NCBI GenBank assembly: GCA_003223325.1
Contig: QHYS01000241.1
Location: 1-33,551, forward strand
Source of the DNA: Acidobacteriota bacterium
Lineage (GTDB): Bacteria; Acidobacteriota; Terriglobia; Acidiferrales; UBA7541
DNA: 33,551 nucleotides
Reading direction: 5' to 3'
The notes beneath the pieces are model-generated. The model saw only the letters and a list, made by a program, of their open reading frames with translations, had not been told where the DNA came from and searched no databases. Shown piece by piece: positions 1-33,551 of the stretch. The first letter of the stretch is position 1. Every line of letters begins with the position of its first letter. The translations under genes were made by a program, and so were the position numbers.

Positions 1-473
1 CGCCGCCCCAGCAAAGGCATTCTCGGCACCAAAATCGGTCATGGCTCGCTGTAGGCCTTCCGAATAGCCACGGCACTGCACTTCCGCCGATGCCGAAAAG
101 GGTCGTATCTCCGGCCCGCCACGGCCTTGGGTGAAGACCTCCTCTGCGATTTCAATTTCCCCTAGTCGCGTGTACCAGTAGAGGGTTTTTTTTCCTTTCG
201 GTTCACCCCTGGCTTAGCGTTGTATTCCTGTTCTTTTTTCTCCTGCTGGCGGCGTGCCCAACCATGTAGAACCTCATTCCCCATTTGCCGCAATTCTTCG
301 ATGATCCGTCTCTCGGCTTCGGCGGCTTTCTCGATATCCCCGCCAGCGTTCTCGATAATGCCGAGCATCGTCTCAATCTTGGCCTTCAGCTCTGGGTATT
401 CCTTCAGTCTTTCCTCCAAGGTCGCTTTGCTCGGAACAGAACTGTTCTCCATTTCCGAAAAGCGTTCTGCCAT
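1..473 (-). CDS. ISKra4-type transposase, 5' part, read by -1 frameshift; cut by window edge
   Basis: The first reading frame (start ATG at 473, stop at 162-164, 103 codons) encodes a charged helical segment with the motif RRIIEELRQMGNEVLHGWA, as I know it from the N-terminus of ISKra4-family transposases. It ends just after an A8 run (minus strand, plus positions 186-193) in the codon context gaa aaa aaa ccc, which contains the slippery heptamer A_AAA_AAA. Slipping back one base gives KKTLYWYTRLGEIEI and then RPFSASAEVQCRGYS and LQRAMTDFGAENAF, the conserved continuation of the family, open to the window edge. A ribosome-binding site (GGGAG) precedes the ATG. The rest of the transposase, including its catalytic residues, lies outside the window. 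A programmed frameshift is inferred from the heptamer; a chance one-base mutation in the homopolymer is the alternative. Confidence 0.8.
186..193 (-). promoter_or_regulatory. Slippery A8 run, candidate -1 recoding site
   Basis: Eight A residues on the minus strand are read in the zero frame as (g)aa aaa aaa, which fits the X_XXY_YYZ slippery pattern A_AAA_AAA known from bacterial frameshift signals. The family-conserved protein sequence switches to the -1 frame exactly here. I did not find a convincing stimulatory stem-loop or upstream Shine-Dalgarno element. Confidence 0.6.
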
Positions 474-790
474 GGGTTCTCCCTTGAGATGGATTTACCC
501 ATATTGACTTAAACAATTCTGAAGGAATTGTCCAGCCTAAACCCTCGGGGAGAATCTGCAAAGGTACCCCCGTTCAGCCTCCTTTGCCCAGAATTGACTC
601 GCACTTTCAATTGCACCCTCCCAAACGCCCAAACGCCAATTCTCGACAGATCCCTCCCCCGAATTGCTCGCTCAAGTCCTCCATCCTGGTAGGATGGAAG
701 TTTTACCACACGAGTAAAGTCCTCCGCTATTTCAGGAAGCGAGTCTCTTCACCATTAAGCTGGCAAATCCGCCTCTGCGGAATAGCTGGA
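474..790. other. Intergenic stretch with the presumed IS end
   Basis: No convincing gene is present. The stretch should contain the upstream terminus of the ISKra4-type element and the junction to chromosomal DNA, but I cannot place the terminal inverted repeat without the other end. An 8-bp perfect inverted repeat with a 3-base loop (TCCATCCT at 680-687, AGGATGGA at 691-698) is followed by TTTT at 701-704. It could be a weak terminator or part of the IS end. Confidence 0.4.
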
Positions 791-1324
791 TCACCGCGTG
801 AACGCCTTCGCCGGGTCGCGGCGGGCATCGCCGCCCAAGACTGGGCTGAACAGGAAATCGTGGAAGTCGCCCTTCAAACCGTCCATGCGAAGTACGGTGG
901 CAATCTGAGCCCAGTGGCGGATTTCGTGAACGAGGATATGGATAATGAATTTCTTTGGAGTCGCTCTTATCGGATTGTTTGCCATCACGTAGTCCCTCGG
1001 AGCATCCCATTCCCGAGTGGGAAGCGTTTCGACAAATTCCTTTAGCTCTGTGCGACTTTGCTGACCGAATCGAAACAGCGCTTCGATATTGTCGGTGGGA
1101 ATCGAGGCCGTATCGGTTAGCGGCTTATCAGAAAGCCGCTCTATGTAACGCGTTTCCGCGGAAAAGATATGCCTGACCAAGTCGCCCACGGTCTCAAACC
1201 GGCCATCGCCATGAGGCCCGGCGCTGATCTTCAGAACTTGATCGCCGTGCTGGCGGAGAAAGTCATGCCACTGGTGGCGCTCCCAATCGGTGTATTCGAC
1301 GAGCATACTCAGATCGATGAGCAT
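791..1324 (-). CDS. DinB-like metal-binding protein
   Basis: The product has 177 residues and the four-helix DinB/YfiT-type pattern. The likely metal triad is His52 (in LVRHIFSAE), His133 and His137 (in HILVHEIRHWAQ). Members of this superfamily bind a divalent metal and many act as thiol-dependent transferases or have no assigned reaction; the substrate here is unknown. I chose ATG 1324 because GGAGAG lies five bases upstream and the conserved domain begins there. An upstream in-frame ATG at 1450 would add 42 residues that read through an intergenic repeat, so it is unlikely. The protein has no signal peptide and is probably cytoplasmic. Confidence 0.85.
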   Translation of the reverse strand: MLIDLSMLVEYTDWERHQWHDFLRQHGDQVLKISAGPHGDGRFETVGDLVRHIFSAETRYIERLSDKPLTDTASIPTDNIEALFRFGQQSRTELKEFVETLPTREWDAPRDYVMANNPIRATPKKFIIHILVHEIRHWAQIATVLRMDGLKGDFHDFLFSPVLGGDARRDPAKAFTR

Positions 1325-1410
1325 TTGAACTCTCCAGCGATTCGTATTGGGGGGTCTCAATCCTAACAGAAACGCAGAGGGATTCTTCGCCCGCCACTCA
1401 AAGCTTACGC

Positions 1411-1450
1411 CGCGCAAACCACGCGCGCCGCGCTGCGCTCGGAATGACAA
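1411..1450. repeat. Short intergenic repeat, copy 1
   Basis: This sequence contains CGCGCAAACCACGCGCGCC followed by CTCGGAATGACAA and is shared, with a few changes and a gap, with 3447-3482. Both copies lie beside the M28 peptidase gene, one on each side. Similar elements ending in CGGAATGAC are common between genes in acidobacterial genomes; function unknown. Confidence 0.6.
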
Positions 1451-1474
1451 CTTTCAGGGCAACCCGGTGGCAGC

Positions 1475-3379
1475 TTAGCGGCGCTGGGCGAGGGTAACGG
1501 AGACTTTCAGGGGTTTGCCGTCGCGGAGGACGGTGACGTCTACGACGTCGCCGACTTTGCTACGGCGCAGCGCGTCGGTGAAATCGTAGAGATTGTGGAT
1601 AGGCTTGCCGGCGAAATCGACGAGCACGTCGCCGGCTTTCAGGCCGGCCTTTACGGCGGGAGAGCCGGGCTGGATATCGCTGAAGCGCACGCCGTTTTCG
1701 GATTGCCCAAAATCGGGAATGGAGCCGAACCAGGGGCCGTAGCCGCCACCTCCGCCGGTGTCGGTGACGCCACTATGCGGATCGTCAGCGGGGACGATGA
1801 CGAATTTGGGCCGCTCGGCGGCTGTATCAAGCTGCGTGATGACGCCGTCGATGAAGTCAAGCAATCGCGCGGCGTCGGTCGCGTTGATTTTGTCCCAGGT
1901 GTCGGACGGCTTGTGATAGTCGGAGTGCAATCCAGAGAAAAAGAAGAGCACGGGAATCTTGCGGGCCACGAATGACGTGTGGTCGCTGGCCGCGTAACCG
2001 CCTGCGGAATAGTCGAAGTGAAAAGACGAATTTTTCTGCGCGGCGAGGATGGACCCGAAGGACGAGCCGGTGCCCACGCCGCCGATATAGACTTTTTCGT
2101 CTTTGATGCGGCCGATCATATCCATATTGATCATGGCGATGGCCTTATCGAGCGGATGCGTGGGATGCTGCACCCAGTCAGCCGAGCCGAGCAGGCCGAG
2201 CTCTTCGCCGGCGAACGACATGAAAAGAATTCCGCGCGGAAGCTGGCCTTTGAGCGGAGCGAAAAGGCGCGCGAGTTCGAGGACTCCGGCGGTGCCGGAG
2301 GCATTGTCGTCGGCGCCCGAATGTATCTGCCCGATCTGCGAAGGAGCGAGCGAATCGACATTGCCGTAGCCCAGATGGTCATAGTGCGCGCCCACGATGA
2401 TGTATTCATCGGTTTTGCCGGGCAGATAAGCCAGTACGTTGTTTACCGTGGCGTGGAGCATCTCGATCTGGACGTCGACGCTTAAGCGCAGCGTGGCGGG
2501 AAAGGCGAAGGATTCGGGCTTGGTGTTCGCGTTGATCTGATCCTGCACGGCGGGAAGCGATTTGCCCGCGGCGGCAAACCAGTCTTGCGCGACTTTATTT
2601 TTGGCTTGCACGAGCAGGATGCCGGCGTTCTCCGGACCGCTGACGCTGCCGAAGCGCGTCAGCACGTCCTCTTCGCCATCGCCAAGTTTGCCGTTGACGA
2701 GAACGACGGCCTTGGCTCCGTGATTGCGGGCGTTGATCGCTTTGGTGATCAACGCGGCGTGCTGCGTGAGTCCCTGATTTCCGCTCTTGGCGGCGAAGCC
2801 AGCGGGCTCGTAGCGCAGCAGGACGACGATTTTGCCTTGCACGTCGACGCCGGTGTAGTCGTCGTAGCCAAATTCACCCGCAGAGGCGCCGTAGCCGGCA
2901 AAGACCATTGGAGCTTCCACCTGCCCTGAAGAGGAAAAGCTCAAGGGGACAAAATCTTCATTCAGCTTGAGAGTTCCTTTCTTGCCGCCGACTTCTTCGT
3001 GCAAATCGTTGTGCGCGACTAGTTTCGCGCCGGTGGTCACGGCGAAGGGCTGGAAATAGCCTTGTGTTCCAGCAGGATCGAGGCCGAGACTCTGATAACG
3101 CTGCTCGAGAAGATGCGCGGCGCGGTCGATGCCTTTTGTCCCTGCGCCGCGGCCCTCCATGTCGGGAGAGGCGAGCGTTCTGACGCTATCGATATAGCGG
3201 GTGGCGTCGGCTTTGCCGAGAGCAGGTGCCGTAGCGGGCGCCTGCGCGGGCGCGGCCACGGCGAGAGCCAGCGCCAGCACGGCCGCAAGCGCGGGTACGA
3301 GAAAACGCCGACGCGGCCAAGGCACCTCGTATGGATTCGGGCAAAAGCGAAGTGATTGCGGCATAAGTGCAACCAGCAT
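1475..3379 (-). CDS. Secreted M28-family zinc aminopeptidase with PA and PDZ domains
   Basis: The 634-residue product has a positively charged N-terminus (PWPRRRF), a hydrophobic segment at about residues 26-44 and a probable signal-peptidase site near APAQA. Residues about 130-300 look like a protease-associated (PA) insert. The M28 core carries the expected ligands: His332 (GAHYDH), Asp357 (SGADDN), catalytic Glu392 and ligand Glu393 (AGEELG), Asp420 (NMDMIG) and His489 (YHKPSDT). A C-terminal PDZ domain spans about 562-632 (IQPGSPAVKAGLKAGDVL). Family members release N-terminal residues from peptides, here probably in the periplasm or outside the cell. Neither ATG 3379 nor the in-frame ATG at 3364 has a clear ribosome-binding site, so the start is uncertain by five codons. 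Confidence 0.93.
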   Translation of the reverse strand: MLVALMPQSLRFCPNPYEVPWPRRRFLVPALAAVLALALAVAAPAQAPATAPALGKADATRYIDSVRTLASPDMEGRGAGTKGIDRAAHLLEQRYQSLGLDPAGTQGYFQPFAVTTGAKLVAHNDLHEEVGGKKGTLKLNEDFVPLSFSSSGQVEAPMVFAGYGASAGEFGYDDYTGVDVQGKIVVLLRYEPAGFAAKSGNQGLTQHAALITKAINARNHGAKAVVLVNGKLGDGEEDVLTRFGSVSGPENAGILLVQAKNKVAQDWFAAAGKSLPAVQDQINANTKPESFAFPATLRLSVDVQIEMLHATVNNVLAYLPGKTDEYIIVGAHYDHLGYGNVDSLAPSQIGQIHSGADDNASGTAGVLELARLFAPLKGQLPRGILFMSFAGEELGLLGSADWVQHPTHPLDKAIAMINMDMIGRIKDEKVYIGGVGTGSSFGSILAAQKNSSFHFDYSAGGYAASDHTSFVARKIPVLFFFSGLHSDYHKPSDTWDKINATDAARLLDFIDGVITQLDTAAERPKFVIVPADDPHSGVTDTGGGGGYGPWFGSIPDFGQSENGVRFSDIQPGSPAVKAGLKAGDVLVDFAGKPIHNLYDFTDALRRSKVGDVVDVTVLRDGKPLKVSVTLAQRR

Positions 3380-3446
3380 CTAATTTTTGGTGCAGCGTGT
3401 CAATGCGAGAGGAGATTTCTCGTTTACAGGCATGCAACAGACCAGG

Positions 3447-3482
3447 CGCGCAAACCACGCGCGCCACAGCCTCGGAATGACA
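3447..3482. repeat. Short intergenic repeat, copy 2
   Basis: This is the second copy of the element at 1411-1450. It has the same CGCGCAAACCACGCGCGCC block and the same CTCGGAATGACAA end, with the middle changed and shortened by about four bases. Confidence 0.6.
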
Positions 3483-3546
3483 AGCGCCGTTAGACAGATG
3501 CGCCGGGCGGGCTGCCAAGCGAAGAATGGGGCGCCACAAAAAAGAC

Positions 3547-4896
3547 TTAATTGCTGCCGGGACGGCCGGAGTAGGAGACGCGCCAGATGGAATTCGATCC
3601 ATCGTCGCTGACGAGCAGCGCGCCGTCACTCGCAACGGTTACGCCGACCGGGCGGCCCCAGACTCTGCCATCGGGCGTGACAAAACCGGTGACGAAATCC
3701 TCGTAGGCACCGGTGGCCTTGCCGTGTTCCACCTGCACGCGGATCACTTCATATCCTGTGCGCGTCTCGCGGTTCCAGGAACCGTGTTCGGCGGCGAAAA
3801 TCTGGCCCTTATATTCCGACGGAAACTGATTACCTTCGTAAAAGGCGATTTCGAGCGAAGCATTGTGCGGCTGCAGGAGCACGTCGGGTACTACCACTTT
3901 GTCTTTCAACTCGGGATGCTTGCCGGCGTGACGCGGGTCCTGGTGGCCGCCGGTGTAATACCAGGGCCAGCCGTAAAAGCCACCGTTCTGAACGTGTGTG
4001 ATGTAATCGGGAGGCAGATTATTGCCGAGCGCGTCGCGCTCGTTAGTGGAACACCAGAGATCGCCGGTTTCCGGCTGGATGGCTTCGCCGACGCAGTTGC
4101 GGATGCCGGAAGCAAAGACTCGCAGGCCGGTGCCATCGGGATTGAACTCCAGCACGTTGGCGCGGTGAACCTCGGCGGGATTGTTATCAGCGTCGTCCAC
4201 ATTCGAGCGAGAGCCCACGGCAACGAACATTTTCTTGCCATCGCGCGAGAAGACGACGTCCCGAGTCCAATGGCCGCCGCCATTGGGATCGTCTGAATCA
4301 CCGCTCGGAAGCGTCTTCACGATGATTTCCGCCGGGCCGCGCGCCTTCAAATCTCCATTGCCATAGGGAAGTCGCACGACGGAATTGGTATTGCCGACAT
4401 AGATGTACTGTGGGTTCGCTCCCGGTGGGTAAAAGGCCATGCCGAACGGCCGATTGAACCCGCTTGCGAATACCGCAACGCTCTCGGCTTTGCCATCTTT
4501 CATGCCGTGCAGCACTTTGATTTCGCCGGCTCGGCTATCTGCCACAAAGACGTCGCCATTCGGGGCCGTCCGCAATTCGCGCGGCTGCGTGAAGTCTGTT
4601 GCAAAAAGCTGTACCTGGAAACCGGGCGGCACCTGAAGCGAGGCGTCCGCGGGGCGCGGAACGACGTGACTTTGATTCGCGGCGGACGGCGTGGCGTAGG
4701 GAGCGGGCAAATCCGCGACGGTAATCTTGCGGAAGGTGCCGGGCTTTTCCGTGGCGGTGGAGGAAAATGCCGCCGCGCCTGTTAGCACCGTCCCGGACTC
4801 GCCCTCGGCCAAGGCGAAGGCGACGGAAATTCCGGCACAAACGGTTGCTAGCGAAAGGAACAGGAAGAAAGCTCGTTTCTGAGATATTCGTTTCAT
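3547..4896 (-). CDS. Exported PQQ-type sugar / sorbosone dehydrogenase-like beta-propeller
   Basis: After a signal peptide (MKRISQKRAFFLFLSLATV) the protein shows the six-bladed propeller pattern of the soluble glucose/sorbosone dehydrogenase family. It begins with PPGFQVQLFATDFTQPRELRT, continues with FNRPFGMAFYPPG, HWTRDVVFSRDGKKMFVAVGS, GFYGWPWYYTGG and AAEHGSWNR, and ends with a last blade GRPVGVTVASDGALLVSDD. Such enzymes oxidise sugars or aldehydes with PQQ in the periplasm; the substrate cannot be read from the sequence. ATG 4896 is chosen because GGAGAGGG lies six bases upstream; an ATG at 4917 lies beyond that site. It diverges from the M24 gene at 5054. Confidence 0.9.
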   Translation of the reverse strand: MKRISQKRAFFLFLSLATVCAGISVAFALAEGESGTVLTGAAAFSSTATEKPGTFRKITVADLPAPYATPSAANQSHVVPRPADASLQVPPGFQVQLFATDFTQPRELRTAPNGDVFVADSRAGEIKVLHGMKDGKAESVAVFASGFNRPFGMAFYPPGANPQYIYVGNTNSVVRLPYGNGDLKARGPAEIIVKTLPSGDSDDPNGGGHWTRDVVFSRDGKKMFVAVGSRSNVDDADNNPAEVHRANVLEFNPDGTGLRVFASGIRNCVGEAIQPETGDLWCSTNERDALGNNLPPDYITHVQNGGFYGWPWYYTGGHQDPRHAGKHPELKDKVVVPDVLLQPHNASLEIAFYEGNQFPSEYKGQIFAAEHGSWNRETRTGYEVIRVQVEHGKATGAYEDFVTGFVTPDGRVWGRPVGVTVASDGALLVSDDGSNSIWRVSYSGRPGSN

Positions 4897-4984
4897 GGCG
4901 CACCCTCTCCCAGGCATTCTACTCCATATTCCAGGAACGCGGGATTGGCCGCGAGCCCCGGTCGCGAAACGCGAAAGCGGCGGC

Positions 4985-5011
4985 TTGACGCAGGCGGGGA
5001 GTTGCTATAGA
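4985..5011 (+). promoter_or_regulatory. Candidate sigma70-type promoter for the M24-fold gene
   Basis: TTGACG at 4985-4990 and TATAGA at 5006-5011 are separated by 15 bases, shorter than ideal. The site lies about 45 bases upstream of the GTG start at 5054, in the divergent intergenic region. Confidence 0.35.
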
Positions 5012-5053
5012 AGGCGTACAAGCCGAGCGAACGATTCGTTCCGGAGGTGTCAC

Positions 5054-6415
5054 GTGGAAACGGCCTCACGCAAAGCCAAGGACGGCGCATTTTCGCGTAG
5101 GAAACTGCTCCAGGGAGCTTCCGCCGGAATTGCGGCTTCCCTGTTAGCGTCGTCGGGTTCGAGCTGGGCTCAAAACGCGCAAAGCGAGCGCGGATCCCCG
5201 GGCGGGCAACGGCTCGCCGCGATTACGCCGGAGTCGTTGCCCAAGGCGTGGTCGCGCGAGGAGATCCAGCGGCGGTGGCAGGCCGTTCGGCAGAAGATGA
5301 AGGAAGTGGAGCTCGACTGCCTGTTGGTCTGCCAGCATCATCCGGGAGAGATGATCTCAGAGCGGCAGGATGGAGACGCGGATATCGAGTATTTGACGGG
5401 AATCTCGCTGCCTTACAAGTGGGTGGTTTTGCCGATCGAGGGCAAAGTGGCAGCGATCTCCACGAACCAAGTGAAAGGAGCGCGAGAAGAGAAGCTGTCG
5501 CAGGAGCGAGGAATCGATGTTCGCATCGTGGATGGCCCTTGGTCCGCATCAATTATTGACGTGATGCGCGAAGCCAACGTGGCGCAGGGACGCATCGGCG
5601 TGACGGATTTAGTGGACGCCTCGCGGCAGCCCGAAGGCGAAGTCAGCTATACCACGTACGATCGCTTGCTGAAGGTATTTCCTCAGGCGAAATTCCAGCC
5701 GGCCAGCTATCTCATCGATGGGGTCGCGGCGCTGCACAGCCCGGAAGAGATCGCCGTTCTCGAAAAAACGACGCAGGTGGCTGAACTGGGCCTGCAAGCG
5801 ATGTTCGAGACGGCCCGGCCCGGCGTGGCGCAACGGGTGGTCTGGCTGGCCATGTTCAACGCCATGGTGAATGCCTCCGGCGAGCGCCCCTTCCGCGTTT
5901 CGGTTCGCGCAGACGGCCCGGGCAATAGCGCGCTCAATCGGCCGCTCGAGGAAGTGATGCGCGCGGGACAGGTGTTGAGTCAGGAGTGCTCCGGATGCGT
6001 GCTCGGTTACGGTTCGCAGGTGAATCACTCCGTGGTGGTCGGCTCTCCGGCTCCAGCCGATTGGGATGCTGCGGCTAAGGACAGCCTAGATGCATTCGGG
6101 GAGATGGTCGCGCTGATCGCTCCGGGAAAAATGGTGAAGGAAATCTGCGCGCCTTACGACAAACGGCTCGTCACCCGAGGCGACAAACCCGGCGCATTGG
6201 TGATTCATTCCGGCGGATTGGGCACTTTGCCGCGCGGCGGCTCGGCCGGCGCCGTGGGACAAATCGTGCTTCAGGCGGGAATGGTCTTCGACGTGAAGCC
6301 GGCCTTCCGGTTGAAGAATGGAGGTACGGCGCAGTTTGGCGATTCCGTTGCGGTTACCGAGAATGGAGCGCGCCGGCTCGGCAAGCGGGAGATGAAAGTC
6401 GTCAAGCTGAGTTGA
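5054..6415 (+). CDS. Tat-exported M24 (creatinase/prolidase-fold) protein lacking most metal ligands
   Basis: GTG 5054 is chosen because GGAGG sits six bases upstream; the reading frame stays open further upstream without another good site. The N-terminus has a Tat signal (SRRKLLQGASAGIAASLLA, about residues 14-32). A creatinase-like N-terminal domain follows, then the pita-bread domain from about residue 235. In active M24 aminopeptidases five ligands (D, D, H, E, E) hold two metals. Here the first region reads LSQECSGCVLGYGSQVNHS (Glu and Gln in place of the two Asp), the IEPG region reads DVKPAF, and the last region reads QFGDSVAVTE without the Glu. A His in VIHSGGLG may remain. The protein therefore looks metal-free, like creatinase, or non-catalytic. 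Reaction unknown. Confidence 0.85.
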   Translation: METASRKAKDGAFSRRKLLQGASAGIAASLLASSGSSWAQNAQSERGSPGGQRLAAITPESLPKAWSREEIQRRWQAVRQKMKEVELDCLLVCQHHPGEMISERQDGDADIEYLTGISLPYKWVVLPIEGKVAAISTNQVKGAREEKLSQERGIDVRIVDGPWSASIIDVMREANVAQGRIGVTDLVDASRQPEGEVSYTTYDRLLKVFPQAKFQPASYLIDGVAALHSPEEIAVLEKTTQVAELGLQAMFETARPGVAQRVVWLAMFNAMVNASGERPFRVSVRADGPGNSALNRPLEEVMRAGQVLSQECSGCVLGYGSQVNHSVVVGSPAPADWDAAAKDSLDAFGEMVALIAPGKMVKEICAPYDKRLVTRGDKPGALVIHSGGLGTLPRGGSAGAVGQIVLQAGMVFDVKPAFRLKNGGTAQFGDSVAVTENGARRLGKREMKVVKLS

Positions 6416-6453
6416 ACCGAGCTGCAGGGACTCTTCGAGACGACCTAGCCGAG

Positions 6454-7392
6454 CTAAGGGCGTGTCTTGCGGTATGCTCCCGGGCTCGTGCCCATAAATG
6501 TTTGGAAGGCGCGGCTTGAAGCTATTTCTGATTCGTAGCCAACACGTCGGGCAATCTCCGAAAGCTTTCGTCCGATGTCCGGAGATACCATGCGGCTTTG
6601 TGCGCGCGCCATCTGGCTACATATCTCAACGCGGGTCTCCGACCAGCTTCGTGAATTTCGCTGCGAATGAGGTGTGGCAACAGTCCAGTGATTCTCGGGT
6701 CGCCTGTGAATGTTGGTAATGGCCATCCCGACCTGAGGGTCCTTCAAGGCTCTGACCCATGGTCGTCGCGGCCCGCCGAGGTCGGAGAACTGAAGTAAGC
6801 TCGAACGACTTGAATGAACAGAACATCCGATAGCCTCGCAACCAATGCCTCGGCGCCGGGCCGCATGACGCGAGTCTCCGTTTCGATCTGTGGAGTGTAT
6901 CCAGGCCGCCATGCGGTTGTTCTTTCTCTGAATGTGAATAACTTTCGGAAGATTGGCGAGGAGGGGAGACTACTTCGGCCTTCGAGTTGAAATCCGCCGC
7001 AAAGAAGTACGGTAGTGGGTCCACGAGTCCCCATGCGGAGCGGGATGCCCTCTTCGAGCGGGTTTTGCACGATGAGCACCTCTAACGGCGTAGGTGATGT
7101 TGCAGGGAGCATCGCGCAAGGAATGGGCGTGCCCGTGAGGGAGCACGATCAAGTCTCCGCGAGAAACTGCGATTTTTTGTTTCTCGCCTTCGACCTCGAG
7201 CCAGCCCCTTCCCCGGGCAATCGTGTGAAAACCGCCGGTTGGTTTTCTATCCACACTAAATGCCCAAGGCCGGCGGAGATCCGATCGACAGTAGATGGCG
7301 CCGCGAACGTACAAATGGGCTAGCAGGTCGTTGAGGGCACCTTGTCCCGCGAATTGGTTCAAACGTTTCAAGTTCCCACCGGCCATTGCCAT
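6454..7392 (-). pseudogene. AraC-family transcriptional regulator, multiply frameshifted
   Basis: Pieces of one cupin-type AraC regulator are spread over all three minus-strand frames. The N-terminal cupin part (RGDLIVLPHGHAHSL) is read to about 7100. A second piece (TTVLLCGGFQLEG, VMRPGAEALVARLSDVLFIQVVRAY) covers about 7100-6790. A third (WVRALKDPQVGMAITNIH) follows, with a short fragment in yet another frame (SFAAKFTKLVGD near 6650). The C-terminal helix-turn-helix end (LSEIARRVGYESE, GTSPGAYRKTRP) returns to the third frame. At least four or five shifts are needed to join these, so the gene is decayed and one sequencing error cannot explain it. The intact family uses a cupin sensor and two HTH motifs to control nearby genes; no target can be named here. 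Confidence 0.85.
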
Positions 7393-7575
7393 CAGTGCAA
7401 GCGCTGAAAAGTATTCGTGTCACATCCCCTGAGTCAACAAGTCGGACGAATGGTTAGGAACTACGGGGTTTCGGTAATTGCAGAGGAGCTTGTGCCTGAG
7501 GTAAAACCAGAACCTCCAAAGTTCTGAGCAATCCGTCGTCGCTCGATCCCGATAAATCTATCTGAGGGGGCAGGA

Positions 7576-8052
7576 ATGGCAAAGTCGCAGGAGATCGTGC
7601 TCGCCTACCAACAGGCCCTTGGCAGGAAGGACTTTCAAGCTGCGCGCAAGCTGCTTCACGACGACTCGGAATTCCGCGGACCATTCGATACATTTCACAG
7701 AGCTGACGACTATTTGCACGCGATTCAAGAGCTGTCTGCGATTGTGGAGGACGTCGACATTCTAAGGGTATTTGAAGATGCAAATGATGTCAGTCTCTTT
7801 TGCGATGTCAAGACAAAGACGGTCGGTACGTCGTTGGTGGCGGAATGGTACAAGGCCAACGAAGGCAAGATCGTATCTGTGCGGGCCGCCTTCGACCCGC
7901 CCCTTTGCGGCCATGTTCAGCAAAGGGGCAGGATCCCAAGCGCGGACCGGATCGGGCGTCGAGTGGCCTTGCATCGCAGTCATGCCAGTGTCGTCTGGCA
8001 TGCCGTCGTAGCGCGCGGAGATTGGCAGAGTTCTCCACCAGACGCATCGTAA
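7576..8052 (+). CDS. SnoaL / NTF2-like protein, C-terminus probably frameshifted
   Basis: The first 110 or so residues show the NTF2-like pattern of small SnoaL-type proteins (IVLAYQQALGRKDFQAARKLLHDDSEFRGP, ending in GKIVSVRAAFD). In relatives I know, the protein ends soon afterwards with a segment like ARPFAAMF. Here RPFAAMFSK is encoded in the next frame from about 7898, while the open frame continues with about 45 residues of unrelated sequence. A one- or two-base indel near 7895 is therefore likely. The start is supported by GAGGGGG and AGGA just upstream. Such folds include isomerases, hydrolases and binding proteins; the role here is unknown. Confidence 0.65.
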   Translation: MAKSQEIVLAYQQALGRKDFQAARKLLHDDSEFRGPFDTFHRADDYLHAIQELSAIVEDVDILRVFEDANDVSLFCDVKTKTVGTSLVAEWYKANEGKIVSVRAAFDPPLCGHVQQRGRIPSADRIGRRVALHRSHASVVWHAVVARGDWQSSPPDAS

Positions 8053-8065
8053 ATTCAACATTGAA

Positions 8066-8494
8066 GTGAGTACGATCGCCGTGGCCTCGATACGCCACTT
8101 TTCGCCCGAACTATTCAACTTTTTGAGCGAGCTCAGCGCTCATAACAACCGCGACTGGTTCCAAAAAAACAAGCAACGCTACGAAACCCAGGTGAGAGAC
8201 CCGCTGCTGCGCTTCATCGCGGACCTCGGACCAGGCCTGCACAAAATCAATCCCCACATTGTTGCGGACCCGAGCACAGTGAGAGGGTCCATGATGCGCA
8301 TCTACCGGGATATCCGGTTTTCCAAGGACAAGAGTCCCTATAAAACGTAGTTAGCCGCCCACTTCTGGCATGAAAACGGGAAGGAAGAGGACACGCCGGC
8401 CTTCTACCTCCGCTTGGAACCAGGCGGCTCGCTAATCGGGGCTGGGATCTGGCATCCTGAGCCGCGTGCACTGAAGAAACTTCTGCCCCTCTAG
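8066..8494 (+). pseudogene. DUF2461-family gene with internal stop and lost 3' part
   Basis: The reading frame begins at GTG 8066 with the family signature (FSPELFNFLSELSAHNNRDWF, then MMRIYRDIRFSKDKSPYKT) and hits TAG at 8348-8350. The same frame continues with the expected family sequence (AAHFWHENGKEEDTPAFYL, LEPGGSLIGAGIWHPEPRAL) until a second stop at 8492-8494. The usual remaining half of the roughly 220-residue family is absent downstream. A nonsense mutation and a 3' deletion have both occurred. The biochemical role of DUF2461 is unknown. No ribosome-binding site is visible before the GTG. Confidence 0.85.
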
Positions 8495-8588
8495 CTTTCC
8501 TGGAGCGAGTGATTTGCTTGTGGTCGCCAGCATTTATCCCGCCGGAACCGGCGCTGAATTTGGCTACGCAGAGACGAATTTTCGATTC

Positions 8589-8603
8589 TGAATTACAATT
8601 CTT
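8589..8603. repeat. 15-bp direct repeat, copy 1
   Basis: TGAATTACAATTCTT occurs here and at 8740-8754, 151 bases apart. Each copy contains the small inverted repeat GAATT-AC-AATTC. Confidence 0.5.
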
Positions 8604-8739
8604 GTGGCGCTGAGCGGCGGTTTGGATGGGGGGGATGAAGACAAGTTGAATTGACGGCGGCAAATCGGGGCAAGCGCCTCGTCACCACATTGATTCCGGC
8701 GGTACAAGCGCCTAACTTCGGATGCGTAGAATGATTTTT

Positions 8740-8754
8740 TGAATTACAATTCTT
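8740..8754. repeat. 15-bp direct repeat, copy 2, just before the YncE-like gene
   Basis: This copy is identical to 8589-8603 and lies immediately upstream of the ATG at 8759, where a ribosome-binding site would be expected but is not seen. It could be an operator or the footprint of a small element. Confidence 0.45.
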
Positions 8755-8758
8755 CCTG

Positions 8759-9913
8759 ATGTTAGGCCTCAGCTTAATCCGGCTGCTCTTTATCACCTTT
8801 CTTTTCGTTATGGGCGCGCTCTTGTTTGCTCATCCAGCGTTGCTGGTTTCCTCGGTAGCCAGAAAGATCCAAGAAAGCTCTGGGCCTGCCCATCCGGGCG
8901 AGGCACAAGCTTCTGGCGGAGTGGACATTTATGCGGCGGACCGTCCCAATCAACTGAGTCCTACGGTAACGAATTTTCCTTCTCGCGTTTATGTGCCCAA
9001 TTCCGAGAGCGCGAGCGTGGACGTAATCGATCCCGCGACCTACCGGGTGGTCGACCACTTCTCTGTGGGTCGCCTTCCGCAGCACATCGTGCCGTCTTAC
9101 GATCTGAATACCTTGTTTGTGCTCGACGATCAGGGCTACAGCCTTACCAAGATCAATCCCGCCACCGCCAAGCTGGAGGGAACCGTCTCCGTAGATGATC
9201 CCTACAATCTGTACTTCACTCCGGACGGTAGCGAGGCAATCGTCGTAGCCGAGGCTCTGCACCGGCTGGATTTTCGCGATCCGCAAACAATGAAGATGAA
9301 GTTCTCGCTGACAGTGCCCTGCGACGGCGTCAACCACCTGGACTTTTCGGCCGACGGCAGCTACTTCATAGCGAGTTGCGAATTCGACGGGAAATTGCTC
9401 AAGGTGGAAACGTCCTCGCACAAAATTCTTGCCACCATGCGACTCGAGCGGCCCGCCATGCCGCAGGATGTGCGTTTATCGCCGGACGCTAAAGTATTCT
9501 ACGTCGCAGATATGGCTGCCAACGGAGTGCACAAAATTGACGGCGACCAGTTTCAGGTTATCGGATTTTTGCAGACGGGCAAGGGCACGCACGGGCTTCT
9601 TGTGGGCCGTGACTCCAAACTCATGTACATCTCGAATCGTGGAGAGGGAAGCATCTCGGTGATGGACCTTGCCACGCAGAAACTCATCGCCAAGTGGCGC
9701 CTGCCGCATGGCGGCAGTCCCGATATGGGCGGGATCTCGGCGGATGGAGAAGTATTGTGGCTCTCCGGCCGGTACCACGCGGAAGTCTACGCGATCGATA
9801 CCTCCACCGGGAAACTGCTCGCGCGAATTCCCGTGGGCAAGGGACCGCATGGATTGTGCGTCTATCCGCAACCCGGTCGTTACTCTCTCGGCCACACCGG
9901 CCTCTTCCGATAG
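8759..9913 (+). CDS. YncE-like exported or membrane-anchored beta-propeller
   Basis: The 384-residue product begins with a hydrophobic segment (residues about 5-32) that serves as a signal or anchor. A run of YVTN-type propeller blades follows: SRVYVPNSESASVDVIDPAT, NLYFTPDGSEAIVVAE, HLDFSADGSYFIASC, VRLSPDAKVFYVADM, SKLMYISNRGEGSISVMDL and VPVGKGPHGLCVYPQ-like closing elements. Such proteins sit in the periplasm or on the surface and are usually binding proteins or scaffolds without a known reaction. The ATG lacks a visible ribosome-binding site; an in-frame ATG at 8810 would remove most of the hydrophobic segment and is less likely. It converges with the gene at 9953. Confidence 0.85.
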   Translation: MLGLSLIRLLFITFLFVMGALLFAHPALLVSSVARKIQESSGPAHPGEAQASGGVDIYAADRPNQLSPTVTNFPSRVYVPNSESASVDVIDPATYRVVDHFSVGRLPQHIVPSYDLNTLFVLDDQGYSLTKINPATAKLEGTVSVDDPYNLYFTPDGSEAIVVAEALHRLDFRDPQTMKMKFSLTVPCDGVNHLDFSADGSYFIASCEFDGKLLKVETSSHKILATMRLERPAMPQDVRLSPDAKVFYVADMAANGVHKIDGDQFQVIGFLQTGKGTHGLLVGRDSKLMYISNRGEGSISVMDLATQKLIAKWRLPHGGSPDMGGISADGEVLWLSGRYHAEVYAIDTSTGKLLARIPVGKGPHGLCVYPQPGRYSLGHTGLFR

Positions 9914-9952
9914 GCGCACCTCCCGTGTCCGGGCGCTTTCGAGTCTAAATAC

Positions 9953-10666
9953 CTATTTCGCCCCGCTGAAATAGTAGCTTAAGCCACTCGTGAGTTCGAA
10001 GTCTTGCGCCCGCCCGGAAATCGGAACGAAGGGCGCGGTCGGGCTTATGGCGATCGCCGCTAGCCCAAACCTCGGGATTGCCGTTAGATGATCGCGAAAG
10101 TCGAAGCGCACTCCAAAGTGGTCCCAAGGCCTCGATTCTATTCCGGCGCCGAAGTTGTAGTTGAATGCGCTTGTACTTGTGAGGACCGCAGGCTGGCCGA
10201 GGAAGTTCTGGGCAGCAGCCAGCTTGGCGTCGCTCGTAGGAGTGTATCGGCTGAAGCCAACCCCCGCGGTTACGAACGGGCGAAGCAATTTGTCGCTGGC
10301 AGTGAAAAAGTACAAGGCGTTTCCAGTGAGCTGGTGGAGGTGAATGCCGAAAGTTTGGACCGACGCAGGCGCCACGTCGGTCACTTGCAAATCATTTGAG
10401 CCGAAGCTATACGTTCCCTCTGCGCCCCAATGCTCTCCGAGGTTCACCGTGCCGCGCGCGCCGATCTTGAAGCCGTTTTTAAATTGGGTACCGAATAGAC
10501 TCGGACCGATCACGAAGCTCCTCGATCCGCTCAACAGTGAAGCGCCGCCTAAGAACGTGATCCGGGGATTGAAATCCTGCGCGAAGCCGCACGCCGAGAG
10601 CCACATGACCAGGCAGAGCGCGAGAATTCCGAAATAGCGATTCCGAGCAAAAGGTTTCCTGAGCAT
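9953..10666 (-). CDS. Outer-membrane beta-barrel protein
   Basis: The 237-residue product has a signal peptide and then alternating amphipathic strands rich in Gly and aromatics (GFKIGARGTVNLGEHWGAEG, LRPFVTAGVGFSRY, YNFGAGIESRPWDHFGVRFD). The last strand, ELTSGLSYYFSGAK, ends close to an aromatic residue as in OmpA/OmpX-like eight-stranded barrels. The signal region ends in LSACGFAQD: LSAC could be a lipobox, or cleavage could follow GFA. GGGGG lies upstream of ATG 10666 within a suitable distance. Function cannot be narrowed beyond outer-membrane protein. Confidence 0.82.
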   Translation of the reverse strand: MLRKPFARNRYFGILALCLVMWLSACGFAQDFNPRITFLGGASLLSGSRSFVIGPSLFGTQFKNGFKIGARGTVNLGEHWGAEGTYSFGSNDLQVTDVAPASVQTFGIHLHQLTGNALYFFTASDKLLRPFVTAGVGFSRYTPTSDAKLAAAQNFLGQPAVLTSTSAFNYNFGAGIESRPWDHFGVRFDFRDHLTAIPRFGLAAIAISPTAPFVPISGRAQDFELTSGLSYYFSGAK

Positions 10667-10895
10667 CTGATCGCCCCCTTTTTCTTCCCTTATTGGACTA
10701 GCCCGAGCACGGGGAGGGATGCCCCGAAGCTGGCAGGAGAGGACCCTAGGCTGGGGATTCTGGCTGAAGCACTAGGAGTCTATCGTTTACGTGCCACACT
10801 TGCGAGTGGAAAAAGCGGCAAATCATTCAACCACTTTGGATGCTTGCCTAAGGAGTTCGGGCCGAATTGCCCGGGGCTGGCGATTCTGCTGCAGA

Positions 10896-12401
10896 TTACT
10901 GGACTGCTGCGTCGAAAACGGCCGTCTGGATTTCGCCTGCACGCTTGACTTGCACAAAAATGCGGTAAAGGCCGGGCTTGGGAAAACCGTAGGGGATGAA
11001 GATCTCCGGCGCGATTTTATCGGCTGCCATTTTCTTCATGTCCATGGTGCCATGATCCAAGTTGCCGGGCAAGCTGGCCTGAGCAAGTTCAAAGGAAGCC
11101 ATCGGCACAGAACCGGTCGGATGCACGTGCGCAAAGACGGACCCGTCGGAACGAAGGATTGCGGCATGTGCCGCCATGCCCATGTAGGGTTCGAGATCCT
11201 GCGCCGGATTTCCTGAGCGATCCGCTACGCGAAAGCGCAAAATCAGCGGAACGCCGGCCCTGAGAGGCTGGAGCGGCTGCCCGTCGCGCCCCCACATAAT
11301 GATAATGCGACCGCCATCGGGAAGCGGATACTCCGCCGTGGCGCCCGTTTCAGCGGACACGGGGCTCCCGTCGGTTCCGCTGTCATCCCCGGCGAGCGGC
11401 TGCCCCGTTATGCCGGAAGGGAGATCGATTTGCCCGATCATGGTGACGGGAAAACCGCTGCTCAAAACCACATCCGCAAAGATCTGATAGTGGCCAGCCG
11501 GCATAGCGGGAAGATTCTGAGTGAAGCTGCCGGAGCCGGTGCGCTCCGGATGCAAATGCCAGAAGACGTCCATGCCGGGACTGCGAACGAAGAAAAGATG
11601 CATCAAGTGCTCGTGATCGAGGATGAGATCGTTGAAATCGATCCAATGCTCAGGACGGCGAGGATTCCCCGAGGTCATTCGTATCGGCCTTGCTCGCAGG
11701 TTTAATTGTCCATTGGCTCCGACATTGCCTTCGATTTCGGGAGGAGTATAGATGTGGCTGGCGTATTGACGCGCGTCTGATCGCCACCATAGGCCGCCAA
11801 GGGTGAGAACCGCCGCCACTACAAAACTCGCGATCGCCGCCGCTAACCGGACTCTTTGCTCGCGCGCGGTGGGGAGAAGTGCGCCGGGCGGCAGGTTCCC
11901 CTCGCGAACCGCGGCCACGACAATCGCCACCATGGTCAGCGAAAGTACGATCATGAAAACGAAGAGGACCGCGCCTAGAGACCGCTGCATCGGCAACATG
12001 CGCTGCGCGACCGCCGAAATCGGCACGGCCAGCAGCCCTTTGCCATTGGCGCCGTCGGCCTCGATGCGTACTTGAAGCGAGCCGAACTCCATCAGCCAGA
12101 GACTGCCGCGGAAAAACTGCGGGTCGTTTTTGGAACGCTCGGCGGGCTCCAGAGCGGGCGAGTACTGAGAGCCGGGACCTGTGAGCTGCATCGGCGCGAT
12201 GCGGATTTCGGTTAGATTATCTGACTCGCTGCGGATTTCGATCGCCGCAATGCCGGGAATCACCTGCGGCACGCGCACCGTCACGAATAATCTGTACGGC
12301 CCGGCATTCCCTTCGAGGAAAACATCAGGGCTGCCAACGTGCGCCCAGACGGGCAAGGCCCACGCAGCGAGCACCAGAAAAATTACGAAGAAGTATTTCA
12401 T
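10896..12401 (-). CDS. Membrane-anchored protein with two HLHP/HVHP-type domains, unknown function
   Basis: I do not recognise a named family. ATG 12401 lies five bases after the stop of the upstream gene, so translation is probably coupled; an ATG at 12431 would overlap that gene. The 501-residue product has a signal peptide (MKYFFVIFLVLAAWALPVWA), an exported domain, and two membrane segments at about 141-164 and 185-205. Two similar exported domains follow: one with LDHEHLMHLFFVRSPGMDVF and WHLHPE (about 262-286), the other with AAHAAILRSDGSVFAHVHP. Clustered His and Met residues suggest metal binding, possibly copper; this is inference only. Its partner is the polytopic membrane protein upstream. 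Confidence 0.8.
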   Translation of the reverse strand: MKYFFVIFLVLAAWALPVWAHVGSPDVFLEGNAGPYRLFVTVRVPQVIPGIAAIEIRSESDNLTEIRIAPMQLTGPGSQYSPALEPAERSKNDPQFFRGSLWLMEFGSLQVRIEADGANGKGLLAVPISAVAQRMLPMQRSLGAVLFVFMIVLSLTMVAIVVAAVREGNLPPGALLPTAREQRVRLAAAIASFVVAAVLTLGGLWWRSDARQYASHIYTPPEIEGNVGANGQLNLRARPIRMTSGNPRRPEHWIDFNDLILDHEHLMHLFFVRSPGMDVFWHLHPERTGSGSFTQNLPAMPAGHYQIFADVVLSSGFPVTMIGQIDLPSGITGQPLAGDDSGTDGSPVSAETGATAEYPLPDGGRIIIMWGRDGQPLQPLRAGVPLILRFRVADRSGNPAQDLEPYMGMAAHAAILRSDGSVFAHVHPTGSVPMASFELAQASLPGNLDHGTMDMKKMAADKIAPEIFIPYGFPKPGLYRIFVQVKRAGEIQTAVFDAAVQ

Positions 12402-12406
12402 CGCAC

Positions 12407-13660
12407 TCAGCGGCGGATCGCGCGGACCCACTCTCCCGCCGCAGTGCCGAGCCGGCTGCTCAAGATCGCCAGAAGCACGGCTTCCGCCATGATCATCCAG
12501 AATCCGAACGCTGCGTAGTCAATGGGCACGAACAGGTGCCGCACGTCGAATCCATTGGGCGAAGCGAAATAAGCGAAGTACTTCGTGCCGAAAAACCAGT
12601 TCGAGGAAGCCGGCGAAACGAGAAAAGTCGCGAACGGCCATTGCGCGGCAAGGAAAGCGGCCAGGAAAATCACTCCAAACGCCGCAGCCTTCGACCATTT
12701 TCTCCATCCGGCGGTGCGCGGCTCGAGAGCGTCAAGCAGCAAAGCGGGCGCGATCACCAGCAGCGGAAACTCCATGGGAACCATATGCGTTACGCGCTGG
12801 TAGACGGGCCCTAGTTTCGGCGTCGCCGGGAATAAAGGAAAGATCCACAGCATGACCATGGCATAGGCGGTGTAAACGCCGGCCACAATTGTGCGCGCCC
12901 AGCGATGCTCGGAAATTCTGGCGAAGCTGGCGAAAACGACTGGCACTACAATCGCCACCGCCCGGTAGCATTGCGCCGTGTGCATCAGCACGCGATAAGT
13001 CGATTCCCAAACGACGGTGAGCGCCAGCATCGTGATCATGCCGCCGAGCATAAGCAATAGCCAGTCCAATTTCCGCCGCAAGACGCCGCTCGACCGATTC
13101 CGCGCGCTAGCGATCAGAACAAGCGCGCCGATCTGGATGGCCAGAACTCCACCGTCGAGCACCACGTGGGGCGGGCTAAAAATCTTCACGTCCAGGCCGT
13201 AGGCGTTGTGCCACCAATTATCGAACGGCGCCGAAGTAAGCATCGTCGCGCCGCCCCAGGCGGCGATGAACGCCCCCAGCGGGCCGCGAAATCCCAACAC
13301 GCTCACGCTCGCCGCAGCCAACGCCGGGTCGCGCCCCAATGTACAGGAGAGAATCAGGTAGCCGCAGGTGAACCCCGCTAAGATTCCGCAGAATTGAATG
13401 GCCATGTGCGCGGGCGTCCAAAACGAGTCCCGGCCGATGGACATGTGCCAGGAAATATCCCAATAGCCGCCAATCACCACGGAAACGACCGCGGCGAAAA
13501 GGGACCATACATACCAGGGGACACCCGTCAATGCCGCGGGTGTTTGCGGCAGAATCTTCGAGGGAGTCTGGGCGACCGATTCGAGGGTCGAAGCCACTTG
13601 AAAACCCAAATCGAAAGTAGCACAGCGCGGCCCAAAAATCGAAATTCCCGGGGGAAGCAT
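12407..13660 (-). CDS. Polytopic membrane protein with conserved-looking His/Trp/Asp motifs, unknown function
   Basis: The 417-residue product has about ten predicted membrane segments. Two motifs stand out near their ends: YWDISWHMSIGRDSFWTPAH (residues about 66-85) and FDNWWHNAYGLDVKIFSPPH (about 147-166). Both combine His, Asp, Trp and a closing P-x-H or PPH, which looks like an intramembrane metal or haem site, but I cannot match it to a known oxidase or transporter. The start has no clear ribosome-binding site, and the first 45 residues may be partly untranslated. The next gene starts five bases after the stop, so the two form an operon. It diverges from the damaged pyruvate dehydrogenase locus. 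Confidence 0.8.
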   Translation of the reverse strand: MLPPGISIFGPRCATFDLGFQVASTLESVAQTPSKILPQTPAALTGVPWYVWSLFAAVVSVVIGGYWDISWHMSIGRDSFWTPAHMAIQFCGILAGFTCGYLILSCTLGRDPALAAASVSVLGFRGPLGAFIAAWGGATMLTSAPFDNWWHNAYGLDVKIFSPPHVVLDGGVLAIQIGALVLIASARNRSSGVLRRKLDWLLLMLGGMITMLALTVVWESTYRVLMHTAQCYRAVAIVVPVVFASFARISEHRWARTIVAGVYTAYAMVMLWIFPLFPATPKLGPVYQRVTHMVPMEFPLLVIAPALLLDALEPRTAGWRKWSKAAAFGVIFLAAFLAAQWPFATFLVSPASSNWFFGTKYFAYFASPNGFDVRHLFVPIDYAAFGFWMIMAEAVLLAILSSRLGTAAGEWVRAIRR

Positions 13661-13728
13661 AAAACCGCTGCCTTACATGGTTAATCAAACTGGATAAGCG
13701 CTAAGAGGGGCTTTTTTGGAGTTCGAAG

Positions 13729-15297
13729 ATGAGCATGCCGCAGGCCCACAGTTCTCCGCAAGTGGAAGACGTCGAATTGCGGGAATGGCTGGACTCGCTG
13801 GATTTCGTGCTCCAGGAGCGCGGCCGCGAACGCGCGGAGCAGATTCTCCGTCGTCTCCTCCAGCACGCGGCCGAAGCCGGAGTCACGCTACCCTTCACGG
13901 CCAACACGCCTTACGTCAATACGATTCCCGCCAGTGAACAGCCGCCGTATCCCGGAAATCAGGAGATCGAAAGGCGCATCAAGAGCTTCGCTCGATGGAA
14001 TGCACTGGCCATGGTTGTGCGGGCCAATCGCTTGGAGAGGGGAATCGGCGGCCATATCTCCACTTACGGATCGGCGGCAACGCTTTCTTTCGCGCGCGCG
14101 GCGAAAATAGCGAAGGCGATATCATCTATTTTCAAGGGCACGCTTCCCCCGGAATCTACGCGCGAGCCTTCCTGGAAGGCCGCCTCTCCGTGGATCAGCT
14201 CGAAAATTTCCGCCGCGAATTGAAACCCGGCGGCCTTTCCTCCTATCCGCACCCCTGGCTCATGCGCGATTTTTGGGACTTCCCGACGGTCTCGATGGGA
14301 CTGGGGCCCATCATGGCCATCTACCAGGCGCGGTTTAATCGTTATCTCGAAGATCGCGGATTGAAGGAGCGTTCGGATTCCAAAGTATGGGCCTTTATCG
14401 GCGATGGCGAGACCGACGAAGCTGAATCTCTCGGCGCCATCACTCTGGCCTCGCGCGAGCAACTCGACAACTTGATCTTCGTCATCAACTGCAATCTGCA
14501 AAGACTCGATGGGCCGGTGCGAGGCAACGGCAAGATTGTTCAGGAGCTGGAAGCGATTTTTCGCGGCGGAGGATGGAACGTCATCAAAGTTCTGTGGGGC
14601 AGCGATTGGGATTCCCTGCTCGAAAAAGACTCCGATGGGCTTCTCGTGCAGCGCATGGGCGAGGTCGTGGACGGCCAATACCAGAAGAATAGCGCTGAAT
14701 CCGGCGCATATTTCCGCGAGCATTTTTTTTGGTGTCGACCGGCGTCTTCTGGAAATGGTGAAGCACCTCTCCGACGAGCAACTCCATAAGATGAGGCTCG
14801 GAGGCCACGATCCGAAGAAGGTTTATAAGCGGCGCGATTCTTCGCGAGGCGCTGAATGCACAGAAAATGCTGGCGGAGAACTACGCCATCGCGGCGGATG
14901 TCTGGAGCGCAGCTACAAGCAGCTTTATCAGGACGGCCACGCCTGCGACCGCTGGAATATGCTCCATCCATCCGAAGAGCCCCACACTCCTTACGTAACC
15001 CACTGTTTCCGAGGCGCTCCGGGCGCGCTGGTTGCCGCATCCGATTATGTGCGGGCTTTGCCCGATTCGATCTCTCGCTGGATGCCTCGTCCCTTGGTCG
15101 CGTTGGGAACCGACGGTTTTGGACGCAGCGACACTCGGGCCGCCCTGCGAGATTTTTTTGAGGTGGACGCGCGCTTCATCACGCTGGCCACCTTGAATGA
15201 ACTCGCCCGGCAAAAGGCTATCAAACCATCGGTCGTGCAAAAAGCCATCCAGCAGATGGAGATTAATCCGGCCAAAGTTAATCAGATGATTTCTTAG
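13729..15297 (+). pseudogene. aceE: Pyruvate dehydrogenase E1 (AceE-type), deleted and frameshifted
   Basis: A good start (GGAG seven bases before ATG) leads into an AceE N-terminus with [20 protein letters not shown]. Near 14083 a short deletion shifts the frame, and the sequence resumes with [33 protein letters not shown] and the thiamine-diphosphate motif [10 protein letters not shown], then [15 protein letters not shown]8 run at 14723-14730, where T7 would keep REHFFGVDRR in frame, causes a second shift. After GGHDPKKVY at about 14827 the sequence jumps to GAILREALNAQKMLAENYA, which belongs near the C-terminus, so a few hundred codons are missing. Another small shift follows near 14910, and SYKQLYQDG, TDGFGRSD and FFEVDARFITLATL reach a normal end. 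The intact family (about 890 residues) decarboxylates pyruvate; this copy cannot. Confidence 0.92.
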
Positions 15298-15325
15298 AGC
15301 GACGATCTCGCAGGGGACGCCAGCC

Positions 15326-15751
15326 GTGACCACTACCATCAAACTGCCCGAGCTCGGCGAGAACGTGGATTCGGGCGAGCCGACCAGAATCCTCGTCTCC
15401 GCCGGCGATACGATTCCTAAGGACCAGTCGCTCCTGGAACTCGAAACCGAGAAAGCCACCATCGAAGTTCCATCCCCGATTTCCGGTGTCATCTTCACGA
15501 TTACGAATTTGGGCGGCATTGGCGGAGCAGGATTTTCGCCCATCGTAAACTATCCCGAAGTGGCGATTTTGGGCATTTCGCGCGTCAGTACGGAACCGCG
15601 CCAGGTCGACGGAACGTTTCAACCACGCAAAATCCTTCCCCTTTCTCTCTCCTACGATCATCGGTTGATCGATGGCGCCGACGCGGCGCGATTTCTGCGT
15701 TGGGTTGCAGAAGCGCTGGAAGAGCCCGCCTTGTTGCTCTTCAGAACATAA
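15326..15751 (+). pseudogene. aceF: Pyruvate dehydrogenase E2 remnant: lipoyl domain joined to the catalytic C-terminus
   Basis: GTG 15326 with AGGGGA upstream opens a 141-residue frame. Residues 1-55 are a lipoyl domain with the acceptor Lys43 in [10 protein letters not shown]. At about residue 56 the sequence passes directly to [40 protein letters not shown] and the normal end of the acyltransferase domain, with the active-site His112 and Asp116. The rest of the lipoyl domain, the peripheral-subunit-binding domain and most of the catalytic domain are missing. The family is usually over 400 residues. The joint is in frame, so a short protein could be made, but it should not fold as an acyltransferase. 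It lies 28 bases after the broken E1 gene. Confidence 0.88.
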
Positions 15752-15821
15752 ATCACCGGAGAACGTCCCGCGCGGAAATCAGGGCGAAGGAAAAAGGCCA
15801 GGACCGAGAGGGCCGGAAAAA

Positions 15822-16046
15822 CTAGCTTGCCTTCCTTAATTCCAACGGGGCAGCAGTTCTTTCGGGCGTCGCAGTGGCATTAGCCATAGCGGAAGCCTTT
15901 AGGCTAGCCGTTGCCAAAAACGCCAAACTAAAGGAGCCGAGCAGCGCTAGAATAATAATATAGACATACTGAATGTTGTAACCCCAGTGTCCGTACACGG
16001 CTGAGCCCAGCCATCCACCGATCCAACCCGCGATCCACTTAGCCAT
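15822..16046 (-). CDS. Small membrane protein
   Basis: The 74-residue frame from ATG 16046 encodes MAKWIAGWIGGWLGSAVYGHWG, then a strongly hydrophobic segment (YVYIIILALLGSFSLAFLATAS) and a charged tail. Small Gly-rich membrane proteins with a GWIGGWLGS-like opening and a YII-LLG helix occur in acidobacteria, but I know of no function. The frame stays open upstream, and the segment IGYRVLAGFDGF before the ATG also looks protein-like, so the true start may lie further upstream. The open frame reaches into the region before the hydrolase gene at 16222. Confidence 0.5.
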   Translation of the reverse strand: MAKWIAGWIGGWLGSAVYGHWGYNIQYVYIIILALLGSFSLAFLATASLKASAMANATATPERTAAPLELRKAS

Positions 16047-16221
16047 GAACCCATCAAACCCAGCGAGCACGCGATAACCAATCGCGAAGTGCGAGTTTCG
16101 TCCTGCGACGTAAGCCGGGAGGCACGGGGCCAGGGCGGAATGCACGTTGGCTGGCCGGTGTAGTAAACTCGTCACGTCTAACGAGCTAAAGTGCGCTATT
16201 TTTTGCGTGAGGGAGGTGGTC

Positions 16222-18552
16222 GTGAAACTGCGAATTTCGCGTATCGTTCCGGTTCTGCTGATGGCGGGATCGTTTGTGCTGGTGATGAACGGACCGCGCG
16301 CGGTCAGCGCTAAAAAAACAGCAAAAGCCAGTTCCCATACCGGCACATCGGCCTCGATCCCCAGTTTTCCGATAGATGATTTGGCCCGCACCGGAATCCT
16401 TTATGCCGGCGGCCAATACGAGGGCGAGCCGGGCAAGGAAACCATGGGCGGAGACGCCTACGTCGAGGTCTGGGTGCCGAAGCAGATCAAGCATCCCTAC
16501 CCGATCGTCTACGTCCACGGCGCGGGGCAGACCGCAACAGACTGGGAACAGACGCCCGACGGACGGCCCGGTTGGGCTTATTACTTTGCCAAACAGGGCT
16601 ATGTGCAATACCTGGTGGACTCGCCGGCCCGCGGGCGCTCCCCGTACGTGCCCGGAGTGGATGGCAACCTGACGATTCGGACGGTCCCGAACCTCGAAGA
16701 GATCTTTACTGCTTCCGCAAAGAAGGGCAATTTCCCCCGCGCCCATCTGCACAGCCAATTTCCCGGCACGGGACTGATGGGCGACCCAATCTTCGACAAT
16801 TTCGCCAAGACCCAGGTACAATTTCTCGGCGGCGGAGGGCCGGTGGGACAGGATGAGATGACCCATCGCGCGCTCGTCGCGCTTCTGGATGCGATCAACT
16901 CGCCGGTCATTCTGCTGACGCACTCGCAGGGCGGAACCCCCGGATGGCTGACTGCCGATTCGCGGCCTAACCAAGTGAAGGCCATCGTCACGATGGAACC
17001 GGCTGCGCCGCCAATTAAAGGCGTGAACACGGCGACGCTTGCGTATACTGACGGCCCCGGCGGACTAACCTGGGGAGTTTCGGCCACGCCAATCACCTAT
17101 GATCCGCCGGTGAAAAATCCCGCGGAGTTGCAGCCGATTCTGGAAGAGAAGGCCGATGCGCCCGGCGACGTGGTCCCCTGCTATCTGCAGAAGGAGCCCG
17201 CGCACAAGCTCATCAACCTCGAAAAGATTCCCGTAGTCTATCTCTCCTCTGAAGGGGGATATCACCGCGAGTACGATCCTTGCCTCGCCAAGTGGCTGAA
17301 CCAGGCGGGCGTGCATGCCCAGTTCGTTCGGCTCGAGGACGTGAGCATCCACGGCAATGGCCACGAGATGATGCTCGAAAAGAACAGCGACGATATCGCC
17401 AAATTCATCGGTAACTGGATCGACAAGAACGTTCCGCAGAAAGACAAGCCGTCGATGGCGACGCCGCCCGCCGCCATTCCCACGTTCTCGACCGAGAATA
17501 TCGCGCGCCAGGGATTTTTCTACGCTGGTGGAAGATACGAGGGCGACGCCGGCAAAGAAGTCATGGGCGACGCGATGTATACGGAGGTATGGGTGCCAAG
17601 GCAGATTCGGCATCCCTATCCGATCGTGTTTTTCCATGGCAATGGGCAGAGCGGCGCGGTCTGGCGGCAAACACCTGATGGGCGGCCGGGCTGGGCGTAT
17701 TACCTTGTTGCCCAGGGCTACACTGTCTACATGGTGGATTACCCGGCACGCGGACGCTCACCTTACGTTCCAGGCGTCGACGGCAAGCTGGGAATCCGCA
17801 CGGCGCTCGAGTTAGAGCAGATCTGGACGGCTCCGGCCACCTCCGGCGGAGATTTTCCGCGCATGAAGAAGTACACCCAATGGCCGAGCGATTCCCCGAA
17901 CAAAGGCATGCGGGGCGATCCGGTCTTCGATAACTTCGTCAAGGGCCAGATGCAGTTCGTGGACGACCAGGAGGAACTCACCGTGCCCGCGGGCGTGGCT
18001 TTGCTCGATCAGATCGGCACGCCGGTGATCCTGCTTTCGCATTCGCAGGGCGGCGGAATGGGATTTGACGTCGCCAATCTGCGGCCGAAGCTGATCGCCG
18101 GCATGGTGGCTATCGAGCCGGGCGGGCCGCAAATCGGCGTCGTGGACACGGCGAAGGTGGAGTACACGCGCGTGAACCCGAAGTCCTGGGGCCTGACGAC
18201 GATGCCCTTCCAGTTCGATCCGCCGATCAACAGCCCGTCGGAGCTGAAAGTTCATCTGGAACCTTCGGAACGGCCCGGCGACGAAGTCGGCTGCTATATG
18301 CAGGACCAGCCGGTCCACAAGCTCGTCAGCTTCGAGAATATACGCATCCTTTCCATCTCCGCCGAGGGCACTTATCACCGCGTGTTTGACGTGTGCATCC
18401 CCAAGTGGCTCAACCAGGCTGGAGCGAAAGACGACTTCGTTCGCCTCGAAGACGTGGGCATCCACGGGAACATGCACGAGATGTTCCTCGACCGGAACAG
18501 CGACGAGATCATCAAGTTCATCGACGGCTGGATCAACAAGAACCTAAAGTAG
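16222..18552 (+). CDS. Exported protein of two tandem alpha/beta-hydrolase domains
   Basis: GTG 16222 follows GGGAGG at a good distance; the product has 776 residues with a Sec signal (residues about 1-30). Two copies of one domain follow. Copy 1 (about 47-405) begins IPSFPIDDLARTGILYAGGQ and copy 2 (about 422-775) begins IPTFSTENIARQGFFYAGGR. Both share TPDGRPGWAYY, PARGRSPYVPGVDG, GDP-FDNF and KWLNQAG. The likely nucleophiles are Ser235 (LLTHSQGG) and Ser608 (LLSHSQGG), with acids near Glu259 and Glu632 (MEPAAPP, IEPGGPQ) and His381 and His752 (HGNGHEM, HGNMHEM). Both triads look intact. Substrate unknown; probably a periplasmic or secreted esterase-like enzyme. I know single-domain relatives of about 380 residues, so the double form is a fusion by duplication. 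Confidence 0.9.
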   Translation: MKLRISRIVPVLLMAGSFVLVMNGPRAVSAKKTAKASSHTGTSASIPSFPIDDLARTGILYAGGQYEGEPGKETMGGDAYVEVWVPKQIKHPYPIVYVHGAGQTATDWEQTPDGRPGWAYYFAKQGYVQYLVDSPARGRSPYVPGVDGNLTIRTVPNLEEIFTASAKKGNFPRAHLHSQFPGTGLMGDPIFDNFAKTQVQFLGGGGPVGQDEMTHRALVALLDAINSPVILLTHSQGGTPGWLTADSRPNQVKAIVTMEPAAPPIKGVNTATLAYTDGPGGLTWGVSATPITYDPPVKNPAELQPILEEKADAPGDVVPCYLQKEPAHKLINLEKIPVVYLSSEGGYHREYDPCLAKWLNQAGVHAQFVRLEDVSIHGNGHEMMLEKNSDDIAKFIGNWIDKNVPQKDKPSMATPPAAIPTFSTENIARQGFFYAGGRYEGDAGKEVMGDAMYTEVWVPRQIRHPYPIVFFHGNGQSGAVWRQTPDGRPGWAYYLVAQGYTVYMVDYPARGRSPYVPGVDGKLGIRTALELEQIWTAPATSGGDFPRMKKYTQWPSDSPNKGMRGDPVFDNFVKGQMQFVDDQEELTVPAGVALLDQIGTPVILLSHSQGGGMGFDVANLRPKLIAGMVAIEPGGPQIGVVDTAKVEYTRVNPKSWGLTTMPFQFDPPINSPSELKVHLEPSERPGDEVGCYMQDQPVHKLVSFENIRILSISAEGTYHRVFDVCIPKWLNQAGAKDDFVRLEDVGIHGNMHEMFLDRNSDEIIKFIDGWINKNLK

Positions 18553-18597
18553 CGCGTTTGGCCGACAAACAGATCCCTCGGGCAGAAAAACCACCCT

Positions 18598-18625
18598 CGG
18601 GATGACACCATCCCGCTGATTTTTT
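18598..18625 (+). terminator. Candidate intrinsic terminator after the double hydrolase gene
   Basis: A 7-bp stem (CGGGATG at 18598-18604, CATCCCG at 18609-18615) with a four-base loop is followed after four bases by TTTTTT (18620-18625). The spacing between stem and T-run is longer than ideal. Confidence 0.5.
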
Positions 18626-18661
18626 CGGCCGCCAAAAGCGTCACGTTCTTGAGCCCGCAAA

Positions 18662-18680
18662 GGAGAAGTTATTCTTCTCC
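18662..18680. terminator. Hairpin spanning the stop codon of the 18669 gene
   Basis: GGAGAAG (18662-18668) and CTTCTCC (18674-18680) form a perfect 7-bp stem with loop TTATT, which holds the minus-strand TAA stop. Only TTT follows on the minus strand, so termination is possible but weak. Confidence 0.3.
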
Positions 18681-19229
18681 CATAAAATAATCTCGACGCC
18701 GCGTTCGTGCAGGCGCTTGCTGCGGAAGCGAGCCGACATCGGGCGGATGCGGAAGCTGCAAATCAACGAGCGCGTTTTCGTTGTCCAATTTGACCTTGAT
18801 TATGAAGGCGGCCCCGATATCGTCTGCGACCCAATCGGCAGTGGGCAGCGGTTTGGCCGAGCGATCGGCGGGGTTCCAGAGAAGTTCCCCTGTTTTTCGC
18901 TCGATTTTCGAGGGATCAAGTTCAAAGACTTGACGATCGTGAGCCTCGATTAGCAGGAAGCGGTTTCCGATCTGTAGCAGGAGCGGTTCGTTCTTCTTGC
19001 CGGTGCGATATACTTCCCATTCTTTGGGCGGCGCGTCATTGACACGCAGCAGCGCGTCTTCGATGGGCTTCCAAGAAAGCGGCTTGTCTTTAGCCGGGAC
19101 GCCGGCGCGGGGTGCAGACGCCGCGCTGGACGCGAATGCTATGGCGCCATCGGCGAGCGCGGTTACGCCAAACATTGCGCCCATCATGACAAGAGAAAGC
19201 CATGCCGGTATTGCTGCCGAAGCCCGCAT
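18669..19229 (-). CDS. Exported protein of unknown function
   Basis: From ATG 19229 (GGAAG four bases upstream) the product has 186 residues. It starts with a signal-like hydrophobic stretch (AIPAWLSLVMMGAMFGVTALA). The mature part has a compact alternating pattern with EWEVYRTGKKNEPLLLQIGN, RFLLIEAHDRQVFELDPSKI and LLWNPADRSAKPLPTADWVA. I do not recognise the family. An ATG at 19247 is a possible alternative start. The gene diverges from the VWFA-related protein gene. Confidence 0.7.
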   Translation of the reverse strand: MRASAAIPAWLSLVMMGAMFGVTALADGAIAFASSAASAPRAGVPAKDKPLSWKPIEDALLRVNDAPPKEWEVYRTGKKNEPLLLQIGNRFLLIEAHDRQVFELDPSKIERKTGELLWNPADRSAKPLPTADWVADDIGAAFIIKVKLDNENALVDLQLPHPPDVGSLPQQAPARTRRRDYFMGEE

Positions 19230-19269
19230 ATCTCTTCCGTAACTCATACGACGTTTCGACGCTCCGGGG

Positions 19270-19288
19270 GGTTGCGGACTGTGCAACC
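19270..19288. promoter_or_regulatory. Inverted repeat in the divergent intergenic region
   Basis: GGTTGC and GCAACC flank seven bases (GGACTGT) between two divergent genes. It could be a regulator site for either gene; no other evidence. Confidence 0.3.
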
Positions 19289-19362
19289 ATGAGCCTAGAA
19301 AGCGAATCTTTCCAGTGGGTCGGAAACTCTGGTTTCGAGCGGTTTGGCCCGCGTGAGGAATC

Positions 19363-20598
19363 ATGCACTATTTTTGCTGCCCGAATTCTGATTACGGACG
19401 GTCTTCGATTTCGCGGTCGGGAGTTCCGCCGGCTCCACTGTGGCAGCGCACCGCAGCGACCCGGAACTTCCGCCCTATCTACTGCCTTGGGGTCTTGCCG
19501 TTGTTGATGGCGATGAAGGCCCCTCTCGCCGCACAGGACAAACCTAGCATCTCTGTGGACGTCAAAGTCGTGAATGTGCTCGCCAGCGTTCGTGACAAGC
19601 ATGGCGAAATCGTTACGAACCTGGGCCAGGACGATTTCAAATTAGAAGAAGACGGGCGGCCGCAAACCATCACTTATTGTTCGCGCGAGACCAATCTCCC
19701 GCTGACGCTGGGCCTGCTCGTGGATACGAGCTTCAGCCAGCGGCGCGTGCTGGCTGAGGAGCGCGGTGCGAGCCAGAGCTTTCTCGATAACATGGTGCGC
19801 GAAGGCCAGGACCGGGTCTTCCTGATCCACTTCGATCGCGACGTGGAACTTCTCCAGGACCTGACCTCTTCGCACCAGAAATTGGAGTTCGCGCTCAAGC
19901 TGCTGCAGACCACACAACAGCAGCCGGACGACGATTCCGGCTCCGGTAACGGAGGTGGTGGCGGATATCCCGGCGGTGGCGGATATCCCGGTGGCGGATA
20001 TCCGGGTGGGGGAGGTGGCGGCGGATACCCGCGGAGGGTCCGAGGAGGCACGGCACTCTACGACGCAATTTTTCTAGCTTCGGACGAAGTGATCAGCAAA
20101 CAAAAGGGCCGGAAGGCGCTGATCGTCCTCTCGGACGGAGTGGACCGCGGAAGCAAGGAGAGCCTCGAGCACGCCATCGAGGCTGCGCAGCGGGCCGACG
20201 CGATTGTCTACTCGATCCTCTTTGTGGAGGAGGAGGAGTACAGCGACGGCGGATTCAGCCGCCCGGGCGGAGTTTATGGCGGCGGTCCCTACGGCGGCGG
20301 GGGTTGGGGAGGACCTCGCGGCGGAGGTTATCCGCAGCGATTCCCGGAGGACCGGACAGACGGCAAGAAAATCCTGGCGCAGATCTCCAGCCAAACCGGG
20401 GGACGCCTCTTTGAGTTCTCCAAGAAACAATCTGTTGACCAGATCTACCGGCAGATCGAAGTGGAACTGCGCAGCCAGTACAGCCTGGGCTACACGCCCG
20501 ACTCGAGTGCCGGATTGGGCTACCATAAGCTTCATCTCACAACCAAACAGAAGGACTACGTCGTGCAGGCCCGCGAAGGGTATTATTCCGAGCGCTAA
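19363..20598 (+). CDS. VWFA-related exported protein of the acidobacterial type with Gly/Tyr/Pro-rich inserts
   Basis: The segment after the signal (LGVLPLLMAMKAPLAAQDKP, about residues 42-61) starts with the typical VDVKVVNVLASVRDKHGEIV, followed by LGQDDFKLEEDGRPQTI, which I know from the acidobacterial VWFA-related family. The metal-ion-dependent adhesion site is visible: D121-x-S123-x-S125 in DTSFS, Thr230 in GGTALYDAI and Asp258 in LSDGVD. Two low-complexity inserts of Gly, Tyr and Pro interrupt the domain at about 194-223 and 294-325, the first just before the Thr of the MIDAS. Family members are exported and presumed to bind proteins or surfaces; none has a firm role. GAGGA lies three bases before the chosen ATG, and the first 35 residues are atypical, so the start may be further downstream. 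Confidence 0.9.
   Translation: MHYFCCPNSDYGRSSISRSGVPPAPLWQRTAATRNFRPIYCLGVLPLLMAMKAPLAAQDKPSISVDVKVVNVLASVRDKHGEIVTNLGQDDFKLEEDGRPQTITYCSRETNLPLTLGLLVDTSFSQRRVLAEERGASQSFLDNMVREGQDRVFLIHFDRDVELLQDLTSSHQKLEFALKLLQTTQQQPDDDSGSGNGGGGGYPGGGGYPGGGYPGGGGGGGYPRRVRGGTALYDAIFLASDEVISKQKGRKALIVLSDGVDRGSKESLEHAIEAAQRADAIVYSILFVEEEEYSDGGFSRPGGVYGGGPYGGGGWGGPRGGGYPQRFPEDRTDGKKILAQISSQTGGRLFEFSKKQSVDQIYRQIEVELRSQYSLGYTPDSSAGLGYHKLHLTTKQKDYVVQAREGYYSER
19951..20031 (+). repeat. In-gene tandem repeat encoding GGYPGG units
   Basis: Units related to GGCGGATATCCCGGT start at 19960 (18 bases), 19978 (15 bases) and 19993 (15 bases) and are flanked by further GGT/GGC codons. All units are multiples of three, so copy-number changes would keep the frame. 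Confidence 0.75.
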
Positions 20599-20815
20599 TC
20601 TCCCCGCCGGCTCGCCTCGATTACCGTTGACTTTGTGAAGCGCGAAAAGTGCCGCTAACGCCGCGCAGCTCCTGATGCCCATGACGTTCGCGACGAAGAA
20701 CGATCGTCTCGCTCTGCGCACGCATTCGAGCGACCCGGGCGTAGTAACGGCGGCGGGCGGCGGGCCGACGAGGATGCCGGCGGCCTGGTTCCGGTGCGAG
20801 CTTTAGGCTGCTGCG

Positions 20816-22528
20816 TTACTTGGGTTGAGGGGCGGAGACGCCGCGGAGGGCGCCGCCGGCGGGATTAGCCCCTGGGGTAGCGCCATCGGGCGTGACGCCA
20901 GCGGAATTGCCGATGGCATCGCCGTTGACCACCAATTCGACGCGGCGGTTACGCTGACGGCCTTCGGGCGTGTCATTGGTGGCGACGGGCTGGGTCTTGC
21001 CGAAGCCACGCGCCGTCATGCTGGATGCGAGTACGCCTTCCTGGGCGAGGTAATCCCGCACACTATCGGCTCGGCGTCCGGAGAGTTCCTGATTAAACTC
21101 GTCGCTGCCCACGCTATCGGTGTGTCCTTCGATCTGCAAGCTGAGTCCGGGGTGGGCCAGCAGGATGCCGGAAATCTTGGCGAGCTTTTCGCGTGCGCCC
21201 GGCTTGAGCGTGGCGCTTCCGGTGTCGAAGAGCACGTCGGACATATTGACGATCAGGCCGCGGGCGGAGTCACGCGTCTGCAGAACGGCATTGAATTGCT
21301 GGAGAAGCTGCGCGCGCAACTGGCCCTTTTCGGCTTCCGCTTTGGCGGCTGCCTGGCGGGCCTTTTCGGCTTCCGCTTCCGCAGCGGCCCTTGCCTGGGC
21401 GGCCTGTTGGGCCTGGTTCTCGGCTGCCTGCTGCTGAGCCAAGGCGGCCTGGCGCGCTGCTTCGGCTTGCTGCCGTTGCCGCGCCGCCTCCTGCGCGGCC
21501 TGCTGGGCCTCTTGCTTCATGCGTTCAGCCTCAGCCTTGGCCTGCTCGGCCTGCAGACGTTCCTGCTCGGCTTGCTGGCGGCGCTGCGCTTCGGCAGCGG
21601 CGTCGGCGCGGGCCTGGGCTGCGCGCTGTTCCGCGGCTAGCTTCTCCGCAGCGGCTTTGGCCTGCGCGTCCTCTTCGGCCTTTTGCTTGACGGCCATCAC
21701 GCGGACTTCCTCGGCGGTTTCCACGGCATCGCGCGAAGCGGAATCGATCAGCTTGCGATCGCGCTTCTGGCGATAGGTTTCTTCGGCTGCCGATAGTTGT
21801 TGCTGAGCCTTGGCCCATGCGGCGGGCGCGTATTTCTGGGCGTTGGCATTGCTGGCGACGCGAATGGCGTTGCGTGCTTCAAACAGCTCGAGCGGGGTAT
21901 TGCGGTCGATGCCGAAAATGGCGTTATCAATCTTGGTGTTGGAAGAGGAATAGGCGCCGGGGCCCAGCAGTTCGTAGGTGGCGTCGATATTTTCGACTCT
22001 GCCCGATGCGCCGGTGGAGAAGCTATTTTCGAGCACCACCATACTGCCCGGCTGGGTGACGGCAAAATACGGCTCGGCCGTCACGATCATGCCGAAGGTT
22101 TGCATATCGGTATCGGCCTTGACTTCCGCGACGCCATTTTTGAGTGTGATTTCGCCGAGGTTTTCGGCGCGGCCCTGAGGCGAGACGGCCCAAAAGACGT
22201 AGGTCAGATACTGAAGGCCGAATTTGGTGGCGTCGTCCAGGCGCTCGAATTTCGCTTCGATTTCCATACGGTTGTTCTTGGATTCAACCTTGGCTTCGCC
22301 CGAGGCGGTGGGCATCAGCTTGGTGCCTTGGAAGCTCACTTTGGCAGAACCGCCGGCGCGGCGATAGTTCATGGCCTTGGTGGTGTGCGCGACAGCGTTG
22401 GCGTTCGTCGCGCTTTGGGGGGCCGTCGCAGTGGGGGGTTGGGCCACGGCGCCCACGACCACGAGGGCCGGGCCCAAGGAAATCGCCAGAATTGCCGCCG
22501 ATTTGAGAAGAATCGCGCCTATTTTCAC
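20816..22528 (-). CDS. OmpA-family protein with long Ala/Gln/Glu-rich coiled coil
   Basis: GTG 22528 has AGGAG seven bases upstream and opens a signal peptide (KIGAILLKSAAILAISLGPAL). The N-terminal domain is followed by a helical segment (LELFEARNAIRVASNANAQK, YAPAAWAKAQQQLSAAEETY) that resembles DUF4398. A long stretch of Ala, Gln, Glu, Lys and Arg heptads follows, clearly a coiled coil. The C-terminal OmpA-like peptidoglycan-binding domain shows VLFDTGSATLKPGAREKLAK, IEGHTDSVGSDEFNQELSGR and RQRNRRVELVV. The protein probably spans the periplasm and tethers an envelope structure to peptidoglycan; the partner is unknown. It diverges from the SatP gene. Confidence 0.9.
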   Translation of the reverse strand: MKIGAILLKSAAILAISLGPALVVVGAVAQPPTATAPQSATNANAVAHTTKAMNYRRAGGSAKVSFQGTKLMPTASGEAKVESKNNRMEIEAKFERLDDATKFGLQYLTYVFWAVSPQGRAENLGEITLKNGVAEVKADTDMQTFGMIVTAEPYFAVTQPGSMVVLENSFSTGASGRVENIDATYELLGPGAYSSSNTKIDNAIFGIDRNTPLELFEARNAIRVASNANAQKYAPAAWAKAQQQLSAAEETYRQKRDRKLIDSASRDAVETAEEVRVMAVKQKAEEDAQAKAAAEKLAAEQRAAQARADAAAEAQRRQQAEQERLQAEQAKAEAERMKQEAQQAAQEAARQRQQAEAARQAALAQQQAAENQAQQAAQARAAAEAEAEKARQAAAKAEAEKGQLRAQLLQQFNAVLQTRDSARGLIVNMSDVLFDTGSATLKPGAREKLAKISGILLAHPGLSLQIEGHTDSVGSDEFNQELSGRRADSVRDYLAQEGVLASSMTARGFGKTQPVATNDTPEGRQRNRRVELVVNGDAIGNSAGVTPDGATPGANPAGGALRGVSAPQPK

Positions 22529-22692
22529 AGTTTCACTCCTGCTCAATTCAAAATAATGTCTTGTCGCAAGCGCTCCAAAGTCACCCTGCGCTCGCATCTG
22601 GGGCCGTCTAGTAACTATAGATTAACAAGTGGATTACAAAAGGGGACGGCGGATCGCATGGCCCTTGCGCAAATAATTAACTCTACTTGCGC

Positions 22693-22698
22693 TACAAT
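22693..22698 (+). promoter_or_regulatory. Possible -10 element before the satP gene
   Basis: TACAAT lies 45 bases before the ATG. No good -35 element at 16-18 bases was found. A direct repeat CTTGCGC precedes it (22664-22670 and 22686-22692). Confidence 0.25.
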
Positions 22699-22742
22699 CC
22701 GGACCTAGTTGGGCCCAAAAACATCATTGAAAGGAGCCAATC

Positions 22743-23360
22743 ATGGCACAGGTATCCGCGACTGCCAAAGATGCACTATCTTCGACTGGCAAAGTTTCCA
22801 ATCCCGCGCCGTTGGGCCTCGCTGCATTCGGACTGACCACCGTGGTGCTAAGCACAATCAATGCCGGGCTGTTGCCGGGAGAGGCGGTGCCGGCCGTAGT
22901 GCCACTGGCGTTTTCGTTTGGCGGCCTGGCGCAAATCATCGCCGGATTCCTGGAATATGGAAACGGCAACACGTTTGGAATGGTGGCCTTCACGTCTTAT
23001 GGGGCCTTTTGGTGGTGGTACGCGTTCCTGAACTGGACCGTGGGAGCAGGTTGGATCAAGGCGCCTGACCCCAGGGGCGTGGGAGTGGCGCTATTGATGT
23101 GGGGAGTCTTCACTCTTTATATGTGGATCCCTACGTTCCGCACGAACTTGACGCTGTGGTCCATTTTCCTGCTGCTGTGGATCACATTCCTTCTGCTGGC
23201 GGGGGGCGACCTGGGAATGGGATTGGCGTGGCGGCACGCGGGAGGCTGGGTGGGTCTGCTTACGGGACTCGATGCACTCTATCTTTCGTTTGCGGAAGTG
23301 ACGAACGCGACGTTTGGACGGCCGGTCCTGGCGATCGGTGGGGCGATTCTGAAGGCTTAG
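22743..23360 (+). CDS. satP: Acetate uptake transporter, GPR1/FUN34/SatP family
   Basis: The 205-residue product contains the family signature NPAPLGLAAFGLTTVVLS near residue 20 and six hydrophobic membrane segments, as usual for SatP-type acetate/succinate-proton symporters or channels. GAAAGGAG lies upstream of ATG 22743 at a good distance. It lies 69 bases upstream of the molybdenum hydroxylase genes on the same strand, which suggests cotranscription. A link to aldehyde or N-heterocycle oxidation products is possible but not shown. Confidence 0.93.
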   Translation: MAQVSATAKDALSSTGKVSNPAPLGLAAFGLTTVVLSTINAGLLPGEAVPAVVPLAFSFGGLAQIIAGFLEYGNGNTFGMVAFTSYGAFWWWYAFLNWTVGAGWIKAPDPRGVGVALLMWGVFTLYMWIPTFRTNLTLWSIFLLLWITFLLLAGGDLGMGLAWRHAGGWVGLLTGLDALYLSFAEVTNATFGRPVLAIGGAILKA

Positions 23361-23429
23361 ACAGGCCCAAACCACGGGCGGGAATATCGGACTTGACGCC
23401 GGGCAGGTCACGGCAATACCTTGAAGGAT

Positions 23430-23942
23430 ATGAACGCGATCAATCTGAAAGTCAATGGTAAGGCCCATGCAGTGGACGTTGATCCGACGACACCGCTTTT
23501 GTATGTGCTAAGCGACGATCTGGCATTGAACGGACCGAAATTCGGCTGCGGGCTGGGGCAATGCGGAGCCTGTACCGTGATCGCCAAAGGGCAGGCGATC
23601 CGCTCCTGCATCACGCCCGTGAAGTCGGTTGAGGGCGCGGAGATCACCACACTCGAGGGCTTGGGCACGATCGAAAAACCCCACCCGCTGCAGCAAGCCT
23701 TCATCGAAGAGCAGGCCGCCCAGTGTGGCTTTTGCGTAAACGGCGTGATCATGACGGCCAAGGCTTTTCTGGACAAGAATCCGAAGGCCAGCGAGGAACA
23801 GATCCAGCAGGCGATGTCCAGCGTGCTCTGCCGCTGCTTTACGCACGTGCGGATGCTGCGGGCAATCAATCGATTTAGAGAAGGGCGTGCAAGGGAGGGA
23901 TTGGCGAAAGAAGGACGCACGAGAGAGGCGGCGGCGAAATGA
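23430..23942 (+). CDS. 2Fe-2S subunit of a molybdenum hydroxylase (IorA-like)
   Basis: The 170-residue protein has the two iron-sulfur domains of the xanthine oxidase family. The plant-type cluster ligands are Cys40, Cys45, Cys48 and Cys60 (GCGLGQCGACTV). The helical-domain ligands are Cys99, Cys102, Cys134 and Cys136 (QCGFC and LCRC). ATG 23430 is preferred over TTG 23421 because GAAGGA lies just upstream. The stop overlaps the start of the molybdopterin subunit (ATGA), a sign of translational coupling. It transfers electrons from the Mo centre to an acceptor such as a cytochrome; no such acceptor gene is in the window. Isoquinoline 1-oxidoreductase and aldehyde dehydrogenase are the closest types I know. 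Confidence 0.93.
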   Translation: MNAINLKVNGKAHAVDVDPTTPLLYVLSDDLALNGPKFGCGLGQCGACTVIAKGQAIRSCITPVKSVEGAEITTLEGLGTIEKPHPLQQAFIEEQAAQCGFCVNGVIMTAKAFLDKNPKASEEQIQQAMSSVLCRCFTHVRMLRAINRFREGRAREGLAKEGRTREAAAK

Positions 23943-26323
23943 GCAAACACTCAGAAGTCGTGCCGAACTCAACGCTGATCGACGACGCGGCGGCCGCATT
24001 GGGCCGCGCGGGATTCTCGCGCAGATCTTTTCTTGTAGGTGCCGGAGCGCTCGTTGTCAGCTTCAGTATGAAGGGCGCGCTGCAAACCGCACTAGCCCAA
24101 GGACCTTTCGAGGGAGGCACGGCAGGTTCGCCGCCGCTGAACCAACTCGATTCGTGGATTGCCATTGCCGCGGACGGCGGCGTCACCGCGTACACGGGCA
24201 AGGCCGAACTGGGCCAAGGGATTTCTACCGCGCAAATCCAATTGGTCGCGGAAGAGCTGTGCGTGCCTTTCAGCCGCGTCAAACTGATGTATTGCGACAC
24301 AGTGCAAACGCCCGACCAGGGGATTACCTCGGGCAGCCAGTCGCATCCGACGAACTTCAATCAAAAGAACCTGGCACAGGCTGCGGCCACGGCTCGCGAG
24401 GCCCTTCTGAAACTGGCCTCCAAGCGGCTAGGGTTCTCGGCGGACCAACTGGTGGCGAAAGACGGCGTCATCAGCGCGAAGATCGATCCTTCGAAGAAAG
24501 TGGGTTATGGCGACCTGGTTGGTGCAAAGAAGTTCGAAATTAAGCTCGACCCCAACGTAAAACGCAAGTCGGCGAGCGAATGGACGGTGCTGGGGACACC
24601 GGCGCGGCGTCCGGACATGCCGGCGCTGGTTACCGGGCAATTTGAGTTTGTGCACAATGTGCGGCTGCCAGGCATGCTGCATGGGCGCGTGCTGCGTCCG
24701 CCGGCGGTGGGCGCGACGGTCGTCAATGTGGATGAGAGTTCAGTGCAAGCTTTGCCCGGTGTGGTCAAGGTGGTGGTGAAGAAGAATTTTGTGGGCGTGG
24801 TGGCGGAGAAGCCCTGGCAGGCAATTCAGGCGGTCAACAAGCTGAAGGTCACCTGGAGCGCGGGCACGGGGCTGCCGAGTCATGCGGATTTCTACAACTA
24901 TCTGCGGAGCCAGCAGCCGACGCGAGACACGCTGCTCGTCAATTCGACGGACGTGGACGAAAAACTTGCGCAAGCCGCTACAGTCGTGAAGGCAACGTAT
25001 TACTATCCCAACCAGATGCACGGCTCGCTGGGCACTTCGTGCGCGGTGGCAGACGTTCAGGGCGACAAGGCCACGATATATTCGCCGACGCAAGGCGTAT
25101 GGCCGGTGCGAAACAGCACATCCATCCTCCTCGGGCTCAAGCCGGAAAATGTGCACGTAATCTTCCGCCGTGGCTCCGGCTGCTACGGGCTGAATGGCGC
25201 CGATACGGTCACCTACGATGCCGCGCTGCTCTCGCAGGCCGTGGGCAAACCCGTGCGCGTGCAACTGAGCCGAAAAGACGAAATGGCCTGGGGCGAAAAC
25301 TACGGATTCGCATTCGTCGTGGATGAGCGCGCGGGTCTGGATGCGCAAGGCAATATCGTCGCTTGGGATCACGAATCCTGGTCGGCAAACCTCGGGAACC
25401 GCCCCGGCTACACAACTCCGGGGAATGTCATCACCGGCACGCTGGCGGGCTTTTCGCCCGAACCGTTTATGGCCCGGAGTCCCGCGCCAGAACCGCGGGT
25501 ATATACAAACAATAGCAACGGCGTGCCTTCCTATGTGGCGGGCAACGTCGGCGGCAAGCCACAGGGCACGGGGACGGTGAAATCGGAACGTTCACTTACG
25601 CACAATATTCCGTCGCCGCTATTTACCGCGCCATTACGCTCGCCCGCGCGGCTCCAGAATACATTTGCTCACGAGAGTTTTATGGATGAGCTGGCAGCGC
25701 GAGCCAAGGCCGATCCGGTGGCCTTCCGGCTGCGCCACCTGAGCGACGAGCGCTTGATCGAGGTAGTGAAAGAGGCAGCGGCGCTGGCGAACTGGGAAGC
25801 GCGCCCTTCCCCGAAGCCGCAGAACCGCAGGACTGGCATTGCTACGGGACGCGGGTTCTCCTGCGTGGCCTACGAAGGCGAAAACGGGTGGGCCGCGATG
25901 GTCGCACAGGTCGAGGTCAACCAGGACACGGGAAAAGTCACGGTGAAGCGGATATTCTTCAGCAACGACTCCGGCCCGATTTCCAATCCCGACGGCCTGC
26001 GGAACCAGATCGAAGGCGGGGCTTTGCAGGGCATGAGCCGCGCCATGAGCGAAGAAGTGACCTGGGATGACCAGAGAGTTACGTCGGTCGATTGGGAAAG
26101 CTACCGCAGCCTGCCTTTGGGTTTCGATGTTCCGGAGATCAAGGTCAAGCTGATCAACCGGCCGGATGAAAATGCTACCGGGGCTGGCGAGACTTCCATC
26201 ACCATCGTGGCTGCGGCGATTGGGAATGCTATTTTTGACGCTACCGGCGCGCGCATTCGCCAAGTTCCCTTCACGCCGCAACGCGTAAAGGCCGCATTAA
26301 GCCAAACATTCAGCCAAGCGTAG
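23939..26323 (+). CDS. Tat-exported molybdopterin-binding subunit of a molybdenum hydroxylase (IorB-like)
   Basis: The 794-residue product has a Tat signal (FSRRSFLVGAGALVVSF, residues 26-42), so the folded complex probably works in the periplasm with its small subunit carried along. Family features include AYTGKAELGQGISTAQIQLV, GVWPVRNSTSILLGL, RRGSGCYGLNGADTVTYDA and the C-terminal GAGETSITIVAAAIGNAIFD, whose Glu fits the catalytic base of the family. There is no FAD subunit and no XdhC-type maturation gene next to it. The substrate (aldehyde, N-heterocycle or other) cannot be decided from the sequence. Confidence 0.93.
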   Translation: MSKHSEVVPNSTLIDDAAAALGRAGFSRRSFLVGAGALVVSFSMKGALQTALAQGPFEGGTAGSPPLNQLDSWIAIAADGGVTAYTGKAELGQGISTAQIQLVAEELCVPFSRVKLMYCDTVQTPDQGITSGSQSHPTNFNQKNLAQAAATAREALLKLASKRLGFSADQLVAKDGVISAKIDPSKKVGYGDLVGAKKFEIKLDPNVKRKSASEWTVLGTPARRPDMPALVTGQFEFVHNVRLPGMLHGRVLRPPAVGATVVNVDESSVQALPGVVKVVVKKNFVGVVAEKPWQAIQAVNKLKVTWSAGTGLPSHADFYNYLRSQQPTRDTLLVNSTDVDEKLAQAATVVKATYYYPNQMHGSLGTSCAVADVQGDKATIYSPTQGVWPVRNSTSILLGLKPENVHVIFRRGSGCYGLNGADTVTYDAALLSQAVGKPVRVQLSRKDEMAWGENYGFAFVVDERAGLDAQGNIVAWDHESWSANLGNRPGYTTPGNVITGTLAGFSPEPFMARSPAPEPRVYTNNSNGVPSYVAGNVGGKPQGTGTVKSERSLTHNIPSPLFTAPLRSPARLQNTFAHESFMDELAARAKADPVAFRLRHLSDERLIEVVKEAAALANWEARPSPKPQNRRTGIATGRGFSCVAYEGENGWAAMVAQVEVNQDTGKVTVKRIFFSNDSGPISNPDGLRNQIEGGALQGMSRAMSEEVTWDDQRVTSVDWESYRSLPLGFDVPEIKVKLINRPDENATGAGETSITIVAAAIGNAIFDATGARIRQVPFTPQRVKAALSQTFSQA

Positions 26324-26637
26324 CGGCCCAAATTATCTCATTGGCTTGGCGTCACCGATTGCTTCGGCTTCGTGACTGACTCTCCTGGTGTTCTCGTTCC
26401 TGGGACCATGCTGGTACCGCTAAGGAATATGGGTTCGAGCTTCCGGATTCTTCTTCTCGGATCGCAAAGAATTCCCATTAGCAAAAAGTGACACAAGAAC
26501 GAATGAGAGCGCTGGTCAATCGCCCGCAATGCCCTACAATTGCCCGATGGTGATTCTTTCGATTCGCACACGTTCATCCGGCCGTGGGCTGCCGCAGAAA
26601 TCGGCGTCGGCATACCTCGCATCGATTGGAGCTCTTG
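26324..26637. other. Intergenic region without a convincing gene
   Basis: I see no coding sequence with family features on either strand. The region ends with the ribosome-binding site (GGAG) of the PAP2 gene. Confidence 0.5.
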
Positions 26638-27541
26638 ATGCCAAAATGGTTCTCATTCGCGTTGCTGCTGTGTGCCGTGTTGATTGCCGTGCCCTTTTCA
26701 GTCGCTCAGGACAGTCCTGCGCCGAACGCGGCCCCCGAATCCTCAGCGCAAGGCACCGCGGCGGATCCCGCGCTCGCTCTGGCTCGAGATCCGCGGGCGG
26801 AAGGCGCGCCGCCTGATCCGATCCTTGTCCAGCCATCCGTGCTTGTGCCTGTGCCTGCGCCTTCGGAGTGGCGCATCCTTGGGAGTCAGTGGAAAAGTCT
26901 CTCGCCGGACCTACTCGCGTGGACATCATCTCAAGCCCACGCTCGCGCTGCTCGGCGCCACGGCCCTGCTCACTACGGTGGATGCACATGATGCAAAGTG
27001 GGTGCGGAACAGTCTCCAACCGCTCCATGGATTCAACAACGCCTTCTCCGGCTACAATACCGCTACGGCCACGGAAGCATTCGCCTCGGCTTTCTACATT
27101 GCCGCTATTGCACGCAGAAACGCGTACGATCAGCAAACGTTCATGCTGGCAGGCGAAGCGGTTATAAACGCGGAAATCCTCACCACGGTGATGAAAGATG
27201 TCGATGGGCGCGAGGCCCCGATTTCCTATCCGGCCAACGGTAATTTCACCGATAGCTGGTTCAAAGTGAGAATGGGGAAAAGATCAGGCTGGCTCGGGGG
27301 CCTCGGCAGCATGCCTTCTGGCCACGAGATCGCTATCATGGCTGTGGCGACGACGTTTGCAGAGCGCTATCCGCACCCGGCCTGGCACCGCTGGCTGGCT
27401 TATGGACTTGCCGCCGCAGCAGGATTATCTCGCGTCACTTTACAGTCTCATTTCACCTCCGACACGTTTGCCGGAGCCGCTCTCGGGTACGTGATCGCGC
27501 GGTATCTGGTTCTCGGTCGGCTGCCCCAGCCTTTAAATTAG
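26638..27541 (+). pseudogene. PAP2-family phosphatase with a frameshift near its N-terminus
   Basis: ATG 26638 with GGAG upstream opens a signal peptide (MPKWFSFALLLCAVLIAVPF) followed by a Pro/Ala-rich linker. At about 26925 the sequence passes to the next frame (HLKPTLALLGATALLTTVDA), while the first frame soon stops. The PAP2 core is open to the end: motif 2 is GSMPSGHEIA and motif 3 is SRVTLQSHFTSD. Motif 1, normally K-x6-R-P, reads KDVDGREAP, with Ala instead of Arg. The family removes phosphate from lipid phosphates or undecaprenyl diphosphate in the periplasmic leaflet. One base change would restore the frame, so a sequencing error is possible; the motif 1 change would remain. Confidence 0.8.
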
Positions 27542-27764
27542 TGCCGCGCACGGTCTGAACCGGAGGCGAGACAAGGACCCGCGCTTACGCGCCCGCGGAC
27601 TGCTCTCCCCCCTGGAGCGTGCGGTTGGGCCGATGCCGACGGAGCGCCTGGTGTTGGGATGGGGAATCGGGGAAAATAGGGATTTGCGAAATCGGCCGCG
27701 AGCGGCGAGAATCCAAAGATCAGAATGAGTGGAGTTTTTTTGCACGCCAATCAGGAGTAATGCC

Positions 27765-30437
27765 ATGTCCAGGTTCCTATTCAGAATGACTGCGGTCTCA
27801 TTATTGGCTGCGGTTTTGCTGTTTGCTCAGGGAAGACCGGCGGGCCAAACCGGCGACGTCACCCGCGCGACCCTGAACAATGGCATGCGCGTCGTCATTC
27901 TGCGCGTCCCCCTCGCACCGGTGGTCACGGTGGAGCAAAACTATCTGGTGGGCGGTGACGAAACTCCGCAAGGTTTTCCGGGCATGGCACACGCCCAGGA
28001 ACACATGGCCTTCCGCGGCTGTTCGGAACTGACCGGGGATCAGATCTCCGCGATCTTTGCGCAACTGGGCGGATTTGGCAACGCGGACACACAGCAGAGC
28101 ATCACGCAATACTACAGTACGGTTCCTGCCGGCGATCTGGACATCGCCCTGCGCGTTGACGCCGCGTGCATGCAGGACATTCAAGATTCACAAACTGAAT
28201 GGGCGCAGGAGAAAGGCGCTATCGAACAGGAAGTGGCGCGCGACCTCTCCAATCCCACCTACAAGTTCATCACTCGGGCGAATGAGGACATGTTCTCCGG
28301 CACGCCCTATAGCCACGATCCCCTGGGCACGAAAGATTCGTTCGATCGAACTACAGGCGAGATGCTGAAGACTTTCTATAAAGCCTGGTATGCGCCAAAC
28401 AACGCGATCCTGGTGATTGCAGGCGACGTGGAACCGAATGCCGTGCTGGCCAAAGTGAAGGAATACTACGGAAAGATCAAGCGCAAGACGCTGCCGCCGC
28501 GCCCGCAGGTTAGTTTGAGCCCGGTAAAATCGGAGTCATTTACGCTTGATAGCAATCTTCCTTATCTGCTGGCATTCATCGCTTATCGCCTGCCGGGAAC
28601 CGACAGCCCAGATTTCGCGGGCGTACACATTTTAAGCGACGTGCTGGCAAGCCAGCGCGGAAATATCTATGGACTCGTGCCACAGGGCAAGGCCCTGGAG
28701 GCTGAATTCGGCCTTGCGGAAGCTTACCCGAAGGCCAGCATGGGTTATAGCGTCGCTGTGCTACCTGCTGCGGCCGACGCGGCTCCCGTGATTGAGAACA
28801 TGCGCAAGATCATGGCGGATTATGCCGCAAACGGCGTGCCGGCGGATTTGGTGGAAGCAGCGAAGCGGAAAGAAATCGCGGCTGCGGAATTTCGCCGCAA
28901 CTCGATTCCCGGTTTGGCGGAGGCCTGGTCGGATGCTTTGGCCGCAGAAGGGCGCAACTCGCCGGACGACGACGTGGAAGCGATGAAGCGAGTGACGGTG
29001 GAAGAAGTAAACCGGTTGGCCAAGACGTATCTCGTAGACCAGGGATCGATCACGGCGCAACTCAAGCCCTCACCCTCAGGCGAACCTGTGGCCTCGAGTG
29101 GATTTGGCGGCGCTGAGCAATTAACTTCGACGCCCACGAAAACCGTAGAGCTGCCGTCATGGGCGAGCTCGCGGCTGCTGGCGCTTGAATTGCCGCCTGC
29201 GCAGCCAGCCTCGACCGACATGACGCTGCCAAACGGCCTGCGCCTGATTGTCCGGACGGTCAAAGTCACACCCACGGTTACAGTGGTGGGAAATGTGCGA
29301 CACGATCCGCAGATGGAAACTCCCTCGGGACGAGACGGCGTAGCCCGAGTTCTGGAGAATCTCTTTTCCTACGGCACCAAGAGCCTGGACCGGCTGGCTT
29401 TCCAGAAGGCCCTCGACGACATAGCCGCCGATGAATCCGCGGGCTTTGAATTTTCAATTCAAGTGCTGAAGCAGGACTTCGCTCGAGGTGTGCAACTGCT
29501 GGCCGATAATGAGCTGAATCCCGCGCTCCCTGATCAAGCCTTTAGCGTCCTGAAGCCGCAGACGGCACAGTTTGTCGCCGGGCAGCTTCGCAGCCCGGGC
29601 TATCGCGCGGGCCACGCGTTGAATGTCGCGCTGCTTCCGGCCAAAGATCCCGCCCTTCGGCAAACGACCCCCGAGACGGTTTCGTCGCTCAGCATTGATG
29701 ACGTAAGACAGTATTACGGGAAGACCATCCGGCCAGACCTCACGACGATTGTAGTCATCGGCGACGTCACACCGGAAGAAACCCGGAGCACAATCGAGAA
29801 ATGGTTCGGGGAGTGGAAGGCGGACAGCCCCAAGCCCGAGGTTGATCTGCCGCGCGTTCCTCCCAATAAGCCGTCCGCGGAAAATGTGCCGGATCCCACG
29901 CAGCTTCAGGATTCTGTGAATCTCTCGGAGACTATTCCCATTACTCGGTTTGACCCCGACTACTATCCGCTGCAGCTCGGGAATCATGTTTTGGGCGGAG
30001 GCTTTTACGCCACGCGCCTGTATCATGACCTCAGGCAAGTCACAGGATACGTGTATAACGTCGAAGTTGTCCTGAGCGCTCAAAAAACCAGAACCATTTA
30101 TACCGTCGCCTACGGATGCGATCCGCAAAACGTCTCCAAGGCACGACAGTTGATCCAACGCGATTTGATTGCCATGCAGATGGAAAATGTCAGCCCGGCG
30201 GAACTGCAACAGGCCAAGGCTTTGCTCTTGCGCCAGCTTCCGCTCGCCGAATCGAGCGAAGATGGCGTGGCCAATGCGTTAATCCGCCGCGCGCAAATCG
30301 GTCTGCCGCTGGATGAGCCCGAGCGGGCCGCCAAGCGCTTTTATGATCTAACTGCGGATGACGTGCGTTCAGCTTTTGCAAAATGGATTCGCGTGGATGA
30401 TTTTGTGCAGATCGTCCGCGGCCCCACGCCGCAATAG
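27765..30437 (+). CDS. Exported M16-family zinc peptidase with two domains
   Basis: ATG 27765 has AGGAG seven bases upstream and is followed by a signal peptide (MSRFLFRMTAVSLLAAVLLF). The 890-residue product has two M16 halves. The first carries the inverted zinc motif H76-AQ-E79-H80 and a third ligand, probably Glu156 in AIEQEVARD. The second half, from about residue 480 (TLPNGLRLIVRTVKVTPTVT), has GRDGVARVLENLF at the matching position and no zinc motif. This is the usual arrangement of one active and one inactive half forming a chamber. It probably degrades peptides in the periplasm. It may end at the hairpin at 30464-30481. Confidence 0.93.
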   Translation: MSRFLFRMTAVSLLAAVLLFAQGRPAGQTGDVTRATLNNGMRVVILRVPLAPVVTVEQNYLVGGDETPQGFPGMAHAQEHMAFRGCSELTGDQISAIFAQLGGFGNADTQQSITQYYSTVPAGDLDIALRVDAACMQDIQDSQTEWAQEKGAIEQEVARDLSNPTYKFITRANEDMFSGTPYSHDPLGTKDSFDRTTGEMLKTFYKAWYAPNNAILVIAGDVEPNAVLAKVKEYYGKIKRKTLPPRPQVSLSPVKSESFTLDSNLPYLLAFIAYRLPGTDSPDFAGVHILSDVLASQRGNIYGLVPQGKALEAEFGLAEAYPKASMGYSVAVLPAAADAAPVIENMRKIMADYAANGVPADLVEAAKRKEIAAAEFRRNSIPGLAEAWSDALAAEGRNSPDDDVEAMKRVTVEEVNRLAKTYLVDQGSITAQLKPSPSGEPVASSGFGGAEQLTSTPTKTVELPSWASSRLLALELPPAQPASTDMTLPNGLRLIVRTVKVTPTVTVVGNVRHDPQMETPSGRDGVARVLENLFSYGTKSLDRLAFQKALDDIAADESAGFEFSIQVLKQDFARGVQLLADNELNPALPDQAFSVLKPQTAQFVAGQLRSPGYRAGHALNVALLPAKDPALRQTTPETVSSLSIDDVRQYYGKTIRPDLTTIVVIGDVTPEETRSTIEKWFGEWKADSPKPEVDLPRVPPNKPSAENVPDPTQLQDSVNLSETIPITRFDPDYYPLQLGNHVLGGGFYATRLYHDLRQVTGYVYNVEVVLSAQKTRTIYTVAYGCDPQNVSKARQLIQRDLIAMQMENVSPAELQQAKALLLRQLPLAESSEDGVANALIRRAQIGLPLDEPERAAKRFYDLTADDVRSAFAKWIRVDDFVQIVRGPTPQ

Positions 30438-30463
30438 CTGGCGACACACTCCGTACTCCGCCT

Positions 30464-30481
30464 ACCTGGGCGCGCCCGGGT
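30464..30481. terminator. GC-rich hairpin between convergent genes
   Basis: ACCTGGG and CCCGGGT form a 7-bp stem (one G-T pair) with loop CGCG between two convergent genes. There is no T-run on either side, so it is at best a weak bidirectional terminator. Confidence 0.3.
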
Positions 30482-30484
30482 TGC

Positions 30485-30853
30485 TCAGGTCGTCTTGAGC
30501 AGACGCTGCACGGTGGGAATTAAATCGGTTCCCGCAGCGGCTTTGGGCACGAAGGCATCGGCCCCAATGGTTCGGCCTGCAGCTATCGCTTCAGGAGAGT
30601 CGTGGATGGTGAAGAAGATAATTTTGGTGGACGGTGCGATCTTGCGTATCTCGTATGCAGCCTGGACGCCATTCATGACCGGCATATTGATGTCGAGGAG
30701 GACGAGGTCCGGATGCAACTCTCTGACCTTCTCGATAGCCTGCTTGCCATTTTCAGCTTCGCCGCAAACGTGCATGGAGTGCCAGTTCAGAAGCGAGCGG
30801 ATCGTCTTCCGCGCTACCTGATAATCGTCCACGACCAAGATCCGGACTGGCAC
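30485..30853 (-). CDS. Stand-alone response-regulator receiver domain
   Basis: From GTG 30853 (GAGG upstream) the 122-residue protein is one CheY-like receiver: acidic pair Asp9-Asp10 (LVVDDYQ), phosphoacceptor Asp54 (LLDINMP), Thr82 (FFTIHD) and Lys104 (VPKAAAG). The sequence resembles NarL-type receivers, but there is no output domain before the stop. It therefore acts by protein contact or is a phosphate shuttle; no histidine kinase is nearby. A second GTG at 30961 would add 36 residues that run into a short tandem repeat, which makes it less likely. Confidence 0.88.
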   Translation of the reverse strand: MPVRILVVDDYQVARKTIRSLLNWHSMHVCGEAENGKQAIEKVRELHPDLVLLDINMPVMNGVQAAYEIRKIAPSTKIIFFTIHDSPEAIAAGRTIGADAFVPKAAAGTDLIPTVQRLLKTT

Positions 30854-30942
30854 TTGCGTTTCCTCGCACTTCAGGTGAGTCTGAGCGGCCTTGCTAACTG
30901 GGCCAGGCTGGCCTGCCGAGCCGATCTCCGCGACGTAACCGC

Positions 30943-30979
30943 ATTTAAGAAACGATGCCACGATTTAAGAAACCATGCC
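30943..30979. repeat. Two-copy tandem repeat, 20-bp period
   Basis: ATTTAAGAAACGATGCC at 30943-30959 is repeated as ATTTAAGAAACCATGCC at 30963-30979, with one difference, upstream of the receiver gene. Spacing of two helical turns would suit a regulator site, but no protein can be named. Confidence 0.5.
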
Positions 30980-31272
30980 GCGGCATTCACGCCAATACAG
31001 GTACCCCCTCAAGTCTCTGAATAATAGTATGGACGGCAACGGTCCCGCTGTGGTGCTGACGCAAAACTGCCAGCGGCGGGAATAGTTTGTCTCAGCGTTA
31101 GAGTGTAGCGGCGCATTCATGAACCCCGTAGGCGTTCACGTAACACTGTGAAGGAGAGCGCAACTCTTTGGCTTTCAGGGTTTCACATCGACCTATGAAT
31201 GATGTGGCATTTGGTCCTCGCCGTGCTCGTAACCCATCAGCATTGCGCTGGGCCACGGGAAATGGGGGGACG
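30980..31272. other. Intergenic region without a convincing gene
   Basis: With the repeat at 30943-30979 this makes about 420 bases between divergent genes. I see no family features on either strand. GGGGGGA at 31264-31270 serves as the ribosome-binding site of the next gene. Confidence 0.45.
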
Positions 31273-31561
31273 ATGGCACATTCAAAATCGGCCATCTCTG
31301 AGTACTGGACTTTGATTGCCGGCAACGGTAGCAAACACTGGGACGATTCAGGGGACAATATGGGTCTTGGCTACGATATTTTTCGAGAGTTGAGCGACGG
31401 TAACCCGCTGTGGATTGCGCAAGCAGCAACCCTAAAAGAAAGCAGAGGACAAGCTCGACACACTGGCACGCACCTTACCCGCAAAGTATTTCATCCGCGA
31501 TGCCAGCGCGACGATCGTCGCCCAGCTCGCTCTGAACACGTTTGAGGACGCGAAAGGATGA
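31273..31561 (+). pseudogene. Small cytoplasmic protein gene with a one-base frameshift
   Basis: ATG 31273 with a G-rich ribosome-binding site opens a frame reading MAHSKSAISEYWTLIAGNGS, then DNMGLGYDIFRELSDGNPLW and IAQAATLKE. At about 31440, in the run aaaagaaag, coding sense moves to the next frame: AEDKLDTLARTLPAKYFIRD, then ASATIVAQLALNTFEDAKG and a stop at 31559-31561. Joined, this gives about 95 residues of coherent sequence. Removing one base at the A-rich run restores it. I have the impression of similar small acidobacterial proteins but know no function. It could be a recent mutation or a sequencing error. Confidence 0.65.
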
Positions 31562-31613
31562 GGTTCGGCCTTGAGGTCCAACGTATGGACCAATTAAGTC
31601 TGAGGTACCCAGA

Positions 31614-31838
31614 ATGTTTACCTATCTCCGCAGGAATTGCGACTCTTGTAGTTCCGAGTTCATACTGGAACAGGTAGAAGATCCGGGGAGCGGTCAGAGC
31701 GGTTCTCGATCCTGCTCATCTGTAGGCAATACGTGCCCCAGCTGCCGATCGCCCTTCTCGCCCGAAAGTTACTTTGTGCTTCATAGTGCCGAGCCCTTGA
31801 TGCAGGGCGTGGAGAGCCTCTTTCGCGCTCACACTTAA
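31614..31838 (+). CDS. Small CxxC-CxxC protein, zinc-ribbon-like
   Basis: The 74-residue frame has GAGG eight bases before the ATG and two cysteine knuckles, Cys9-x2-Cys12 (NCDSCSSEF) and Cys41-x2-Cys44 (TCPSCRSPF), plus Cys34. Paired CxxC motifs about 30 residues apart usually bind one zinc. No family is recognised and no partner gene is evident. Confidence 0.5.
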   Translation: MFTYLRRNCDSCSSEFILEQVEDPGSGQSGSRSCSSVGNTCPSCRSPFSPESYFVLHSAEPLMQGVESLFRAHT

Positions 31839-31996
31839 CCTGGTTGCACTCGCATTCCCAGTCACCGGCTCATTTCACAAAAGGCTTGCGTTCGCCTAGC
31901 AAGGAAAAACAAGCACAGATATGACCGTAGTCGCTGCGCGCAGGTAGAACGCGGGATGAAATCTTGCAGACGTGCCGCCCCTATCTTGGGGGTTTG

Positions 31997-32025
31997 TTGA
32001 CACGCGGAATTCCGGGGAATAGACT
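31997..32025 (+). promoter_or_regulatory. Sigma70-type promoter for the NHL-propeller gene
   Basis: TTGACA (31997-32002) and TAGACT (32020-32025) are separated by exactly 17 bases and lie 59 bases before the start codon at 32085. Confidence 0.6.
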
Positions 32026-32084
32026 CCGCCGAGAATGTTCCGAAGTTTCTCGCGTCAAGCATTGTCACGTGAGAGGAGGGGACC

Positions 32085-33386
32085 GTGAATATGCGTTGGA
32101 TGACTAACGCCTGGGCCAGGTTGGCCGGGTTTTCGCTGTCGGTTGTTTGTGTGGCGTTTTTGGGGGCGGGGGTCTTTCGTGCGCTGCGAGGAGCGCCGAC
32201 GGAAACAGCGCCAAAGTTCAAGTTTGATCCTGACTGGCCCAAGCCGCTGCCAAACCAGTGGAAGATCGGCGGAATTACGGGCCTGGCTGTGGACAAGGAC
32301 GATAACGTCTGGGCGCTCGATCGTCCCAACGATCTGACGGATATTGAGCTCGAAGCGGAATTGAACCCTCCGATTGCGGATTGCTGCAGGCGGCCTCCGT
32401 CGATGATCCACTTCGATAAGGAAGGCAACGTCATCGGCTCCTTCGACCCGCCACAAGGGCACGGCATGGCGGTGGACAGCAAAGGATTCGCGTATATCGG
32501 GAATGTCGACCACGGAATCGGCAACGTCCGCAAGTACGACGAGAAGACCGGAAAGCTTCTCGCCGAATTGCCTCACACACCGGAGATGCCGCCGGGAGGC
32601 GGCGGAGGTGATGGCGGCGCGCTGACTTCGGAGCACGTGCCGGGGCACGGAAGCGCCGGGCCGGTGGCGGGATTTATTAGGCCGGCTGGCGTTCAGCGCC
32701 CGCAACCCTCGCCCGAGGCTCAGGCGGCTCGGCAGGCAGCCATAAAGGCCTTCCGGGAGAAATATCCTCCGACGACACCGATGATTGTGGGAGGAATCGA
32801 AGAGGTCCGGCTGGACGAACCGAATCACGAGCTTTACGCCGCCGACAATTACCTGGGTGGGCGCGTGATGGTGTTTGACCTGGACACGTTTGCGTTCAAG
32901 CGAGGTTGGGGCGCCTATGGGCACAAGCCGTCTGAAATCACTACCGATGATAAAGACCGCGAATATACTCCCAACGGGCCAATGCCCAAGGAGTTCCGGG
33001 GCCACCTCACACTGAACGTCTCGCACGACGGGCTGGTCTACGCCGCCGATCGCATGGCGAACCGCATCCACGTCTTCACGAGGGATGGCAAATTCCTCAA
33101 GGAATTCAAGATGGCCGAATGGACGGGCGTAGGCGGCTCGACCGGCGGAGTTATGTTCTCACCGGATAAGGAGCAGCGGCTGTTGTACATTTCCGACCTG
33201 ACCAACAACCACATCTGGTTCCTCAACCGCGACGAGGGCAAGATCCTGGGCCAGATGGGCCAGATGGGCGAAAACGGCGGCCAATTTTTCGGCCTGCACA
33301 TGGAAGCAGTGGACTCAAAGGGAATCATTTACACAGGCGAGGTGTTTGCCGGCGAGCGGGTGCAGAGGTTCCTGCCGGTCAAGTGA
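32085..33386 (+). CDS. Exported NHL-repeat-like beta-propeller protein
   Basis: GTG 32085 follows AGGAGGGG closely; ATG 32091 is an alternative start. The 433-residue product has a signal or anchor (LAGFSLSVVCVAFLGAGVF) and NHL-type blades: ITGLAVDKDDNVWALDRP, GHGMAVDSKGFAYIGN, VRKYDEKTGKLLAELPH, VSHDGLVYAADRMANRIHVF and TRDGKFLKEFKMAEWTGVGG. A Gly- and Pro-rich insert lies at about 165-225. Relatives include the lyase part of peptidylglycine amidating enzymes and many binding proteins; no catalytic residues can be assigned. It is probably periplasmic and solitary. Confidence 0.88.
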   Translation: MNMRWMTNAWARLAGFSLSVVCVAFLGAGVFRALRGAPTETAPKFKFDPDWPKPLPNQWKIGGITGLAVDKDDNVWALDRPNDLTDIELEAELNPPIADCCRRPPSMIHFDKEGNVIGSFDPPQGHGMAVDSKGFAYIGNVDHGIGNVRKYDEKTGKLLAELPHTPEMPPGGGGGDGGALTSEHVPGHGSAGPVAGFIRPAGVQRPQPSPEAQAARQAAIKAFREKYPPTTPMIVGGIEEVRLDEPNHELYAADNYLGGRVMVFDLDTFAFKRGWGAYGHKPSEITTDDKDREYTPNGPMPKEFRGHLTLNVSHDGLVYAADRMANRIHVFTRDGKFLKEFKMAEWTGVGGSTGGVMFSPDKEQRLLYISDLTNNHIWFLNRDEGKILGQMGQMGENGGQFFGLHMEAVDSKGIIYTGEVFAGERVQRFLPVK

Positions 33387-33449
33387 AGGCAGTTGTATTT
33401 ATTGTGTGTAAGCGTCCCTCGGGCCACCTCTAGTGATTAGATAACGGCG

Positions 33450-33514
33450 TCGGCTCCTCCGACCAAGTAAACTTGGTAGCGGTTTCTGACCAAGACTCGG
33501 AGGAAAGGAGCCGA
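33450..33514 (+). ncRNA. Structured leader of the IS110-type gene; RBS-masking hairpin, possible bridge-RNA part
   Basis: TCGGCTCC (33450-33457) pairs perfectly with GGAGCCGA (33507-33514). Inside, TCCGA (33458-33462) pairs with TCGGA (33497-33501) across a five-base bulge, and ACCAAG (33462-33467) with CTTGGT (33472-33477) forms an inner hairpin with loop TAAA. GACCAAG occurs twice (33461-33467 and 33488-33494). The whole purine-rich ribosome-binding site of the transposase lies in the 3' strand. IS110 elements are known to encode a bridge RNA in a terminal non-coding region; whether this is part of it is inference. Confidence 0.5.
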
Positions 33515-33516
33515 GT

Positions 33517-33551
33517 ATGCTGATTATAGGATGTGATTTCCATTCGCGCTT
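33517..33551 (+). CDS. IS110-family transposase, first 11 codons only
   Basis: ATG 33517 follows a strong ribosome-binding site (GGAGGAAAGGAG) and opens MLIIGCDFHSR, the usual start of IS110-family DEDD transposases, in which the Asp of GCDFH is the first catalytic residue. The gene leaves the window after 35 bases. The family call rests on this short but typical motif and on the structured leader. Confidence 0.75.
   Translation, partial: MLIIGCDFHSR

Follow-up and report, generated by a model that had tools for sequence, protein, structure and literature searches.

A P1-P2 gene pair of Acidobacteriota with an apparent, very distant and rearranged relationship to the methane- and ammonia-oxidising copper enzymes

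The gene pair and its distribution

Two adjacent genes for membrane proteins with histidine-rich motifs in a 33,551-nucleotide stretch of DNA from an Acidobacteriota bacterium (the window) raise the question of what kind of system they encode. Direct searches of both sequences, P1 and P2, against Pfam, NCBIfam and the PDB returned nothing usable, and Foldseek against viral models was uninformative. An earlier note, made from the DNA sequence alone, could match neither protein to a known system; it is correct that neither passes a family cut-off, but P1 proves to be a remote homologue of the particulate methane and ammonia monooxygenases (pMMO/AMO), and the pair seems to be related to these enzymes very distantly and in rearranged form. 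The copper membrane monooxygenases (CuMMOs), to which they belong, catalyse the initial step when methane or ammonia is oxidised aerobically.

The two open reading frames occupy positions 10896-13660 on the minus strand, where the earlier note had placed them, and all P1 and P2 coordinates given below refer to that strand. P1 (12407..13660; 417 amino acids, ten predicted helices) is read here as a fused PmoC-like and PmoA-like membrane protein, and P2 (10896..12401; 501 amino acids) as an exported, membrane-anchored beta-domain protein with a PmoB-like layout. Five bases separate the TGA stop codon of P1 (12409-12407) from the ATG of P2 at 12401, the spacing reported previously; an alternative GTG start of P2 at 12431 was set aside in favour of this ATG. 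The start codon of P1 is uncertain because residues 1 to about 40 are predicted to be disordered. Comparison with the two closest relatives gave dN/dS values of 0.09-0.20 for both genes, which are therefore under purifying selection.

Of 297 genomes sampled from the phylum, 16 contain P1, and these represent 9 of 167 genera; every full-length P1 of this sample is adjoined by P2 in constant gene order. Among GTDB species genomes at least 551 relatives were detected, of which the best 80 were used: these are for the most part from Acidobacteriota, and a few, perhaps misbinned, come from bins with the names Binataceae, Myxococcales, Acidimicrobiia and Nevskia. P2 lies directly downstream of P1 in 72 of these 80 loci, and the gap has a median of 3 bases among 65 orthologous pairs (60 or fewer in 62 of them). 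A fixed stoichiometry, which had been deduced from the gene spacing, does not follow from it, and eight of the 80 P1 loci have no P2 downstream. The eight solo copies (L057, L078, L088, L108, L111, L113, L118 and L132) keep all metal motifs of P1; five of them group with a single paired copy in a supported clade, and the eight together do not form a single clade. Cultured acidobacteria that carry the P1-P2 lineage include Acidipila rosea DSM 103428 and strains of Granulicella.

No conserved third gene was found in the neighbourhoods of the P1 loci, nor was any metabolic gene or catabolic pathway generally linked to the pair when the neighbourhoods were compared. In seven loci (L059, L067, L070, L071, L114, L123 and L127; family assigned for two) a short-chain dehydrogenase gene comes right after P2 at a distance of -3 to 13 bases; such a neighbour would be consistent with an alcohol as product, but it is not general among the loci. 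Own-genome searches for canonical CuMMO subunits found none, those for subunits A and B having been run without a positive control.

The PmoC-like and PmoA-like parts of P1

Residues 46-190 of P1 (13091..13525) form a four-helix part resembling subunit C (XmoC), as recognised by hhalign and by an XmoC HMM. When each orthologue of P1 was scanned against Pfam, the family matched by most was AmoC (PF04896), with 17 of 79 orthologues and a best E-value of 0.0023, and the member with that best E-value scored 17.8 bits against a cut-off of 26.7. Against an XmoC profile built from plasmid and viral-contig subunit C sequences, profile-profile comparisons of P1 gave E-values of 2e-4 to 2e-5 (2.3e-5 for the N-terminal half), matching about 110 columns with roughly 23% identity over the aligned part. 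The score was 40.8 for the whole of P1 (column-shuffled profiles, 16.2+-3.0, maximum 26.1) and 39.6 for its N-terminal half (shuffled, 14.2+-2.4, maximum 19.5), while a reversed-profile control scored 16.3. The XmoC HMM detected 56 of 90 P1 proteins at E<0.01, the best other open reading frame of the same loci having an E-value of 0.49. The sequence DASWHQTVLRDTSFTPSH...YNEWGHAFWSSEEIFALPLH of a genuine AmoC, found in an acidobacterial bin, has DISWHMSIGRDSFWTPAH...FDNWWHNAYGLDVKIFSPPH as its counterpart in P1. The remote homology of P1 to the CuMMOs is well supported.

The genuine AmoC just mentioned (L136, G046:C71) lies on a 3.3 kb contig that is possibly misbinned, and no AmoB was found in the bin. 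XmoC-type proteins are also encoded by 136 contigs of viral collections; in the flanks of 80 of these (L143-L222) no recognisable XmoA or XmoB was found. Because the viral contigs supplied XmoC and no XmoA or XmoB, the profiles of these two subunits are thin, comprising five and seven sequences respectively.

Two metal motifs lie in the PmoC-like part, and in the AlphaFold2 model each of them bridges two consecutive helices, from the last residues of the first into the beginning of the second. The first, D68-x3-H72-x4-R77-x7-H85 (13406..13459), is of the CuC type: in pMMO the CuC ligands are Asp156, His160 and His173, with Arg165 nearby (PMC12576850), and D68, H72, H85 and R77 of P1 reproduce this spacing. 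The second, D147-x3-H151-x13-H165 (13166..13222), is of the CuD type, the pMMO ligands being Asn227, His231 and His245 (PMC12576850); both histidines of P1 are at the pMMO spacing, and the asparagine is replaced by aspartate in 79 of 79 orthologues. The CuD ligands Asn-x3-His-x13-His have been reported not to be required in CuMMOs (PMC9038741). Ten residues (D68, H72, R77, D78, H85, D147, H151, D157, H165 and H227) are invariant among the 79 orthologues of P1, and the pocket residues Arg77 and Asp78 and the Thr-Pro of XmoC are also kept. Both motifs, 60-100 residues apart, occur in 79 of 79 P1 proteins and 56 of 56 XmoC proteins, and in none of 568 other open reading frames of the same loci.

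Residues 191-417 (12410..13090) form the six-helix remainder of P1, which resembles subunit A in its fold by VIA-align and, weakly, in a collinear match of the sequences. Ten long helices, the number given in the earlier note, are seen in the AlphaFold2 model of P1 (pLDDT 89.8). When this model was compared with the PDB by VIA-align, the top 11 entries were all PmoA or AmoA (Z 14.2-15.4), their matching chains being subunit A of particulate methane or ammonia monooxygenase, and the next entry had a Z of 9.7; three of the 11 matches are confined to about residues 190-417, and the others cover nearly the whole model. Helical models may reach a Z of about 13-14 by chance, so the clean separation of these entries and the agreement of the sequence matter. 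Plain Foldseek gave no significant E-values, and unrelated proteins stand among its first rows; only the second look with VIA-align set PmoA and AmoA apart. The match of the C-terminal half to the five-sequence XmoA profile is weak (25.9; shuffled profiles, 14.5+-2.8, maximum 26.8), is in the same register and reaches the C-terminus, and swapped comparisons (N-terminal half with subunit A, C-terminal half with subunit C) stayed at control level. The XmoC profile match of one half and the PmoA-like fold of the other lead to the reading of P1 as a C-A fusion, with four helices in the first part and six in the second.

P1 thus shares with PmoC/AmoC the spacing of the CuC and CuD ligand motifs, the pocket arginine and a significant profile match, but differs in the aspartate at the CuD position, in having only a four-helix C part that falls below the Pfam cut-off, and in running on from this part into the PmoA-like part within one chain. 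With PmoA/AmoA (XmoA, PF02461) it shares the fold of residues 191-417 (Z 14-15) and the weak collinear match; in contrast, its A part is fused behind the C-like part, has no Pfam match, and consists of six helices, whereas PmoA has seven.

Domains and histidine motifs of P2

P2 begins with a signal peptide (residues 1-20) followed by His21, the predicted first mature residue (12339..12401). Ala-His stands at the putative cleavage point, with histidine in 66 of 66 orthologues and alanine in 62 of 66. An N-terminal beta domain (residues 21-139; 11985..12341) precedes two transmembrane helices in the model (140-167 and 178-214, within residues 140-214; 11760..11984), and twin beta domains (residues 219-501; 10899..11747) carry the motifs HEHLMH (residues 263-268; 11598..11615), HLHP (282-285; 11547..11558) and HVHP (425-428; 11118..11129). 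These motifs are present as first described, and the key histidines of both proteins are invariant: in P2, H21, D262, H263, H268, H282, H284, H412, H425 and H427 are unchanged in 66 of 66 orthologues, as are those of P1 in its 79. No match of either protein to a transporter without metal sites was found.

The nearest folds of the first domain by VIA-align, over about 100 residues, are those of the copper-resistance proteins CrdA (Z 9.6) and CopC (Z 8.0), values only slightly above those of unrelated Ig-like folds, and no Pfam family matches this domain. CopC has an N-terminal histidine as a copper ligand; P2 differs from CopC and CrdA in being membrane-anchored, far longer and tied to P1. The Foldseek comparison of P2 was swamped by Ig and FN3 folds, and the chains compared did not include PmoB. 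The twin HxHP module, for which no Pfam family of its own was found, also occurs elsewhere (L033-L040), in proteins that are predicted to be secreted and that carry either HMBD repeats or a cupredoxin domain at the C-terminus; because its kin have such domains, a part in copper handling is the best guess as to the role of P2.

With PmoB/AmoB (XmoB, PF04744), P2 shares a layout of signal peptide, histidine at the predicted mature N-terminus, beta domain, two transmembrane helices and beta domain, and it also has an HxH motif. The N-terminal His33 of PmoB binds CuB (PMC12576850); in P2 both His21 and HxH are invariant, but HxH follows the transmembrane helices and so lies in another domain than the N-terminal histidine, whereas in PmoB it is in the first domain. 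P2 further differs in its twin C-terminal module, and its comparison with the XmoB profile of seven sequences was not significant. By its sequence P2 cannot be recognised as PmoB, which it resembles in layout only. The B subunits of accepted CuMMO lineages share only about 8-10% identity (PMC9038741).

Probable function, alternatives and surroundings

As a remote CuMMO relative, P1 probably works like a CuMMO, and P1-P2 would represent a new, widespread CuMMO-like lineage that is probably a copper oxygenase. That P1 and P2 together make up a CuMMO-like complex is the favoured reading, held with some reserve as to copper, complex formation, reaction and substrate. P1 would then supply, in a single chain, a PmoC-like four-helix part with two adjacent D/H/H sites followed by a PmoA-like six-helix part; P2, exported and held in the membrane so that its beta domains project into the periplasm, would take the place of PmoB, and its N-terminal-histidine domain and twin HxHP module would bring or hold copper beside the P1 core. 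Oxygen may be activated at the CuC/CuD-type site of P1, next to the A-like half, and O2-dependent hydroxylation of a small substrate there would be the most likely chemistry. Counted against a copper monooxygenase are the family cut-offs not reached, the aspartate in place of the CuD asparagine, the lack of a significant sequence match between P2 and XmoB, the Foldseek E-values that are not significant, the chance Z of about 13-14 for helical models, and the absence of a linked metabolic gene. The fuller proposal, a deep and undescribed CuMMO lineage with a fused C-A chain and a differently built copper subunit that oxidises an unsuspected small substrate in soil acidobacteria, is given an even chance.

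The main rival is a copper-handling rather than a catalytic role: a CuMMO-derived protein that is not an oxygenase may serve copper storage, transfer or uptake, with copper held in the sites of P1 and P2 as periplasmic partner. The resemblance of P2 domains to CopC and CrdA and to modules fused to HMBD or cupredoxin domains would suit this explanation, as would the lack of a general link to a catabolic pathway, yet the retention of Arg77, Asp78, the Thr-Pro of XmoC and the PmoA-like half argues for catalysis, and the eight P1 copies without downstream P2 still keep the motifs; such a role is considered rather unlikely. Another metal or chemistry on a related fold, for example a dinuclear iron site made by the two D/H/H motifs that the exchange of asparagine for aspartate renders alike in all 79 orthologues, is improbable, given how closely the CuC motif matches that of XmoC and given the copper-handling domain types of the partner P2. 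Chance or convergent resemblance of an unrelated membrane protein to pMMO in motifs and helix packing, which the low identity and the sub-threshold Pfam scores might suggest, is very improbable and disfavoured, since the sequence profile of the N-terminal half and the fold of the C-terminal half agree as two independent lines, and no such scores were obtained with the shuffled, reversed and background controls.

By the usual criteria P1-P2 falls outside the described CuMMOs, because the cut-off is missed, the C and A parts share one chain, and no B subunit can be recognised. CuMMOs have been defined by three separate subunits encoded by xmoC, xmoA and xmoB (PMC6215863, PMC9038741), whereas the C-like and A-like parts lie here in one gene. 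Mean identities between accepted CuMMO lineages are about 8-21%, depending on the subunit (PMC9038741). The CuMMOs of Ca. Angelarchaeales are likewise a deep soil lineage of comparably low identity to known CuMMOs, but three subunits and all CuB histidines were reported for them (PMC9038741), in contrast to the fused C and A of P1 and a B subunit unrecognisable by sequence. No description of the P1 or P2 family was found in a search limited to the open-access literature exclusive of preprints.

The P1-P2 family is present in hundreds of related loci, yet none of the protein family libraries searched recognises it, and surveys of CuMMOs rely on sequence models and primers that would miss it. 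If the favoured reading is true, the single-chain C-A core would show how a CuMMO complex can be rearranged, and the retention of the CuC and CuD positions beside an unrecognisable B subunit would provide a further way to test which of the metal sites is essential. The lineage would be active in many soil acidobacteria, which are not known methane or ammonia oxidisers, and could bring to light that trace gases or small hydrocarbons are oxidised in soil by a route unseen by present gene surveys.

Two other features of the window were observed around the gene pair. Two genes from P2, a YncE-like beta-propeller protein (8759-9913, plus strand) has weak similarity to models of lactonase-type nitrous-oxide reductase and of hydrazine synthase beta. 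Upstream of P1 and divergent from it (13729-15751, plus strand) are remnants of a pyruvate dehydrogenase E1-E2 operon, with transketolase-type pieces spread over overlapping frames and an E2 remnant of 141 amino acids in which the lipoyl domain is directly joined to the end of the catalytic domain; these look like a decayed locus or assembly errors.
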